Positions 1 through 64,000 of a DNA stretch of 64,000 nt are shown piece after piece. The notes beneath the pieces were generated by a model. That model had not been told where the DNA came from, ran no database searches, and saw only the letters and a list, made by a program, of their open reading frames with translations. Source of the stretch: Roseovarius spongiae (lineage in GTDB: Bacteria > Pseudomonadota > Alphaproteobacteria > Rhodobacterales > Rhodobacteraceae); assembly GCF_003651245.1 (NCBI RefSeq), contig NZ_RAPE01000001.1:310001-374000 (forward strand), read 5' to 3'. The first letter of the stretch is position 1, and every line of letters starts with the position of its first letter. The translations under genes were made by a program, and so were the position numbers.

Positions 1-19
1 CGGGCTGTAGCACTCTGCG

Positions 20-745
20 ATGATGACGAAGAAACGCGGCGCCGCGAAATCCTCAAAACCGACCCCGCGCCGCCGCCCGCTGCGGCGGCTGCGCCGCTTC
101 GCGCTCTGGTGCGTGCTGGTCTGCGTCGTCTCGACCTGCCTCGCCGCGCTGGTTCATAGCCGGATCGCGCCGAATCCGACGCATTACATGCGCGAGGAGG
201 CGCGCCGCCTCGGCGGGATCGAGTGGCGCTGGGTCGATATCGACGATGTCGCCCCGGTCATGGCGCGCGCCGTGGTGGCGGCGGAGGACGCGGATTTCTG
301 CATTCACTGGGGGTTCGACATGCGCGCGATCCGCTCCGTGATCGAGCGCGGCGAGACCCGCGGCGCCTCCACGCTCAGCCAGCAGACGGTCAAGAACGTC
401 TATCTCTGGCAGGACCGAAGCTGGGCGCGCAAGGCGCTCGAGGCGCTGATGACCCCGCTGATCGAGGCGCTCTGGTCCAAGCGGCGCATCATCGAGGTCT
501 ATCTCAACATCGCGGAGTTCGACGAGGGCGTATTCGGAATCAAAGCGGCGGCGCGGCATTACTTCGGCGTCAGCCCCGATGCGCTGAGCGCGCGACAGGC
601 GGCGCGGCTGGCCGCGTTGTTGCCCGATCCCAAGGATCGCTCGGCCAGCCAGCCGAGCGCATGGGTGCGCAAGCGCGCGGGCGCGATCATGGACGGGGCG
701 GCCACCATTCGCCGCGACGGGAGATCAGGCTGTTTCGAGGATTGA
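20..745 (+). CDS. mtgA: Monofunctional biosynthetic peptidoglycan transglycosylase
   Basis: GT51 enzyme that polymerises lipid II into glycan strands at the periplasmic face of the inner membrane and has no transpeptidase domain. The 241-residue length fits MtgA. An Arg/Lys-rich cytoplasmic tail (residues 3-26) precedes one membrane anchor (about 27-45). The family motifs follow in order: EDADFCIHWGFD containing the catalytic Glu89, GASTLSQQ (115-122) and KRRIIEVYLNIAEF (154-167). ATG at 20 is followed directly by a second ATG at 23, and either could be the start. The 19 bases before it are too few to assign. The downstream gene is unrelated and 59 bp away. Confidence 0.93.
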   Translation: MMTKKRGAAKSSKPTPRRRPLRRLRRFALWCVLVCVVSTCLAALVHSRIAPNPTHYMREEARRLGGIEWRWVDIDDVAPVMARAVVAAEDADFCIHWGFDMRAIRSVIERGETRGASTLSQQTVKNVYLWQDRSWARKALEALMTPLIEALWSKRRIIEVYLNIAEFDEGVFGIKAAARHYFGVSPDALSARQAARLAALLPDPKDRSASQPSAWVRKRAGAIMDGAATIRRDGRSGCFED

Positions 746-804
746 AAATCCCGTTCGGAGCAGGCATTGAAGACCCGAGTTCCCCGCGAAGGTGCCCGCC
801 GGTC

Positions 805-1470
805 ATGGCCAAGCTCTATCACGTCCCGCTCTCGCCGTTCTGCCGCAAGGTCCGTCTCAGCCTCGCCGAGAAGAAGATCGAATGCGAGCTGGTCGAGGAA
901 CGCTACTGGGAGCAAAGCGCCGAATTCCTGCGCCGCAACCCCGCCGGCAAGGTGCCGGTGCTGCGCATCGACGGGCGCACCCTGTCCGAAAGCGCGCCGA
1001 TCTGCGAATATATCGAAGAGAAATACCCCGAACCCGCCTTGCTGCCAAAGAGCGCCGAGGCGCGCTACGAAGTGCGCCGGCTGGTGGCGTGGTTCGACGA
1101 CAAGTTCCACCACGAGGTCACCTCGAAGCTGCTCTACGAGCGGGTGAACAAGAAGATGATGAGCGCGGGCTACCCGGACAGTTCCAATGTCAAGGCGGGC
1201 GCGCGCGCGATCAAGTATCACCTCGACTACATGACCTGGCTGCTGGATCACCGCCGCTGGCTGGCCGGCGACGTGATGACCCTCGCGGATTTCGCCGCCG
1301 CCGCGCATCTGAGCGCGCTGGACTACATCTCGGACGTGGACTGGAACCGCTCGGAGGTGGTCAAGGACTGGTACGCCAAGATCAAGTCGCGCCCGGCCTT
1401 CCGCAACATCCTGACAGATCAGGTGTCCGGCTTTCCGCCGCCGCCGCATTATGCTGACCTCGATTTCTGA
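805..1470 (+). CDS. Glutathione S-transferase family protein
   Basis: Cytosolic glutathione transferase of 221 residues, the usual GST length. The N-terminal thioredoxin-like half carries SPFCRKVR with Cys13 in the place of the catalytic Ser/Cys, the cis-Pro element KVPVL (49-53) and the glutathione-binding SES (61-63). An all-helical C-terminal domain follows, with the typical ADFAAAAHLSALDYI segment. ATG at 805 was chosen because the protein begins directly with the beta-strand MAKLYHVPLSP; the longer open frame upstream overlaps mtgA in another frame. It lies 60 bp before queG on the same strand. The substrate cannot be told from sequence; a Cys in the active site suggests deglutathionylation rather than conjugation, which is inference. 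Confidence 0.9.
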   Translation: MAKLYHVPLSPFCRKVRLSLAEKKIECELVEERYWEQSAEFLRRNPAGKVPVLRIDGRTLSESAPICEYIEEKYPEPALLPKSAEARYEVRRLVAWFDDKFHHEVTSKLLYERVNKKMMSAGYPDSSNVKAGARAIKYHLDYMTWLLDHRRWLAGDVMTLADFAAAAHLSALDYISDVDWNRSEVVKDWYAKIKSRPAFRNILTDQVSGFPPPPHYADLDF

Positions 1471-1530
1471 GATGCCCCGCCGCGCGTGGTCCCGCCGCCG
1501 GCTGTTCGGGTGTTTCTACCAAGAGAAAAC

Positions 1531-2571
1531 ATGAGCGGGCTCAAGCAGAGGCTGGTGGCGCGCGCCGTCGAGGAAGGGTTCGACGCGGCCCGCATCTGCC
1601 GTCCCTGGGATATCCCGAAAGTGCCCGCGCGGCTGGCGGAGTTCCTGGACAAGGGGCGGCACGGGCAGATGGGCTGGATGGAGGCGCGCAGCCATTGGCG
1701 CGGTGACCCCGCCGCGCTCTGGCCCGAGGCGCAATCGGTCGTCATGCTGGCCGAGAGCTACACGCCGGAACTGGACCCGACCGCGACGCTGGAGCGCCCG
1801 GATGTCGGGACCGTGTCGGTCTATGCGCGCAACAAGGATTACCACGACCTCGTCAAGAAGCGGCTGAAGCGGCTGGCCCGCTGGCTGATCGCGGAAGCCG
1901 GGCCGCAGACCGAGGTGAAGGTCTTCGTCGACACCGCGCCCGTGCCGGAAAAACCGCTGGGGCAGGCGGCTGGCCTTGGCTGGCAGGGCAAACATACCAA
2001 CCTGCTGAGCCGCGAACTCGGTAACTGGTTCTTCATCGGGTCGATCTTCACTACGCTCGAGCTTGAGGCGGACGCGCCCGAGGTCGATCATTGCGGGTCG
2101 TGCCGGGCCTGTCTCGACGCCTGCCCGACGAACGCGTTTCCCGCGCCCTACCAGCTCGACGCGCGGCGCTGCATTTCCTACCTCACGATCGAGCACAAGG
2201 GGCCGATCGACCCCGAGTTGCGCCCGCTGCTGGGCAACCGGATCTACGGCTGCGACGATTGCCTCGCTGCCTGCCCGTGGAACAAGTTCGCGGTCAGCGC
2301 CCGCGAGGTTCGCTATCACGCGCGCGACGATCTGAACGCGCCGCCGCTGGCCGAACTGGCCGCGCTGGACGACGCGGCGTTTCGCGCCAAGTTCTCGGGC
2401 AGCCCGATCAAGCGGATCGGGGTGAACCGGTTCCTGCGGAACGTGCTTTACGCCATCGGCAACTCGGGCCGGGCCGACCTGGCCCCGAGCGCGGCGGCGC
2501 ATCTCGATGCGGAGGCGCCCGAGGTGGCGGATGCGGCGCGTTGGGCGCTGGAGCGGTTGGGGCAAGGCTGA
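1531..2571 (+). CDS. queG: Epoxyqueuosine reductase
   Basis: Cobalamin- and iron-sulfur-dependent enzyme that reduces epoxyqueuosine to queuosine in tRNA, the last step of queuosine synthesis. It has 346 residues, normal for bacterial QueG. The block [19 protein letters not shown] is the family signature around the cobalamin/substrate pocket. Two [4Fe-4S] motifs are visible: C188-x2-C191-x2-C194-x3-C198 and C241-x2-C244-x3-C248; RRCISYL between them supplies the remaining ligand. A C-terminal HEAT-like stretch ends the protein. ATG 1531 is preferred over an upstream in-frame alternative because the QueG N-terminus begins at MSGLKQRL and AAGAGAA precedes it. No other queuosine genes are in the window. 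Confidence 0.95.
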
Positions 2572-2584
2572 AAAGGGGACGGCA

Positions 2585-4600
2585 ATGGCGATACTGTTGG
2601 GGGTGGACACCGGCGGCACCTACACGGATGCGGTGCTGCTGCGGGACGAAGAGGAAGTGATCGCGTCGAGCAAGGCGCTGACCACGCGCCACGACCTCGC
2701 CATCGGCATCGGCGCGGCGGTCGGGCGCGTGCTGGAAGAGAGCGGCGTCTCGCCCGGCGACATCGCGCTGGCGTCGCTGTCCACCACGCTGGCCACCAAC
2801 GCGCTGGTCGAGGGGCAGGGCGGGCGCGTCGGGCTTGTCTATATCGGGTTTCGCGAACAGGATATCGACGGGCACGGGCTGCGCGCGCCGCTGAACGGCG
2901 ACCCGGCGATCGTCGTGGCCGGCGGGCACGATCACGCCGGCGGCGAGGCGCGCGCGCTGGACCGCGAGGCGCTGCTGACGTGGCTCGATTCGGTCGAGGG
3001 CGTCTCCGCCTACGCGGTGGCCGCGCAATTCGCCACTCGCAATCCCGAACATGAACTGGCGGCGGCCGAAATGATCACCCGGCTGACGGGGCGGCCGGTT
3101 TCCTGTTCGCACCACCTGTCCGCGCGGCTCAACGGGCCGAAACGCGCGCTGACCGCGCTGCTCAACGCGCGGCTGATCGGCATGATCACGCGGCTGGTCG
3201 AAAAGGCCGAGGGCAAGCTTGCCGAACTCGGCATCACGGCGCCGCTGATGGTGGTGCGTGGCGATGGCGCGCTGATCAGCGCCGCGCAGGCCCGCGCCCG
3301 CCCGATCGAGACGATCCTGAGCGGCCCCGCCGCCTCCATCGTCGGGGCGCGCTGGCTGACCGGCGCGTCGCTGGCGCTTGTCTCGGACATCGGCGGCACC
3401 ACGACCGACATCGCGCTGCTGCGCGACGGGCGCCCGATGATCGACCCCGCCGGCGCCCGCGTCGGCCCCTGGCGCACGATGGTCGAGGCGGTGGCGATGC
3501 GCACCTCGGGCCTCGGCGGCGACAGCGAGGTGCATGTCGTCGACGAGGGGCTCGTGGGGGGTGTCACGCTCGGGCCGCGCCGGGTGCTGCCGGTCTGCCT
3601 GATCGCGCATGAATCGCCCGAGATCGTGCATCGCACGCTTGATGCGCAACTCCGCAGCACCGTGCCCGGCGAATTCGACGGGGCGTTCGCGCGCGCGGTG
3701 CCGGGGATCGACGCCGACGGGCTGCACAAGCGCGACGCAGCACTTCTGGATCGGATCGGCGATGGGCTGCACCCGGTCGGCTCGCTGCTGAACAGCCGGC
3801 TCGAGCAGATGGCGCTCCGCCGGCTTATCGGGCGCGGGCTCGTGCAGGTGTCGGGCGTCACGCCCACGGATGCGAGCCACGTGCTCGGCCACGTGAACAG
3901 GTGGGATACCGAGGCGGCGGAAAAGGCGCTGACGCTGATGACGCGCAAGCGGACCGGCACGGGCAACGTGCTGGCCGAGGACGCGGCAGGCGTGGCGCGG
4001 ATGATCGTGGACCGGCTGACTTGGCAGACGGTGATCGCGCTTCTGGAGGCGGCGCTCTCCGAGGAGGAACGCCCCTTCGGCCCGCCGCCCGAGCAGCTGG
4101 CGCGCCATGTGCTGATGGCGCATGGGCTGAACGGCTATCGCGGGCTGACGCGGCTCGACGCCGGGCTTGACGTGGCGGTGGTGGGTCTGGGCGCCTCGGT
4201 GGGGTGTTACTACCCGGCGGTCGGAGAGCGGCTGGGCTGCGAGATGATCCTGCCGGACCATGCCGGCGTCGCCAACGCCATCGGCGCGGTGGTCGGGCGC
4301 GTGACGATCCGGCGCAGCGGCACGGTGACGGCGCCCTCCGAGGGGCAGTATCGCGTGCATCTCGACAGCGGGCCGGTGGATTTCGAGACCGCAGAAGAGG
4401 CGCTGGCCCGGTTGCAGGCCGAACTCGAATCCGCCTCCCGCGCCGAGGCCGAGGCGGCGGGCGCCGAGGACATCCAGATGAGCGCCACGCGCGAACTGCG
4501 CACCGCGCAGGCGCAAGAGCGCGAGGTGTTCCTCGAGGGCGAGATCACCGTCGAGGCGTCGGGGCGGCCCCGGATCGCGGTAGGCGGCGCGGCGGGGTGA
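2585..4600 (+). CDS. Hydantoinase/oxoprolinase family protein, HyuA-like
   Basis: ASKHA-fold ATPase of the hydantoinase A/5-oxoprolinase family, which couples ATP hydrolysis to opening of cyclic amides such as N-methylhydantoin. The 671 residues match HyuA. A phosphate loop GVDTGGTYTDAVLL lies at residues 6-19 (Hydant_A_N) and a second, DIGGTTTDIALL, around 270-281 (Hydantoinase_A). ATG 2585 is chosen because the first beta-strand MAILLGVDTGG starts there; it follows queG by 13 bp with AAAAGGGGAC as a ribosome site. The partner HyuB is not adjacent, so the substrate is open. Placed next to glycine/methylamine genes, a role in creatinine- or hydantoin-like N-methyl compounds is possible but only inferred. 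Confidence 0.85.
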   Translation: MAILLGVDTGGTYTDAVLLRDEEEVIASSKALTTRHDLAIGIGAAVGRVLEESGVSPGDIALASLSTTLATNALVEGQGGRVGLVYIGFREQDIDGHGLRAPLNGDPAIVVAGGHDHAGGEARALDREALLTWLDSVEGVSAYAVAAQFATRNPEHELAAAEMITRLTGRPVSCSHHLSARLNGPKRALTALLNARLIGMITRLVEKAEGKLAELGITAPLMVVRGDGALISAAQARARPIETILSGPAASIVGARWLTGASLALVSDIGGTTTDIALLRDGRPMIDPAGARVGPWRTMVEAVAMRTSGLGGDSEVHVVDEGLVGGVTLGPRRVLPVCLIAHESPEIVHRTLDAQLRSTVPGEFDGAFARAVPGIDADGLHKRDAALLDRIGDGLHPVGSLLNSRLEQMALRRLIGRGLVQVSGVTPTDASHVLGHVNRWDTEAAEKALTLMTRKRTGTGNVLAEDAAGVARMIVDRLTWQTVIALLEAALSEEERPFGPPPEQLARHVLMAHGLNGYRGLTRLDAGLDVAVVGLGASVGCYYPAVGERLGCEMILPDHAGVANAIGAVVGRVTIRRSGTVTAPSEGQYRVHLDSGPVDFETAEEALARLQAELESASRAEAEAAGAEDIQMSATRELRTAQAQEREVFLEGEITVEASGRPRIAVGGAAG

Positions 4601-4609
4601 GGCCCCGCC

Positions 4610-5515
4610 CTACGCCTGCGCGTGGGCGATCAGCCAGTCGCGGGCGGCCAGCGCCTCCGCGGAGAGGGGGGCGCCGTTCGACCAGACAAGGTAGAACCCC
4701 GCGCCGGTTTCCCAGGCCCAGTCCGCACGCTCGGCCAGCAGGCCCTGTTGCACGAGAAAGGCGGTGGTGTGCCGCCAGCCGAGGGCAAAGCCCTCGCCCG
4801 CCATGGTCGCCTGGAGCACCAGCGCGTAGTCGTTGAGCCGCAGCCCGCCATGCGGTTCGGCGTAAGGCGCCTGCCAGTGGCGAAAGAAATCCGCCCAGGT
4901 CGGGCGGTCGCGGACCGGCTCTTCGAGGTGGATCAGCGGCTGGTTGCCCAGCGTGGCGATCGAGCGCAGGTTGATCGCGGCCGCCATCACGCGGGGCGCC
5001 GCGATCGGCGCGATCACCTCGGGGGCGATAAGGGCGGCGTCGCAGCCGGGCCAGTTTCCATTGCCTCGCCTTATGGCAAGGCTCAGCCCTTCGGCGTCGA
5101 TATCCGGCTCGCGATCCGAGGTTTGCAGGCGCAGGTCGGTGTCCGGGTTCGCCGCGTGGAACCCGGCCAGACGCGGCACCATCCAGTAATGCGCGAAGGC
5201 GGTCGAGGCCGAGAGCGTCACCCGGTTGCCCGCATGGCGCGTGGCAAGCGTGCGGGCGCTGTCCAGCACCCGGGCGAAGGCGCCGGATACGTCCGTGTAA
5301 AGCCGCTCGCCCGCAGGGGTGAGCGTGACCGAGCGATGCGCGCGGGTGAATAGCGCCGTGCCGAGCGCCTCTTCCAACTGCTTGATCGCCGCGCTCACCG
5401 CGGGCTGCTGCACGTTCATCTCGCGCGCGGCGCGGGTGAATGAGCCGTGCCGCGCCGCGGTCTCGAAGACCAGCAGATGACGCGGGGAGGCGACCAGTTT
5501 CCAAAGTTCCTGCAT
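4610..5515 (-). CDS. LysR family transcriptional regulator, GcvA-like
   Basis: DNA-binding regulator of 301 residues. The N-terminal winged helix-turn-helix includes SFTRAAREMNVQQPAVSAA (about 25-43), followed by the linker helix and a LysR substrate-binding domain. The pattern resembles the GcvA/AmpR branch. It is convergent with the HyuA-like gene (9 bp between stops) and divergent from the MttB-like gene with 95 bp between starts, so the catabolic genes to its right are its most likely targets. A T-N11-A sequence overlaps its own start codon, which fits autoregulation. The effector is unknown. Confidence 0.9.
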   Translation of the reverse strand: MQELWKLVASPRHLLVFETAARHGSFTRAAREMNVQQPAVSAAIKQLEEALGTALFTRAHRSVTLTPAGERLYTDVSGAFARVLDSARTLATRHAGNRVTLSASTAFAHYWMVPRLAGFHAANPDTDLRLQTSDREPDIDAEGLSLAIRRGNGNWPGCDAALIAPEVIAPIAAPRVMAAAINLRSIATLGNQPLIHLEEPVRDRPTWADFFRHWQAPYAEPHGGLRLNDYALVLQATMAGEGFALGWRHTTAFLVQQGLLAERADWAWETGAGFYLVWSNGAPLSAEALAARDWLIAHAQA

Positions 5516-5527
5516 AAGCTCACGTTA
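5515..5527. promoter_or_regulatory. LysR-type T-N11-A box candidate
   Basis: The sequence TAAGCTCACGTTA has the T-N11-A form with TAA/TTA dyad ends (ATAA-N7-TTAT at 5514-5528). It sits on the start codon of the LysR gene in the 95-bp divergent region. Such boxes are common by chance, so this is a weak call. Confidence 0.3.
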
Positions 5528-5610
5528 TCCAAGGCCATGGTTTTTTCAAGGCTCACATGCGCCCTGCCGCGGGCTAGTCTCAGGGCGGTGCGAGAGCGGA
5601 GGGCAAGGTC

Positions 5611-7128
5611 ATGGCCAGGCGGACACGGATCAGGAGGGACGGGGGGGAAGGACAGGGGCCGGACGTCGCGTCGCCGCATGTCGAGCGGCGCCTGCCCTAT
5701 TTCGACCCGCTGAACGAAGAGGGGCTCGCGCGGCTCGAGGCGCAGGTCGACTGGATCATGCAGGACGTGGGGCTCGAATTCCGCGACGACCCCGAGGCGC
5801 TTCGACTCTGGAAAGAGGCCGGGGCGAAGGTCGAGGGCACGCGGGTGCGCGCGCCCGCGGACTGGATCCGCGATCTCTGCTTGAGAGCGCCGCGCGAGTT
5901 CACCCAACGCGCCCGCAACCCGGCGCGCAGCGTGACCATCGGCGGCGTCAACCAGGTCTTCGCCCCGATCTACGGCGCGCCCTTCGTGCGCGACCTCGCC
6001 GGGGGGCGGCGCTACGGCGACATGGAGAGCTTCGAGAAGCTGGTGAAGCTCGCCTGGATGCACCCCAACCTGCACCATACCGGGCTGGTGATCTGCGAGC
6101 CCTGCGACGTGCCGGTGAGTCACCGCCATCTCGACATGGTCTACACGCACATGAGATGGAGCGACAAACCCCATCTCGGCGCGATCACCGAGCAGAGCCG
6201 CGCGCAGGACAGCGTCGACATGGCCGAGATCCTGCACGGGGCCGACGTCATGAACGAACATTGCGTCATCATGGGCAACGTCAACACCAACTCGCCGCTC
6301 CTGGTGGACAAGGTGGTGACGCAGGCGATCCAGACCTATTGCGGACGCGGTCAGGGCATCGTCGTCGTGCCGTTCATCCTGTCGGGCGCGATGGGGCCGG
6401 TCAGCACCGCGGCGAGCGTCTGCCAGGCGATGGCCGAGGCGATGATGTGCTGCGCCTACGCGCAACTGGTCCGCCCCGGCGCGCCCTTCGTACTGGGCAA
6501 TTTCCTGAGCTCCATGAGCCTCAAGTCCGGCGCGCCGACCTTCGGGATGCCCGAACCGGTGCTCAGCAACTACGCCATCGGCCAGATGGCGCGGCGCGTC
6601 GGGCTGCCGCTGCGCTGCGGCGGATCGCTCACCGCGAGCAAGCTGGAGGATGCGCAGGCGGCCTATGAATCGGCCGATTCGATGCATTCCACCATGCTTG
6701 CCGGCGCGCATTTCGTCCTTCACGCGGCCGGTTGGCTCGAGGGGGGATTGTGCACCGGGTTCGAGAAGCTGGTGATGGACGCCGACCGGCTGGGCAGCTA
6801 CCAGAAGGTGCTGGGCGGGCTGAACGTGAGCGACGAGGCGCTGGCGCGCGACGCCTACGAGGAGGTGAAGCCGGGGGGCCATTTCCTTGGCTGCGCGCAC
6901 ACGATGCGCAATTATCAGACGGCGTTCTACGAACCCGCGCTGAGCGATTCGGAAAATGTCGAGAGCTGGGAAGAGGGCGGATCGCTGGACATGCGCGCGC
7001 GCGCCTACACGCGGTGGACCGGGATGCTGGCGCGCTACGAGGCGCCGCCGATCGACGCCGACAAGGACGAGGAACTGCGCGACTTCATTGCCCGTCGCAA
7101 ATCCGAGATACCCGAGGCATGGTATTGA
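5611..7128 (+). CDS. Trimethylamine methyltransferase (MttB) family protein without pyrrolysine
   Basis: Member of the MttB superfamily: corrinoid-dependent methyltransferases that move a methyl group from a quaternary or tertiary amine to a cobalamin protein. The reading frame is open for 505 residues with no in-frame TAG, so it belongs to the non-pyrrolysine branch that includes glycine-betaine and proline-betaine methyltransferases. Conserved TIM-barrel blocks are visible, such as GNVNTNSPLLVDKVV, VVPFILSGAMGPVS and GSLTASKLEDAQAAYESAD. No corrinoid-binding protein gene is adjacent. It is followed by kbl, tdh, a PEP-mutase-like gene and a dimethylglycine-dehydrogenase-like gene on the same strand, which suggests a methylated glycine derivative as substrate (inference). 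ATG 5611 gives a family-typical N-terminus with a basic tail. Confidence 0.88.
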   Translation: MARRTRIRRDGGEGQGPDVASPHVERRLPYFDPLNEEGLARLEAQVDWIMQDVGLEFRDDPEALRLWKEAGAKVEGTRVRAPADWIRDLCLRAPREFTQRARNPARSVTIGGVNQVFAPIYGAPFVRDLAGGRRYGDMESFEKLVKLAWMHPNLHHTGLVICEPCDVPVSHRHLDMVYTHMRWSDKPHLGAITEQSRAQDSVDMAEILHGADVMNEHCVIMGNVNTNSPLLVDKVVTQAIQTYCGRGQGIVVVPFILSGAMGPVSTAASVCQAMAEAMMCCAYAQLVRPGAPFVLGNFLSSMSLKSGAPTFGMPEPVLSNYAIGQMARRVGLPLRCGGSLTASKLEDAQAAYESADSMHSTMLAGAHFVLHAAGWLEGGLCTGFEKLVMDADRLGSYQKVLGGLNVSDEALARDAYEEVKPGGHFLGCAHTMRNYQTAFYEPALSDSENVESWEEGGSLDMRARAYTRWTGMLARYEAPPIDADKDEELRDFIARRKSEIPEAWY

Positions 7129-7152
7129 CGGGCCCGCCAGCCCCCGACCCCC

Positions 7153-7172
7153 GGGATATTTGGCGCAAGAAG
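7153..7172 (+). repeat. Dispersed GGATATTT-type intergenic element, copy 1
   Basis: GGGATATTTGGCGCAAGAAG lies between the MttB-like gene and kbl. It resembles five other intergenic sequences in this window (a GA(G/T)ATT core, a short spacer, then a purine-rich AA-containing tail). It sits downstream of the preceding gene in the gene's own direction. Confidence 0.5.
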
Positions 7173-7205
7173 TAGTAACAGGCGGGCAACAAGGAAGGAA
7201 CGGCG

Positions 7206-8402
7206 ATGCGAGCATCGGAAAGATTCGACCAGGACATCGGAGCAAGGCTTGACGGATTGCGCGACGACGGGCTCTACAAGACGGAGCGGGTGATCGCCTC
7301 GCCGCAGGGCGGGCGGGTGACGCTGGCCGACGGGCGCGAGGCCGTCAACCTATGCGCCAACAACTACCTTGGCCTTGCCGATGACGCGCGGATCGTGGCG
7401 GCGGCGAAGAAGGCGCTCGATCGCTACGGGTTCGGCATGGCCTCGGTCCGGTTCATCTGCGGCACGCAGGAGGATCACAAGGCGCTGGAGGCGCGCATCG
7501 CGGGATTTCTGGGGATGGAGGACTGCATCCTCTACCCGTCCTGTTTCGACGCCAACGCCGGGCTCTTCGAGACGATCCTCGGGCCCGAGGACGCGGTGAT
7601 CTCGGACGCGCTCAACCATGCGAGCATCATCGACGGCGTGCGGCTTTGCAAGGCGCAGCGGTATCGCTACGCCAATTCAGACATGGGCGATCTGGAGCGA
7701 TGTCTGAAAGAGGCGAGCGGCGCGCGGCACCGGCTGATCGCGACCGACGGGGTGTTCTCGATGGATGGCTATTACGCGAGACTCGACGATATTTGCGACC
7801 TGGCCGAGCGTTATGACGCGATGGTGATGGTGGATGATTGCCACGCCACCGGCTTCGTCGGCGCGACGGGGCGGGGCAGCCATGAGCATTGCGGCGTCAT
7901 GGGGCGCGTCGATATCCTGACCGGTACGCTGGGCAAGGCGCTCGGCGGGGCGTCGGGGGGCTACACCGCCGCTTCGACGCGGGTGGTGGACTGGCTGCGG
8001 CAGCGCTCGCGTCCCTATCTTTTCTCCAACGCCGTGGCGCCGGTGATCGCGGCGGCGTCCCTTACCATGTTCGAACTGGTCGAGGCCGGCGACGATCTGC
8101 GCTCGCGGCTCTGGGAGAATGCGGCCCATTTCCGCGAGCGGATGGGCGCGCTGGGATTCGAGCTCTTGCCGGGCAGCCACGCGATCATCCCCGTCATGCT
8201 GCGCGATGCGAAGCTGGCGCAGGCGATGGCGGCGGCGCTTGGCGAACGGGGCGTCTTCGTCACCGCGTTCAGCTTTCCGGTGGTGCCCAAGGGTCAGGAC
8301 CGCATTCGCACGCAGATGAGCGCGGGGCTGACGCACGATGACCTTGATGCCGCCATCGACGCCTTCGCCGAGGTGGGGCGGGAACTGGGGGTGATCGCGT
8401 GA
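7206..8402 (+). CDS. kbl: Glycine C-acetyltransferase (2-amino-3-ketobutyrate CoA ligase)
   Basis: PLP enzyme of the alpha-oxoamine synthase family. It cleaves 2-amino-3-oxobutyrate with CoA to glycine and acetyl-CoA, the second step of threonine breakdown, and is reversible. The 398 residues match the E. coli enzyme. The PLP lysine lies in [14 protein letters not shown] and is residue 244, the same number as in E. coli Kbl. [12 protein letters not shown] (about 207-218) provides the cofactor aspartate and histidine. The ribosome site AAGGAAGGAA is 6 bp before ATG 7206. The stop overlaps the start of tdh by 4 bp (GTGA), so the two are translationally coupled. Confidence 0.96.
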
Positions 8403-9433
8403 AGAACGAGATGAAGGCGCTGGTGAAGGCGCGGCCCGAACCGGGGCTGTGGATGGAATACGTCCCCGTCCCCGAACCGGGGCCGAACGACGTGCTGATC
8501 AAGGTGCGCAAGTCGGCCATCTGCGGCACCGACGTGCATATCTGGAAATGGGACGAATTCAGCGCGAAGACCGTGCCGGTGCCGATGGTGGTCGGGCACG
8601 AGTTCGTCGGCGAAATCGCCGATTGCGGCGCGGCGGCGACGCGCTATCGCATCGGGCAGCGCGTGTCGGGCGAGGGGCATATCGTCTGCGGCGCCTGCCG
8701 CAACTGCCGCGCCGGCCGCGGCCAGCTTTGTCGCAACACGAAGGGCGTGGGCGTGAACCGGCCTGGTTCCTTCGCCGAGTATCTCTGCATCCCCGAGGCC
8801 AACGTGGTCCCGATCCCCGCCGATATCCCGGACGAGATCGCGGCGATCTTCGACCCGCTCGGCAACGCGGTGCATACCGCGCTCAGCTTTGATCTGGTGG
8901 GGGAGGACGTGCTGGTTACCGGGGCCGGCCCGATCGGGATCATGGGCGCGCTGGTCGCGCAGAAGGTCGGCGCGCGCAAGGTGGTGATCACCGATATCAA
9001 CCCCTATCGCCTGACTCTCGCGCGGGACATGGGCGTGCAATACGTGGTCGATGTGTCGGGCGAGCAGTTGCGCGACGTCATGGACGATATCGGCATGACC
9101 GAAGGCTTCGACGTGGGACTTGAGATGTCCGGCGCCGCCGCCGCCATGCAGCAGATGATCGCGCGGATGAACAATGGCGGCAAGATCGCGCTTCTCGGGA
9201 TCGCGCCGACGGAGTTCGCGGTGGACTGGAACAGCATCATTTTCAAGATGCTGCACGTGAAGGGCATCTACGGGCGCGAGATGTTCGAGACCTGGTACAA
9301 GATGATCGCGCTGGTGCAGTCCGGGCTGGACGTGTCAGGGCTCATCACCCACCGGATCGGCATCGACGAGTTCGAGGACGGGTTCGAGGCGATGATGTCG
9401 GGCAATTCGGGCAAGGTGGTGATGGATTGGTAG
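8399..9433 (+). CDS. tdh: L-threonine 3-dehydrogenase
   Basis: Zinc-dependent medium-chain dehydrogenase that oxidises threonine to 2-amino-3-oxobutyrate with NAD+, which Kbl then splits. Catalytic zinc site: CGTD near residue 41 and GHEFVGE. Structural zinc: [18 protein letters not shown]-binding motif: [11 protein letters not shown]. The GTG at 8399 overlaps kbl by 4 bp and has GGGGG upstream; an internal ATG at 8411 would begin MKALVKARP, close to the E. coli N-terminus, and could be the true start (340 residues). Confidence in function is high; the start is uncertain by 12 bp. Confidence 0.95.
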
Positions 9434-9494
9434 CGGCGCGCGCTCTTCCGCCCTCACGGGCGTCCTCGCGTCGCGAAACGGGAAAGGAAGTGAC

Positions 9495-10325
9495 ATGAGC
9501 GATATCGGGGCCAGGTTTCGGGCGCTGCATCGGCGCGGCGATCCGTTTCTCCTTGTCAATGCGTGGGACGCGGGGTCGGCGCGGATGATGGAGAGCATGG
9601 GCGCGCAGGCGGTCGCCACCACCTCGGCGGGCCACGCCTTCAGCATGGGACGCGTCGACGGCGGCACGCTCAGCCGCGACGAGGCGCTGGCCCATGCGCA
9701 GACGCTGGCGGCGGCGGTGAACGTGCCGGTGTCGGGCGATTTCGAGAACGGCTTTGCCGAGGCGCCGGACACGGTGGCCGAAACCATCCGCCTTGCGGAC
9801 AAGGCCGGGCTTGCGGGCTGTTCCATAGAGGACACCGCGCTTCCTGCTTTCAATTCCTACGGGTTCGACCTCGCGGTCGAGCGCATCCGAGCCGCCAGCG
9901 CGGCCGCCCGCGCCCTGCCGCGCGACTTCGTGCTGGTGGCGCGCGCCGACGGGGTGATGCTCGGCCAATACGACCTGGACGAGGCGATCCGCCGCATTCG
10001 CGCCTTCGAGGAGGTCGGCGCCGATTGCGTCTATGTCCCCGCGCCGCCGGACGTGGACGCGCTGCGCCGGGTTGTCGCGAGCGTATCGATTCCGGTGAAC
10101 GTGCTGGCGGCGGGGCGGTTCGCGTCGCTCAGCCGCACCGAGTTCGCGGAGATGGGCGCGGCGCGCCTGTCCGTCGGCGGGGCGTTGTCACGGGTCGCCT
10201 ATGGCGCGGCGATCAAGACGACGCGCGGCATGCTGGGCGGCGACTTCACCGGGCTGACGCGCGTCGCCGGGGAGCCCGAAATCGAGACATTGCTGACACG
10301 GAACGGCGGAGATGAAGATGCCTGA
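9495..10325 (+). CDS. Isocitrate lyase / phosphoenolpyruvate mutase family protein
   Basis: TIM-barrel enzyme of 276 residues related to PEP mutase, 2-methylisocitrate lyase and oxaloacetate decarboxylase. FLLVNAWDAGSARMME near the start, the metal-site segment SGDFENGFAEAP (about 76-87) and CSIEDTA are characteristic. The KKCGH active-site loop of true isocitrate lyase is absent, so it is not the glyoxylate-shunt enzyme; a C-C or C-P lyase acting on a small 2-oxo or hydroxy acid is all that can be claimed. It follows tdh by 61 bp and overlaps the start of the dimethylglycine-dehydrogenase-like gene by 14 bp, which argues for a shared transcript. Confidence 0.82.
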   Translation: MSDIGARFRALHRRGDPFLLVNAWDAGSARMMESMGAQAVATTSAGHAFSMGRVDGGTLSRDEALAHAQTLAAAVNVPVSGDFENGFAEAPDTVAETIRLADKAGLAGCSIEDTALPAFNSYGFDLAVERIRAASAAARALPRDFVLVARADGVMLGQYDLDEAIRRIRAFEEVGADCVYVPAPPDVDALRRVVASVSIPVNVLAAGRFASLSRTEFAEMGAARLSVGGALSRVAYGAAIKTTRGMLGGDFTGLTRVAGEPEIETLLTRNGGDEDA

Positions 10326-12768
10326 AATCCAGAAAGACACCGAAACCGGCGCCAGGACGCTTCCCTCGCACGCCAAATGCGTCGTCATCGGCGGCGGCGT
10401 GGTCGGCTGTTCGATCCTCTTTCACCTCGCCAAGTTCGGCTGGAAGGACACCGTGCTGCTGGAGCGCGACGAATTGACCAGCGGCTCCAGCTGGCACGCG
10501 GCGGGGCAGATCCACACGATCAGCTCGGACCCCAACATCTCGCGCCTGCAAAGCTACACCATCGATCTCTACAAGGAGATCGAGGAGCTGAGCGGGCACA
10601 GCGTGGGGCTGCATATCACCGGCGGCTTCTACCTTGCGTCCAACAAGGAATGGTATGATTACCTCAAGCGCGAACGCTCCAAGGCGCGCTACATGGGGCT
10701 GCATCAGGAATTCATCAGCCCCGAGGAAGTGGCGAAGCGCCATCCGCTGATCGACCCGAAACACTACCTCGCGGCGCTCTGGGACGACCAGGACGGCGAT
10801 CTTGACCCCTCGGGCGCGACCTATGCGTTCGCTAAGGCGGCGCGCTATCACGGCGGGCAGTATTTCACCCATTGCGGGGTCACCGCGACGACGCAGCGCG
10901 CTGACGGTTCATGGGACGTGACCACGCCCAGGGGCGTCATCAACGCGGAGCATATCGTGAACTGCGGCGGCCTCTGGGCGCGCGAGGTGGGGCATATGCA
11001 GGGGCTGAACCTGCCGGTGCAGCCGATGGAGCATCACTATCTCATCACCGAGCCGATCCCCGAGATCGTCGCGCGCAAGGATCGCCTGCCCTGCGGCATC
11101 GACTACGAGGCGAACATCTATTTCCGCCAGGAACGGCAGGGGATGCTGCTTGGCACCTACGAGCCGCGCGGCACGCCCTGGAAGGTCGAGGGCACGCCCT
11201 GGGATTTCGGGCATGAATTGCTCCAGCCCGATCTGGACCGCATCGCCGACCGGCTTGAGCTCGGGTTCGAGCGCATCCCGGCGCTGGGGGAGGTCGGGAT
11301 CAAGGACGCGATCAACGGCCCATTCACCTTCGGTCCCGACGGCAATCCGATGATCGGGCCGGTGCCGGGGATGCGCAACTACTGGTGCGCGGTGGGCGTC
11401 ATGGCGGGGTTCTGCCAGGGCGGCGGCGTCGGCCTCACGATGGCCGAATGGATGATCGACGGAGAGCCCTCCATCGACGTCTGGGCGATGGACGTGGCGC
11501 GCTTTGGCGACTGGGCGTCGCCCGACTGGGGCACCGTGAAATCGACCGAGAATTACGAGCGCCGCTTCGTCATGACCTTCCCGAACGAGACGCTGCCGAA
11601 GGGCCGCTTGCAGAAGACCACCGCGATCCACGACCGGCTGATCGCCAAGGGCGCGCTGATGGACCAGTCCTTCGGTCTCGAGAACGCGCTCTGGTTCGCC
11701 GACGGCCCCGAGGACGCGCATGAGGACCCCACCTTCGAGCGCAGCCGCAGCCACGCCTATGTCGCGCGCGAAGTTGCGGCGGTGCGTGAAGGCGTTGGCG
11801 CGATCGAGATCGCCAACTTCGCCAAGCACGAACTGACCGGGCCGGGCGCGCGCGCCTTCCTCGACCAGTTGCTCGCCGGGCGGGTGCCGAAACCGGGCCG
11901 CTTGACGCTGACGCCGATGCTGACGGAAAAGGGCAAGCTTTACGGCGATCTCACCGTTGCCTGCCTCGCCGACGATCATTTCATGCTCTTCGGCTCGGGC
12001 GCGATGCAAGAGGCGCATCGCCGCTGGATCGAAGCGCGGCTGCCCGATGACGTGCTCTATCGCAACGTCTCGGACGACTGGCACGGGATCGCGCTGTCGG
12101 GGCCGAAGTCGCGCGCGCTTCTGGCGTCGATCACCCGCCATGACGTGAGCGCGGAAGCGTTCAAATTCCGCGACCTTGCGCAGACCTACGTGGGCGGCGT
12201 GCCGGTGATCCTGAACCGCATCAGTTTTTCCGGCGAACTGGGCTACGAGATTTATTGCCGCCCGCCATACCTGCTGCGCCTCTTCACCGCGGTGGAGGAG
12301 GCGGGCGCCGATCTCGGCCTGCGCTGGTATGGCGCAAGGGCGCTGATGAGCATGCGGCTGGAAAAGGGCTGGGGCGTCTGGACGCTCGATTACCGCCCGG
12401 ATTTCGATGCGATCGAAAGCGGCATGGACGCCTTCATCGACTGGAGCAAGGACTTCGTCGGCAAGGACGCCGCGCTTGCCCAGCGCGAGGCGGGGCCAAG
12501 CCGCCGGCTTGTCACGCTGGTGATAGACGTGGACGGCATCGATGTGTCGGGAGACGAGGCGATCCTTCAGGACGGGCGCGCGGTGGGCTACGTGAGCTCG
12601 GGCGGCTACGCGCATCATGTCGGGAAATCCGTCGCGATGGGCTATGTCGAGGCGGATCTCGCGGCGGATGGAACCGCGCTCGAGGTTGAGATCCTGGGCC
12701 GGATGTACCCGGCCCGCGTGCAGGCCGCGCCGCTCTATGACGCGAACGGGGCGAACATGCGCGGCTGA
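10312..12768 (+). CDS. FAD-dependent oxidoreductase/GcvT fusion, dimethylglycine or sarcosine dehydrogenase type
   Basis: 818-residue fusion typical of dimethylglycine/sarcosine dehydrogenases: an N-terminal DAO-type FAD domain, a middle FAO domain (about 380-435) and C-terminal GCV_T plus GCV_T_C folate-binding domains. The Rossmann motif GGGVVG is at residues 27-32. SSWHAAGQIH places His62 where animal DMGDH carries its covalent flavin, so covalent FAD is likely. The enzyme would oxidatively remove an N-methyl group and hand formaldehyde to tetrahydrofolate. It is the last gene of the block and is followed by a 10-bp GC hairpin. Whether the substrate is dimethylglycine, sarcosine or another N-methyl amine cannot be decided from sequence. 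Confidence 0.88.
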   Translation: MKMPEIQKDTETGARTLPSHAKCVVIGGGVVGCSILFHLAKFGWKDTVLLERDELTSGSSWHAAGQIHTISSDPNISRLQSYTIDLYKEIEELSGHSVGLHITGGFYLASNKEWYDYLKRERSKARYMGLHQEFISPEEVAKRHPLIDPKHYLAALWDDQDGDLDPSGATYAFAKAARYHGGQYFTHCGVTATTQRADGSWDVTTPRGVINAEHIVNCGGLWAREVGHMQGLNLPVQPMEHHYLITEPIPEIVARKDRLPCGIDYEANIYFRQERQGMLLGTYEPRGTPWKVEGTPWDFGHELLQPDLDRIADRLELGFERIPALGEVGIKDAINGPFTFGPDGNPMIGPVPGMRNYWCAVGVMAGFCQGGGVGLTMAEWMIDGEPSIDVWAMDVARFGDWASPDWGTVKSTENYERRFVMTFPNETLPKGRLQKTTAIHDRLIAKGALMDQSFGLENALWFADGPEDAHEDPTFERSRSHAYVAREVAAVREGVGAIEIANFAKHELTGPGARAFLDQLLAGRVPKPGRLTLTPMLTEKGKLYGDLTVACLADDHFMLFGSGAMQEAHRRWIEARLPDDVLYRNVSDDWHGIALSGPKSRALLASITRHDVSAEAFKFRDLAQTYVGGVPVILNRISFSGELGYEIYCRPPYLLRLFTAVEEAGADLGLRWYGARALMSMRLEKGWGVWTLDYRPDFDAIESGMDAFIDWSKDFVGKDAALAQREAGPSRRLVTLVIDVDGIDVSGDEAILQDGRAVGYVSSGGYAHHVGKSVAMGYVEADLAADGTALEVEILGRMYPARVQAAPLYDANGANMRG

Positions 12769-12774
12769 GAGGCG

Positions 12775-12801
12775 GGGCGCGGCGTTTCGGGCGCCGCGCC
12801 C
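12775..12801 (+). terminator. GC-rich hairpin after the DMGDH-like gene
   Basis: Perfect 10-bp inverted repeat GGGCGCGGCG / CGCCGCGCCC with a 7-nt loop, 6 bp after the stop codon at 12768. No T-run follows, so termination is probable but may need Rho. Confidence 0.6.
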
Positions 12802-12820
12802 GCTGCTCGCATGGGATTCC

Positions 12821-12844
12821 GAGTATTCGGAGAACATTGAAAGG
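12821..12844 (+). repeat. Dispersed GAGTATT element, copy 2
   Basis: GAGTATT-CGGA-GAACATTGAAAGG, 20 bp beyond the hairpin at 12775-12801. Shares GAGTATT and GAACATTGAAAG exactly with copies 3 and 4. Confidence 0.65.
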
Positions 12845-12994
12845 GCGGACTCTGGCCAGCATCGCCGATGGCTTGCGTTGCGCCGCACTTGCGCCTTGGG
12901 GACGTCGGGTCTACCTCTACGGCGACAAAGCGTTCTGAGTTCAGGTTGAGCCACAGGCTGATCACGAAACGCACGCAACCTTCATATGTCGTGG

Positions 12995-13037
12995 GCGTTT
13001 CGACCTATCGTCGTGATCCGACGCCATGTCGAAACGC
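12995..13037 (+). promoter_or_regulatory. Inverted repeat in the pmbA leader
   Basis: GCGTTTCGAC (12995-13004) and GTCGAAACGC (13028-13037) are perfect 10-bp complements, with a nested CGTCG/CGACG pair between them. The structure ends 16 bp before the pmbA ATG and just upstream of the GGAG ribosome site. It could be an operator or an mRNA hairpin. The rest of the 285-bp gap before pmbA holds the hairpin and element listed separately and no gene. Confidence 0.45.
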
Positions 13038-13053
13038 TTTAGCGGAGCCGCCG

Positions 13054-14400
13054 ATGACCACGTCCCTCACTGACCTTGCAGAGATGCTTCTCGACGCCGC
13101 GCGCCGGGCCGGCGCGGACGGGGCGGATGCAATCGTCGCCAGCGGGCGGTCGGTCATGATCGACGTGCGCGCGGGGCAATTGGAACAGGCCGTGCGGGCC
13201 GAGGGCCGCGATCTTGGGCTGCGTGTGCTGATCGGACAGCGGCAGGCCGACGTGTCTTCCTCGGATGCGCGCCCCGAAACCATCGACGCGCTGGCCGAAC
13301 GCGCCGTCGCGATGGCGCGCGAGGCGCCCGAGGATCCGCATATCGGGCTGGCCGACCCCGCGCAGCTGGCGCAGGAGCGCGACAGCGCCGCGCTCGAACT
13401 GGCCGACCCGGCGGACGAGCCTTCGGGCGAGACGCTCCAGGCGCGCGCGGCGTGCGCCGAGGAAGCCGCGCTCGCGGTCGAAGGGGTGAGCCAGGTGCAA
13501 TCCGCCATCGCCGCCCATGAGCGCAGCGAGATCGCCCAGGCGATCAGCAACGGCTTTCGCGGCAGCTATGGCCGCACCAGTAACCACGTCGGCTGCACCG
13601 CCATCGCCGGGGCCGGCGCCGGGATGGAGCGCGATCACGACAGCGATACCCGCATCTTCGACGCCGACCTGCGCGACGCCGCCGGAATCGGCCGCCGCGC
13701 CGGGGAGCGCGCCGCCGAGCGGCTGGGCGCGCGCCGCCCGCCCACCGGCGCCTGGCCGGTGCTGTTCGATGAGCGTATCTCGGGCTCGCTCATCGGGCAC
13801 CTCGTTGGGGCGGCGAACGGAGCTGCAGTGGCGCGCGGGGCGTCCTGGCTGCGCGACCGGCTGGGCGAACCGGTGCTGCCCGAGACGCTTTCGCTGATCG
13901 AGGATCCGCATCGCCCCCGCGTGAGCGGCTCGCGCGCGTTCGACGGCGAAGGGCTGGCGACGCGGCGGCGCGCCATCGTGGAGAACGGCGTGCTGACGGG
14001 CTGGCTGCTTGACCTCGCGAGCGCGCGCAAGCTCGGGATGGCGCCCACCGGCAACGGCAAGCGCGGCCTGTCCGGGCCGCCCAGTCCGGGGCGGTGGAAC
14101 GTGGCGCTGACCCAGGGCGCGGCCGACCGCGACGAACTGCTGGCGCAGATGGGGACCGGGCTTCTGGTCACGTCGATGATCGGGGCCACGATCAACCCCA
14201 ATACCGGGGATTATTCGCGCGGCGCCGCGGGTTTCTGGGTCGATAACGGGCAGATCGCCTACCCGGTCAACGAATGCACCATCGCGGGCAGCCTGCCCGA
14301 TTTCCTGCGCCGGATCACGCCGGCCAACGACGCGCGCACGTGGCTCTCGTCGGTCGTGCCGTCGCTGCTGGTCGAGGGGCTGACGCTTGCCGGGGAATGA
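13054..14400 (+). CDS. pmbA: TldD/PmbA family metalloprotease subunit, PmbA (TldE) type
   Basis: Subunit of the TldD/TldE (PmbA) peptidase, which acts in the cytoplasm on unfolded peptides, matures microcin B17 and degrades CcdA in E. coli. The 448 residues match PmbA (450). The HExxxH zinc motif of TldD is absent, as expected for the PmbA/TldE partner; the family block near 370-385 (GLLVTSMIGATINPNTGDYS) is present. ATG 13054 has GGAG 7 bp upstream. The stop overlaps the TTG start of the CysQ-like gene by 14 bp. tldD is not in the window. Confidence 0.9.
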   Translation: MTTSLTDLAEMLLDAARRAGADGADAIVASGRSVMIDVRAGQLEQAVRAEGRDLGLRVLIGQRQADVSSSDARPETIDALAERAVAMAREAPEDPHIGLADPAQLAQERDSAALELADPADEPSGETLQARAACAEEAALAVEGVSQVQSAIAAHERSEIAQAISNGFRGSYGRTSNHVGCTAIAGAGAGMERDHDSDTRIFDADLRDAAGIGRRAGERAAERLGARRPPTGAWPVLFDERISGSLIGHLVGAANGAAVARGASWLRDRLGEPVLPETLSLIEDPHRPRVSGSRAFDGEGLATRRRAIVENGVLTGWLLDLASARKLGMAPTGNGKRGLSGPPSPGRWNVALTQGAADRDELLAQMGTGLLVTSMIGATINPNTGDYSRGAAGFWVDNGQIAYPVNECTIAGSLPDFLRRITPANDARTWLSSVVPSLLVEGLTLAGE

Positions 14401-15160
14401 CCTGCCGCTGCTGGTCGCGGCGGCGCGCGAGGCGGGAGAGACCGCGCGGCGCTTCACCGGGGCCAGCGCGCGCCGCTGGGACAAGCCGGGCGGCGCCGGC
14501 CCGGTGACCGAGGCCGATCTCGCCGTGAACGAGGTGCTGGCCGCGCGGCTGCGCGATGCGCGCCCCGGCTACGGATGGCTCTCCGAGGAAAGCGAGGACG
14601 GCGCCGGGCGCCTTGACGCCAGCCGCGTCTTCATCGTCGATCCTATCGACGGCACGCGCAGCTTCATCGAGGGGTCGCGCGCCTGGGCGCACGCGCTCGC
14701 CGTGGCCGAGGGCGGCGTCGTGCGCGCCGCGGTTATCTACCTGCCGATGATGGACAAGCTCTACGCCGCCGCCGAGGGGCAGGGCGCCACGCTCAACGGG
14801 ACGCCGCTCCGCGCCAGTGCGCGAACCGAGCTGGAGGGCGCGTCGGTGCTGGGCGCCAAGCCGGCCTACGAGCCGCGCAACTGGCGCGTGCCGGTGCCGG
14901 GTTTTCGCCGCGCATACCGCCCGTCGCTCGCCTATCGGTTGGCCTGCGTGGCCGAGGGGCGGTTCGATTCGATGCTGACCCTGCGCCCGACCTGGGAATG
15001 GGACGTGGCCGCGGGCGATCTGATCCTGCGCGAGGCGGGCGCGGTCACCTCCAACCGGCGCGGCGGCGCGCTGCGCTTCAACAATCCCGTGCCGCAGGTC
15101 GACGGCATCCTCGCCGCCAACCCATTGCTGCACGCCGCGATGCTGGACGCGCTGGCGTGA
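14387..15160 (+). CDS. Inositol monophosphatase family protein, CysQ-like 3'(2'),5'-bisphosphate nucleotidase
   Basis: Mg2+-dependent, Li+-sensitive phosphatase fold of 257 residues. Metal-site motifs: LSEES (about 65-69), DPIDGTRSF starting at Asp85, and WEWDVAAGD near the C-terminus. The CysQ subgroup dephosphorylates 3'-phosphoadenosine 5'-phosphate made during sulfate assimilation; the general inositol-phosphatase alternative cannot be excluded. The start appears to be TTG at 14387, inside the 3' end of pmbA (14-bp overlap); no ATG lies near. It is convergent with plsY, with 16 bp between stops. Confidence 0.82.
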   Translation: MPGNDLPLLVAAAREAGETARRFTGASARRWDKPGGAGPVTEADLAVNEVLAARLRDARPGYGWLSEESEDGAGRLDASRVFIVDPIDGTRSFIEGSRAWAHALAVAEGGVVRAAVIYLPMMDKLYAAAEGQGATLNGTPLRASARTELEGASVLGAKPAYEPRNWRVPVPGFRRAYRPSLAYRLACVAEGRFDSMLTLRPTWEWDVAAGDLILREAGAVTSNRRGGALRFNNPVPQVDGILAANPLLHAAMLDALA

Positions 15161-15176
15161 GAGGCGCAAGGGGCGC

Positions 15177-15782
15177 TCACTTCTGCCCGATTTTCGGTTC
15201 CGTCCCGGCGCGGATGCGGCGGATATTGCCCCGGTGCCGCCAGAACACCAGCAGCGTCAGGACCGCGCCGAGGATGACCGCGTGGCCGTGGCCCAGCAGC
15301 AGCATCCAGATCGTCGAGGACGCCGCCGCCGTGATCGCGGCGAAGGACGACATTCGCGTGATGGCCGCGGCGGCCGCCCATGTCGCGCAGCAGGCGATAC
15401 CCACCGGCCAGGCCAGCGCCAGAAGCAGGCCAAGGAATGTCGCCACCCCCTTGCCGCCGCGAAAGCCCAGCCAGACCGGGTAGCAATGCCCGAGAAACGC
15501 CGCCAGCCCAGCCAGTTGCGCCGCGTCCTCGCCCGCCGCACAGCGGGCCAGCAGCACCGCCGCCGCGCCCTTGACCCCGTCCAGCAGCAGCGTGGCCAGC
15601 GCCGCGCGCTTGTTGCCGGTGCGCAGCACGTTGGTCGCGCCGATGTTGCCCGATCCGATCTCGCGCAGGTTCCCGAGCCCCATCGCGCGGGCCAGCACCA
15701 TGCCGAACGGGATCGACCCCAGCAGATAGCCTGAAATGGCCCAGAGGATCAGGACGCCGGTTGTGGTTTCGATCAGGGGCAT
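15177..15782 (-). CDS. plsY: Glycerol-3-phosphate acyltransferase PlsY
   Basis: Polytopic inner-membrane enzyme that transfers acyl groups from acyl-phosphate to glycerol-3-phosphate, the first step of phospholipid synthesis. The 201 residues match PlsY. Conserved blocks: GSIPFGMVLAR (about 22-32), GSGNIGATNV (43-52) and GFRGGKGVAT (about 106-115). Five or so hydrophobic segments are visible. Its ATG lies inside the 3' end of the upstream pyrC-like gene (10-bp overlap), so it is the last member of the pyrB operon. Function is certain; the link to pyrimidine genes is positional. Confidence 0.95.
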   Translation of the reverse strand: MPLIETTTGVLILWAISGYLLGSIPFGMVLARAMGLGNLREIGSGNIGATNVLRTGNKRAALATLLLDGVKGAAAVLLARCAAGEDAAQLAGLAAFLGHCYPVWLGFRGGKGVATFLGLLLALAWPVGIACCATWAAAAAITRMSSFAAITAAASSTIWMLLLGHGHAVILGAVLTLLVFWRHRGNIRRIRAGTEPKIGQK

Positions 15783-17071
15783 CGGTCGGCCTCGTAAACG
15801 GTTTGGCCCGCGACGAAGGTCATGGCGACCCGGCCCTGCATGCGGGCCTCGTCAAACGGGGTGTTCTTGGATTTCGAGCGCAGCTTGAACCGGTCGAGGA
15901 TGAAGGGCGTGTCGGGATCGAACAGCACGAGGTCCGCAGGGGCGCCCGCCGCCAGCCGCCCAGAGGGCAGACCCAGCCGCTTCGCGGGGTTGAGCGCCAG
16001 CGCGCGGAACAGCGTCGGCAGGTCGAGATCGCCGGAATGATACAGGCGCAGCGCCGCGGGCAGCAGGGTTTCAAGCGCGACCGCGCCGCTTGCCGCTTCC
16101 TCGAAGGGCAGGCGTTTGGATTCCTCGTCCTGCGGCGTGTGCATGGAACTGATGGTGTCGATCAAACCGTCGCGCAGTGCGGCGATCACCGCCTGGCGGT
16201 CGTCCTCGGACCGCAAGGGGGGCTTTACCTTGAAGAAGGTGCGATAGCCCGCGACGTCCAGCTCGTTGAGCGTGAGGTGGTGGATCGACGTGCCCGCCGT
16301 GATGTCGAGCCCGTTGCGCTTGGCCCGCTCGAGCGCGGGCAGGGCGCGGGCGGTGGTGATCTGGTCGGCGTGATACCGCGCGCCGGTCATTTCCAGAAGC
16401 GCTATGTCGCGATCCAGCCCCATACGCTCGGCCATCGGGCTGACGGCGGGCAGGCCGTAGAGCGACGCGAACTTGCCGCTGGTGGCGGCGGCGCCGTCCG
16501 AGAGGCCCGGCTCCTGCGGGTGGGCGATCACCAGCGCGCCAAGGCTGCGGGCGTAGGTGAGCGCGCGGGCCAGCACCTTGGTGTCCTGCACCACGTGGTC
16601 GCAATCGGTGAAGGCCACCGCGCCCGCGTCCAGCAGGAAACCGATCTCGGTCATTTCCCGCCCCAGCCGCCCCTTGGTCAGCGCGGCCATCGGCAGCACG
16701 TTGACCGGAGCCGCCTCGTTCGCGCGCCGGCGCGCGAATTCAAGCACCTCGGGGCTGTCGATCGCCGGCAGCGTGTCGGGGCGCGTGGCCATGGTGGTCA
16801 CGCCCCCCGCAGCGGCGGCGAGGCCGGCGGAGCGGTAGGATTCCTTGTGCCGCTCACCCGGCTCGCAGACCTTGACGCCGATATCGACGATGCCGGGGGC
16901 GAGGCACTTGCCCCCGGCGTCGATCACCCGCGCGCCCTCGTCCAGCCCTTGCGGGCTCTCCTCGGGCCTGACCTCCAGGATCGCGCCATCCTTGATCAGA
17001 ACCGCGCCGGGGGCGTCGGCGCCGGCCTCGGGGTCGATCAGTCGGGCGTTGGTGATGAGGGTGCGGATCAT
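15773..17071 (-). CDS. pyrC: Dihydroorotase homologue lacking catalytic residues (PyrX/PyrC' type)
   Basis: 432-residue amidohydrolase-fold protein aligning end to end with class I dihydroorotases (APGIVDIG, PPLRSEDDRQA and SKGSNTPFDG-like SKSKNTPFDE are recognisable). Metal and catalytic residues are missing: the HxH of LHVHFREPG is GVK in DIGVKVCEPG, the His in HVCHIS is Gln in HADQIT, and the TDHAPH motif carrying the catalytic Asp reads SMHTPQ. It lies in the pyrB transcription unit. In Pseudomonas an inactive PyrC' is needed for assembly of aspartate transcarbamoylase, and that role is likely here. A functional PyrC should be encoded elsewhere. ATG 17071 gives the MIRTLITNARLIDPE N-terminus usual in this group. 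Confidence 0.85.
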   Translation of the reverse strand: MIRTLITNARLIDPEAGADAPGAVLIKDGAILEVRPEESPQGLDEGARVIDAGGKCLAPGIVDIGVKVCEPGERHKESYRSAGLAAAAGGVTTMATRPDTLPAIDSPEVLEFARRRANEAAPVNVLPMAALTKGRLGREMTEIGFLLDAGAVAFTDCDHVVQDTKVLARALTYARSLGALVIAHPQEPGLSDGAAATSGKFASLYGLPAVSPMAERMGLDRDIALLEMTGARYHADQITTARALPALERAKRNGLDITAGTSIHHLTLNELDVAGYRTFFKVKPPLRSEDDRQAVIAALRDGLIDTISSMHTPQDEESKRLPFEEAASGAVALETLLPAALRLYHSGDLDLPTLFRALALNPAKRLGLPSGRLAAGAPADLVLFDPDTPFILDRFKLRSKSKNTPFDEARMQGRVAMTFVAGQTVYEADRCP

Positions 17072-17154
17072 TGGGCTGTCCCTTCCATCGGCGGCTTGCG
17101 GCGAATGCGGTCGCTCATGTCCCCTCCTTCTCCCGGCCCAGCCCTCCGGCGCGC

Positions 17155-17589
17155 TCATGCGGGGGTCCCCTGCATCGCGGCGGCGATCCGGGCGCGGGTG
17201 GCGGCGCGGTCGCGCTGGTATTTCAGCAGATGCTTGTCGCCGCCCTCGGTGACGATCTGCACCGCGCTGCCGAGGCCGCGGAGCGCCGTGATCCGGGCGA
17301 GCGGGACGTTCCGCCCGCCGGGGCCGAGCAGGCCGCGGTCCGTGAGGTCCCAGCGCGCGTCGAGCTCTTCGGAGGCGAGGTAGAAGCAGCGCAGCGCGAC
17401 CGCCGCCAGCCCGCCGACCGCGCCGGTCCAGACATGCGGATTGCCAAGCGCCCAGAGCGCCGCCATCCCCGCCGCTATCGCCAGCGCCGCCATCCAGGCG
17501 TGATCGCGGTAATAGGTGGCGCGGTCGGGGCGGAAGCTGTGGCGCACAATCTCTTCCGCCCGCATGGGGCCGCCGCCGTCCGGCGTCAT
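17155..17589 (-). CDS. Small membrane protein with bacterial PH-like domain
   Basis: 144-residue protein I do not recognise by name. Two hydrophobic segments (around residues 30-48 and 53-70) are followed by a soluble part with the feel of a bPH domain: WDLTDRGLLGPGGRNVPLAR leading into alternating strands and a basic C-terminal helix. ATG 17589 overlaps the stop of the upstream gene by 4 bp (ATGA). It sits between pyrB and the pyrC homologue and is probably co-transcribed; a link to the ATCase complex or to membrane lipid synthesis (plsY) is only positional. Confidence 0.65.
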   Translation of the reverse strand: MTPDGGGPMRAEEIVRHSFRPDRATYYRDHAWMAALAIAAGMAALWALGNPHVWTGAVGGLAAVALRCFYLASEELDARWDLTDRGLLGPGGRNVPLARITALRGLGSAVQIVTEGGDKHLLKYQRDRAATRARIAAAMQGTPA

Positions 17590-18122
17590 GACAGCGCCAG
17601 CGCAAGCAGGCCGACCGCGACTCCGGCGATCAGCAGGATCACCGCCCACCAGCCGCGCCCGGACGCGGGCGCGCCCGCCGTCCCGGTCCCGGCCACCGTG
17701 CCGACCGCGCCGGACGAGGGCAGCGGCTCGAACTGGACCTTCGGGCGGGCCTCATGGAAGGTTGCGACATGGCGCAGCGGCGCGCGCGGCTTGAGCGTGA
17801 CGGCCTGCCCGCCGAAGGCGCGCGAGCGCAGGATCAGCACGCCGCGCTCCAGTGAGTCGAGCCGGGCGCGCATGTCCTCGAGCTCTTCCGCCGCAACGCC
17901 CAGCCCCTCCTCGAGGTAACCCGAGAGGCCGACGCCGGCGAGATCGGAGGCGGGGAAGAGCTCGACCTGGTCGGGGGCGAGCGTGTCGACCCCCAGCGCC
18001 TCGGCCGCCGGCCAGGCGCCGTTGCGCTGCCCGAAGGCGCGCAGCTCATCCGCGTCGAGATCGACGGCGAAGACCCGCACGACCCCGTGCTCGTCCGCGC
18101 TCACCTCGATTTTGTCGCTCAT
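17586..18122 (-). CDS. Hypothetical protein with C-terminal membrane anchor
   Basis: 178 residues, family not recognised. The N-terminal two thirds are acidic and soluble ([18 protein letters not shown], with a helix [16 protein letters not shown]); a Gly/Ala/Pro-rich linker leads to a single hydrophobic tail ([20 protein letters not shown]) at the extreme C-terminus, suggesting a tail-anchored cytoplasmic protein. It overlaps pyrB and the next gene by 4 bp each, so three genes are translationally coupled. No function is proposed. Confidence 0.65.
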
Positions 18123-19084
18123 GCCATCACTCCCTTGTCGCTCTGTTCCGCGCGCCGCACCCGCAACCGGCGCGCCAACAGGTCCATCGCCGCCATGCGC
18201 ACCGCGACGCCCATCTCGACCTGTTCGCGGATGACGCTGCGGGCCACGTCGTCCGCCAGTTCGCCGTCGATCTCTACGCCGCGGTTCATCGGCCCCGGAT
18301 GCATGACGATGGCGTCGGGCGCGGCATGGACGAGCTTTTCGGCGTCCAGCCCGAAGCGGTGGTAATATTCGCGCTCGGACGGGATGAAGCCGCCGTCCAT
18401 CCGTTCGCGCTGAAGGCGCAGCATCATCACCACGTCGACGCCCTTCAGCCCCTCTTCCATGTCGTCGAACACCTCGACGCCGAATTCGTCGATGCGCGCG
18501 GGCATCAGCGTGGGCGGCCCGATCAGGCGGATGCGGTTCTCCATCTTGCCCAGCAGGATGATGTTCGAGCGCGCAACCCGGCTGTGCGCGATATCGCCGC
18601 AGATCGCGACGCTGAGCCGGTGCAGCCGCCCCTTGGCGCGCCGGATCGTCAGCGCGTCGAGCAGCGCCTGCGTCGGATGCTCATGCCGCCCGTCGCCGGC
18701 GTTCAGCACCGCGCAGTTCACCTTTTGCGCAAGCAGATCCACCGCGCCCGATTGCGGGTGTCGCACCACCAGCAGGTCGGGGTGCATCGCGTTGAGCGTC
18801 GTCGCCGTGTCGATCAGCGTCTCGCCCTTCTTGATGCTCGACGCCTGCATCGCCATGTTCATCACGTCCGCGCCAAGCCGCTTGCCCGCCAGTTCGAAAC
18901 TGGCCTGCGTGCGCGTGGAGTTCTCGAAGAACATGTTGATCTGGGTGAGCCCGGTCAGCGCGTCGGTATGCTTGACCTCGCGGCGGTTCAGCGCGGCATA
19001 CTGGTCCGCGAGGTCGAGCAGCGTTGCGATGTCCGCGGGCGCGAGCGGTTCGATCCCCAGAAGGTGGTCATGGTCAAAGCGCAC
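18119..19084 (-). CDS. pyrB: Aspartate carbamoyltransferase catalytic subunit
   Basis: Condenses carbamoyl phosphate with aspartate in the first committed step of pyrimidine synthesis. Motifs: [13 protein letters not shown] (carbamoyl-phosphate loop), [16 protein letters not shown] and [12 protein letters not shown]. The GTG at 19084 is preferred: AGGAG lies 9 bases upstream and the 321-residue product starts [14 protein letters not shown], normal for the family; an upstream in-frame TTG at 19147 would add a tail not expected. The downstream PyrC homologue probably forms a hetero-oligomer with it. No pyrI is present. Two hairpins in the leader may regulate expression. Confidence 0.95.
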
Positions 19085-19101
19085 TGGTCCGGTTCTCCTG
19101 C

Positions 19102-19155
19102 CGCGGGGGCCCCGCGCAGTTATCGCATCTCGCCGGGGGCGGATCAACGCCCCCG
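19102..19155 (-). promoter_or_regulatory. Two hairpins in the pyrB leader
   Basis: Minus-strand leader of pyrB holds CGGGGGCG/CGCCCCCG (19155-19134, 6-nt loop) and, adjoining the ribosome site, the near-perfect palindrome CGCGGGG-G-CCCCGCG (19116-19102). The second could occlude the AGGAG at 19095-19099. They might be an attenuation or translation-control element; equally they may be GC-rich background in the 185-bp region divergent with the uracil-DNA glycosylase gene. Confidence 0.35.
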
Positions 19156-19269
19156 CGCGGCGCGCGCGCCGCGGCGGCGGGATTCAGGCGTTTTCAGCAG
19201 CAAATAACATCCGGCGCGGCAGATTTGCGCGCTGCTTTCCGCGGCGCGCCGGGCGCGATAGCATGGGGC

Positions 19270-20064
19270 ATGGATTCGGCATTGGATTTTCACGCGGCGC
19301 GCGCGCTGCTGGCCTGGCAGGTAGAGCTCGGCGCGGACGAGGCGATCGGCGACGCGCCGGTGAACCGCTACGATCTGCCCGACACGGCGCCGGGCAGGCC
19401 CGCTCGCAAGACGGCGGCGACCGAGCCCGAGCCGGTCGCGCAGGCCGCGGCGGCCGACCCGGTGGCGGATGCGCGGCGCATGGCGCAGGCGGCGGCGGAT
19501 CTCGACGGCTTGCGCGCGGCGATGGCGGCCTTTGAACATTGCGAACTGAAGCGCGGCGCGCGCAACCTGGTCTTCGCCGACGGCAACCCGGCCGCGCGGG
19601 TGATGATCATCGGCGAGGCGCCGGGCCGCGAGGAGGACCAAGCCGGCAAGCCCTTCGTCGGGCGCGCGGGCAAGATGCTCGACCGGATGCTGGCGGCGAT
19701 CGGGCTGGACCGCGCCGCGCAGGACGGGGCGCACGCGGCCTATATCGCGAACGTGGTGCCGTGGCGGCCGCCACAGAACCGCGACCCTTCCGCCGAGGAG
19801 ATCGCGATGATGGTTCCCTTCATGCAGCGTCATGTCGAGTTGGCCGCGCCCGACCTGCTAGTGCTCGTGGGCAACATCAGCTGCGAGGCGGGGCTGGGCA
19901 AGCGCGGCATCACCCGGCTGCGCGGCGGCTGGACGCAGGCCTATGGCCGCCCGGCGCTGCCGATGTTCCACCCCGCCTACCTGCTGCGCCAGCCGGCGAA
20001 GAAGCGCGAGGCCTGGGCCGACCTGCTGAGCCTTCAGGCGCGGCTGCGGGAGGGCGGCGCATGA
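19270..20064 (+). CDS. Uracil-DNA glycosylase, family 4-like
   Basis: Base-excision repair enzyme removing uracil from DNA. The 264-residue protein has an N-terminal Ala/Pro-rich extension (1-80) and then the family core: [18 protein letters not shown] with Glu116, [26 protein letters not shown] and [10 protein letters not shown] (233-242). Of the four cysteines that hold the [4Fe-4S] cluster in canonical family 4, only Cys91 is kept: the partner at CxxC is Phe88, the CRPPQNR cysteine is Trp155 and the fourth is absent. It is therefore probably cluster-free. ATG 19270 was chosen by the start of [14 protein letters not shown]; the ORF extending upstream crosses the pyrB leader. Confidence 0.85.
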
Positions 20065-20666
20065 AAATCCTCGCGTTCTCGGACTTGCACCATGCCTGCG
20101 CCCGCGCCGAGGCGCTGGTCGCGGCCAGCCGAACCGCCGACCTGGTGATCGGCGCCGGCGATTTCTGCAACATGCGCCGGGATCTCGCGGACGCGCTGGC
20201 GCTGCTGGACGGCATCAGCGCGCCGATGGTGCTGGTCCCCGGCAACGCCGAGAGCGCGGACGAGCTGCGCGCCGCCGCCCCCGGGGGCGCGCGCGTGCTG
20301 CATGGCGAGGGGACGGAGGTGGACGGCCTACGCCTCTTCGGGCTGGGCTACGGGGTGCCGGTGACGCCGTTTGGCGCGTGGTCTTGCGATCTGCCCGAGG
20401 AAGAGGCCGCGCGCATGCTCGCGCCGTGCAGCCGCGCCGACATTCTCGTCACCCATTCGCCGCCCAAGGGCGTCGCCGACCGCACTTCGGCGGGGCAATC
20501 CGTCGGCTCCACCGCGATCCATGCGGCGATAGAGCGCATCCAGCCGCAACTGGCGCTTTGCGGGCATATCCACGACAGTTGGGGGCAGGGCGGGCTGATC
20601 GGCCGCACGAAGGTGCGGAACCTCGGGCCTGCGCCCAACTGGTTCGACATCGAGGGAGAGGCATGA
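20061..20666 (+). CDS. Calcineurin-like metallophosphoesterase
   Basis: Soluble two-metal phosphoesterase of 201 residues. Motifs in order: FSDLHH (6-11), GAGDFCN (about 37-43), PGNAES (GNxx motif, with Ala-Glu in place of the usual His/Cys-Asp), VTHSPPKG and CGHIHDSWG. The substrate is unknown. It overlaps the uracil-DNA glycosylase stop and the moaB start by 4 bp each, so the three are translationally coupled; that supports co-expression, not a shared pathway. Confidence 0.85.
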   Translation: MKILAFSDLHHACARAEALVAASRTADLVIGAGDFCNMRRDLADALALLDGISAPMVLVPGNAESADELRAAAPGGARVLHGEGTEVDGLRLFGLGYGVPVTPFGAWSCDLPEEEAARMLAPCSRADILVTHSPPKGVADRTSAGQSVGSTAIHAAIERIQPQLALCGHIHDSWGQGGLIGRTKVRNLGPAPNWFDIEGEA

Positions 20667-21196
20667 GCGAGACGCGCGAATTCATTCCGGTCCGCATCGC
20701 GGTGCTGACGGTCAGCGACACGCGGCAGGCGGGCGACGACCGCTCGGGCGACACGTTGGCCGGGCGGATCGGGGACGCGGGCCATGTCCTCGCCGCGCGC
20801 GCCATCGCAAGGGACGACCGCGCGGAGATCGCCGCGCAACTGCGGGCGTGGATCGACGACCCGGAGATCGACGTGATCCTCTCTACCGGGGGCACCGGTC
20901 TCACCGGGCGGGATGTCACCGTCGAGGCGCATCGCGACGTCTACGAGAAAGAGATCGAGGCTTTCGGAACCATCTTCACCATGCTCTCGATGCAGAAGAT
21001 CGGGACCAGCGCGGTGCAGTCGCGCGCGACCGGCGGCGTCGCGGGGGGGACCTATCTATTCGCGCTTCCGGGCAGCCCCGGCGCGTGCAAGGACGCCTGG
21101 GACGGCATTCTCGCGGCGCAGCTCGATTACCGGCACATGCCCTGCAACTTCGTCGAGATCATGCCGCGCCTCGATGAACACCTGCGGCGCAAGTGA
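20663..21196 (+). CDS. moaB: Molybdenum cofactor biosynthesis protein B
   Basis: MoaB/MogA-fold protein of 177 residues that binds molybdopterin and adenylylates it or supports molybdate insertion. Typical blocks: VSDTRQAGDDRSGD (about 18-31), STGGTGLTGRDVT (the molybdopterin-binding loop) and ALPGSPGACKDAWD. The ATG overlaps the stop of the phosphoesterase by 4 bp. No other moa/moe genes are nearby. Confidence 0.93.
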   Translation: MSETREFIPVRIAVLTVSDTRQAGDDRSGDTLAGRIGDAGHVLAARAIARDDRAEIAAQLRAWIDDPEIDVILSTGGTGLTGRDVTVEAHRDVYEKEIEAFGTIFTMLSMQKIGTSAVQSRATGGVAGGTYLFALPGSPGACKDAWDGILAAQLDYRHMPCNFVEIMPRLDEHLRRK

Positions 21197-21219
21197 CGCA
21201 ACTGTCATCGGCTGCGCGC

Positions 21220-21257
21220 TTGGTGTTTCGCGCGCGACGCTTTACATTGGGCCAATG
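21220..21257 (+). promoter_or_regulatory. Promoter and palindromic operator candidate for the RND efflux genes
   Basis: TTGGTG (21220-21225) and TACATT (21243-21248) are 17 bp apart. The perfect palindrome CATTGG-G-CCAATG (21245-21257) overlaps the -10 box, the usual place for a repressor site. ATG of the adaptor gene is at 21296. No regulator gene is adjacent. Confidence 0.4.
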
Positions 21258-21295
21258 CGCCCAGGGCGGGGCGCGCCAACAAGGCCCTGTGAGAT

Positions 21296-22756
21296 ATGCG
21301 GTTTCTGCGCCATAGCCTGACCGGTCTGTTCCTCGTGTCGATGACGCTGGGGCTGCTGGGCTACGCCGGCTACGTGCTCTATGACGCGGTGCAGACCCGG
21401 CTGAGCGCGGAGCCGCGCATGCCCGAGCGGCGCGAACGCATGTTCGCGGTCAACGTCGTCACCGCCGCGCCGCAGCGGATCACCCCCGTCCTCACGGTCT
21501 TTGGCGAGGTGCAGAGCCGCCGCTCGCTCGAGATACGCGCCCGCGCGAGCGGCACGCTGGTCGAACTGGCCGAGGCGTTCGAGGAAGGCGGGCAGGTGCG
21601 CAAAGGGCAGCTTCTGGCGCGCATCGACCCCGCCGACAGCGAGGCGGCGCTCGCCCGCGCGAAAAGCGACGTGCTGGATGCGCGGGCCGAGGTGCGCGAC
21701 GCGCAGCGCAGCCTCGGGCTGGCGCAGGACGAACTGGCGGCGGCGCAGGCGCAGGCGGACCTGCGCGAGCGGGCGTTTCAGCGGCAGAAAGACCTCGAGG
21801 AGCGCGGCGTCGGCACCGCGGCGGCGGTGGAGACGGCCGAGCTGGCCGCATCGCAGGCCCGGCAGGTCGTCATCACCCGCCGGCAGGCCGTGGCCGCCGC
21901 CGAGGCGCGGATCGATCTTGCCAAAACCGCGCTGTCGCGCGCCGAGATCTCGCGCGATGAGGCCGGTCGCAGGCTCGCCGATACGCGCATCACCACCGGC
22001 TTCTCGGGCAGCCTGAGCGACGTGGCGGCGGTCGAGGGCGGGCTGGTTTCGGCGAACGAGCGGCTGGCGACGCTGGTCGACGCCGACGCGCTCGAGGTGG
22101 CGTTCCGCGTCTCCACCCCGCAATTCGCGCGGCTGCTGGACGCGGACGGCCGCCTGCGCCGCGCGCCGGTCACCGCCACGCTCGAGGCGTTCGGCGTCGA
22201 TCTCGAGGCTACCGGCGCGATCACCCGCGCCGGCGCGGCTGTGGGCGAGGGGCAGACCGGGCGACTGGTCTTCGCCCGGCTCGGGGAGGCGGCAGGCATG
22301 AAGCCCGGCGATTTCGTCACCGTCCGCGTGCGGGAGCCGCCGCTTGACCAGGTTGTGCGGCTGCCTGCCTCCGCACTCGGGGCCGATGGCGCGGTGCTGG
22401 CGCTGGGCCCGGATGACCGGCTCGAATCGCTCGAGGTCACGCTCCTGCGCCGCCAGGGCGACGACATCCTCGTGCGCGGCGCGGCGCTTGCCGGGCGCGA
22501 GGTGGTGACCGGACGCTCGCCGCTTCTGGGCGCGGGGATCAAGGTGCGCGCGATCCGCCCCGAGTCGGCGGGCCCGCGCGCCGACGCGCCCGAGATGCTG
22601 ACGCTGAGCGCGGAGCGCCGCGCGCGGCTCGTCGCCTACGTGCAGGACAGCGCCGACATGCCCGACGCGGTCAAGACTCGGCTGCTCGCCAAGCTGGGGC
22701 AGGACCGCGTGCCCGCCCGCGTGGTCGAGCGGCTGGAAACCCGGATGGGCGGCTAG
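21296..22756 (+). CDS. RND efflux system periplasmic adaptor subunit (HlyD/MFP family)
   Basis: Membrane-fusion protein of 486 residues linking an inner-membrane RND pump to an outer-membrane channel. One N-terminal membrane anchor (about 8-30) is followed by a barrel-sandwich half (RARASGTLVELA, then GGQVRKGQLLARID), a long alpha-hairpin (about 115-215, Ala/Arg/Glu-rich, ending QARQVVITRRQAVAAAEARI), and the beta-barrel and membrane-proximal domains. The extended Ala/Arg-rich C-terminal helix (about 430-486) is longer than in AcrA-like proteins. The RND permease starts 3 bp after its stop. No outer-membrane TolC gene is nearby. Confidence 0.9.
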   Translation: MRFLRHSLTGLFLVSMTLGLLGYAGYVLYDAVQTRLSAEPRMPERRERMFAVNVVTAAPQRITPVLTVFGEVQSRRSLEIRARASGTLVELAEAFEEGGQVRKGQLLARIDPADSEAALARAKSDVLDARAEVRDAQRSLGLAQDELAAAQAQADLRERAFQRQKDLEERGVGTAAAVETAELAASQARQVVITRRQAVAAAEARIDLAKTALSRAEISRDEAGRRLADTRITTGFSGSLSDVAAVEGGLVSANERLATLVDADALEVAFRVSTPQFARLLDADGRLRRAPVTATLEAFGVDLEATGAITRAGAAVGEGQTGRLVFARLGEAAGMKPGDFVTVRVREPPLDQVVRLPASALGADGAVLALGPDDRLESLEVTLLRRQGDDILVRGAALAGREVVTGRSPLLGAGIKVRAIRPESAGPRADAPEMLTLSAERRARLVAYVQDSADMPDAVKTRLLAKLGQDRVPARVVERLETRMGG

Positions 22757-22759
22757 GGC

Positions 22760-25700
22760 ATGGCGCGCGCCATTCCTCCGGCGGCGGGCGGGCTGCTGTC
22801 GTATTTCACCCGCCACCGCACCGCGGCGAACCTGCTGCTGTTGTTGCTGATCGTGCTGGGCGTCGCCGCCGCGCCGCGCATGCGCGCGCAGTTCCTGCCG
22901 GACGTGATCGTGGACACCGTCACCGTCTCGATCACCTGGGAGGGCGCGGGGGCCGAGGATGTCGACGCCGCGATCGTCCAGCCGCTCGAGCCTGCCTTGC
23001 TGGCCGTGGAAGGCGTCGAATCAACCCAGGCCACCAGCCGTGAAAACAGCGCGCGCATCACGCTCGAGTTCGAACCCGGCTGGGACATGGGCCGCGCCGC
23101 GACGGATGTGGAGGCGGCGGTCGACTCTGTCACGACCCTGCCCGAAGAGGCCGATGAGCCGGTGGTGCGCCGCGGGGCGTGGCGCGACCGGGTGACGGAC
23201 GTGGTCATTACCGGGCCGCTGGGCGCGCAGCAACTTGGCCTTTACGCGGATGAATTCATCACCCGCCTGTTCGCCGCGGGGGTGACGCGGACCACCGTGC
23301 GCGGCGTGGCCGCGCCCGAAACCATCGTCGAGGCGCCGTCTACCGCACTCATGGCGCATGACGTTACGATGGCCGAGATCGCCGCCGCGATCCGCGCCGA
23401 GGTCGACGCCGCCCCGGCGGGCGATGTCGAGGGCGCCAACACCCGCGTGCGCACCGGCACCGAAAAGCGCACGCCCGAGCAGATCGCCGCCATCACCCTG
23501 CGCGTCAATCCCGACCGCTCGCGGCTGACCATCGGCGACGTGGCCCATATCCGCACCGAGGGCGTGGCGCGCGAGCGCGGCTATTTCGTCGGCGACGACC
23601 CGGCGATGTCGATCCGGGTCGACCGTTCCGCGCGGGGCGACGCGCTGGCGATCCAGGACGCGGTCGAGAAGGTCGCGGCGCAGATGGCCGAAACCCTGCC
23701 CGAAGGCGTCACGGTCAAGCTGGTCCGCACCCGCTCCGAGAACATCTCGGCGCGGCTCGACATGCTGCTCGGGAACGGGCTCACGGGGCTTTTGCTGGTG
23801 GTGACGCTGCTGTTTCTCTTTCTCAACGCGCGCATCGCGTTCTGGGTGGCGGCGGGCATTCCGGTGGCGATGTGCGCGGCGGTGGCGCTGATGTACGCGG
23901 CGGGGATCACCATCAACATGATCTCGCTCTTTGCGCTCATCATCACGCTGGGGATCGTGGTGGATGACGCGATCGTCGTGGGCGAACACGCCGACGCCCG
24001 CACCCGCCGGCTGCGCGAATCCCCGGCCCAGGCGGCCGAGAACGCCGCCCGGCGCATGGCGATGCCGGTGTTCTGCGCGACGCTGACCACGATTATCGCC
24101 TTCTTCGGTCTCGTGGTGATCGGGGGGCGGTTCGGGACGCTCATCGCCGACATTCCCTTTACCGTGATCGTGGTGCTCACCGCGTCGCTGATCGAGTGTT
24201 TCCTGATCCTGCCCAACCACATGAGCCACGCGCTCGTCCATTCGGCGCGCGAACACTGGTACGACGCGCCGTCGCGGGTGGTGAACCGCGGGTTCGTGTG
24301 GGTGCGCGCCTATCTTTTCCGACCGCTGATGGCGGGGGTGATCCGGGCGCGCTATCCGGTGCTGGCCGGCGCGGTGCTGGTGCTCAGCTCGCAGCTGGCG
24401 CTGTTCGCGCGCGGCGACGTCACATGGCGGTTCTTCAACGCGCCCGAGCGCGGCAGCGTGACCGGCAATTTCGCGATGGCGCCGGGGGCCACGCGCGCCG
24501 ATTCGATGGCGATGATGCGCGAGATGCAGCGCGCGACCGAGGCGCTGGCGGCGGAATATGTGCAGACATATGGGCGCAGCCCGCTGGCTTACGTGATGGC
24601 CGAGGTCGGCGGCAACGCCGGGCGCGGCATGGCCGGAACCGAGACCAAGGAGCCCGACCAGCTCGGCGGGATATCGATCGAGCTGATCGACGCCGACCTG
24701 CGCCCCTATTCGAGCTTTGCGTTCGTCGCCGACCTCCAGGAACGGATCGTGCAGCACCCGCTGGCGGAAACCGTGAGCTTCCGCGCCTGGCGCGGCGGGC
24801 CGGGGGGCGATGCGCTCGACGTGCAGTTCTACGGCGCGGACGCGGAGCAGCTCAAGCAGGCGTCGGGCGCGCTCAGGGCGGCGCTGATGCGCTATCCCGA
24901 GGTCTCGGGGTTGGAGGACGACCTTGCCTACGACAAGGAGGAGCTGATTCTCGACCTGACGCCGCAGGGGGCGGCGCTCGGGTTCGACATCGACGGGCTG
25001 GGCCGGGTCTTGCGTGCGCGCCTCGCCGGGATCGAGGCGGCGACCTACCCGCTCGGGCCGCGTAGCGCCGCGATCCGGGTCGAGCTGCCCGAGGGCGAAC
25101 TGACCGCCGATTTCCTTCAGCGGATGCAGTTGCGCACGGCGGCGGGCGGCTATGTCCCGCTGGCCGATATCGTGACGGTCGAGCGGCGCAACGGCTTCTC
25201 GACCGTGCGGCGCGAGAACGGGCTGCGCACGATCAGCGTGACCGGCGAATTGTCCGAGGACGACCCGGCCCGCGCCGCCGAGGTGATGCAGGCGCTCGAG
25301 AGCGAGATCCTGCCGCGCATCGCCGCGGAGCAACAGGTCGAATGGCGGCTCGCGGGCCTCAGCGAACAGGAGGACGAATTCCTCGCCGAGGCGCGGCTCG
25401 GACTGATGCTGACGCTAACGGGGATATACCTGGTGCTTGCCTGGGTGTTCTCGAGCTGGACGCGCCCGTTCGTGGTTATGGCGATCATTCCCTTCGGCCT
25501 TGTCGGCACGATCTATGGCCATGCGCAATGGGACGTGCCGCTCAGCATGTTCACGGTGGTGGGGTTGCTGGGCATGACCGGGATCATCATCAATGATTCG
25601 ATCGTGCTGGTCACCACCATCGACGAATACGCCGCCGAGCGCGGCCTGGCGCCGTCGATCATCGACGGGGCGGCGGACCGGCTGCGCCCGGTGATGCTGA

Positions 25701-26170
25701 CCACGCTTACGACCGTGGCCGGCCTTGCGCCGCTTCTGTTCGAGCGCTCGGCGCAGGCGCAGTTCCTGCTGCCGACGGTGATCACGCTGGTCTACGGCCT
25801 CGCCTTCGGGATGCTGCTCGTGCTCTTGGTGGTGCCCGCGCTGATCGCGGTGCAGCATGACCTCGCGCGCGAGACGGCGGCGCTGCGTCGCGGGCTCGGG
25901 ATGCGGCGCGGCGGGCGGATACGGCTGGCGCTATGGGCCGGGGCGGCGTTGATCCTTTGCTGGCTTGGCGCGACGCTGGGCTGGACGATCGCGAGCGGCG
26001 CGTTGCCCGCGACGCTGCTGGCGGCGCTGCCGGTCCTGGCGGAGTTCGATCCGATGGTCGCGGCGCTTCTGGCCTTCCTCACGGGCGCGGCGGCGCTCGT
26101 GCTTGCGCTATATGTCGCGCTGGCGCTGACGCAGGCGCTGCGGCGCCCTCAGCCCGCCGGGCAGCCCTGA
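22760..26170 (+). CDS. RND efflux transporter permease, AcrB family
   Basis: Proton-driven inner-membrane pump of 1136 residues, with the twofold repeat of six membrane helices and large periplasmic loops. TM4 keeps the proton-relay aspartates in GIVVDDAIVVGEH. The TM10 lysine of AcrB (AKNAIL) is not seen: the segment reads GMTGIIINDSIVLV. A C-terminal extension of about 90 residues past the usual end carries two more predicted helices (about 1050-1068 and 1088-1112). The substrate is unknown. Its stop lies 22 bp inside the 3' end of the convergent DsbD-like gene. Confidence 0.92.
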   Translation: MARAIPPAAGGLLSYFTRHRTAANLLLLLLIVLGVAAAPRMRAQFLPDVIVDTVTVSITWEGAGAEDVDAAIVQPLEPALLAVEGVESTQATSRENSARITLEFEPGWDMGRAATDVEAAVDSVTTLPEEADEPVVRRGAWRDRVTDVVITGPLGAQQLGLYADEFITRLFAAGVTRTTVRGVAAPETIVEAPSTALMAHDVTMAEIAAAIRAEVDAAPAGDVEGANTRVRTGTEKRTPEQIAAITLRVNPDRSRLTIGDVAHIRTEGVARERGYFVGDDPAMSIRVDRSARGDALAIQDAVEKVAAQMAETLPEGVTVKLVRTRSENISARLDMLLGNGLTGLLLVVTLLFLFLNARIAFWVAAGIPVAMCAAVALMYAAGITINMISLFALIITLGIVVDDAIVVGEHADARTRRLRESPAQAAENAARRMAMPVFCATLTTIIAFFGLVVIGGRFGTLIADIPFTVIVVLTASLIECFLILPNHMSHALVHSAREHWYDAPSRVVNRGFVWVRAYLFRPLMAGVIRARYPVLAGAVLVLSSQLALFARGDVTWRFFNAPERGSVTGNFAMAPGATRADSMAMMREMQRATEALAAEYVQTYGRSPLAYVMAEVGGNAGRGMAGTETKEPDQLGGISIELIDADLRPYSSFAFVADLQERIVQHPLAETVSFRAWRGGPGGDALDVQFYGADAEQLKQASGALRAALMRYPEVSGLEDDLAYDKEELILDLTPQGAALGFDIDGLGRVLRARLAGIEAATYPLGPRSAAIRVELPEGELTADFLQRMQLRTAAGGYVPLADIVTVERRNGFSTVRRENGLRTISVTGELSEDDPARAAEVMQALESEILPRIAAEQQVEWRLAGLSEQEDEFLAEARLGLMLTLTGIYLVLAWVFSSWTRPFVVMAIIPFGLVGTIYGHAQWDVPLSMFTVVGLLGMTGIIINDSIVLVTTIDEYAAERGLAPSIIDGAADRLRPVMLTTLTTVAGLAPLLFERSAQAQFLLPTVITLVYGLAFGMLLVLLVVPALIAVQHDLARETAALRRGLGMRRGGRIRLALWAGAALILCWLGATLGWTIASGALPATLLAALPVLAEFDPMVAALLAFLTGAAALVLALYVALALTQALRRPQPAGQP

Positions 26171-26964
26171 ATGTCCACGGCGTAGGACGTGCCCAGCACG
26201 GTGATGCGCAGCCCCTTGCGGTTCACCGCAAAGCTGCGCCCCTCGGCATGGACCATGCGCGTGTTCACCGTCAGCGTGTCGCCCTTGCGCGCGGCCTTGG
26301 CCGGGGCGACCCAGACCGCCGGGTTGTCGGTCTCGACCACGGCGAATTCGCGTCCGCCGCTGCTCGGCATCGCGATCTCGGCGTGCAGGCGCAGACCCCC
26401 ATCCGCCGGGGCGAGCGTGCAGCGCACCGCGCCGACGCGCGCCTCGGACGCGCTGTAGGGTTGATCGGCGAGCGCGGCGGCGATGCGCGGGTCGCGTTTT
26501 TCGGTGGTGCGGGGCAGGTCGGCGTCGAGCCGCAGCTGCACCGGAATGCACACGTCGCGGCAGACCCCGAGATCGAGCAGCCCGTCGAGCCGCACGTCGC
26601 GCCCCGCCCGGCGCGGCAGCACCCGCAGCGGCAGGATCACCCGTCCGTCATAGCCGATCGTGGTCGTCCCCGCCTGCAGAATCGGTTCGGGCGTTGGCCA
26701 GACGATCTCGACCCCGGCGAGGTTGCGCGAGCCGCTCCAGTCGAACTGCGGCGGGATCCCGAGGTCGCCGGGCGCGCGCCAGTAGGTCTTCCAGCCCGGA
26801 TCGAGCGTGATCTCGAGCGCGGCCATATGCGTGCCGTCCGCCATCCGCCAGCCGGGCAGGAGCCGCGCCTCGAGCACGTCCTCGACCGACCCAGCCGCAT
26901 GGGCGAACGTGGCGGCAAGGGCCGTGGCGAGGCAGGCGAGGGAGCAGAGAACCGTGCGTATCAT
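26149..26964 (-). CDS. Periplasmic DsbD-alpha/ScsB-type domain protein
   Basis: 271-residue exported protein with a Sec signal peptide (MIRTVLCSLACLATALAATF, cleavage after AHA). The mature part resembles the N-terminal alpha domain of DsbD/ScsB: WKTYWRAPGDLGIPPQFDWS, IGYDGRVILPL and the redox-like pair CRDVC (Cys-x3-Cys) near residue 137. No membrane helices or thioredoxin domain follow, so it is the sensor/periplasmic domain alone and would need a partner such as CcdA-type DsbD. ATG 26964 gives the correct signal peptide start. It is convergent with the RND pump and divergent from yqgE. Confidence 0.8.
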   Translation of the reverse strand: MIRTVLCSLACLATALAATFAHAAGSVEDVLEARLLPGWRMADGTHMAALEITLDPGWKTYWRAPGDLGIPPQFDWSGSRNLAGVEIVWPTPEPILQAGTTTIGYDGRVILPLRVLPRRAGRDVRLDGLLDLGVCRDVCIPVQLRLDADLPRTTEKRDPRIAAALADQPYSASEARVGAVRCTLAPADGGLRLHAEIAMPSSGGREFAVVETDNPAVWVAPAKAARKGDTLTVNTRMVHAEGRSFAVNRKGLRITVLGTSYAVDIQGCPAG

Positions 26965-27019
26965 GCCTCCGACATGGGCCATTCCGCGGGCAAAGCCAAC
27001 TCACGTTCCGGCGAAGACG

Positions 27020-27050
27020 TGCAACAATTCCGCCAACGGTATGCAACAAT
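27020..27050. repeat. Paired direct repeat TGCAACAAT
   Basis: TGCAACAAT occurs at 27020-27028 and again at 27042-27050, 22 bp start to start (two helical turns), in the 213-bp divergent region between the DsbD-like gene and yqgE. The spacing suits a dimeric activator or repressor; no regulator is adjacent. Confidence 0.4.
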
Positions 27051-27177
27051 GTCCCATGAACGGACGTTACAGGCCCATGCGCGTGCGGTCCGGCCCCGCC
27101 CCTTGTGTTGACCTGGGCGGTATCCCATTGTCGGAGGGAATACGCGCGCAGGGGCGCGAAACCGCAGGAGACCGGCA

Positions 27178-27744
27178 ATGGCCGAGGAAATGAACCTGAC
27201 AGGACAGACGCTTATCGCCATGCCGGGCATGGGCGACGACCGTTTCGGCAATGCGGTGGTCTTCATGTGCGCGCATTCTCCCGAGGGCGCGATGGGCCTC
27301 ATCGTGAACAAACCGACGTCGGACCTGTCGCTGTCGCATCTTCTCGACCAGTTGTCGGTGGAGGTGAGCGCGGAGGCGCGCGAAATGCCGGTGCATTTCG
27401 GCGGCCCGGTGGAGCATGGGCGCGGCTTCGTGCTGCACGAAAAGGGCTACGCGTCGCCCGTTTCCACGCTTGACGTGAGCGACGCCTTCGCGATGACCGC
27501 GGCCATCGACATTCTCGAGGACATGGCTGGCGGCGGCGGCCCGGAGCATGCGATCATCGCGCTGGGCTATGCCGGCTGGGGGCCGGGGCAGCTCGAGAGC
27601 GAAATCGCGCGCAACGGCTGGCTGATCTGCCCGGGCACGCCCGACCTGATCTTCGACACCGCCGATCCCGACAAGTGGGAGGCCGCGCTGACCCTGCTCG
27701 GGGTGAGCCCGCTGACGCTTTCGGCGGAGGCGGGGCGGGCGTAG
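27178..27744 (+). CDS. YqgE/AlgH family protein
   Basis: UPF0301 protein of 188 residues, normal for the family. Typical blocks: LIAMPGMGDDRFGNAVVFMC (14-33), GAMGLIVNKP and the repeat-like FGGPVEHGRGFVLH. The biochemical function of YqgE/AlgH is not established. ATG 27178 follows AGGAG closely. The 102-bp gap after it holds a hairpin and a dispersed element. Confidence 0.93.
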   Translation: MAEEMNLTGQTLIAMPGMGDDRFGNAVVFMCAHSPEGAMGLIVNKPTSDLSLSHLLDQLSVEVSAEAREMPVHFGGPVEHGRGFVLHEKGYASPVSTLDVSDAFAMTAAIDILEDMAGGGGPEHAIIALGYAGWGPGQLESEIARNGWLICPGTPDLIFDTADPDKWEAALTLLGVSPLTLSAEAGRA

Positions 27745-27771
27745 GTTTTTCGCACGCTGCGCACGCTTGAT

Positions 27772-27813
27772 CTCTCGCCCCGAGGCGGAGGCTCGCGCCG
27801 TCTTTGGCGAGAG
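27772..27813 (+). terminator. Inverted repeat between yqgE and the TIGR02302 gene
   Basis: CTCTCGCC (27772-27779) and GGCGAGAG (27806-27813) are perfect 8-bp complements with 26 nt between them, in a short convergent gap. The right arm runs into the GAGTATT element. Probably marks the ends of both transcripts. Confidence 0.45.
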
Positions 27814-27834
27814 TATTTGGGGAACATTGAAAGC
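27811..27834 (+). repeat. Dispersed GAGTATT element, copy 3
   Basis: GAGTATT-TGGG-GAACATTGAAAGC, 13 bp before the stop codon of the convergent TIGR02302 gene and overlapping the right arm of the preceding inverted repeat. Confidence 0.65.
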
Positions 27835-27846
27835 CCGTCGGGGGCG

Positions 27847-30426
27847 TCAGAACCGTTCGAGCAGGCGTTCGAGGTAGTTGCGCTCGACCTCGGGGCGTTC
27901 CGTTTCGCCCGAGCGGCGGCGGATTTCATCGAGCAATTCGCGGGCGCGGCGATAGACGTCCTCGCCCTGGAGCAGGCTGTCGCGGGTGCCGGCGCGGTCG
28001 CCCTGGCCGGGGGTGCGGCCCAGAGGGTCGCTCTGCTGGCCGCCATCCATGCCGCGCGCCTGTCCCTGGCCTTCGCCGGGGTCGCGGTTGGCCAGCGCCT
28101 CGCCGAGGCTGCGCATGCCGTCGCGCAGCGCGTCCATCGCCTCGGCCTGCCGGTCGATCGCCTCGGCGAGATCGTCGTCGCGCAGCGCCTCCTCGGCGCC
28201 GTCCATCGCGCGCCCGGCCCGGTCGAGCGCGTCGCGCGCCGCATCGCCCGCCTCGGTCCCGGCGCCGGGCAGGGCGCCGCGCTGGCGGTCGAGTTCGCGG
28301 CGCAGCGCCTGTTGGCGGTCGGCAAGCGCGCCGGCCTGACCCTGGCCGTCCTGCCGGGCGCTCTCATCGCCCCCGCCGCCCTGGCCCGGCCGACCCTCGC
28401 CGCCCTGGCCCTCGTGACTCTGGCCGCGGCCCTCACCGCCGCTGCGGCCCTCGTTCTGCTGGCTCTGGCCCGACTGGGCGTTCGGGTTGAACTGTTCCTG
28501 CAAGTCGCGGAACGCCTGGTCCGACAGGCCCTGCTGCTCGCGCAGGGTGTCGGCGAGGCCTTCCATCGCCTGCTGGCCCTCGCCCTCGCCGCGCTGGCCT
28601 TCGGTGACGCGCAGGTTTTCCATCATCCGCTGGAATTCCTCCATCGCCTGCTGCGCCTCGGCCATGCGGCCCTGTTCGATCAACTCCTGGATGCGGTCCA
28701 TCATGTCCTGAAGGTCCTGCTGGGTGAGCTGCATGCGGTTCTGGTCGCCGCCGTCGGGTTGATCCGCGCCGCTTTCGCGTTCGGCCTGCTGGAATTTCTG
28801 ACGCAGGTAATCCTGCGTCGCGTCGCGCAATTCCTGCATGAGCTGGGCGATTTCCTCGTCGCTGGCACCGTTCTTCATCGCCTCGCTCAGCCGTTCCTGC
28901 GCCGCGCGCATCCGTTCGAGCGCGTCGCCGATGTCGCCGTCCTCGAGCATGACGCCCAAATCCCAGAGCGCCGCGGCGATCTCGTCCTGCGCCTCGGAGG
29001 TGATCGGGCCGTCCGCGATGGAGGCTTCGAGCCGGCGCAGGATCACCCGCAGGCGCAGGTAGCTGGCCGATGTCGGGAACAGCCCGTCCTCGGGGCGGTG
29101 CGAAATGGCGCGCAGGATCTGCGCCGCCTCGGCGGCGTTGGAGCGCGCCCAGAGCAGCGCCTGGCGCTGCTCGATCACGGATGCGGCCAGCGGGTCGAAG
29201 AAGCGGCGAGCGGGCAGGGTCAGTTGCTCGGGCGGGCTGTGGCCGGTCTGGCCGCGCGCGTCCTCGACCTGCAATTCCAGCGTGACGGGCAAATGCGCCC
29301 AGGGGTGCTGCGAGAGGTTTTCGACCAGGGTTTCGGTGAACTCCGCGCGGTCGCCGGTGATCGGCATCGGCAGGTCGAGCGTGAGTGGCGCGCGCGGGTC
29401 GGGTTCGGCGGCGAGGCCATAGCGCCGCTCGACCCGGTCGAGATCGAGCCGGAACGTCGCCGTGCCGCCGGTCACGCCATAGTCGTCGGAGGCGCGGAAC
29501 GGGCGGCTCATCCGGCCGTCGAAGGTGGTCTTCGCGCCCTCTGCAAGCAGCGCGACCGAGGGGCGCGCATCCGGCGTGGCGGTGACGCTCCACTTGCGCC
29601 CGCCGGGGCCGTCGATGGCGATCGTCCCGTTTCGGGTCACGTCGAAATCCTGTTCAGGATCGGTCGCGACGCCCACGTCCTCGGTGCGGCCCGACACCGT
29701 CTCGGACACGCTGAGCGCGCCGGGGGCGCCGTAGAGACGCAGGGTCACGCGGCTTCCCTCGGGGACGCCAAAACGGTTCCCGAGATCGGCGAGGTAGAGG
29801 CTCGGCAGCCCGGTATGGGCCGGCGGCTCGATCCAGCCCTCCCATGCGGGGCCAGACGTGGGCGCCGGGCCGCCGCCGGCGATGTGCTGCACGCTGCCGA
29901 CGCGCCAGACCGACCCGAAGGCGAGCGCGACGACAAGACCCAGAAGCGCGATATAGCGCAGCCCGAAGGGATCGCGCCGCGCCAGCCGCAGATCGGGTTC
30001 GATCGCGCGTGCGCGCGCCGCCGCCTTCACCATGCGCGCGCGGTGCGCGTGCCAGAGCGCCTCGGACGCCGGATCGCCGGCGCCGATCGCCTGCCGGTCG
30101 GCAAGCGCGGCGAGCGGGCGGCCCGGCAGCGCCGCGTCCATCCGCGCCAGCGCCTCCGCGCGGCGCGGCCAGCGGAACCGGATCAGGCCGAGCCCTGTAA
30201 AGACCAGCGCCCCGAGCGCCGCCCCGGCGAGAACCGCGAAGACCAGTTCGATCATCGCCCATTCGTGAAAGCCCAGCATCAGCGCCGCCGCCACCGCCGC
30301 GATCAGCGTCCAGAGCGGCCAGAACGCCCGCACCAGCCGCTCGGCCAGCAGTCCCGCCCATGTCAGGGTGAGCGGCAGGCGCAGCCGTGCGGCGATGTCG
30401 CGTGTCAGGGGTGTCCGTTCAGCCAT
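27847..30426 (-). CDS. TIGR02302 family membrane protein (DUF4175-like)
   Basis: 859-residue protein of an alphaproteobacterial family of unknown function known for low complexity. Two membrane segments near the N-terminus (about 38-52 and 57-82) and one around 160-178 precede a periplasmic beta-rich region (about 190-400), then a long helical part, and a Gln/Gly/Glu-rich low-complexity stretch (about 590-720, for example GQGGEGRPGQGGGGDES). The C-terminus is helical again. It is the last gene of the argH - lipoprotein - lysA unit, 45 bp after lysA, an order I recall from several alphaproteobacteria. A cell-envelope role is plausible from topology only. Confidence 0.88.
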   Translation of the reverse strand: MAERTPLTRDIAARLRLPLTLTWAGLLAERLVRAFWPLWTLIAAVAAALMLGFHEWAMIELVFAVLAGAALGALVFTGLGLIRFRWPRRAEALARMDAALPGRPLAALADRQAIGAGDPASEALWHAHRARMVKAAARARAIEPDLRLARRDPFGLRYIALLGLVVALAFGSVWRVGSVQHIAGGGPAPTSGPAWEGWIEPPAHTGLPSLYLADLGNRFGVPEGSRVTLRLYGAPGALSVSETVSGRTEDVGVATDPEQDFDVTRNGTIAIDGPGGRKWSVTATPDARPSVALLAEGAKTTFDGRMSRPFRASDDYGVTGGTATFRLDLDRVERRYGLAAEPDPRAPLTLDLPMPITGDRAEFTETLVENLSQHPWAHLPVTLELQVEDARGQTGHSPPEQLTLPARRFFDPLAASVIEQRQALLWARSNAAEAAQILRAISHRPEDGLFPTSASYLRLRVILRRLEASIADGPITSEAQDEIAAALWDLGVMLEDGDIGDALERMRAAQERLSEAMKNGASDEEIAQLMQELRDATQDYLRQKFQQAERESGADQPDGGDQNRMQLTQQDLQDMMDRIQELIEQGRMAEAQQAMEEFQRMMENLRVTEGQRGEGEGQQAMEGLADTLREQQGLSDQAFRDLQEQFNPNAQSGQSQQNEGRSGGEGRGQSHEGQGGEGRPGQGGGGDESARQDGQGQAGALADRQQALRRELDRQRGALPGAGTEAGDAARDALDRAGRAMDGAEEALRDDDLAEAIDRQAEAMDALRDGMRSLGEALANRDPGEGQGQARGMDGGQQSDPLGRTPGQGDRAGTRDSLLQGEDVYRRARELLDEIRRRSGETERPEVERNYLERLLERF

Positions 30427-30471
30427 CTCCAGCCATTTAACGCTTTGGTGGGGCCGGACACGGGGATCGCG

Positions 30472-31737
30472 TCAGAGCCATGCGGGCATCGTATCGCGAT
30501 TTATGATTTCGTCAAAGCTCGGCCGGGGGCGGATGACGGCGAATTGATGCCCATGCACCAGCACCTCGGGGACGAGCGGGCGGGTGTTGTATTCGCTGGC
30601 CATCACCGCGCCGTAGGCCCCGGCGCTGCGGAACGCGACCAGATCGCCCGCCCCGAGCGGCGGCATGGCGCGCGCGCGGGCAAAGGTGTCGCCGCTTTCG
30701 CAGACCGGGCCGACGATGTCGTAGGGGCGTTTCTCGGCGCCGGCTGCGGGTTCGGTCACGGGAACGATATCGTGCCAGGCGTCGTACATCGCGGGCCGGA
30801 TCAGGTCGTTCATCGCCGCGTCGAGGATCAGGAAATCGCGCCCCTCGCCGGATTTGGGGTAGATGACCGCACTCACCAGCAGTCCGGCGTTTCCCGCGAT
30901 CAGGCGGCCTGGCTCGATCTCGATCTCGCAACCCAGATGCCCGACGGTCTCCTTCACGACCTGCCCGTATTCCATCGGCAGCGGCGGCGCGCTGTTGGAG
31001 CGCTCGTAAGGGATCCCCAACCCGCCGCCAAGGTCGAGCCGGCGGATGTCGTGCCCGTCCGCGCGCAGGGCTTCGGTCAGCTCGGCCAGTTTTCCGTAGG
31101 CCTGCCGGTAAGGATCCAGATCCGTGATCTGGCTGCCGATATGCATGTCGATGCCGATCACCTCGAGCCCGGGCAACGTCGCCGCATGAGCGTACACCTC
31201 GCGCGCGCGGGAGATCGGGATGCCGAACTTGTTCTCGGCCTTGCCGGTGGCGATCTTGGCGTGGGTTTTCGCGTCCACGTCCGGGTTCACCCGCACCGCG
31301 ATGGGCGCGCGCGTCCCGAGCGACAGCGCCACTTCGTTCAGCGCCTCCATCTCCGGCTCGCTCTCGACGTTGAACTGGCGCACCCCGCCGGTCAGCGCGA
31401 GGCGCATCTCCTCGCGCGTCTTGCCGACGCCGGAAAACACGATCCGCTCGCCCGGGACGCCGGCGGCCTGCGCGCGCCGGTATTCCCCGCCCGAGACGAC
31501 ATCCATACCCGCCCCGAGCCGCGCCAGCGTCGTCAGGATCGCCTGGTTGCTGGCCGCCTTCATCGCGTAGCAGACAAGGTGGTCGAGCCCTTCCAGCGCC
31601 TCGTCGAACAGGCGGAAATGCCGCGTCAGCGTGGCGGTGGAATAGACGTAGAAAGGCGTGCCGACCTCGGCCGCGATCTCGGGGATGGGGACGTCCTCGG
31701 CATGCAGCACGCCGTCACGGTAGAGAAAATGATCCAA
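30472..31737 (-). CDS. lysA: Diaminopimelate decarboxylase
   Basis: PLP enzyme that decarboxylates meso-diaminopimelate to lysine, the final step of lysine synthesis. The 421 residues match LysA. The PLP lysine is Lys60 in CYAMKAASNQ; the glycine loop is LDLGGGLGIPY; GPVCESGDTFA is the active-site motif that contributes a Cys across the dimer. The start appears to be TTG at 31737 (reading MDHFLYRDGVL) with GGGGTGAGG upstream; no ATG is available nearby. It follows the lipoprotein gene by 79 bp, a gap holding a dispersed element. Confidence 0.95.
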   Translation of the reverse strand: MDHFLYRDGVLHAEDVPIPEIAAEVGTPFYVYSTATLTRHFRLFDEALEGLDHLVCYAMKAASNQAILTTLARLGAGMDVVSGGEYRRAQAAGVPGERIVFSGVGKTREEMRLALTGGVRQFNVESEPEMEALNEVALSLGTRAPIAVRVNPDVDAKTHAKIATGKAENKFGIPISRAREVYAHAATLPGLEVIGIDMHIGSQITDLDPYRQAYGKLAELTEALRADGHDIRRLDLGGGLGIPYERSNSAPPLPMEYGQVVKETVGHLGCEIEIEPGRLIAGNAGLLVSAVIYPKSGEGRDFLILDAAMNDLIRPAMYDAWHDIVPVTEPAAGAEKRPYDIVGPVCESGDTFARARAMPPLGAGDLVAFRSAGAYGAVMASEYNTRPLVPEVLVHGHQFAVIRPRPSFDEIINRDTMPAWL

Positions 31738-31762
31738 GCCTCACCCCTGCCGGATCGTCCGG

Positions 31763-31785
31763 CTTTCAATGTTCCAAGAATACTC
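31763..31785 (-). repeat. Dispersed GAGTATT element, copy 4
   Basis: On the minus strand reads GAGTATT-CTTG-GAACATTGAAAG, between the lipoprotein gene and lysA, oriented like both genes. Identical to copies 2 and 3 outside the 4-bp spacer. Confidence 0.65.
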
Positions 31786-31816
31786 GAAATCCAACGTGCG
31801 ATCGGTGGAAACCGCG

Positions 31817-31996
31817 TCAGAAGCCCACGCCGACATGCGTGCTGACGCGCCCGCTGATCCAGTCGGTCCCGACGGTGGCGTTGGTTCCGTTCGACCCGAC
31901 CCCGACCGTGGTGTTGACCGACGGGCGCACGGGCGGGCCGTCCACGCCGCAGGCGGCGAGTGCTGCGAATAGCGCGATTGCCGCTGTCATCCTCAT
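31817..31996 (-). CDS. Small lipoprotein between argH and lysA
   Basis: 59-residue ORF too short for most gene finders. It begins [17 protein letters not shown]: a two-charge start, a hydrophobic core and a lipobox LAAC with Cys16, so it should be a lipoprotein processed by signal peptidase II. The mature part (about 44 residues) is rich in Gly, Val and Thr, with a repeated VGVGSN/VGTD/VGVG pattern. Its ATG overlaps the argH stop (ATGA), which argues strongly that it is translated. Similar tiny lipoproteins are annotated in this position in related genomes; function unknown. Confidence 0.75.
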
Positions 31997-33384
31997 CCCA
32001 ATATCTCCTGCCAGCGTTGCACCTGGCGGCGCACCTGTTCGGGCGCCGTGCCGCCGTAACTGGTGCGGCTGGCGACCGAGTTATGCACGCCGAGCACGTC
32101 GAACACCTCTGCGCTGATGTCGCCATGCACCGATTGCATGTCCCCGAGCGAGAGGTCGGGCAGATCGCAGCCCTTGCCTTCGGCCATCGCCACCAGCGCG
32201 CCGGTCACATGATGCGCCTCGCGGAACGGCATGTCCAGCACCCGCACCAGCCAGTCGGCGAGGTCGGTCGCGGTCGAGAACCCGGCGCTGGCCGCGGCCT
32301 CGAGTGCTGCGCGGTTGGCGCTCATGTCGCGCACCATGCCCTCCATCGCGGCCAGCGCCAGCATGAGGTTGTCAGCGGCGTCAAAGACCTGTTCCTTGTC
32401 TTCCTGCATGTCCTTGGAATAGGCGAGCGGCAGCCCCTTCATCACCAGCGTCAGCGCCACGTTGGCGCCGAAGATGCGCCCGATCTTGGAGCGGATCAGT
32501 TCCGCCGCGTCGGGGTTCTTCTTCTGCGGCATGATGCTGGAGCCGGTCGAGAACCGGTCGGACAGCGTCACGAAGCGGAACTGCGCGCTGGACCAGATCA
32601 CCAGCTCCTCGGCCAGCCGGCTCAGGTGCATGGCGCAGATGCTGGCCATGCCGAGAAATTCGAGCGCGAAATCCCGGTCGCTCACCGCGTCGAGCGAGTT
32701 GGCGCAGGGCCGGTCGAAGCCCAGTTCGGCGGCGGTCATGTCGCGATCGATCGGAAAGCTCGTCCCGGCGAGCGCCGCGGCGCCAAGCGGGCATTCGTTC
32801 ATCCGCGCCCGCGCGTCGCGCACCCGCCCCAGGTCACGGTTCAGCATCTCGACATAGGCCATCATGTGATGCCCCCATGTCACCGGCTGCGCGGTTTGCA
32901 GGTGGGTAAAGCCCGGCATGACCCAGTCGGCCCCCGCCTCGGCCTGCGACACAAGCGCGCGCATCAGCGCGATCAGCGCGGCGTCGGCGGCGTCCAGCTG
33001 GTCGCGCACCCAGAGCCGGAAATCGGTCGCCACCTGGTCATTGCGCGACCGGCCCGTATGCAGACGGCCTGCGGGCGCGCCAATCAGCTCCTTGAGGCGC
33101 GCCTCGACGTTCATGTGGATGTCCTCGAGCGCGGCGGAAAACGCGAAGCTGCCGTCCTCGATTTCTGACAACACCGTGAGAAGCCCTTCCTTCATCGCGG
33201 CGGCATCGCTATCACTCACGATGCCGGTGCTGGCCAACATGGCCGCATGGGCCTTGGAGCCCGCGATGTCCTGCGCCGCCATGCGTCGGTCGAACCCGAT
33301 CGAGGCGTTGATCGCCTCCATGATCGCATCGGGTCCGTCGGCGAAGCGGCCGCCCCACATTGCGTTCGAGGATGAGTCTGCCAT
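31993..33384 (-). CDS. argH: Argininosuccinate lyase
   Basis: Cleaves argininosuccinate to arginine and fumarate, the last step of arginine synthesis. The 463 residues match ArgH. The fumarase/lyase superfamily signature [12 protein letters not shown] is at about 279-290; HTGRSRNDQ near 109-117 and [12 protein letters not shown] toward the C-terminus are also typical. ATG 33384 ([14 protein letters not shown]) was chosen over upstream ATGs in the same frame because it gives the usual N-terminus. It is divergent from tlpA with only 23 bp between start codons, so their promoters must overlap each other's genes. Confidence 0.96.
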
Positions 33385-33407
33385 TCGCCTGTCCCTTCGG
33401 AGGAAAG

Positions 33408-34022
33408 ATGCCCCTGTCACGTTCCGCAATCGTCTACATCGCCGCCGGCGCGGTTGCAATTGCAGCCGTCGCCACCGTCATGCTGGTGCGCCCGTCGGGC
33501 GAGGTTCTGGCGCAGGACGCGCGCGATTACAGCGCCTATCAGCAGATGCTCGAGGGCGACATGAAGAAGCTGAGCTTCCACGCCGCGCCCAAGGCGGCGA
33601 GCGCGCTTGCCTTCACCACCGGCGACGGTGGCGAGGGCACGCTGGCCGATCACCGGGGCAAATACGTGCTGCTCAACTTCTGGGCGACATGGTGCGCGCC
33701 CTGTCGCAAGGAGATGCCGATGCTTTCCGAGTTGCAGGCCGAGTTCGGCGGCGAGGATTTCGAGGTGCTGACGCTGGCCACCGGGCGCAACCCGGTCCCG
33801 GCGATCAAGGCGTTCTTCGACGAGATCGGCGTCGACAACCTGCCGATGCACCGCGATCCCAAGCAGCAGGTCGCCCGCGAGATGGGCGTGCTGGGCCTGC
33901 CGATCACCGTGATCCTCGACCCCGAGGGGCGAGAGATCGCGCGGATGCAGGGCGACGCGGAGTGGAACAGCGACAGCGCGAAAGCGATGCTGCGCGCCCT
34001 GCTGGACGGCGAAACGGGCTGA
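33408..34022 (+). CDS. tlpA: Thiol:disulfide interchange protein, TlpA-like
   Basis: Membrane-anchored periplasmic thioredoxin-fold reductase of 204 residues. An N-terminal hydrophobic segment (about 6-24) acts as anchor or signal. The active site is Cys96-Ala-Pro-Cys99 in [13 protein letters not shown], and the cis-proline loop is [10 protein letters not shown]. TlpA proteins reduce cytochrome oxidase copper-site precursors and apocytochromes c. GGAGGA lies 4 bp before ATG 33408; the in-frame ATGs upstream fall inside argH. Position opposite argH is one I recall in other alphaproteobacteria. Confidence 0.92.
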
Positions 34023-34033
34023 ATCCGCGCGCC

Positions 34034-34055
34034 GGAGATTTTTCGACGAAGAATC
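34034..34055 (+). repeat. Dispersed element, divergent copy 5
   Basis: GGAGATTTTTCGACGAAGAA followed by TC, 11 bp after the tlpA stop and just before the 3' end of the convergent MaoC gene. It resembles copies 1 and 6 more than copies 2-4. Confidence 0.35.
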
Positions 34056-34056
34056 G

Positions 34057-34494
34057 TCACCCCGCGCGGCGCAGGATATGCGTCGCGCGGTAGGTCATCA
34101 CCACCACGTCGTCCTGGTTGATCACCTCGTAATCGATGTCCGAACGCCCGCGATCCGGGCGGCTGCGCGAGGGCGTGACCGACGCGACCGTGCCGCGACA
34201 GCGCAGCACGTCGCCCGGACGCACCGGATGCAGGAAGCGCAGCGCGTCCATGCCGGGCGAGCCGAGCGACGCCTCGGTCCAGATGTCGGCCTCGAGCGTG
34301 AGGGTGAACGCGGTCAGCAGCGTGTGAAACCCGCTGGCGATGATCCCGCCGAAGGGCGTCGCGGCGGCGGCCTCGGCGTCGATATGGAAGGGTTGGGGAT
34401 CCCACTGCCGCGCGAAGGCGAGGATATCCTCGAGCGGCAGCGCCTTGGCGGCGGTCTCAAAAGTGAACCCCTCGTGAAGATCGTCAAGATACAT
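34057..34494 (-). CDS. MaoC family dehydratase
   Basis: Hot-dog-fold protein of 145 residues, the size of a single-domain MaoC/(R)-enoyl-CoA hydratase. The catalytic hydratase-2 motif is seen as WDPQPFHIDAEAAAATPFGG (about 31-50), with Asp and His in place, and GFHTLLTAF follows. Substrates of such proteins are enoyl-CoA thioesters, but this one is unassigned. Its ATG is inside the M20 gene's 3' end (11-bp overlap), so the two form a coupled pair. Confidence 0.88.
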   Translation of the reverse strand: MYLDDLHEGFTFETAAKALPLEDILAFARQWDPQPFHIDAEAAAATPFGGIIASGFHTLLTAFTLTLEADIWTEASLGSPGMDALRFLHPVRPGDVLRCRGTVASVTPSRSRPDRGRSDIDYEVINQDDVVVMTYRATHILRRAG

Positions 34495-35680
34495 GGCCGT
34501 TCCTTTCCGCCGTGCGGGGCGCGAGCTCCTGCTCGACCAGGGCCGCCCACCAGGCCGAACCGGGCGTTAGCGCCGCGTCGTTGAAGTCGTAATCCGGTGA
34601 ATGGAGCGGGCGCGCGTGCGCGCCCTCTGCGCCGTTGCCGATCAGCATGAAACAGCCCGGCGCCGCGTGGGCGAAATGCGCGAAATCCTCCGAAAAGAGC
34701 TTGGGCGGGCCGGCGTCGTCGACGTCACCTGATACACGCGCGGCGGCGCGGACGGCGCGCGCGGCGCTCTCCGCATCGTTCATGGTGGCGGGAAAGATCG
34801 TCTCGTAGCTCACCTCGGCCCGCACGCCATGCGCCGCCGCGACGCCGTCGACGATCCGGCGCATCGCCGCCTCGATGCTTGCGTTGGTCTCGGGGTCGAG
34901 CGCGCGGCAGTCGCCGCGCAGCACCGCGCGCCCGGGCAGCACGTTGCGCCGCCCGTCGGTTTCGAACGTGGTTAGGGAGACGACCGCGTGGCGCGCCGGA
35001 TCGATCTTGCGCGCGACGATGGTTTGCAGCGCGAGCGCGATTTCCGCCCCAACGGTGAGCGCGTCCACCCCCATATGCGGCAGCGCCGCGTGCCCGCCTT
35101 GTCCGGTGATGGCGATCTCGAAGAGCGCCTCGCTCGCCGTCATCACGCCGGGGCGGGTCTGGAAGGCGCCCACGGGCAGCCCCGGCATGTTGTGCGCGCC
35201 GTAGATCGCGTCGACCGGGAACCGGGCGAACAACCCGTCGGCCAGCATCGCGGCGGCGCCTTCGCCGTGTTCCTCGTTCGGCTGGAAGATGAACACCGCG
35301 CGTCCGTCGAACCGCCCCTCGTCGGCGAGGTGTTTCGCCGCGCCCAGCAGCATCGCCATGTGCCCGTCATGGCCGCAGGCGTGCATCCGCCCGGGTGTCT
35401 TGCTGGCGTGCGCAAGCCCCGTCGCCTCCTCGATGGGCAGCGCGTCCATGTCGGCGCGCAGCCCGATGGCGCGGGGGCCGTTGCCGCGCTGCAGGACGCC
35501 GACCACGCCCGAGCCGCCGACGCCTTGATGCACCTCGAGGCCGAAACCTTCCAGCAGCTCGGCCACCCTTCGGGCGGTGCGCGGCAGATCGAAGCCGAGC
35601 TCCGGATGGCGGTGGAAGTCCCGCCGCCACGCCTGCATCTCGGCCCAGAGCCCCGCTGTCGGAAGCGCGCTCGCGTCCAT
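34484..35680 (-). CDS. M20 family amidohydrolase (hippurate hydrolase/aminoacylase-like)
   Basis: Metal-dependent amidohydrolase of 398 residues. Motifs: RRDFHRHPELGFD (about 15-27), MHACGHDGHMAMLLGAA with the metal-binding Cys/His pair, FQPNEEHGEGA with the catalytic Glu-Glu, and the dimerisation-domain block GQGGHAALPHMGVDA. The subgroup cleaves N-acyl amino acids or indole-amide conjugates; the substrate is open. ATG 35680 gives MDASALPTAGLW, 16 codons inside the longest ORF. It is divergent from the lldD-like gene. Confidence 0.9.
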   Translation of the reverse strand: MDASALPTAGLWAEMQAWRRDFHRHPELGFDLPRTARRVAELLEGFGLEVHQGVGGSGVVGVLQRGNGPRAIGLRADMDALPIEEATGLAHASKTPGRMHACGHDGHMAMLLGAAKHLADEGRFDGRAVFIFQPNEEHGEGAAAMLADGLFARFPVDAIYGAHNMPGLPVGAFQTRPGVMTASEALFEIAITGQGGHAALPHMGVDALTVGAEIALALQTIVARKIDPARHAVVSLTTFETDGRRNVLPGRAVLRGDCRALDPETNASIEAAMRRIVDGVAAAHGVRAEVSYETIFPATMNDAESAARAVRAAARVSGDVDDAGPPKLFSEDFAHFAHAAPGCFMLIGNGAEGAHARPLHSPDYDFNDAALTPGSAWWAALVEQELAPRTAERNGHVS

Positions 35681-35784
35681 ACTTCCCTCCGTTTCACGCC
35701 GCGCCCAGCATGGGGCGGAATCGCCCATTGCTCAAGCCGGCGCGGAGCCGGTAAGACTCGGGCGCGCCAGCCGAGGGAAATCCC

Positions 35785-36948
35785 ATGCCCGTCATCACCG
35801 ATATCGAGGATCTGCACCGCATCTACCGCCGCCGCGCGCCGCGGATGTTCTACGACTACACCGAGTCGGGAAGCTGGACCGAGCAGACCTTCCGCGCCAA
35901 CAAGAGCGATTTTTCCGAGATCCTGTTTCGTCAGCGCGTCGCCGTCGACATGTCGAACCGTACGACCGCGAGCCGGATGATCGGGCAGGACGCAGCGATG
36001 CCCGTCGCGCTCGCCCCCGTCGGGCTGACGGGGATGCAATGCGCGGATGGCGAGATCAAGGCGGCGCGGGCGGCGGAGAAGTTCGGCGTGCCCTACACGC
36101 TTTCGACCATGTCGATCTGTTCGATCGAGGACGTGGCGGAGCACACCGAAAAGCCGTTCTGGTTGCAGGTCTACACGCTCAAGGACGACGATTTCATGCA
36201 GCGCCTGTTCGACCGGGCTCGGGACGCGAAATGCTCGGCCGCCGTCATCACCGTCGATTTGCAGGTGCTCGGCCAGCGCCACAAGGATATAAAGAACGGG
36301 TTGTCCGCCCCGCCGAAACTGACCGCCAAATCCGTCGCCAACATGGTGACCAAGGTGCAATGGGGCCTCGGGATGCTGGGCACGAAGCGGCGCTTCTTCG
36401 GCAATATCGTCGGCCACGCCAAGGGGGTGAGCGATCCGTCCTCGCTGAGTTCCTGGACGTCCGAAGCCTTCGACGAGGCGCTCGACTGGGACCGCATCCG
36501 GCAGTTCCGCAAGATGTGGGACGGACCGCTCATCATCAAGGGGATCATCGATCCGCGCGACGCGAAGGAGGCGCTGAACGTGGGGGCGGACGCGATCGTG
36601 GTCTCCAACCACGGCGGGCGGCAGCTTGACGGGGCGCTCAGTTCGATCCGCGCGCTGCCCCTGATCATGGACGCGGTGGGCGACCGGATCGAGGTGCATC
36701 TCGACAGCGGCATCCGCTCGGGGCAGGACGTGCTGAAGGCGCTCGCGCTGGGGGCGACGGGAACCTATATCGGGCGCGCCTATGTCTATGGCCTCGGCGC
36801 GATGGGGGAGGCGGGGGTGACCCGCGCGCTCGAGATCATCCACAGGGAACTGGACGTGTCGATGGCGTTCTGCGGGCATCGCGACATACGCGGCGTGGAT
36901 CGTGATATCCTCATGGTGCCGAAGGGGTTCTCCGACGGCTGGGAGTGA
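35785..36948 (+). CDS. FMN-dependent alpha-hydroxy-acid oxidase/dehydrogenase (LldD-like)
   Basis: 387-residue TIM barrel of the FMN-dependent 2-hydroxyacid dehydrogenase family (L-lactate dehydrogenase, glycolate and mandelate oxidases). The catalytic His is residue 276 in SNHGGRQLD; the N-terminal YDYTESGSWTEQTF, the Lys in PLIIKGI and DSGIRSGQDVLKALALGA (FMN phosphate site) are typical. L-lactate is the commonest substrate of close homologues but glycolate-type acids cannot be ruled out. The ribosome site GAGGGAAA is directly upstream of ATG 35785. Confidence 0.88.
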   Translation: MPVITDIEDLHRIYRRRAPRMFYDYTESGSWTEQTFRANKSDFSEILFRQRVAVDMSNRTTASRMIGQDAAMPVALAPVGLTGMQCADGEIKAARAAEKFGVPYTLSTMSICSIEDVAEHTEKPFWLQVYTLKDDDFMQRLFDRARDAKCSAAVITVDLQVLGQRHKDIKNGLSAPPKLTAKSVANMVTKVQWGLGMLGTKRRFFGNIVGHAKGVSDPSSLSSWTSEAFDEALDWDRIRQFRKMWDGPLIIKGIIDPRDAKEALNVGADAIVVSNHGGRQLDGALSSIRALPLIMDAVGDRIEVHLDSGIRSGQDVLKALALGATGTYIGRAYVYGLGAMGEAGVTRALEIIHRELDVSMAFCGHRDIRGVDRDILMVPKGFSDGWE

Positions 36949-36954
36949 GGGGCG

Positions 36955-36975
36955 AAGAAAATTATGGATTTTCTT
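36955..36975. terminator. Stem-loop after the LldD-like gene
   Basis: AAGAAAAT (36955-36962) and ATTTTCTT (36968-36975) form a perfect 8-bp stem with loop TATGG, 6 bp after the stop codon. It is AT-rich in a GC-rich genome and lies in the convergent gap before the cysteine desulfhydrase gene, so it may end transcripts from both sides. Confidence 0.5.
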
Positions 36976-37011
36976 GGGCCAGTGTCGGGTGTCGTGGCGC
37001 CGGGGCCTTCA

Positions 37012-37038
37012 GAGGATATTTTAGGCAGGAAGAAGGGG
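37012..37038 (+). repeat. Dispersed element, divergent copy 6
   Basis: GAGGATATTTTAGGCAGGAA followed by GAAGGGG, in the convergent gap after the LldD-like gene. Closest to copy 1 (GGATATTT core and purine tail). Confidence 0.45.
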
Positions 37039-37048
37039 GTGCGGGCGC

Positions 37049-38089
37049 TCAGAGCCAGTCTTGCAGCGTCCGGTCATGGGGCGCGGTGTCGCCGATGCAT
37101 CGCGCGACCCAGGCGGGGTCGTAATAGGTGTCGAGGTAGCGCTCGCCCCCGTCGCAGAGCAGGGTGACGATCGAGCCGCGTTCGCCCCTCTCCATCATCT
37201 GCCGGGCGATTTTCAGCGCGCCCCAGAGGTTGGTGCCGGTCGAGCCGCCGGCCTTGCGTCCGATCAGGCCCTCGAGCCAGTGGATCGTGGCGATGCTGGC
37301 CGCATCGGGGACGCGGATCATGTCGTCGATCACGTCCGGCTGAAAGGATTTCTCGACGCGCGGGCGTCCGATTCCCTCGATCCGGCTGGAGCAGTCGGCG
37401 GTGAGGCTGTCGTCGCGGCTCTGCCACGCGTCGAAGAAGACCGAATTTTCCGGGTCCACCACCACCAGTCGCGTGTCGTGGCCGCGATAGCGCACGTAGC
37501 GGCCCAGCGTGGCCGACGTGCCGCCGGTGCCTGCGCTCATCACCAGCGTGTGCGGGACCGGGTGGGGTTCGCGCTGCATCTGCTCGAAGATGCTCTCGGC
37601 GATGTTGTTGTTGCCGCGCCAGTCGGTCGCGCGTTCGGCATGCAGGAACTGGTCCATGAAATAGCCGCCCGTATCGGCGGCCAGCCGCGTGGCGGCGTCG
37701 TGCATCTGCGGGGCGCTGTCGACGAAGTGGCATTTGCCGCCGTAAAGCGTGATCTTGTCGATCTTGCTCTGCGCGGTCGAACGCGGCATGACCGCGGTGA
37801 AAGGCAGGCCGAGCATCTGGGCGAAATAGGCCTCGGAAACCGCGGTGCTGCCCGAGGACGCTTCGATCACCGGCGTGCCTTCGGTCACCTTGCCGTTGCA
37901 GAGCGCGTAGAGGAATAGAGAGCGCGCGAGGCGGTGTTTCAGGCTGCCGGTGGGGTGGGTGCTTTCGTCCTTGAGGTAGATGTCGACGCCGTCGAGCTTG
38001 GGCAGCGTGAGTTTCAGCAAATGCGTGTCCGAGGAGCGGCGCACGTCGGCCTCGATCCGCGCGATCGCGTCGGCTATCCATCTCGCCAT
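37049..38089 (-). CDS. PLP-dependent cysteine synthase family protein, Cds1-like L-cysteine desulfhydrase
   Basis: 346-residue fold-type II PLP enzyme. The PLP lysine lies in [18 protein letters not shown] (about 45-62), the substrate loop is [13 protein letters not shown] and the phosphate-binding glycine loop is [13 protein letters not shown]. These blocks, with [12 protein letters not shown] and [11 protein letters not shown], agree closely with my memory of mycobacterial Cds1, which degrades cysteine to pyruvate, ammonia and H2S, rather than with CysK/CysM. Assignment to Cds1 over a true cysteine synthase is therefore favoured but from memory. It is convergent with the LldD-like gene and 60 bp downstream of the BetI-like gene on the same strand. 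Confidence 0.8.
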
Positions 38090-38149
38090 GTCGGTCCCTC
38101 CCTTGCCGGTCGCTAAGGGTTAGCGCGGCGGCGCGCCCCTGTCCAACGC

Positions 38150-38824
38150 TCAGCCGATCATCGCGCGTTCGCGGAAGGCGCGGGTAGTCAGCATGACGGC
38201 GGCGAGGGTCTCCATCTTGTCGCGCGCGGCGCGCATCAAGGGGGGGTCCGCGGGCAGCAGGCGACGGGCGGCGTAGTCGACCTCGTCCACGCCGCGCGCG
38301 CCGGGCATGGGCTGCGCCTGGAAGCTGGCGCGCAGCCAGATGCCGTCCATCACCGTGCGCAGCTGAAAGGCCACTCGGCGCGCTTCGGGTTCCGGCAGCA
38401 GCGGGCGCAGCGCGCTCATCAGGTTCGAGCGCATCCGCGCGTGCACCGCCGTCTGGATGCGCTGGCTGGCGCGGTGGTGGGGCACGTCCGAGCACAGGCT
38501 GATCCAGGCGTGACAGATCTCCTGCTGGAACACCGGCTCGGCGAAGTTGCCGGCGATGATCGCGTAGAGCCGTTCATGCGGGGTTTCGGCGTGGCGCAGC
38601 AGTTCGGTCACGCATTCGCGCAGCACCGTGTAGGTCTTGCGCTGCACCGCCTCGAAGAGCGCGTCCTTGTCGCGGAAATGGTGCAGCACGACGCCCTTGG
38701 ACACGCCGGCGAGCGCGGCCACCCGTTCGAGCGTGGCGCCGCGAATCCCGTGTTGCACGAGCGCGTCGAAGGCGGCCTGGCTCAGTTCGGCCCGCCTGAT
38801 CTCGCCGATGCTCTGCCGCGCCAT
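38150..38824 (-). CDS. betI: TetR family repressor, BetI-like
   Basis: 224-residue TetR-family regulator. The N-terminal helix-turn-helix is GATLERVAALAGVSKGVVLHHF (about 29-50, its core AGVSKGVVLHHFRDKDALF). The ligand domain includes CHAWISLCSDVPHH and a family-typical LRTVMDGIWLR. BetI represses choline-to-glycine-betaine genes and is released by choline. The gene is divergent from betA with 127 bp between starts, and an operator-like palindrome sits in betA's promoter. The betB and betC genes usually next to it are not present. Confidence 0.85.
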   Translation of the reverse strand: MARQSIGEIRRAELSQAAFDALVQHGIRGATLERVAALAGVSKGVVLHHFRDKDALFEAVQRKTYTVLRECVTELLRHAETPHERLYAIIAGNFAEPVFQQEICHAWISLCSDVPHHRASQRIQTAVHARMRSNLMSALRPLLPEPEARRVAFQLRTVMDGIWLRASFQAQPMPGARGVDEVDYAARRLLPADPPLMRAARDKMETLAAVMLTTRAFRERAMIG

Positions 38825-38890
38825 GCGCCTGTCCTCCGGTTGCCCCGGTCCAATCTAGGGGCGCGGCGAGGAAGGCTCAATATTTACCTT

Positions 38891-38920
38891 TTGACATGAA
38901 AACTGACCGTTGGTAAGTAT
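38891..38920 (+). promoter_or_regulatory. betA promoter with BetI operator candidate
   Basis: A consensus TTGACA (38891-38896) is followed 17 bp later by TAAGTA (38914-38919). Between and over the -10 lies the imperfect palindrome ACTGACC-GTT-GGTAAGT (38902-38918; one mismatch), the right size and place for a TetR-type operator. Transcription would start about 25 bp before ATG 38952. Confidence 0.55.
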
Positions 38921-38951
38921 TCGGCTGCTCAAGCCTCGGGAGACCTGAAAG

Positions 38952-40631
38952 ATGCAAGCCGATTACGTGATCGTCGGGTCCGGGTCCGCCGGGTCCGCGC
39001 TGGCCTACCGGCTCTCGGAGGACGGTAAGCATTCGGTGCTGGTGCTGGAATTCGGCGGCAGCGACGCGGGGCCATTCATCCAGATGCCCGCCGCGCTCAG
39101 CTACCCGATGAACATGCGACGCTATGACTGGGGCTACCGGACCGAGCCCGAGCCGAAGCTCAACAACCGCCGGCTCGCCGCGCCGCGGGGCAAGGTGATC
39201 GGCGGGTCGTCCTCGATCAACGGGATGGTTTACGTGCGCGGACATGCCGGCGATTTCGACCATTGGGAGGAAAGCGGCGCGGCGGGCTGGGGGTTCCGCC
39301 ACGTGCTGCCCTATTACAAGCGCATGGAGACGTGGCATGACGGCGGCCACGGGGGCGATCCGGCCTGGCGCGGCGTCGACGGGCCGCTGCACGTCCAGCG
39401 CGGATCGCGCAGCAACGCGCTGTTCAAGGCGTTCGTGGAGGCCGGGCGGCAGGCCGGTTACGAGGTCACCGACGACTACAACGGAGAGAAGCAGGAAGGC
39501 TTCGGCCCGATGGAGCAGACCATCTGGCGCGGGCGGCGCTGGTCGGCGGCCAACGCCTATCTTCGACCCGCGCTGAAGCGGCCCAATTGCGACATGCTGC
39601 GCTGTTTCGTGCGCCGGGTCATCATCGAAGAGGGCCGCGCCGTCGGGGTCGAGATCGACCGCGGCGGGCGAATCGAAATCGTGCGCGCGAACGCGGAGGT
39701 GATCCTCGCTGCATCGGCCTTCAACTCGCCCAAGATCCTGATGCTGTCGGGGATCGGGCCGGGCGCGCATCTGGGCGAACATGGCATCGACGTGATTGCG
39801 GACCGCCCCGGCGTCGGGCGCAACCTTCAGGATCACCTTGAGCTTTACATCCAGCAGCAGAGCCTCCAGCCGATCACTCTCTACAAGCATTGGAACCTGA
39901 TCTCCAAGGGGTTGATCGGGGCGCAGTGGCTGCTGACCGGCCGGGGGCTCGGCGCGTCGAACCAGTTCGAGAGCGCGGCCTTCTTGCGCTCGCGCGCGGG
40001 CGTCGAATATCCGGACATCCAGTATCATTTCCTGCCCATTGCCGTGCGCTATGACGGCAAGGTCGCGGCAGAGGGGCACGGCTACCAGGCGCATGTGGGG
40101 CCGATGCGCTCGAAGTCGCGGGGCGCGGTCACGCTGGCCTCGGACGACCCCGGGGCCGCGCCGCGCATCGCGTTCAACTACATGAGCCACGAAGAGGATT
40201 TCCCCGATTTCCGCCGCTGCATCCGCCTGACGCGCGAGATCTTCGCGCAGGACGCCTTCGCCCCCTATCGCGGCGCCGAGATCCAGCCGGGCGAGGCGGT
40301 GCAGAGCGACGCGGCGCTCGACGATTTCATCCGCGAACACGCCGAGAGCGCCTATCACCCCTGCGGGACCTGCAAGATGGGGGCGCCGGACGACCCGCAG
40401 GCGGTGGTCGATCCCGAATGCCGGGTGATCGGGGTCGACGGGCTGCGCGTCGCCGACAGTTCGATCTTTCCGCGCATCACCAACGGCAACCTCAACGCGC
40501 CCAGCATCATGACCGGCGAGAAGGCCAGCGACATGATCCTCGGGCGCGACCCGCTGCCGGCGTCCAACCGGCAACCCTGGGTGCATCCCGAATGGAGGAC
40601 GAGCACGCGGGCGGCGGCGGCGCAGGCTTGA
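38952..40631 (+). CDS. betA: Choline dehydrogenase / GMC-family oxidoreductase
   Basis: Flavoprotein of the GMC family, 559 residues, normal for BetA. It oxidises choline to betaine aldehyde at the inner membrane. Motifs: the FAD dinucleotide fold [18 protein letters not shown] (4-21), [18 protein letters not shown] (GMC signature 1), [17 protein letters not shown] (signature 2) and the C-terminal HPCGTCKMG with the catalytic His, then [22 protein letters not shown] precedes ATG 38952. The neighbouring BetI-like repressor supports choline as substrate; a different small alcohol remains possible because betB is absent here. Confidence 0.9.
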
Positions 40632-40682
40632 TCCAACGCGTGTGAGCGGCGACAAGGGACGGGTGACCGCCCGGAGGCCTTG

Positions 40683-41615
40683 ATGTCCACCCGTCTGCCC
40701 CCCTTCAAGTCGCTCGAGGCGTTCGAGGCCGCCGGGCGGCTTGGCAGCTACAAGGCCGCCGCGGCGGAGCTGAACGTGACCCCCTCGGCCATCAGCCATC
40801 GGATATCGGCGCTGGAGAAGGCGCTTGGCGAGACGTTCTTTGCGCCGCAAGGGCGCGGCACGACGCTGACGCAGGCGGGGCGGACCTACCTCGGGGCGGT
40901 GCAGCGGATGTTCGACCAGCTTCGGACCGCGACCGACCGGCTCAAGCACAAGGGCGTGGCCGGGCCGCTGGGGGTGCAGGTTTTCTCGACGATCCTGCGC
41001 GGCTGGCTGATCCCGCGGCTGCCGCGCTTCACCGAACGGCACCCGGAGGTGGAGCTGAACCTGATGACGCCGCAGAACCCCTTTGACCACCCGTTCCAGG
41101 TACGGGATCTGTCGGTCGAATACCTGCGCGCGCCGATGTCCGGCGTGGTGTGCGACCTGCTTTGCGAGGACCGGATTCACGCGGTATGCAGCCCCGCCTA
41201 CGCTGCGCGGCACGGCCCGTTTAACAGCCCCGCCGACCTGGCCGAGGCGACGCTCATCCACACCATGTATCGCCCGGACGAGTGGGCCTTCTGGCAGGAG
41301 GTGGTGCGCGCCGAGCATGGCCACCAAGGCCGGAACATGCGCGTGTCCACCCGCAACGCCGCGATCGACGCTGCGGCGGCGGGGCTGGGATTCGCGCTGG
41401 TGCACTGGCCGGTGGCCGAGGGGCTGTTGCGTTCGGGCGCGTTGGTCGCGCCGCTCGACGTGCCGGTGGAGACCGGGCATTCCTTCTATCTCGTCTCGAC
41501 GCCGGAGCGCGCCGCGCTGCCGCGGGTCGCGGCGTTCCGCGAATGGATGCTGTCGGAATTCGCGCGGGATGCCGCCGGGCAGGGCGACGCCGCGGGCGAA
41601 AAGCGCCGGGTGTGA
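40683..41615 (+). CDS. LysR family transcriptional regulator, GcvA-like
   Basis: 310-residue LysR protein with helix-turn-helix GSYKAAAAELNVTPSAISHRIS (about 21-42, core AAAELNVTPSAISHR) and an effector domain starting near residue 90. The ALEKALGETFF linker and RGWLIPRLPRF segment resemble GcvA. The likely ATG is 40683; a TTG directly before it is less probable. It lies 51 bp after betA and 378 bp before the ABC transporter, both on the same strand; either could be its target. Confidence 0.9.
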   Translation: MSTRLPPFKSLEAFEAAGRLGSYKAAAAELNVTPSAISHRISALEKALGETFFAPQGRGTTLTQAGRTYLGAVQRMFDQLRTATDRLKHKGVAGPLGVQVFSTILRGWLIPRLPRFTERHPEVELNLMTPQNPFDHPFQVRDLSVEYLRAPMSGVVCDLLCEDRIHAVCSPAYAARHGPFNSPADLAEATLIHTMYRPDEWAFWQEVVRAEHGHQGRNMRVSTRNAAIDAAAAGLGFALVHWPVAEGLLRSGALVAPLDVPVETGHSFYLVSTPERAALPRVAAFREWMLSEFARDAAGQGDAAGEKRRV

Positions 41616-41993
41616 GAAATCATCATCAATCCGTGAGGTTTTTTCACTAGACCGCAGGGATCGCATGCAGCATCCTCATCTGACCGCTATGGGGTTTGTC
41701 AATGCCATCCGACGTCACGACACGAGTTCATCCTGCCTCCGCACCCAGGCGGACCGAGTGCCGCAGCATGGAAAAGCATCCTTGAGCGCCGCTGCGCCAC
41801 GCCGGATTCCGGTCGCGATGACGCCCAGCGCCGCATTGTGCGGTCGAAACGCCCCGGATCGACAATTGCCCTGAGGAGCCGCGCCAATCCCTGCTTCCCG
41901 AGCGAGAGACATGGCGGCAGCGCCGCCCCGTCAAACATCCAGGCGAACCGCCGAGACCAGATAAACGGCGGACGCTTCCAACAAGGAGAAACC
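41616..41993 (+). other. 378-bp intergenic region before the ABC transporter
   Basis: No gene seen. The first 45 bases are AT-richer and contain GTGAGAAA and TTTTTTCAC as a loose inverted pair, a possible regulator site or end of the LysR message. The ribosome site AAGGAG lies at 41984-41989, 4 bases before the binding-protein ATG. No clear promoter could be singled out. Confidence 0.4.
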
Positions 41994-43628
41994 ATGACCC
42001 TTTTCAAACGCAACGACCCGACCCTGCAGACGCTGAGCCACAGCGATCGTGAATTGCTGCTCAGGATGAACCGGCAGGGCGCATCGCGCCGGCAGGTGCT
42101 GGGCATGCTGATGGGCGCAGGCGCGACCTTTGCGGCGTCCAACGCGCTCTTTACCGGGGTTGCCCGCGCGGCGGCGGAAACGCCGAAGGTCGGCGGGCGC
42201 CTCATCATGGCGGGCGATCAGCACGGGCCGAACGACACGCTGGACCCGATCCTGGCCACCTCGGCGGTGGATTATTTCCGCATGCGGATGTTCTATGGCT
42301 CGCTGACGCGGCTGACCGATACTCTCGGCTACGAACCCGAGCTGGCCGAAGAGATCATGTCCAACGACGACGCGACCGAGTGGACCTTCAAGATCCGCAA
42401 GGGGGTGGAGTTCCACGACGGCAAGACGCTGACCGCGGATGACGTGATCTACACGATGAACCGCCACATGGGCGCGGATTCGGTGTCGAAATCCGCATCG
42501 CTCGTGTCGATGGTCAAGGAATGGGTCAAGGTCAACGATTACGAGGTCAAGGCGGTGCTGGATTCGCCCAACGCCGACCTTCCCATCGCGCTGGGTACGT
42601 TCCATTTCAAGATCCTCAAGGATGGCACGACCGATTTCTCGACCGCGATCGGGACCGGCCCCTACAAGGTCAAGGAATTCAAGCCCGGCGTGCGCACGAT
42701 CGGCGCGCGCTACGAGAATTTCTGGACCGAGGGCGGCTATCTCGACGAGCTCGAGCATTACGGCATCGGCGATTCAGTGTCGCGTCTCAACGCGTTCCTC
42801 GCCGGGGACGTGGACGCGATGGTCAACCTGCCGCCCAAGGCGATCAAGCAGGTCGAGGCCGCCGAGGGCAAGGAAATCTGGGCGCTCGTTTCCGGCGCCT
42901 ATGTCAACATCGCGCCGCGGCTCGACATGAACCCGTCCGGCAACATGCACATGTGGAAGGCGATGCAGCAGCTCCAGGACCGGCAGCGGCTGGTGAAGGG
43001 CGTGCTCAAGGGGCAGGGGACGCTGGGCAACGACCAGCCGATCAACAAGGCCTATTTCGACTATTGCGAGGACATCCCGCAGCGCGAACTCGACCCCGAC
43101 AAGGCCAAGTGGCATTGGGACAAGTCCGGCGTCGGATCGACCGCCGTGCCGGTGGTCTGCTCCGAGGTGGCCCCCGGGGCGGTCGAACAGTGTCTCTTCA
43201 TGCAGCGCGAAGGCAAGAAGATCGGCGCAAATTTCGACGTGAAGAAGGTGACGACCGACGGGTATTGGGGCGCGGTGTGGCTCAAGGAGCCGATCGCGGT
43301 GTCCTCGTGGAACATGCGCCCGACGGCCAACATCCACATGACGCTGGCCTTCAAGAGCGACGCCGCCTGGAACGAGACGCGGTGGAGCAACGAGAAGTTC
43401 GACCAGACGCTTCTCGCGGTGCGCGGCGTGACCGATCCGGCAAAGCGCAAGCAGATGTATTGCGATCTCCAGACCATGATCCACGAAGAAAACGGCATGT
43501 CGATCCCGATGCACCGCAACTACGTCGACGCCGCCGCGAATTACGTGAAGGGGCGCACCTTCGTGCCGCTCAACAACTTCGGCGGCGCGGAATCGCCCGT
43601 GACGCTCTGGCGGGACGACAGCGCCTGA
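41994..43628 (+). CDS. ABC transporter substrate-binding protein, dipeptide/nickel (SBP_bac_5) family
   Basis: Periplasmic solute-binding protein of 544 residues. It has a twin-arginine-type leader: a 30-residue N-terminal part, then SRRQVLG (Arg32-Arg33) and a hydrophobic stretch ending GVARAAAE. The mature domain has the family marks RLIMAGDQHGPNDTLDP, EWTFKIRKGVEFHDG with TADDVIYTMNRH, and GTGPYKVKEFKPG. The operon continues with two permeases and a double ATPase. Ligands of this family include peptides, sugars and opines; here the ligand is unknown, with betA and a GcvA-like regulator as the only hints. Confidence 0.9.
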   Translation: MTLFKRNDPTLQTLSHSDRELLLRMNRQGASRRQVLGMLMGAGATFAASNALFTGVARAAAETPKVGGRLIMAGDQHGPNDTLDPILATSAVDYFRMRMFYGSLTRLTDTLGYEPELAEEIMSNDDATEWTFKIRKGVEFHDGKTLTADDVIYTMNRHMGADSVSKSASLVSMVKEWVKVNDYEVKAVLDSPNADLPIALGTFHFKILKDGTTDFSTAIGTGPYKVKEFKPGVRTIGARYENFWTEGGYLDELEHYGIGDSVSRLNAFLAGDVDAMVNLPPKAIKQVEAAEGKEIWALVSGAYVNIAPRLDMNPSGNMHMWKAMQQLQDRQRLVKGVLKGQGTLGNDQPINKAYFDYCEDIPQRELDPDKAKWHWDKSGVGSTAVPVVCSEVAPGAVEQCLFMQREGKKIGANFDVKKVTTDGYWGAVWLKEPIAVSSWNMRPTANIHMTLAFKSDAAWNETRWSNEKFDQTLLAVRGVTDPAKRKQMYCDLQTMIHEENGMSIPMHRNYVDAAANYVKGRTFVPLNNFGGAESPVTLWRDDSA

Positions 43629-43646
43629 GCCTGTCTTTCCGGCCTG

Positions 43647-43686
43647 ACCCGGCCCCTGGCGCCTTGGCGGGCGGCAGGGGCCGGGT
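43647..43686 (+). terminator. Intraoperonic hairpin between binding protein and permease genes
   Basis: ACCCGGCCCCTG (43647-43658) and CAGGGGCCGGGT (43675-43686) are perfect 12-bp complements with a 16-nt loop, 18 bp after the binding-protein stop and 27 bp before the permease ATG. No T-run follows. Such hairpins stabilise the upstream message or partly stop transcription, giving more binding protein than permease. Confidence 0.7.
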
Positions 43687-43713
43687 TCCCGCACCGCACC
43701 CGGAGGCGCTTGT

Positions 43714-44664
43714 ATGCTATCACTGATCCTGCGGCGGCTCGGGATCGGACTGATCACGGTCCTCGCCGTTTCGATCATCATCTTTTTCGGCACCAAGATC
43801 CTGCCCGGCGACGCCGCGCAGATCCGTTTGGGCCAGGAGGCGACCGAGGCCAACGTCGCCGCCATGCGCGAGCGTCTCGGCCTCGATCAGCCGGTGCCGA
43901 TGCAGTATCTCAACTGGCTGGGCGATTTCATGACTGGCGATCTCGGCACATCGCTGGCCAGCGACGTGCCGATCGTCAACCTGATCTCGGACCGCTACAA
44001 GAACACCGTGATCGTCAGCGCGCTGACCGCGCTGATCGCGGTGCCGGTCTCGCTCTTGCTGGGAATCATGGCGGCGATGTTCCCGGGCAGCATCTATGAC
44101 CGCATCCTGACCTTCGTATCGGTGTCGCTGGTGGCGGCGCCGGAATTTTTCACCGCCACGCTTCTGGTTCTGATCTTCGTCTTCGCGCTTGGCTGGGGCA
44201 ACGCGGTGGTGGTGGGCAGCATCGAGGGCAAGGGCTTTTTCGAACTGATCGCGCATTTCGCGCTGCCGGTCACCACGCTCGGCTTCGTCATCGCCTCGCA
44301 GCTCATCCGGATGAGCCGGGCGGCGGTGCTCAACGTGATGAATTCGCCCTATATCGAAATGGCGATCCTCAAGGGCGTGCCCAAGAAGCGGATCATCTTT
44401 CGCCACGCGCTGCTCAACGCCATCGGTCCCATCGTCAACGTGATCGCGCTCAACCTCGCCTATCTGGTCACGGGCGTGATCGTGGTCGAGATCTATTTCG
44501 GCTATCCGGGCCTCGCCACTCTGATCGTGCAGGCGGTGCAGACCCGCGATTTCGTGCTGATCCAGGGGCTCGGCATGATCTTCTGCCTGACTTACGTGAT
44601 CCTGATGCTGATCGCCGACATCGCGGCCTTCGCGTCCAATCCCCGCCTGAGGCACCCGAAATGA
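43714..44664 (+). CDS. ABC transporter permease, DppB family
   Basis: Inner-membrane permease of 316 residues. An N-terminal helix (about 8-29) precedes the DppB-type motif GLDQPVPMQYLNWLGDFMTGDLGTS, cut here as two blocks near 56-80, then five more helices. The EAA-type cytoplasmic loop is seen in ILKGVPKKRIIFRHALLNA. CGGAGG is 10 bp upstream of ATG 43714. The stop overlaps the next permease by 4 bp. Confidence 0.92.
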   Translation: MLSLILRRLGIGLITVLAVSIIIFFGTKILPGDAAQIRLGQEATEANVAAMRERLGLDQPVPMQYLNWLGDFMTGDLGTSLASDVPIVNLISDRYKNTVIVSALTALIAVPVSLLLGIMAAMFPGSIYDRILTFVSVSLVAAPEFFTATLLVLIFVFALGWGNAVVVGSIEGKGFFELIAHFALPVTTLGFVIASQLIRMSRAAVLNVMNSPYIEMAILKGVPKKRIIFRHALLNAIGPIVNVIALNLAYLVTGVIVVEIYFGYPGLATLIVQAVQTRDFVLIQGLGMIFCLTYVILMLIADIAAFASNPRLRHPK

Positions 44665-45584
44665 GCAACCCGTCCAACACCGAGCATTTCGTCGCCCCCT
44701 TCGAGGAGGGCGTCGCGTTCGAGGAATTGCAGGACGCGCCGCCGCGCACCGGCTACCGGCCCTCTCTCACCGGGTGGATCGGGATCGCGGTGGTGACCTT
44801 CTGGGCGGTGATCGCGCTGGCCGGCCCGTGGCTTGCGCCATATGGCGAGAACGCGCTGCCATTTCCCGACGCCTACGAGGAATTCCAGGTTCCCCAGGCC
44901 GGCGCGCCGCTGGGCACCGACGTGGCGGATCGCGATATCCTGTCGCGCATCATGTACGGCGCCGGGCGCACCATCGGCATATCGCTGGCCGCGACGCTGC
45001 TGGCCTACACGCTGGGCGTGGTGCTGGGGATCGGCGCGGCGGTGTCGGGGCCCAAGGTCGACATGGTGATGAGCCGGATCAACGACGCCTTCCTGTCGCT
45101 GCCGACGATCATGCTGGGTCTTGTCGTTGTCGCCGCCATCGGATCGTCGATCCCGGTGCTGATCGCGACGGCGGGGCTGATCTACGCCACGGTGGTGTTC
45201 CGGCTCGCCCGCGCCATCGGGATGGAGATCATGGTGATGGATTTCGTCGAGGCCGCGAAGGCGCGTGGCGAAGGGCGGTGGTGGATCATCACGCGCGAGA
45301 TATGGCCCAACGCGCGGATGCCGCTGATCACCGATTTCGGGCTGCGGCTGATCTACGTGATCCTGTTCACCTCATCGCTGAGCTTCCTCGGCCTTGGCGT
45401 GCAGCCGCCGCAGGCCGACTGGGGCAGCATGGTGCGCGAGAACCTCGGCGCGCTGCAATATGGGCAGTCCATCGTGCCGGTGCTCGCGCCGGCGCTTAGC
45501 ATCGCGACGCTGACCGTGGCGATCAACCTCATCGTCGACGACGTCTCCGCACATGGCGGCGGCAGGCTCTCGGGGAGAATGTAG
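44661..45584 (+). CDS. ABC transporter permease, DppC family
   Basis: Second permease, 307 residues. A 35-residue cytoplasmic N-terminus leads to a first helix (about 38-58), then the DppC block GAPLGTDVADRDILSRIMYG, five further helices and the EAA loop AKARGEGRWWIITREIWPN. The C-terminal LIVDDVSAHGGGRLSGR is a small variation on the usual DPR-type ending. ATGA overlap with the first permease; 3 bp to the ATPase gene. Confidence 0.92.
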   Translation: MSNPSNTEHFVAPFEEGVAFEELQDAPPRTGYRPSLTGWIGIAVVTFWAVIALAGPWLAPYGENALPFPDAYEEFQVPQAGAPLGTDVADRDILSRIMYGAGRTIGISLAATLLAYTLGVVLGIGAAVSGPKVDMVMSRINDAFLSLPTIMLGLVVVAAIGSSIPVLIATAGLIYATVVFRLARAIGMEIMVMDFVEAAKARGEGRWWIITREIWPNARMPLITDFGLRLIYVILFTSSLSFLGLGVQPPQADWGSMVRENLGALQYGQSIVPVLAPALSIATLTVAINLIVDDVSAHGGGRLSGRM

Positions 45585-45587
45585 CGC

Positions 45588-47420
<1,833 letters not shown>

Positions 47421-47572
47421 CCTCGCCGCGGCTCGATAGCCGCCGCCCAGACGCGACGCAGCGAGAGCCGGTCACACATTCTTGACGCTGCCGGACCCAA
47501 GGCTTGGGAACAATGCCACTTGGCGAACATTTTCGGCCTGACCGGTCGGATACCAAGAGGCGAGGCGGTTCC

Positions 47573-48037
47573 GTGAGCTATGGTGGCGGACATCTTGTCA
47601 GGGACATAAGTTTCTTTGTCGCTATCCTGGCGACCGCAATCGCGTTGGGCGGGGCGCTCGCCCACGCATTCGAATTCTTCAGCAAGATGCGCCTGAGCCG
47701 CGAAGACTATTTCGTCGTGCAGACGATCTATGCCGGCTGGAATCGCTTGGCCTATGTCCTGCTGCTCGAACTGCTCGGCATCGTCGCACTGATCGTTCTC
47801 TATCGGAAGGAGCCGACTGTCATGTGGCCGGCGGTCGCGGCCCTGGCGTTCCTGCTCGCATCCCAAGCCATTTTCTGGATCTGGACCTACCCCGCGAATA
47901 TCGCAACCAACAATTGGACCCAACAACCTGAGAACTGGCAAGAATTGCGCCAACAATGGGAGTATTCCCATTTCGCGGGCGCGATCTTTCAGGGCTTGAC
48001 CATGACGGCGCTGATCGTCGGGGTTCTCCGCCGTTAG
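47573..48037 (+). CDS. Four-helix membrane protein (DUF1772-like)
   Basis: 154-residue integral membrane protein with four hydrophobic segments (about 10-31, 59-78, 84-108 and 132-153). The loop between helices 3 and 4, TNNWTQQPENWQELRQQWEYS, read with the following His, resembles the anthrone-oxygenase-like/DUF1772 family of unknown function. The start is uncertain: GTG 47573 has GAGGCGAGG upstream, while ATG 47513 in the same frame would add 20 residues without hydrophobicity. Its GC content is visibly lower than that of the flanking genes, which could mean recent acquisition. Confidence 0.65.
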   Translation: MSYGGGHLVRDISFFVAILATAIALGGALAHAFEFFSKMRLSREDYFVVQTIYAGWNRLAYVLLLELLGIVALIVLYRKEPTVMWPAVAALAFLLASQAIFWIWTYPANIATNNWTQQPENWQELRQQWEYSHFAGAIFQGLTMTALIVGVLRR

Positions 48038-48256
48038 CCGGTACCGTCGCCCCCAGAAATGACCGCGCGGCGACTGTCCATATCTTGGCATTTGCCCCCT
48101 CGGTCGTGCAGTTGAATATGGCCGGTTCTGCACGCCACGATTCAGCTTTGGCCGGGAAATTGGAACCCAGCGAGAGCGCATCCTGTCCCGCATAACGGAC
48201 GCTACCGCACGCAGCAGCGAACTGTCGCGATCCGCTCGTCACACAGTACCCCTGCG
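48038..48256. other. Intergenic region without a gene
   Basis: Together with the terminator and inverted repeats up to 48398 this 361-bp gap has no convincing ORF on either strand. Its base composition is a little lower in GC than the genes around it. Confidence 0.4.
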
Positions 48257-48288
48257 ACGAAAAAGGGCCCCGGTCGAAACCGGGGCCA
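48257..48288 (-). terminator. Rho-independent terminator for the response regulator gene
   Basis: On the minus strand the perfect 8-bp stem GGCCCCGG/CCGGGGCC (loop TTTCGA) is followed by CCTTTTTCG, a classic intrinsic terminator. It lies about 110 bp beyond the stop codon of the response regulator. Confidence 0.8.
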
Positions 48289-48304
48289 GTTGAGGCAGGG
48301 ACAT

Positions 48305-48357
48305 GCACATGATTTCCCGCATGTGCGACGGTCTATTAGGGCACGGGGACACGTGCC
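48305..48357. repeat. Two short inverted repeats downstream of the response regulator
   Basis: GCACATG/CATGTGC (48305-48326, 8-nt loop) and GGCACG/CGTGCC (48340-48357, 6-nt loop) are consecutive perfect inverted repeats between the response regulator stop and its terminator. They would form two hairpins in the 3' untranslated region. Confidence 0.45.
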
Positions 48358-48398
48358 TTGTGCAGACGAAACCCAACCGGCGGCGAAAGGTTCCCGGC

Positions 48399-49085
48399 TC
48401 AGGCCATTAATCTGTAACCGCCGCTTTCGGTGACCAGCAGTCGCGCGTTCGAGGGATCCGGCTCGATCTTCTGGCGCAGGCGATAGATGTGGGTCTCCAA
48501 CGTGTGCGTGGTGACGCCCGCGTTATACCCCCAGACTTCGTGCAGCAGCGTCTCGCGCGCGACGACGCCTTCGGTCGCGCGGTAGAGGAACTTCAGGATG
48601 TTGGTTTCCTTCTCGGTCAGACGAATCTTGCGCTCGTCCTCGTCGATCAGCATCTTCATCGCCGGCTTGAACGTGTAGGGGCCAAGCTGGAACACCGCGT
48701 CCTCGGACTGCTCGTGCTGGCGCAATTGCGCGCGGATGCGCGCCAGCAGCACGGGAAACTTGAACGGCTTGGTGACATAGTCGTTGGCGCCTGCATCCAG
48801 CCCCAGGATCGTGTCCGCGTCGCCGTCATGCCCGGTGAGCATCAGGATCGGCGATTTCACCCCCTGCTTGCGCATCAGGCGGCAGAGCTCGCGCCCGTCG
48901 GTGTCCGGCAGGCCCACGTCGAGGATCACGAGATCGTAGAGCGTGTCCTTTATGTGCGCCATCGCCTCGGCGCCGTCGCCGGCCTCGAACACGTCGAAAT
49001 CCTCGGTCATGATCAACTGTTCGCCCAGCGCCTCGCGCAGGTCTTCATCGTCGTCCACCAGCAGTATCTTCTTGAGTTGCGCCAT
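48399..49085 (-). CDS. OmpR/PhoB-family response regulator (orphan)
   Basis: Two-component response regulator, 228 residues. Receiver domain: acidic pair DDD (11-13), phospho-acceptor Asp56 in LVILDVGLPD, Thr in MLTGHDG and Lys in YVTKPFK. The C-terminal winged helix has RLTEKETNILKFL, VARETLLHEVWGYN and TTHTLETHIYRLRQKIEPD. ATG 49085 with GGAGAGCG upstream is preferred over the longer ORF start. No histidine kinase is adjacent, so its partner is encoded elsewhere. It is divergent from ribA with a 12-bp inverted repeat between them. Confidence 0.92.
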   Translation of the reverse strand: MAQLKKILLVDDDEDLREALGEQLIMTEDFDVFEAGDGAEAMAHIKDTLYDLVILDVGLPDTDGRELCRLMRKQGVKSPILMLTGHDGDADTILGLDAGANDYVTKPFKFPVLLARIRAQLRQHEQSEDAVFQLGPYTFKPAMKMLIDEDERKIRLTEKETNILKFLYRATEGVVARETLLHEVWGYNAGVTTHTLETHIYRLRQKIEPDPSNARLLVTESGGYRLMA

Positions 49086-49128
49086 CTTTCGCTCTCCTCG
49101 GCCTCGTTCCCTCACACATGCGTCAGGA

Positions 49129-49167
49129 GGCGTGATCCGGCAAGGAATGCTACATCCGGATCACGCC
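49129..49167. promoter_or_regulatory. Perfect 12-bp inverted repeat between response regulator and ribA
   Basis: GGCGTGATCCGG (49129-49140) and CCGGATCACGCC (49156-49167) are exact complements with a 15-bp spacer. The element is 44-82 bp upstream of the response-regulator ATG and 81-119 bp upstream of ribA. It may be an operator for autoregulation or a leader hairpin; it does not match the FMN riboswitch. Confidence 0.6.
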
Positions 49168-49247
49168 CAAGTGTCACCACGCGGCAGTTTGTTTCATTCC
49201 CCGCAGAAACGCATTAAACGGGATCAACCACGAGGATACCCGCGCAT

Positions 49248-50339
49248 ATGCCCCTTTCTCCCGACCTTTCCGAACTGCTCGCGCGCGCGCGCGCGGACCT
49301 GCGCATGGGGTTGCCGGTTGCGCTCCTGAACGAAAGCGGCGGGGCGGTGATGCTGGCGGCGGAAACCGCGCGGGCGCACCGTCTGGCGGGCCTGCGCGCC
49401 CTCGGCGGCGCGCCGGTACTGGCGGTGACCGCGCGGCGGGCCGCCACGCTGAAGGCGCGGGCCTATGACGGCGCGCTGGCGCGCATCGAACTGCCAGACG
49501 ACGCCGACATCGCGTGGGTTCACGCGGTCGCCGACCCCAAGGACGATCTGCGCGCGCCGCTCAAGGGGCCGTTCACCACCGCACGCGGGGGCGACGCCGG
49601 GTTGCACGCGCTCGCCATCGATCTCGCCAAGGCCGCGCGCCTGCTGCCCTCCGCGCTGGTGGTCGAGATTGCCGACGCCCGCGCGCTTGCCGATACCGCG
49701 CGTCTCACCGCCATCCCGGCCGCTGCGGCCCGCGACATGATGCAGGGCGCCAGCCCGCTGCGCGCCGTGGTCCACGGGCGTCTGCCGCTTGCCGTATCGG
49801 AGGCGGGCCGGCTGCATGTTTTTCGCCCCGAGGACGGCGGCGAAGAGCATTACGCCGTCGAGATCGGCCAGCCCGACCGCGCCGCGCCGGTGCTGGCGCG
49901 GCTTCATTCCGCCTGTTTCACCGGCGACCTGCTCGGCAGTCTCAAATGCGACTGCGGCCCGCAACTGCGCGCCGCGCTGGCCCAGATGGGGGCCGAAGGG
50001 GCGGGCGTGCTGCTTTATCTCAACCAGGAGGGACGTGGCATCGGACTCGCCAACAAGATGCGCGCCTACAGCCTCCAGGACCAGGGATTCGACACGGTCG
50101 AGGCCAATCACCGCCTCGGCTTCGAGGATGACGAGCGCGATTTCCGTCTCGGCGCGGAGATCCTGCAACAGATGGGTTTCAAATCGGTGCGGCTGATGAC
50201 GAACAACCCGGCCAAGATCGACATGATGCGCCGCTCGGGCGTCGAGGTGGCCGAGCGCGTCCCGCTCAGGGTCGGAGAGACGCCGCAGAACCGTGCCTAC
50301 CTTGCGACCAAGGCGGCGAAATCCGGTCATTTGTTCTGA
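49248..50339 (+). CDS. ribA: GTP cyclohydrolase II with degenerate N-terminal RibB-like domain
   Basis: Converts GTP to diaminohydroxyphosphoribosylaminopyrimidine in the first step of riboflavin synthesis. The C-terminal half (about 180-360) has the complete RibA core: HSACFTGDLLGSLKCDCGP with the three zinc cysteines, YLNQEGRGIGLANK with the catalytic residues, and LMTNNPAKIDMM. The first 180 residues resemble a worn dihydroxybutanone-phosphate synthase domain (PVALLNESGGAVMLAAETA) with its catalytic acidic motifs gone, so only the GTP cyclohydrolase step is likely active. ATG 49248 follows AGGA closely. Confidence 0.9.
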   Translation: MPLSPDLSELLARARADLRMGLPVALLNESGGAVMLAAETARAHRLAGLRALGGAPVLAVTARRAATLKARAYDGALARIELPDDADIAWVHAVADPKDDLRAPLKGPFTTARGGDAGLHALAIDLAKAARLLPSALVVEIADARALADTARLTAIPAAAARDMMQGASPLRAVVHGRLPLAVSEAGRLHVFRPEDGGEEHYAVEIGQPDRAAPVLARLHSACFTGDLLGSLKCDCGPQLRAALAQMGAEGAGVLLYLNQEGRGIGLANKMRAYSLQDQGFDTVEANHRLGFEDDERDFRLGAEILQQMGFKSVRLMTNNPAKIDMMRRSGVEVAERVPLRVGETPQNRAYLATKAAKSGHLF

Positions 50340-50353
50340 GCCGCTCCGGACAT

Positions 50354-51400
50354 CTATGAGCGCAGCACCCTGTCGGTCAGGTTCAGCCGGTCCGCGACGA
50401 TGGGCGCGATCGCGCGGTCGAGCTCCGGGTCGTCGCGGCAGAGCAGCTCCAGTTCGTCCAGCCGGTTGGCGGCGACCAGGTGCAGCGCGTCCTCGCGCAC
50501 CCGGCCGGCGTCGTCGCGGGGCAGGGCGGTGACGGGCTGGATCAACTCGGGGCGCGGCGCGGGCGCGAGGCTGGCGAGCGTCGCGGCGTCGAGCGACGTT
50601 TCGACAAAGGCGTAAAGCCCGACGCCCTTTGCCGGCAGCGCGTAGGTGGCGAGCGCCACCTCGCTTACCTCTGGATGCGCCATGAGCGCGGCGCGCAGGG
50701 CGGGGCCGTCGCGGGCGACGCGGTCCTCGGTGCCTTCGCCGTCGGACCAATTCATCAGGCGGCGGGTGATGAAGTTATATGCGGGCTTGGCCGTGGCCAT
50801 CCAGATACGCGCGGGCAGCGCCTTTTGCGCCAGCATCCGGCGCTCGGACGGCGTGAGCAGGTGGGGCGCATAGGCGCGCTTCTGCTTCAGCAGGTGGCGC
50901 AGGTCCTCGCGCGCCATGACGCGAAAGAGCCGCCCGCGCCTGCGATGCACCGAGGCGAGTTGGAAGTCGATCACCGCCGCGCGCCCCTCTGGCGTCATCA
51001 GCCAGTTCTGCGGCTTGGCGATGTCGTTATGTGTCACGCCCTTGCGGCGCATCTCGCGGAGCAGGCGGCGGGCGTCGCGATACCATGCCGCATCGGTCGG
51101 CTTGGCGAGGTGCAGCGGCGTGCCGCGCGTCCAACTGCGCAACAGTCCGGTGCGGTCGACCCGGACCAGCGTCGGGCACCCCTCGATTCCCTGCACCGCG
51201 CGCAGGCCCCGGATCTCGCGCCGCGCCAGCAACCACGCCAGCGGGCGGGAATAGAGCGGCAGCGCGTCAAGCTTGCGCAGCACGACGGGGAAATCGGGCA
51301 CGCCTTCGAGCCTCCCCGAAACGGTTTCCGAGAAGATGTCGCGCTTGTGCACCGTGCCGGGCACGAAGGCGGCGTCGGCTATGGCGGGTGGCAGGGTCAT
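50354..51400 (-). CDS. Protein-kinase-like protein with C-terminal AMP-binding_C-like domain
   Basis: 348 residues. The N-terminal 210 residues are kinase-like: a catalytic loop THNDIAKPQNWL (HxDxxKxxN form) and AVIDFQLAS in place of the DFG segment, with a shortened small lobe, similar to RIO/lipopolysaccharide-kinase proteins. The last 100 residues look like the C-terminal domain of acyl-CoA synthetases: HPEVSEVALATYALPAKG, LYAFVE, then LIQPVTALPRDDAGRVRED; the catalytic Lys of the GKxxR motif is Arg. It is last in a minus-strand unit with two glycosyltransferases, so phosphorylation of a glycolipid or sugar is a reasonable guess. Confidence 0.7.
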   Translation of the reverse strand: MTLPPAIADAAFVPGTVHKRDIFSETVSGRLEGVPDFPVVLRKLDALPLYSRPLAWLLARREIRGLRAVQGIEGCPTLVRVDRTGLLRSWTRGTPLHLAKPTDAAWYRDARRLLREMRRKGVTHNDIAKPQNWLMTPEGRAAVIDFQLASVHRRRGRLFRVMAREDLRHLLKQKRAYAPHLLTPSERRMLAQKALPARIWMATAKPAYNFITRRLMNWSDGEGTEDRVARDGPALRAALMAHPEVSEVALATYALPAKGVGLYAFVETSLDAATLASLAPAPRPELIQPVTALPRDDAGRVREDALHLVAANRLDELELLCRDDPELDRAIAPIVADRLNLTDRVLRS

Positions 51401-51439
51401 GGCCCTCTCTTATCGCGTTGCGCGTCCCGTGCAAGCCGC

Positions 51440-52312
51440 TCAGAGCCGCAGCCAGCCTGGCGGACAGAGGTCGGGATTGTGCAGCTTCGCCTTGGCGAAC
51501 CAGGTCCTGGGCGCGATCACGGTCTTGTCCGCGTTCGGGTTGAGCCACGCGCCCCACCAGGAAAACGTCGAATTGGCGATCACGTTATGCGCGCAACGCG
51601 CCATCAAGGCCATGTCGAAGTGGCCGGTCGCTTCGTCGTTGATGTCGACGATCACCGTCTCAAGCCCGAGCGCGAGGTTGGCGCGCGCCCAGCCGGGATC
51701 GTTGGAGAAGACGAAACAGGTGGGCGCGGCACTCGCACCTTCGGCGATGCGCGCAGCCGCGCGGCGATAATAGTCGGGCGGACAGGCGGCATAGCTGTCG
51801 CCCGCTACGTAGTCGCCGCGGCGCACATGCAGCGCGACGGGCAGGGCGGCGGCGTCGATCCGCGCGGCCATCTCGGCGTTGGCGGGATCAAGCGGCGTGG
51901 TAAAGGCCAGGTCGCGCCGCAACTGGTCCTCGATCTGCGCGAAATAGCGCGGCGATTGCCAGTAGCCGTGCAGATACGTGCCGGGTTTAAGATCGAAAAA
52001 CACCGGATCAAAGCCCTGCCGCCGCTCGCGAAAGATGCGCGGATCGCGCCCCAGCGCGCGCCAGAGCGCATAGCGGACCATGCCGTCGGATTTCGCAGGA
52101 GGCAGCGCCACGTCCCGGCGGAACCGCGCCTGCGCGAAATGCGCGAAAGCGTCGCCACGGTCCCGGCTTGCGGCCACGTAGCGCGAATCGAGCGCGAGGG
52201 CGCAGCCCAAATGATCGGCCAGCGCCCGGCCAGCCGCATACTGGAACAGCTGGTTGCCCGCGCCCCCGAACAGGCGGACGGTGATCGCGTCTGCGGGATC
52301 GGCCTCAGCCAT
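51440..52312 (-). CDS. Alpha-1,2-fucosyltransferase family glycosyltransferase (GT11)
   Basis: 290-residue glycosyltransferase with the three GT11 motifs: GGAGNQLFQYAAGRAL (about 16-31), ALHVRRGDY (the HxRRxD GDP-fucose motif, about 167-175) and NSTFSWWGAWLNP (about 247-259). It would add fucose or a related deoxyhexose from a GDP sugar to a surface glycan. ATG 52312 is chosen because the frame upstream runs through the GT25 gene. It overlaps GT25 by 8 bp and is 39 bp from the kinase-like gene. Confidence 0.88.
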   Translation of the reverse strand: MAEADPADAITVRLFGGAGNQLFQYAAGRALADHLGCALALDSRYVAASRDRGDAFAHFAQARFRRDVALPPAKSDGMVRYALWRALGRDPRIFRERRQGFDPVFFDLKPGTYLHGYWQSPRYFAQIEDQLRRDLAFTTPLDPANAEMAARIDAAALPVALHVRRGDYVAGDSYAACPPDYYRRAAARIAEGASAAPTCFVFSNDPGWARANLALGLETVIVDINDEATGHFDMALMARCAHNVIANSTFSWWGAWLNPNADKTVIAPRTWFAKAKLHNPDLCPPGWLRL

Positions 52313-53039
52313 CCGGGCGCGCCTTTGCCGAGGCCCGCCGCACGGCGGCGCGGTAGCGGGCGCGCAGCACCTCGCGCCGCAGCTTTTCCCATGGCGATTT
52401 TCGCGCGCCCTGGATGGTGGAGCCGTCCAGTTCACCGGCGATCTCGCGCACGCCGGACGGGGTGATGGCTGCTGGCTGAATCCCGGTGCGCCAGTGGCTC
52501 TGCACGAAGGTGTCGACCGGGCGGTCGAAGGGATCGGAGAGTTCCAGCAGCCGCGCGGCGGCGCGTTTGCTCACGACCTGCGCGGTGGTGCGCAGGCCGG
52601 CCACGCGCGGCAGGATCAGCGTGCAGGGTCCGGTCTTGTCGATCAGGCGGGCGGGGCCGGGCAGATCCCGCGTCTGCAACTGGATATAGCCGAGTTCCTC
52701 CACATGCGCGCCCGCCAGCCGCAGCGCGGTGGGAAAGAGGTCGGGGTCGAGCCCCGCGTCGTCCTCTATGATGAGCGCGGCGTCCTCGGCGCGGTCCTGC
52801 ATGTCGGCCCAGATCTGGCGGTGGCTTAGGAAGCAGCCGATCTCGCCGGTGCGCAGCGCGAAGGGATAGTAGGGGCGAAAGAGCTTGCCGCCATAGCTCG
52901 CCTCAAGCTCCGCGCTCGCCATCGCGGCGCCGTCGACGGCGGGCCAGATCTCTCCGGCCACGCCGCAGGAGCGAAGCAGGCTGCGCGCGTTTTCCCGGCG
53001 CGCATGGGCGCGCAGAAGATGCAGGACATACGCGCGCAT
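52305..53039 (-). CDS. Glycosyltransferase family 25 protein (LOS/LPS type)
   Basis: 244-residue GT25 enzyme, the family of lipooligosaccharide galactosyltransferases. Visible marks: MRAYVLHLLRA at the start, TGEIGCFLSHRQIWADM (about 64-80), the metal-binding ALIIEDDAGLD (DxD-like) and AQVVSKRAAARLLE. ATG 53039 gives the usual N-terminal strand. It begins 8 bp after the aldehyde dehydrogenase stop and ends 8 bp inside GT11. Expected to act on the lipid A core or a capsular glycan in the cytoplasm. Confidence 0.87.
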   Translation of the reverse strand: MRAYVLHLLRAHARRENARSLLRSCGVAGEIWPAVDGAAMASAELEASYGGKLFRPYYPFALRTGEIGCFLSHRQIWADMQDRAEDAALIIEDDAGLDPDLFPTALRLAGAHVEELGYIQLQTRDLPGPARLIDKTGPCTLILPRVAGLRTTAQVVSKRAAARLLELSDPFDRPVDTFVQSHWRTGIQPAAITPSGVREIAGELDGSTIQGARKSPWEKLRREVLRARYRAAVRRASAKARPDG

Positions 53040-53047
53040 CGGCCCCG

Positions 53048-54490
53048 TCAGCCGGCCTTGGCCCAGCCCGAGATCGATTTGACCTCGGTGAAGTCCTCGA
53101 TCCCCCACTTGCCGCCCTCGCGCCCGTTGCCGGACTGCTTGGTGCCGCCGAAGGGCGCACCCTTGCCCCGGCTTTCGCCGTTCATCTCGATCATGCCGGC
53201 GTTGAGCGCGCGCGCCAGCCGGTTGCGCCGGGCGCCGTCCTGCGTCTGGACATAGTTGGTCAGGCCGTAGGGCGTATCATTGGCGATCCGCACGCCTTCT
53301 TCCTCGGTGTCGAAGGGGATGATCGACAACACGGGGCCGAAGATTTCCTCTTGCGCGATGGTCATGTCGTTGCTCACGTCCGCGAACACGGTGGGCTTGA
53401 CGTAGAAGCCGCGGTTCATCCCGTCGGGCCGCCCGGCGCCGCCGGTGACAAGGCGCGCGCCCTCGTCGATGCCCTTCTGGATGAGATCCTGGATCTTGTT
53501 GAACTGCACCTCGTTGACCACCGGGCCGATATGCTTGCCTTCCTCGCTCGCCGGGCCGACCTTGACCTGGGCCGCGACCTCGCCGGCGGTCTCGACCGCC
53601 TGGTCATAGATGTCGCGCTGCACCAGCATCCGGGTCGGCGCGTTGCAGGACTGGCCCGAATTGTTCATGCAGTGCAGCACGCCGCGCTTCACCGCCTTGT
53701 CGTCGGCGTCGGCAAAGATCAGGTTCGCGCCCTTGCCGCCCAGTTCCAGGCTCACGCGCTTCAATGTGTCGGCGGCCGCCTTGGAGATGAGCTTGCCCGC
53801 GCGGGACGAGCCGGTAAAGCTCACCATGTCCACGTCCGGGTGCGCGCTGAGTTGCGAGCCGACGCCGGCGCCGTCCCCGTTCACGAGGTTGAAGACCCCG
53901 GCGGGAATGCCCGCCTCGTCCACCATTTCGGCAAAGACCATCGCGGAGAGCGGCGATTCCTCGCTCGGCTTCAGCACCATCGTGCAACCCGCCGCGAGCG
54001 CCGCGATCACCTTCAGCGTGACCTGGTTCATCGGCCAGTTCCACGGCGTGATGAGCGCCGCAACCCCGATCGGTTCATGCGCGATCATGGAGCCGGGCGT
54101 GTCAGGGTCCATCTCGTGGATGAAGGGAAACTTCTTGGCCTCGTCGATGAAGGACGCGATATGCCCGCTGCCCGCCGCGGCTTGCTGGGCGCGGGCCATG
54201 TCGATGGGCGCGCCCATCTCGAGACTGATGGCCTGCGCCATGTCCTCGGTGCGGGAATCATAGACCTCGCGCAGCTTCTCGATATGGGCGATCCGCTTTT
54301 CCGGCGGGGTCGCGGCCCAGGCCGGAAGCGCCGTCCGCGCGGCGGCGACCGCGGCGTCGGTGTCGGCCTGCCCGCCCAGGGTGATGACGGCGCAGGATTC
54401 CTCGTTCGAGGGGTTGATGACGTGGTGGTCGTTCGCGCTGGCCGGGTCGGTCCAGGCGCCGTCGATGTAGAATTGACGTTTCTCGATCAT
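53048..54490 (-). CDS. NAD(P)+-dependent aldehyde dehydrogenase family protein
   Basis: 480-residue aldehyde dehydrogenase. ALIVTPWNWP-type block appears as AALITPWNWPMNQ (about 137-149), the general base is Glu in SLELGGKGANL and the nucleophile is Cys in NNSGQSCNAPTRM (about 283). ATG 54490 has AAGGAGCATGAC upstream. The substrate aldehyde is unspecified; betaine aldehyde is not favoured by location, since betA is 14 kb away. It heads the unit with GT25, GT11 and the kinase-like gene, an odd pairing, and is divergent from the peroxiredoxin gene. Confidence 0.88.
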   Translation of the reverse strand: MIEKRQFYIDGAWTDPASANDHHVINPSNEESCAVITLGGQADTDAAVAAARTALPAWAATPPEKRIAHIEKLREVYDSRTEDMAQAISLEMGAPIDMARAQQAAAGSGHIASFIDEAKKFPFIHEMDPDTPGSMIAHEPIGVAALITPWNWPMNQVTLKVIAALAAGCTMVLKPSEESPLSAMVFAEMVDEAGIPAGVFNLVNGDGAGVGSQLSAHPDVDMVSFTGSSRAGKLISKAAADTLKRVSLELGGKGANLIFADADDKAVKRGVLHCMNNSGQSCNAPTRMLVQRDIYDQAVETAGEVAAQVKVGPASEEGKHIGPVVNEVQFNKIQDLIQKGIDEGARLVTGGAGRPDGMNRGFYVKPTVFADVSNDMTIAQEEIFGPVLSIIPFDTEEEGVRIANDTPYGLTNYVQTQDGARRNRLARALNAGMIEMNGESRGKGAPFGGTKQSGNGREGGKWGIEDFTEVKSISGWAKAG

Positions 54491-54663
54491 GTCATGCTCC
54501 TTCACGTCGCAAAATTCCATGCCCTTCATATAGGAGGGCGGCGGCTCACGCGCCACCTTGTCACCGGCGGCGGGGAGGGGCAAGTGACGGGGGTGCAATT
54601 TCGCCGCGGCGGTCTTATCTTGCGTGGTGAGTCGGATAACAACAGCAGCAAAGGAGAGCCGTC

Positions 54664-55317
54664 ATGGGTCTGCGCATCAACGACATCGTCCCCGATTTCA
54701 AGGCCGAGACCGACCAGGGACCGATCAGCTTTCACGAGTGGATCGGCGACAGCTGGGCGATCCTGTTTTCGCACCCCAAGGATTTCACCCCCGTCTGCAC
54801 GACCGAGTTCAGCGCCGTGGCCAAGCTGGCGGATGAGTGGAAGAAGCGCGGCACCAAGGTGATCGGCGTTTCCGTCGACGGGGCCGAGGATCACCGGAAA
54901 TGGAAAGGCGATATCGAGAAGGTCGCCGGAACCGAAGCGGATTTCCCGATCATCGCCGATGAGGGGCTCGAGGTGTCCAAGGCCTTCGACATGCTCCCCG
55001 CCGAGGCCTATCTGCCCGATGGCCGCACCCCGGCCGACAGCGCCACGGTGCGCGCGGTCTATATCATCGGCCCGGACAAGCAGTTGAAACTGTCGATGAC
55101 CTACCCGATGAACGTTGGCCGCAACTACGGGGAAATCCTGCGCGCGCTCGACGGGTTGCAGACCGCCGCCAAGGCTGGCGTCGCAACGCCGGTCGATTGG
55201 CAGGTGGGCCAGGACGTGGTGATCCCGACATCGCTGAATGACGACGAGGCCAAGGAGAAGTTCGGCGAGTTCGAGACCGTTCTGCCCTATCTGCGCATGG
55301 CGAAGCTCCCCTCCTGA
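54664..55317 (+). CDS. 1-Cys peroxiredoxin (Prx6 subfamily)
   Basis: 217-residue thiol peroxidase, length and sequence of the Prx6 class. The peroxidatic Cys45 sits in DFTPVCTTEFS and no second cysteine is present, so recycling needs an outside thiol. The C-terminal domain FTPVC-DK-type region includes TYPMNVGRNYGEILRALD, typical of Prx6. AGGAGA lies 7 bp before ATG 54664. It is followed by an intrinsic terminator and is divergent from the aldehyde dehydrogenase. Confidence 0.94.
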   Translation: MGLRINDIVPDFKAETDQGPISFHEWIGDSWAILFSHPKDFTPVCTTEFSAVAKLADEWKKRGTKVIGVSVDGAEDHRKWKGDIEKVAGTEADFPIIADEGLEVSKAFDMLPAEAYLPDGRTPADSATVRAVYIIGPDKQLKLSMTYPMNVGRNYGEILRALDGLQTAAKAGVATPVDWQVGQDVVIPTSLNDDEAKEKFGEFETVLPYLRMAKLPS

Positions 55318-55340
55318 AGGCGGCCCGCCTCAGTTGAAAA

Positions 55341-55379
55341 AATCCCGGCCGGTGTCGAACCGGCCGGGGTTCGCTTTTC
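55341..55379 (+). terminator. Intrinsic terminator after the peroxiredoxin gene
   Basis: Perfect 9-bp stem CCCGGCCGG/CCGGCCGGG (55344-55352 and 55360-55368, loop TGTCGAA) followed by GGTTCGCTTTTCC. An A-run precedes it on the plus strand. Confidence 0.8.
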
Positions 55380-55383
55380 CAGC

Positions 55384-55566
55384 AAGACACCGATTTTAAT
55401 AGATTTCTATGCACTCGAGAATTGCGGTTCGCGCCCGGGACGCCTAAGGTGATCCCATCGAGACCAGGACGGTCGAGACCTATTCCAGAAAGACACGTGT
55501 GGTGCGTAGGGAGCACGTGGGGTAACGGAGGGTTTCGGCCAGGGCTGGAATCCTCCGTTTGTTTTG
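55384..55566 (+). ncRNA. Candidate small RNA with own promoter and terminator
   Basis: No gene covers 55318-55580. After the peroxiredoxin terminator there is an AT-rich promoter-like stretch (AAGACA at 55384-55389, TATGCA at 55408-55413), then about 145 bp of structured GC-rich sequence with a repeated CGAGACC and a GACC/GGTC pair, ending in a second intrinsic terminator: AACGGAGG/CCTCCGTT (55524-55531 and 55552-55559) followed by TGTTTT. The T-run follows on the plus strand only, so it ends a plus-strand transcript of roughly 145 nt, separate from the peroxiredoxin message. It does not resemble 6S, 4.5S or tmRNA. A 12-codon ORF from ATG 55410 is possible but unconvincing. Confidence 0.5.
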
Positions 55567-55580
55567 GCGCACCGGAAGGC

Positions 55581-56003
<423 letters not shown>

Positions 56004-56004
56004 C

Positions 56005-56277
56005 TCAGATCACCTTCTTCCATGCGATCAGTTTCACCTCGGCGAAGAGATCCGCCCTGGCGTAGGGGTCATCCTCGGCCCAGGCCTCGGCCGCGGCCAT
56101 GTCGGGCACGTCGAGAACCACCAGTGAGCCGGCCATCTCGCCCCCCTCGTCGAGCAGCGGGCCGGCCTGGGCAACCACGCCGGTCTTTTCGATATAGGCG
56201 AGATGGGCGTCGCGGTTGTCGACCCGGATCTGCAACGCGCCCGGCTTGTCCCGGGCCATGAGAACGATCAGCATCAT
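56005..56277 (-). CDS. YciI family protein
   Basis: 90-residue protein of the YciI/YCII dimeric alpha-beta barrel family, with His24 and the block [15 protein letters not shown] typical for it. Function of YciI proteins is mostly unknown; some act as small dehydrohalogenase-like enzymes. Its ATG overlaps the gpsA stop by 4 bp, so it is translated after gpsA. Confidence 0.88.
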
Positions 56278-57233
56278 TCCTCCTTCAATGGTCGTGACAG
56301 CAGCCTATCGAGGGCCGCGTCAACACGCAATTCGCCCGCGACCAGCAGCGCCACGATTTCCGTGATCGGCATCTCGACCTGCAACGCGCGGGCGCGCAGG
56401 GCGGCGGCGCGCGCGGTGGCCGCGCCCTCGACGGTAATGTTCGGGTCGAACCCCTCGCCGCGCCCGATGCTGAGGCCGAAGCGCATGTTGCGCGACTGCT
56501 CGGAGGTGCAGGTCAGGATCAGGTCGCCGAACCCCGACAGGCCCGACAGGGTTTCGGGCCGCGCCCCGAGCGCCTGCGCCATGCGCTGCATCTCGGCGTA
56601 GCCGCGGGTCATCAGCGCGGCGCGCGCGCTTTCGCCGAACCCTGCGCCGATGGTGGCGCCGCAGGCGATCGCCATCACGTTCTTGAGCGCGCCGCCCAGT
56701 TCCGCGCCGATGGTGTCGGTGGTCCGGTAAAGCCGCAAATTGCCGGTGCTGAGCGCATCCTGAAGCGCCGCGCCGATCAGCGCGTCGGCGCAGGCCAGCG
56801 TCATCGCCGTGGGCAGGCCGCGCGCGATGTCGTTGGCGAAGCCGGGGCCGGTCACGATGGCCGGCGTCGCGTCGGGGACGGTCTCGGCGATGATCTGCAC
56901 CGGCCCCTGCTGCGTGTCGAGCTCGACCCCCTTGCAGCAGGCGACGAGCGTCTTGCCGGCAAGGGTTCCGGCGTGCTCTTCCAGCACCGCGCGCAGCCGC
57001 TGCATCGGCACCGCCAGCAGTACCGTCTGCGCCAGCCGCAACGCCTCCACGTGCTCGCTTACCCGCACCCCGTAGGGGAAGGCGGCGCCGGGCAGGCGGC
57101 GGGCGTTCTCGCGCGTGCGCGCCATTTCTGTCACGTGATCCGCGTCCCGCGCCCAGAGCGTGACCTCCCCCTCGCGCCCCAGCGTTAACGCTAGCGCGGT
57201 GCCGAACGCGCCCGCGCCCATGATCGCGATCAT
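56274..57233 (-). CDS. gpsA: NAD(P)+-dependent glycerol-3-phosphate dehydrogenase
   Basis: Makes sn-glycerol-3-phosphate from dihydroxyacetone phosphate for phospholipids, the substrate of PlsY. 319 residues, normal length. The NAD motif [11 protein letters not shown] is at 6-16; [12 protein letters not shown] carries the catalytic Lys; [12 protein letters not shown] is also characteristic. ATG 57233 was fixed by the tight start [11 protein letters not shown]; a large open frame running upstream in the same register crosses tsaD and is not coding. It overlaps tsaD and the YciI gene by 4 bp each. Confidence 0.95.
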
Positions 57234-58330
57234 GCCTTCGCCCCCTTTTTTCCCGAGCCCAGCATCGCCGGGCTGGTCGCGTCCAGCGGCCAGCGCGGCC
57301 GCGCGCCAAGGTCCATCCCGTCGCGGTCCCCCTTCATCAGGCGAAAGCTGCCGGCATAGGCGATCATCGTGGCGTTGTCGGTGCAATAACGCAATGGCGG
57401 CGCGGCAAAGGCGCAGCCCGTGCCGGCCGCCGCCTCTTGAAGCGCGGCGCGGATCGCCCGGTTGGCCGCCACGCCCCCGGCCACGGCGAAGGCGCGCACA
57501 TCGACGCCGCGCGCCGCGCAGGCCTCGAGCGCGCGGCGCGCCTTGGTCGCCAGCACGTCGCGCATCGCGGCCTGGAACCCGGCGCAGAGGTCGGCGCGGT
57601 CGGCGCGCCACAGCCCGCCCTGTTCGGCCACAAGCGCATCGCGGGCGCGTAGCACGGCGGTCTTGAGGCCCGAGAAAGACATGTCGCAACCCGCGCGGTC
57701 CGTCAGCGGGCGCGGAAAGGCAAAGCGCGTCGGGTCCCCGTCCCGCGCCGCCGCCTCGACCGCGGGCCCGCCCGGTTGCGGCAGGCCCAGAAGGCGCGCG
57801 ACCTTGTCGAATGCCTCGCCCGGCGCGTCGTCGATGGTGCCGCCAAGCCGGGTGAACCGGTCCGGCCCGTGCACGATCAAGAATTGGCAATGCCCGCCCG
57901 ACACCAAGAGCACGAGATAGGGAAAGGGCACATCGTCGCTCAGCTGCGGCGACAGCGCGTGTCCGGCAAGATGGTTCACCCCGACGAGCGGCAGGCCGGT
58001 TCCCGCCGCCAACCCCTTGGCGCACATCACGCCCGCGATCACCCCGCCGATCAGCCCCGGCCCGGCCGTCACGGCGATGCCGTCGAGATCGGCGAATGTC
58101 AGCCCCGCCTGGGCCACCGCCCCGGCCACGCAGGTATCGAGCTTTTCCGCGTGCGCCCGCGCGGCGATCTCGGGGACGACACCGCCGAACGCCGCATGGG
58201 CGGCCTGCTGGTCGGCGGTGACTTCGGCCAGCGGCGCGGGGCGGGCGCCGCCGGGCGCGCAGCGCAGCAGCGCCGCCGACGTGTCGTCGCAGCTGCTCTC
58301 GATGCCGAGGATGGTCCATGTGCCCTTCAT
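57230..58330 (-). CDS. tsaD: tRNA N6-adenosine threonylcarbamoyltransferase
   Basis: Transfers the threonylcarbamoyl group to A37 of ANN-decoding tRNAs, with TsaB and TsaE. 366 residues, close to the usual 340-360. ASKHA-fold motifs: [15 protein letters not shown] (8-22), the metal-binding [10 protein letters not shown] (two His), VSGGHCQFL, and [12 protein letters not shown] near the C-terminus. ATG 58330 is selected because the family N-terminus begins a few residues before GIESSCD. It is divergent from hemD with 49 bp between starts and heads the unit with gpsA. Confidence 0.96.
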
Positions 58331-58379
58331 TGCCCTGCCCGTTGCGGCCCGCGCCCCCGGCAGGTAACACCGGGAGGTC

Positions 58380-59135
58380 ATGCAAACAACTGCGCATCCA
58401 TCCCGCCGGCCGATCGTCCTCGTCACCCGGCCCGAACCCGAGGGCGCAGCCTTCGCCGCCGAACTCGCCGCGCGGCACGGTGACGCGGTGCGCCTCATCC
58501 GCGCGCCGATCATGGAGATCGTGCGCGATGCGGACCTGCCCGACCTCAAAGGAATCGAAACGCTGGTCTTCACCTCGCGCAACGGGGTGCGCGCCTACGC
58601 GGCGGCCACAGCGCGGCGTGAAATTCCCTGCTATGCCGTGGGCGACGCCACCGCCGAGGCCGCGCGCGCCGAGGGGCTCAGCGCCATTTCCGCCGAAGGC
58701 GACGCGCGCGCGCTCGTGGCGCTGATGATCGCAGACCGGGTGCGCGGCCCGGTGATGCAGCTTCACGGCACGCACCGCGCGGGCGATATCCCCGGCGCGC
58801 TGCGCGCCGCGGGGATCGAGGCGCGGGCGGTCCCGATCTACGATCAGCGCGCGCGCCCGCTCAGCCCGGAGGCGCGCCGCGCGTTGCGGGGCGACGCGCC
58901 GGTGGTGCTGCCGCTCTTTTCGCCGCGCAGCGCGGAGCTTGTCATCAATGACACCCCGCCTACCTGTCCGCTGGTGGCCGCGGTGATCAGCGAGGCGGCG
59001 CGCGACAGGCTGCCGGACCCGCTGGCGCGCGACGCGATCGTGGCGGCGCGCCCGGACGGCCCGGCCATGCACGACGCCGTGACGCAGGCGATCGCGACGG
59101 CCAAGCGGCTTGAGGGCGCAAAAGGCACGCAGTAA
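58380..59135 (+). CDS. hemD: Uroporphyrinogen-III synthase
   Basis: Closes the linear tetrapyrrole hydroxymethylbilane to uroporphyrinogen III for heme, cobalamin and bacteriochlorophyll. 251 residues with the loose HemD pattern: [10 protein letters not shown]-type start ([11 protein letters not shown], 12-22), [26 protein letters not shown] and FSPRSAELV. Family conservation is low, so the neighbouring mitofilin and hemY genes add support. GGGAGG lies directly before ATG 58380, close for a ribosome site. Confidence 0.88.
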
Positions 59136-59181
59136 GGTGTTTCGACGAGCGAAAGTGGCAGATTCGAAAAGGGTTTAGAAA

Positions 59182-60675
59182 GTGGCGGACAAGAAGAAGC
59201 CCGCGAAGGGCGAATCAAAGCCCGAAGACGGGGCCGCCAAGCCGGAAACGGCTGCGCCCGGCGCCGGCAAGAGTGAACCCGGCGGCGCATCTTCGAAACC
59301 GGGCGACGCGCCGTCCAAGCCGGGCGCCAAACCCGCGGGCAAGCCGTCCGAAGCCTCCGCGCTCGCCCGCGCGCCGGAGGGCAAGAAGACATCGAAGGCC
59401 GCGGCCGCGGCCCCGTCCTCCAAGGGGACCGCGAAAGACCCCGCCAAGCCCGGCGCGGCGTCAAAGGACAGCGGCAAGACGAACATCCCCGCGACTGCGC
59501 CGAAGACGGACGGCGCCAAGTCGGACGCGGAAAAGACCGGCTCGGACAAGGAGGCCCCGGCGAAGCCCGGCGCCACGACACCCGACCCCGTGAACTCCGA
59601 CTCACCGAAAGATGCGCCGGCGTCGGCCAGCCCCGCGAAACCCGCCGCAACCACCAGCGAATCCGCGGCAAGATCCGCGCCGTCGCGCACCGCGCCCGAA
59701 AGCCCGCCCGCGCGCAAGGGCGGCTTCGGGGGAATGGTGCTCGGCGGCGTCATCGCGGCCTGTCTCGGCGGGGCGCTGGTCTATTTCCTGCTGCCGCAGG
59801 TTTTCGCGCCCGATACCGCATGGCGCGACCAGGTCGTCGACACGCAAGAGGCGCAGGCGGGCAGGATTGACGCGCTCGATGCAAAGCTCGCCGAACTGCC
59901 GCCGCCTGCCGAGATGCCCGATCTCGGCCGTCTCGAAACCGGGCAGGAAGAGCTGCGCGCCACGCTCGAGGAACTGACAGGACAGATCGCGACCCTGCAA
60001 TCGCGGCTGGGCGCGCTGGAATCGCGCCCCGTCGCCGAGGGCAGCGGCGTGTCGGAGGGTCAGATCACCGATCTGCAAGCGGCGCTGGACGCGCAGCGCG
60101 CCGCCCTGGCCGAGCAGAAACAGCGGATTGACACGCTGATCTCTGCTGCCGACGCGCGCGAGGCCAAGGCGGAATCGGCGGCCACGGCGACGCTGCAACA
60201 GGCGGCGCTGACCCGCATCCGCACCGCGCTCGACACCGGCGCGCCGTTCGAGGACGCGCTGGCCGATCTGGCGCAGACCGGCGCCGACGTGCCTGACGAT
60301 CTGCGCGCCGCCGCCGCCGATGGCGTCCCGACCCTCGCCACGCTCCAGGCCGAGTTCCCGCCCGCCGCGCGCGTCGCACTGCGCGACGCGCGCAAGGAAC
60401 GCGCGGATGCCGGCGAGGGCGAAACCGGCGTGATGGCGTTCATTGGCGAACAGCTTGGCGCGCGCTCGCTCGAGCCGCGCGAAGGCGACGACCCCGACGC
60501 CGTGCTGTCGCGCGCCGAGGCGGCGCTGCGCGAGGGACGGCTGGCCGACGCGCTGGCCGAGATCGAGGCGCTGCCGCCCTCCGGGCAGGCCGCGTTGCAA
60601 AGCTGGGTCGACAGCGCCCGCGCCCGGATGAACGCGACCGACGCCGCCGACGCGCTCTCTGCGCAACTGAACTGA
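59182..60675 (+). CDS. Mitofilin (Mic60)-like / COG4223 inner-membrane protein
   Basis: 497-residue protein. The first 175 residues are Lys/Ala/Pro/Asp/Ser-rich low complexity, then one membrane helix (GGMVLGGVIAACLGGALVYF), a periplasmic coiled coil (about 210-330, rich in Glu, Leu, Ala and Gln), and a C-terminal helical mitofilin-like domain (LAQTGADVPDDLRAAAADG, then a Glu/Ala-rich helix). This is the architecture of the alphaproteobacterial Mic60 ancestor, which shapes intracytoplasmic membranes. The start is GTG 59182 with AAGGG upstream. Its place between hemD and hemY is one I recall as conserved in the class. Confidence 0.85.
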   Translation: MADKKKPAKGESKPEDGAAKPETAAPGAGKSEPGGASSKPGDAPSKPGAKPAGKPSEASALARAPEGKKTSKAAAAAPSSKGTAKDPAKPGAASKDSGKTNIPATAPKTDGAKSDAEKTGSDKEAPAKPGATTPDPVNSDSPKDAPASASPAKPAATTSESAARSAPSRTAPESPPARKGGFGGMVLGGVIAACLGGALVYFLLPQVFAPDTAWRDQVVDTQEAQAGRIDALDAKLAELPPPAEMPDLGRLETGQEELRATLEELTGQIATLQSRLGALESRPVAEGSGVSEGQITDLQAALDAQRAALAEQKQRIDTLISAADAREAKAESAATATLQQAALTRIRTALDTGAPFEDALADLAQTGADVPDDLRAAAADGVPTLATLQAEFPPAARVALRDARKERADAGEGETGVMAFIGEQLGARSLEPREGDDPDAVLSRAEAALREGRLADALAEIEALPPSGQAALQSWVDSARARMNATDAADALSAQLN

Positions 60676-60696
60676 CACCGAAAAGGGTCCCGCCAC

Positions 60697-62187
60697 ATGC
60701 TATGGTCAATTGTCAAAATCGCGATCTTCCTCGCGCTTGTCGTCGGAGCCAGCTTTGGCGCGTCCTATCTCCTGGACCTCGACGGCGGCGTGCGGATCGT
60801 CCTGGGCGGGATCGAGCTGAACCTCACGCCGCTCAAGGCGGTGATCGGTTTCGTTCTCCTGCTGCTGGTGGTGTGGCTGCTGCTCAAGCTGGCGTCGCTG
60901 CTGATCGCAGTGCTGAAATTCATCAACGGCGACGAAACGGCGATCTCGCGCTATTTCGACCGCAACCGGCAGGAAAAGGGCTATCGCGCGCTGAGCGAGG
61001 GGATGATGGCGCTCGCCTCGGGCGAGGGCGGCGTCGCGCTGGCCCGCGCGAACAAGGCGGAACGCTACCTGCGCAAGCCGGAACTCACCAACCTGGTGAT
61101 CGCGCAGGCCGCCGAGATGTCGGGCAACCGCGCCAAGGCCGAGGCGGTCTACAAACGGATGCTCGCGGACAGCCGCACGCGTTTCGTGGGCGTGCGCGGC
61201 CTGTTGCAGCAGCGCCTGGAGGACGGAGAGACCGACACCGCGCTGGAACTGGCCAAGAAGGCCTTCGGGCTCAAGCCTTCGCATGCCGAGGTGCAGGACA
61301 CACTGCTCAGGCTGCAAACCGACAAGGCTGACTGGTCGGGCGCGCGCGCGACGCTCAACGCCAAGCTCAAGCACGGCAACCTGCCCCGCGACGTGCACAA
61401 GCGCCGCGACGCGGTGCTGGCGCTCTCGGAGGCGCGCGAGGTGGCCGAGGCTGGCCGCGACATCGAGGCGCGCGAAACCGCGATCGAGGCCAACCGCCTG
61501 TCGCCGCACCTCGCGCCCGCCGCCGTCATGGCCGCGCAGAGCTATATCGACCAGGGCAACAAGCGCCACGCCGCCCGCGTGCTGCGCAAGGCATGGAGCG
61601 CGCAACCCCATCCCGACCTCGCCGCCGCCTTCGCCCGGATCGAACCCGACGAGACGCCCGAAGAGCGGTTGAAGCGGTTCAGGCCCCTGATCAAGGCCAT
61701 GCCCGACCATCGCGAGACCAAGCTGCTGGAAGCCGAATTGCATATCGCAGCCGAGGATTTCCCCGCCGCCCGCCGCGCGCTGGGCGATTTGCCCGAAACC
61801 GACCCGGACGCGCGTGTGCTGACGATCATGGCCGCCGTTGAGCGCGGCGAGGGCGCGCCGGATGCGGTGGTCAAGGGCTGGCTCGCCCGGGCGCTGAGCG
61901 CGCCGCGCGGCCCGCAATGGATCTGCGACAACTGCCAGCATATCCACGCCGATTGGCTGCCCGCCTGCGAACATTGCCATGCCTTCGACACGCTGGAATG
62001 GAAATCGCCCCCCGCGCATACGGTGACCACGCCCACCGGGGTCGAGATGCTGCCGCTGATCGTCGGCCAGATCGAGGGACGCGGCAACGCCCCGGAGGCC
62101 GGGGATCCGGACAAGCCGGACGTCCTCGACGCCGAGATCGTGACCGACGCCGAAGCCGAAAAACCGGCCGCTCCGACGACGAATTAG
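60697..62187 (+). CDS. hemY: HemY family protein with TPR region and C-terminal zinc ribbon
   Basis: Inner-membrane tetratricopeptide protein, 496 residues. Two N-terminal helices (about 5-22 and 43-68) form the HemY_N part; SRYFDRNRQEKGYRALSEGM begins the helical TPR region (about 90-400). At the end, four cysteines C410-x2-C413 and C424-x2-C427 make a zinc ribbon (WICDNCQHIHADWLPACEHC read in order), the arrangement of LapB's rubredoxin-like domain. HemY is linked to heme synthesis by position but its biochemistry is unknown. It follows the mitofilin gene by 21 bp and precedes tRNA-Thr. Confidence 0.9.
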   Translation: MLWSIVKIAIFLALVVGASFGASYLLDLDGGVRIVLGGIELNLTPLKAVIGFVLLLLVVWLLLKLASLLIAVLKFINGDETAISRYFDRNRQEKGYRALSEGMMALASGEGGVALARANKAERYLRKPELTNLVIAQAAEMSGNRAKAEAVYKRMLADSRTRFVGVRGLLQQRLEDGETDTALELAKKAFGLKPSHAEVQDTLLRLQTDKADWSGARATLNAKLKHGNLPRDVHKRRDAVLALSEAREVAEAGRDIEARETAIEANRLSPHLAPAAVMAAQSYIDQGNKRHAARVLRKAWSAQPHPDLAAAFARIEPDETPEERLKRFRPLIKAMPDHRETKLLEAELHIAAEDFPAARRALGDLPETDPDARVLTIMAAVERGEGAPDAVVKGWLARALSAPRGPQWICDNCQHIHADWLPACEHCHAFDTLEWKSPPAHTVTTPTGVEMLPLIVGQIEGRGNAPEAGDPDKPDVLDAEIVTDAEAEKPAAPTTN

Positions 62188-62189
62188 GC

Positions 62190-62218
62190 TTGGAACGCCC
62201 CGGTCGCGATGCTATAGC
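62190..62218 (+). promoter_or_regulatory. Promoter of the tRNA-Thr gene
   Basis: TTGGAA (62190-62195) and TATAGC (62213-62218) are separated by 17 bp and end 13 bp before the mature tRNA 5' end, a good spacing for a tRNA promoter. It starts just after the hemY stop. Confidence 0.6.
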
Positions 62219-62231
62219 GCCGCGATACCGG

Positions 62232-62307
62232 GCCGCTGTAGCTCAGCTGGTAGAGCACGTCATTCGTAATGATGGGGTCGGAGGTTCGAGTCCTCTCAGC
62301 GGCACCA
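62232..62307 (+). tRNA. tRNA-Thr (anticodon CGU)
   Basis: Full cloverleaf: acceptor stem GCCGCTG/CAGCGGC, D arm GCTC/GAGC, anticodon stem CGTCA/TGATG with loop TTCGTAA (anticodon CGT, CGU in RNA, reading ACG), T arm GGAGG/CCTCT with TTCGAGT, discriminator A and an encoded CCA end (62305-62307). A single wobble pair each in the anticodon and T stems is normal. Confidence 0.96.
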
Positions 62308-62395
62308 GTAACATCTTTCTCCGGCATGTTTCACCGTGAACCCGCGACGCATCGGCCGCGCGGCTCTGGACGCCGGGAAACGCGGCCCCTATAAG

Positions 62396-62446
62396 GCCGG
62401 GCATGACGCGGTTCATGGCGATCATCTTCCGAATTACATGCCCGGC
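62396..62446 (+). repeat. 10-bp inverted repeat upstream of ileS
   Basis: GCCGGGCATG (62396-62405) and CATGCCCGGC (62437-62446) are perfect complements with a 31-nt loop, in the 233-bp gap between tRNA-Thr and ileS. It may be an ileS leader hairpin or an operator. No gene is seen in the gap. Confidence 0.5.
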
Positions 62447-62540
62447 GCTCTGACTGTCCGAGCCGCCGGGAAAAGGCGTTTGACCCGTCGCGCCGCCCAA
62501 GCCCTTTTTGCCACGACCTGACTGACGAAGGACGCCGCCG

Positions 62541-64000
62541 ATGTGCGCCGACACGACCCAGACAACCGAATACAAGCAGACGCTGAACCTGCCGCAGACC
62601 GACTTCCCGATGCGCGCAGGGCTACCCAAGCGCGAACCCGAATGGCTGAAACGGTGGGAGGAGATCGGCATCTACGACCGCCTGCGTGAACGGGCAGGGG
62701 ACCGGCCGCCCTTCACCCTGCATGACGGCCCTCCCTACGCCAACGGGCACCTCCATATCGGCCACGCGCTGAACAAGATCCTCAAGGACATGGTCGTGCG
62801 GTCCCAGCAGATGATGGGCCGCGACGCGCGCTACATCCCCGGTTGGGATTGCCACGGTCTGCCCATTGAATGGAAGATCGAGGAACAGTATCGCGCCAAG
62901 GGCCGCAACAAGGACGAGATCGACATCGTCGATTTCCGCCAGGAATGCCGCAAGTTCGCCGATGGCTGGATCGACATCCAGCGCGAGGAGTTCAAGCGCC
63001 TCGGCGTCACCGGTGCCTGGGACCGTCCGTATCTCACGATGGATTACCGCGCCGAGCGGATCATCGCGGAGGAGTTCCAGAAGTTCCTGATGAACGGCAC
63101 GCTCTACCAGGGCTCCAAGCCGGTGATGTGGTCGCCGGTTGAGAAGACCGCGCTGGCCGAGGCGGAGGTCGAATACCACGACAAGGAGAGCTTTACGGTC
63201 TGGGTGAAGTTCGAGGTAGTTCAGGCCGGCGCAAGCGGAACAGAGCCCATGGACCTCGCCGCCAGGGCTGATGATCTGCTGAATTCTTATGTGGTGATCT
63301 GGACCACCACACCCTGGACCATCCCGTCGAACAAGGCTGTGGTTTACGGGGAGGATATTTCGTACGGACTTTACGAAGTCACGAAAGCACCCGATGAATG
63401 TTGGGCGAAGGTCGGCGAAAAATACATCCTTGCGGACAAATGCGCGGAAGATGTCATGGGCCGTGCACGGTTGGACGATGACATGTATCGTCGATTGCGC
63501 GATGTAACCGTCGACGAACTTCTGCATATCAAGCTGATGCACCCCTTGGCCCACGCCGAAGGCTCCAACGGCGAATGGGACGCCCCCCGCGATTTCCGCG
63601 CCGCCGATTTCGTCACCGACGAGGAAGGCACCGGTTTCGTCCACTGCGCCCCCAGCCACGGGATGGAGGAGTTCGAGCTTTACCGCGATCTCGGGATGCT
63701 CGCCGATGTCATTACCTACAACGTGATGGACGACGGCGCTTTCCGCGAAGATCTGCCGTTCTTCGGGGGCAAACGCATCCTCAAGCCCAACGGCAAGGAA
63801 GGCGACGCCAACAAGGCCGTGATCGACAAGCTGGCCGAGGTCGGCGGCCTGCTGGCGCGCGGCAAGATCAAGCACAGCTATCCGCATAGCTGGCGCTCCA
63901 AGGCGCCGATCATCTATCGCAACACGCCGCAATGGTTCGCCGCCATCGACCGCCCCGTGGGCGACGGGCAGGACGACTACGGCAAAACGATCCGCCAGCG
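62541..64000 (+). CDS. ileS: Isoleucyl-tRNA synthetase (partial, runs off the window)
   Basis: Class I aminoacyl-tRNA synthetase charging tRNA-Ile. The first 486 codons are present. The HIGH motif is seen as [16 protein letters not shown] (about 66-81); WDCHGLPIE follows, and the editing (CP1) domain has [11 protein letters not shown] and [15 protein letters not shown]. The KMSKS motif would be beyond the window. No zinc-ribbon or T-box leader is visible. Codons 225-335 (about 63210-63545) are markedly less GC-rich than the rest, suggesting recombination inside the gene. ATG 62541 follows GAAGGA. Confidence 0.95.

Follow-up and report, generated by a model that had tools for sequence, protein, structure and literature searches.

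In the 263-bp gap (55318-55580) between a peroxiredoxin gene and an EVE-domain gene of Roseovarius spongiae, sequence comparison with relatives points almost certainly to an independently transcribed gene for a non-coding small RNA (sRNA) of the Rhodobacteraceae, usually present once per genome. The gap lies in the window analysed here, a stretch of 64,000 nucleotides. The predicted sRNA is about 109 nt long (55458..55566, plus strand), with its start set from promoter spacing and its end from a terminator. An independent sRNA gene had been proposed in a preceding sequence-only reading of this DNA, and the proposal is strongly supported by conserved sequence beyond the terminator, by stems that covary and by a promoter kept among relatives. 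The RNA is a new family of a known kind, the trans-encoded bacterial sRNAs, and is absent from Rfam 15.

In the window, the gene 5′ of the sRNA is the peroxiredoxin gene (1-Cys type; 54664-55317, plus strand). The EVE-domain gene (PF01878; 55581..56003, minus strand) is convergent and outside the RNA, and is a conserved synteny partner. Both hairpins that had been noticed in the gap are present in 55318-55580. The second (55524-55559) is a plus-strand terminator with 16 pairs and the tail TGTTTT, and the terminator scan listed no minus-strand site for it, which confirms that its T-run is on the plus strand only. The first, a GC-rich hairpin (55344..55368) between the peroxiredoxin gene and the sRNA, was found by terminator scan and folding and is outside the RNA family. 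The scan listed it in the minus direction only, where it has a T6 tail; on the plus strand the tail reads CGCTTTT, and the hairpin may at best be called two-way terminator-like. Of the two terminators that had been read as pointing in the same direction, the second (55524-55565, plus strand) stands, and the first is two-way at best. Because the hairpin at 55344-55368 was listed as a minus-strand terminator only, messages that come from the EVE side on the minus strand may cross the whole sRNA.

The case from the window alone is weak. Terminator-like sites numbered 3 per 2 kb (two of them being one hairpin) against 1.6 +/- 1.6 in shuffled sequences, and the single-sequence fold of 55415-55566 was moderate (z -1.95), with 6 of 200 shuffles equally good. 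A scan result not above shuffles and a fold of this quality are consistent with two terminators that arose by chance with nothing meaningful between them. This explanation is contradicted by conservation, covariation, promoter and synteny, and we give it practically no weight. The scan is insufficient by itself, and it is conservation and covariation that place the second terminator beyond chance. The relatives carry the case.

In a BLAST search with 55376-55580, matches were found in 29 of the 36 genomes of the genus, its own included, and in 30 of 60 genomes overall. The sole match outside the family, in genome G049, is a 32-base stretch, and the structure model found no match in that genome. 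When named genomes were scanned for the core pattern, at least 117 stretches were obtained. Among the matches listed (80), nearly all were from genomes named Rhodobacteraceae, Paracoccaceae, Rhodobacterales or genera thereof, and two were from metagenome bins named just Alphaproteobacteria and Proteobacteria. The genera with the core pattern include Roseovarius, Ruegeria, Shimia, Celeribacter and Pseudooceanicola, and the pattern was also found in Rhodobacter sp. SW2. The core was seen, too, on a contig (L055) that bears the title of an actinobacterium, Enemella evansiae; this is probably assembly contamination. No match was found in a plasmid collection by blastn or in viral contigs by the core pattern.

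Covariance model R1 of the family matches the window at 55444-55575 with 106.8 bits, and no other match was found in the window up to E = 10. For samples of more than 40 genomes, R1 was searched with strict filters. It matched (E <= 0.001) in 186 of 296 sampled Rhodobacteraceae genomes; 182 of the 186 had one match and four had two, and no match was found in 110 under these filters. The 43 of 61 genomes matched in an order-level draw are no independent test beyond the family, as the listed genomes of this draw are all Rhodobacteraceae and many are shared with the sample of 296. In a class-wide sample, 3 of 144 genomes were matched, namely the own genome and two other Rhodobacteraceae, and the non-matching genomes among those listed (20) belong to other families. 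When 20 unmatched genomes of the family were retested with looser settings, one (G091) had a match at E <= 0.001, at a locus without any expected neighbour, and 11 more had matches at 0.0126-0.95. Expected neighbours were present at two weak loci (L181 and L182) and absent from three others (L180, L183 and L184). These mixed neighbours suggest that some absences reflect divergence and that others may be real. Conservation outside the terminator among relatives, a check named beforehand, is present both in the genus (29/36) and in the family (186/296).

The predicted RNA has three hairpins, the third of which is the intrinsic terminator. From 5′ to 3′ on the plus strand, these parts are hairpin 1 (55462..55474; GACC-AGGAC-GGTC, family form CCAGNANGG), whose stem covaries; a conserved unpaired linker, GAGACC (55475..55480; family form GRACC); hairpin 2 (55495..55518), with the stem ACGTGT/GCACGT and the loop GGTGCGTAGGGA; a second conserved unpaired linker, a G-run before the terminator (55519..55522); and hairpin 3 with its TGTTTT tail (55524..55565), which was found by the scan and also covaries. 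The repeat of CGAGACC in the sequence-only reading is present at 55459-55465 and 55474-55480, where it flanks hairpin 1, but the repetition is not retained in relatives.

The exact core with sufficient flank was available for 143 loci; removing redundancy left 110, from which 45 were hand-picked for alignment. RNAalifold on the 45 sequences gave three hairpins with compensatory change in 14 of 24 pairs. Here, 93.0% of cells are paired, and double-sided changes were counted in 84, compared with 23.8 in shuffles; when the partner was slid by 1-3 columns as a control, 19-35 cells were double-sided. Among these close members, double-sided changes were found in 3 of the 4 pairs of hairpin 1 (96.1% of cells paired) and in 12 of the 15 pairs of hairpin 3. 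Helix 2 had zero double-sided changes, so the 45-sequence set is no test of helix 2. Hairpin 2 is near-invariant in these close members, which were selected by the core: the 45 model sequences and the set of 132 distinct loci used for several counts below all carry the exact core and were mostly fetched by it, so that core conservation in them is circular.

Hairpin 2 covaries in divergent members. We rescored 40 lower-scoring loci, at about 32-71 bits, together with the five weak ones. The exact core was found in none of the 40, and the idea of an invariant core was rejected: the pattern scan had selected for the core, and these lower-scoring orthologues lack it. In the divergent members, double-sided changes were found in 4 of the 6 pairs of helix 2, with 94.6% of cells paired; variants of this second stem include ACATGC/GCATGT in L214 and ACGAGC/GCTCGT in L212. 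In 48 mostly divergent matches, all three helices covary, with 190 double-sided cells compared with 51.9 in shuffles and far lower numbers in slid controls, and the percentages from these 48 rows lean towards structure because fitting to the model shaped the alignment, in which three short rows are spurious and two more (L183 and L184) lack syntenic support. Covarying stems in relatives, another feature looked for after the sequence-only reading, were thus detected for helices 1 and 3 in close members and for all three in divergent ones. The CCAGNANGG of hairpin 1, the GRACC linker, the G-run after hairpin 2 and the G-rich arm of the terminator were mostly kept, as seen over 43 of the 48 rows. 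In some members (L199 and L229), the loop of hairpin 2 is down to about four bases. The loss of the long loop in some orthologues counts against one fixed seed in it.

The RNA appears to be non-coding. An open frame across the 90-nt core was found in at most 71 of 132 loci, whichever frame was used, and the core holds a variable gap, which is 4 bases in 121 loci and 3 bases in 11.

Comparison of relatives places a -35 element, TTGCGG, at 55422..55427 and a -10 element, TAAGGT, 17 bp past it at 55445..55450, both on the plus strand. The pattern TTG-N17-TA was found in 112 of 131 distinct upstream segments (shuffles: mean 3.55, maximum 9), and a TTG/TA spacing of 16-19 bp fits 128 of the 131, with three that do not fit. 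In the divergent loci, TTG-N17-TA was found in 17 of 40 and failed in 23 (shuffles: mean 1.23, maximum 5). With spacings of 16-18 bp, 34 of the 40 fit, where the shuffle figures refer to 17 bp alone. These counts suggest that the sRNA gene has its own sigma-70-type promoter. A consensus scan of the locus passed no sigma-70-like site. The promoter AAGACA/TATGCA that had been suggested at 55384-55413 was not supported by the scan, and the relatives put the promoter at TTGCGG (55422)-17 bp-TAAGGT (55445) instead. The predicted start thereby moves to about 55458, where about 55415 had been assumed, and the length falls from the earlier estimate of about 145 nt to about 109 nt.

The usual gene order is ahcY, DUF2853, the sRNA and then a convergent DUF1761 gene (in some loci), EVE, YCII, gpsA and a TsaD-like gene, where the names ahcY, gpsA and TsaD-like are our presumptive assignments, made from sequence. 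We counted neighbours in the 132 distinct loci, all of which carry the exact core, with the loci that have enough flank as denominators. Of 119 loci, 81 have DUF2853 at most 700 bp upstream, and AhcY lies no farther than 1500 bp away in 32 of 93. Neighbours were also seen at the 40 divergent loci, with DUF2853 upstream in 33 and EVE downstream in 32. At least one sought neighbour gene was present at 39 of these 40; L215 had AhcY only, and L205 had none.

A peroxiredoxin gene was found within 700 bp upstream of the sRNA in 2 of 119 loci, and upstream in 5 of the full set of 132. None was found in the 1.2-kb flanks of the 40 further divergent loci. As far as the compared loci indicate, the peroxiredoxin gene of the window is a local gene replacement where most relatives carry DUF2853. 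An association with oxidative stress had been suggested from this neighbour, and it fails because peroxiredoxin is so rare beside the sRNA.

The sRNA shares its strand with the upstream gene, which is DUF2853 in the 81 loci above, as would be expected if it were a 3′ UTR belonging to the upstream message, which would be that of peroxiredoxin in the window and of DUF2853 in other loci. However, the conserved promoter lies in between, the GC-rich hairpin splits the two in the window, and the RNA was retained where the upstream gene was swapped. We therefore consider a 3′ tail very improbable.

On the convergent side, EVE or DUF1761 was found in 103 of 114 loci. This layout would suit a cis antisense RNA or a transcription barrier against the convergent EVE/DUF1761 gene. 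In the window, moreover, no intrinsic terminator stands between the 3′ end of the convergent gene and the sRNA, and the second hairpin lacks a T-run on the minus strand, so that minus-strand messages may cross the sRNA. However, the nearest convergent gene varies (a DUF1761 gene is present in 38 of the 114, and most others have just EVE), neither gene is there in 11 of 114, and the structure covaries and sits outside coding sequence. We regard a role in cis as quite unlikely.

In a search of the whole window against Rfam 15 at the gathering score, no match was found at the sRNA interval. At E <= 10 there were 12 sub-threshold hits, of which the best scored 21.2 bits where 47 are required, and none was credible at the interval. 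The Rfam covariance search that the sequence-only reading had named thus assigned the interval to no family. The RNA was not identified in a literature search that included core sequence strings and DUF2853, with supplements and most subscription papers outside its scope. It may stand unnamed in a published sRNA table, for example under a locus number. The first sRNA list for R. sphaeroides is reportedly that of Berghoff 2009. The RNA 'intergenic 100' of Paracoccus, given as 137 nt (PMC5107571), or the trans-sRNAs of Ruegeria, which are reported in PMC4809877 and absent from its Table 1, could include this RNA; both are known to us by description only.

Among named RNAs, StsR (RSs0827) of Rhodobacter sphaeroides is likewise a stand-alone sRNA of the same bacterial family. 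Its known action is base pairing, with rpoE mRNA (PMC8307010) and with UpsM and the dcw 5′ UTR (PMC8625941). StsR is described as 72 nt and under the control of RpoHI/RpoHII (PMC8307010), in contrast to the predicted length of about 109 nt and sigma-70-like promoter here, and by this description the two appear to differ. SorX (RF02784), another Rhodobacterales sRNA, is a 75-nt RNase E cleavage product of a 3′ UTR (PMC6238624), whereas the sRNA interval has no RF02784 match. SorX has a single match in the window, on the minus strand at 48260-48333, with 47.1 bits against a gathering score of 46.6.

6S RNA (RF00013) is also structured, similar in size and known in the family, but it is shaped as one bulged rod in contrast to the three separate hairpins here. 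The 6S RNA of Ruegeria pomeroyi is 158 nt (Table 1, PMC4809877). At the sRNA interval, the 6S covariance model gave no match even at E <= 10. The only 6S match of the own genome (G000:C9:284392-284548, L031), with 45.8 bits against a cut-off of 46.4, is its probable 6S RNA. With no RF00013 match here and the 6S candidate of the genome elsewhere, we rejected the sRNA as a 6S RNA.

RNAs of the CsrB/RsmZ type are sponges of CsrA. The present RNA resembles them in a hairpin loop with GGA in close members, but has one or two such motifs, and CsrA was not found in the genome. CsrA was found in none of 19 genomes of the genus (the own and 18 others) and in 1 of 31 genomes overall, which is from another family. 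A CsrA sponge is therefore unlikely. A broader alternative is that hairpin 2 and the G-run sequester or guide some RNA-binding protein in place of pairing with mRNA. The shape of hairpin 2 is kept while its stem covaries, as for a structural recognition site, the G-run mostly persists when the stem and loop of hairpin 2 change, and ANGGA-like stretches, two of which are in the window, are also found in many close members. However, the best-known regulator of this kind is the same CsrA, which was not found in the 19 genomes, and we hold a protein-binding role to be possible though rather improbable.

GcvB-type Hfq sRNAs have a G/U-rich pairing region. The present RNA is likened to them by description only, with its G/U-rich unpaired stretches, its intrinsic terminator and its stand-alone gene. 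A trans-acting sRNA that base-pairs with the assistance of Hfq is the best overall explanation, and we favour it with some confidence. The mode of action itself stands at about even chances; transcription, Hfq binding and mRNA pairing are all predictions from sequence. Transcription would start about 7 nt past the sigma-70-type promoter and stop at the 55524-55565 terminator, and the RNA would form its three hairpins, with GRACC and the G-run as conserved unpaired linkers. The presence of hfq and of the terminator suggests that Hfq, whose gene was found in all 13 genomes searched, the own one included, would bind the U-rich terminator tail. Short pairing by the linkers and hairpin loops would then regulate several mRNAs in trans. 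When an antisense partner of the 14-mer GGGAGCACGTGGGG was sought in the own genome with at most one mismatch, the sRNA gene alone was found.

The level of the sRNA would be set by a transcription factor at an upstream box. A palindromic box, ATTTG-N3-CAAAT, at about -65 to -53, recurs upstream of the promoter in many relatives. It scored at least 8 of 10 in 96 of 169 distinct segments compared with about 12 in mononucleotide shuffles, an enrichment that is descriptive because the motif was derived from the same, related loci. Most high-scoring boxes are within a narrow position range and some are elsewhere; the window has a degenerate copy (55393..55405, plus strand) that scores below 8. The nearby ahcY gave the idea that the box is the site of a methionine/SAH regulator, which was rejected because the MetR and SahR motifs differ. 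The MetR site is given as ATGAA-N5-TTCAT, and the SahR site as a 20-bp palindrome that was found, among the Rhodobacterales studied there, in Hyphomonadaceae (PMC4239095).

In the boldest form of these ideas, the RNA would be a family-wide riboregulator of the Rhodobacteraceae that is chiefly a structured ligand of a protein, through the shape-conserved hairpin and the G-run, with a dedicated factor reading ATTTG-N3-CAAAT. We think this combination improbable and put it forward as speculation. If true, it would add a global regulatory RNA class besides the 6S and Csr RNAs, in a group where CsrA was not found (0/19 of the genus). Because it is present in 186 of 296 genomes, usually once, with its structure and place kept, and is not in Rfam, the sRNA is a strong candidate core regulator of Rhodobacteraceae at the post-transcriptional level. 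The model and the promoter define a target for deletion in laboratory strains, and provide a route to its annotation in existing genomes and marine transcriptomes.
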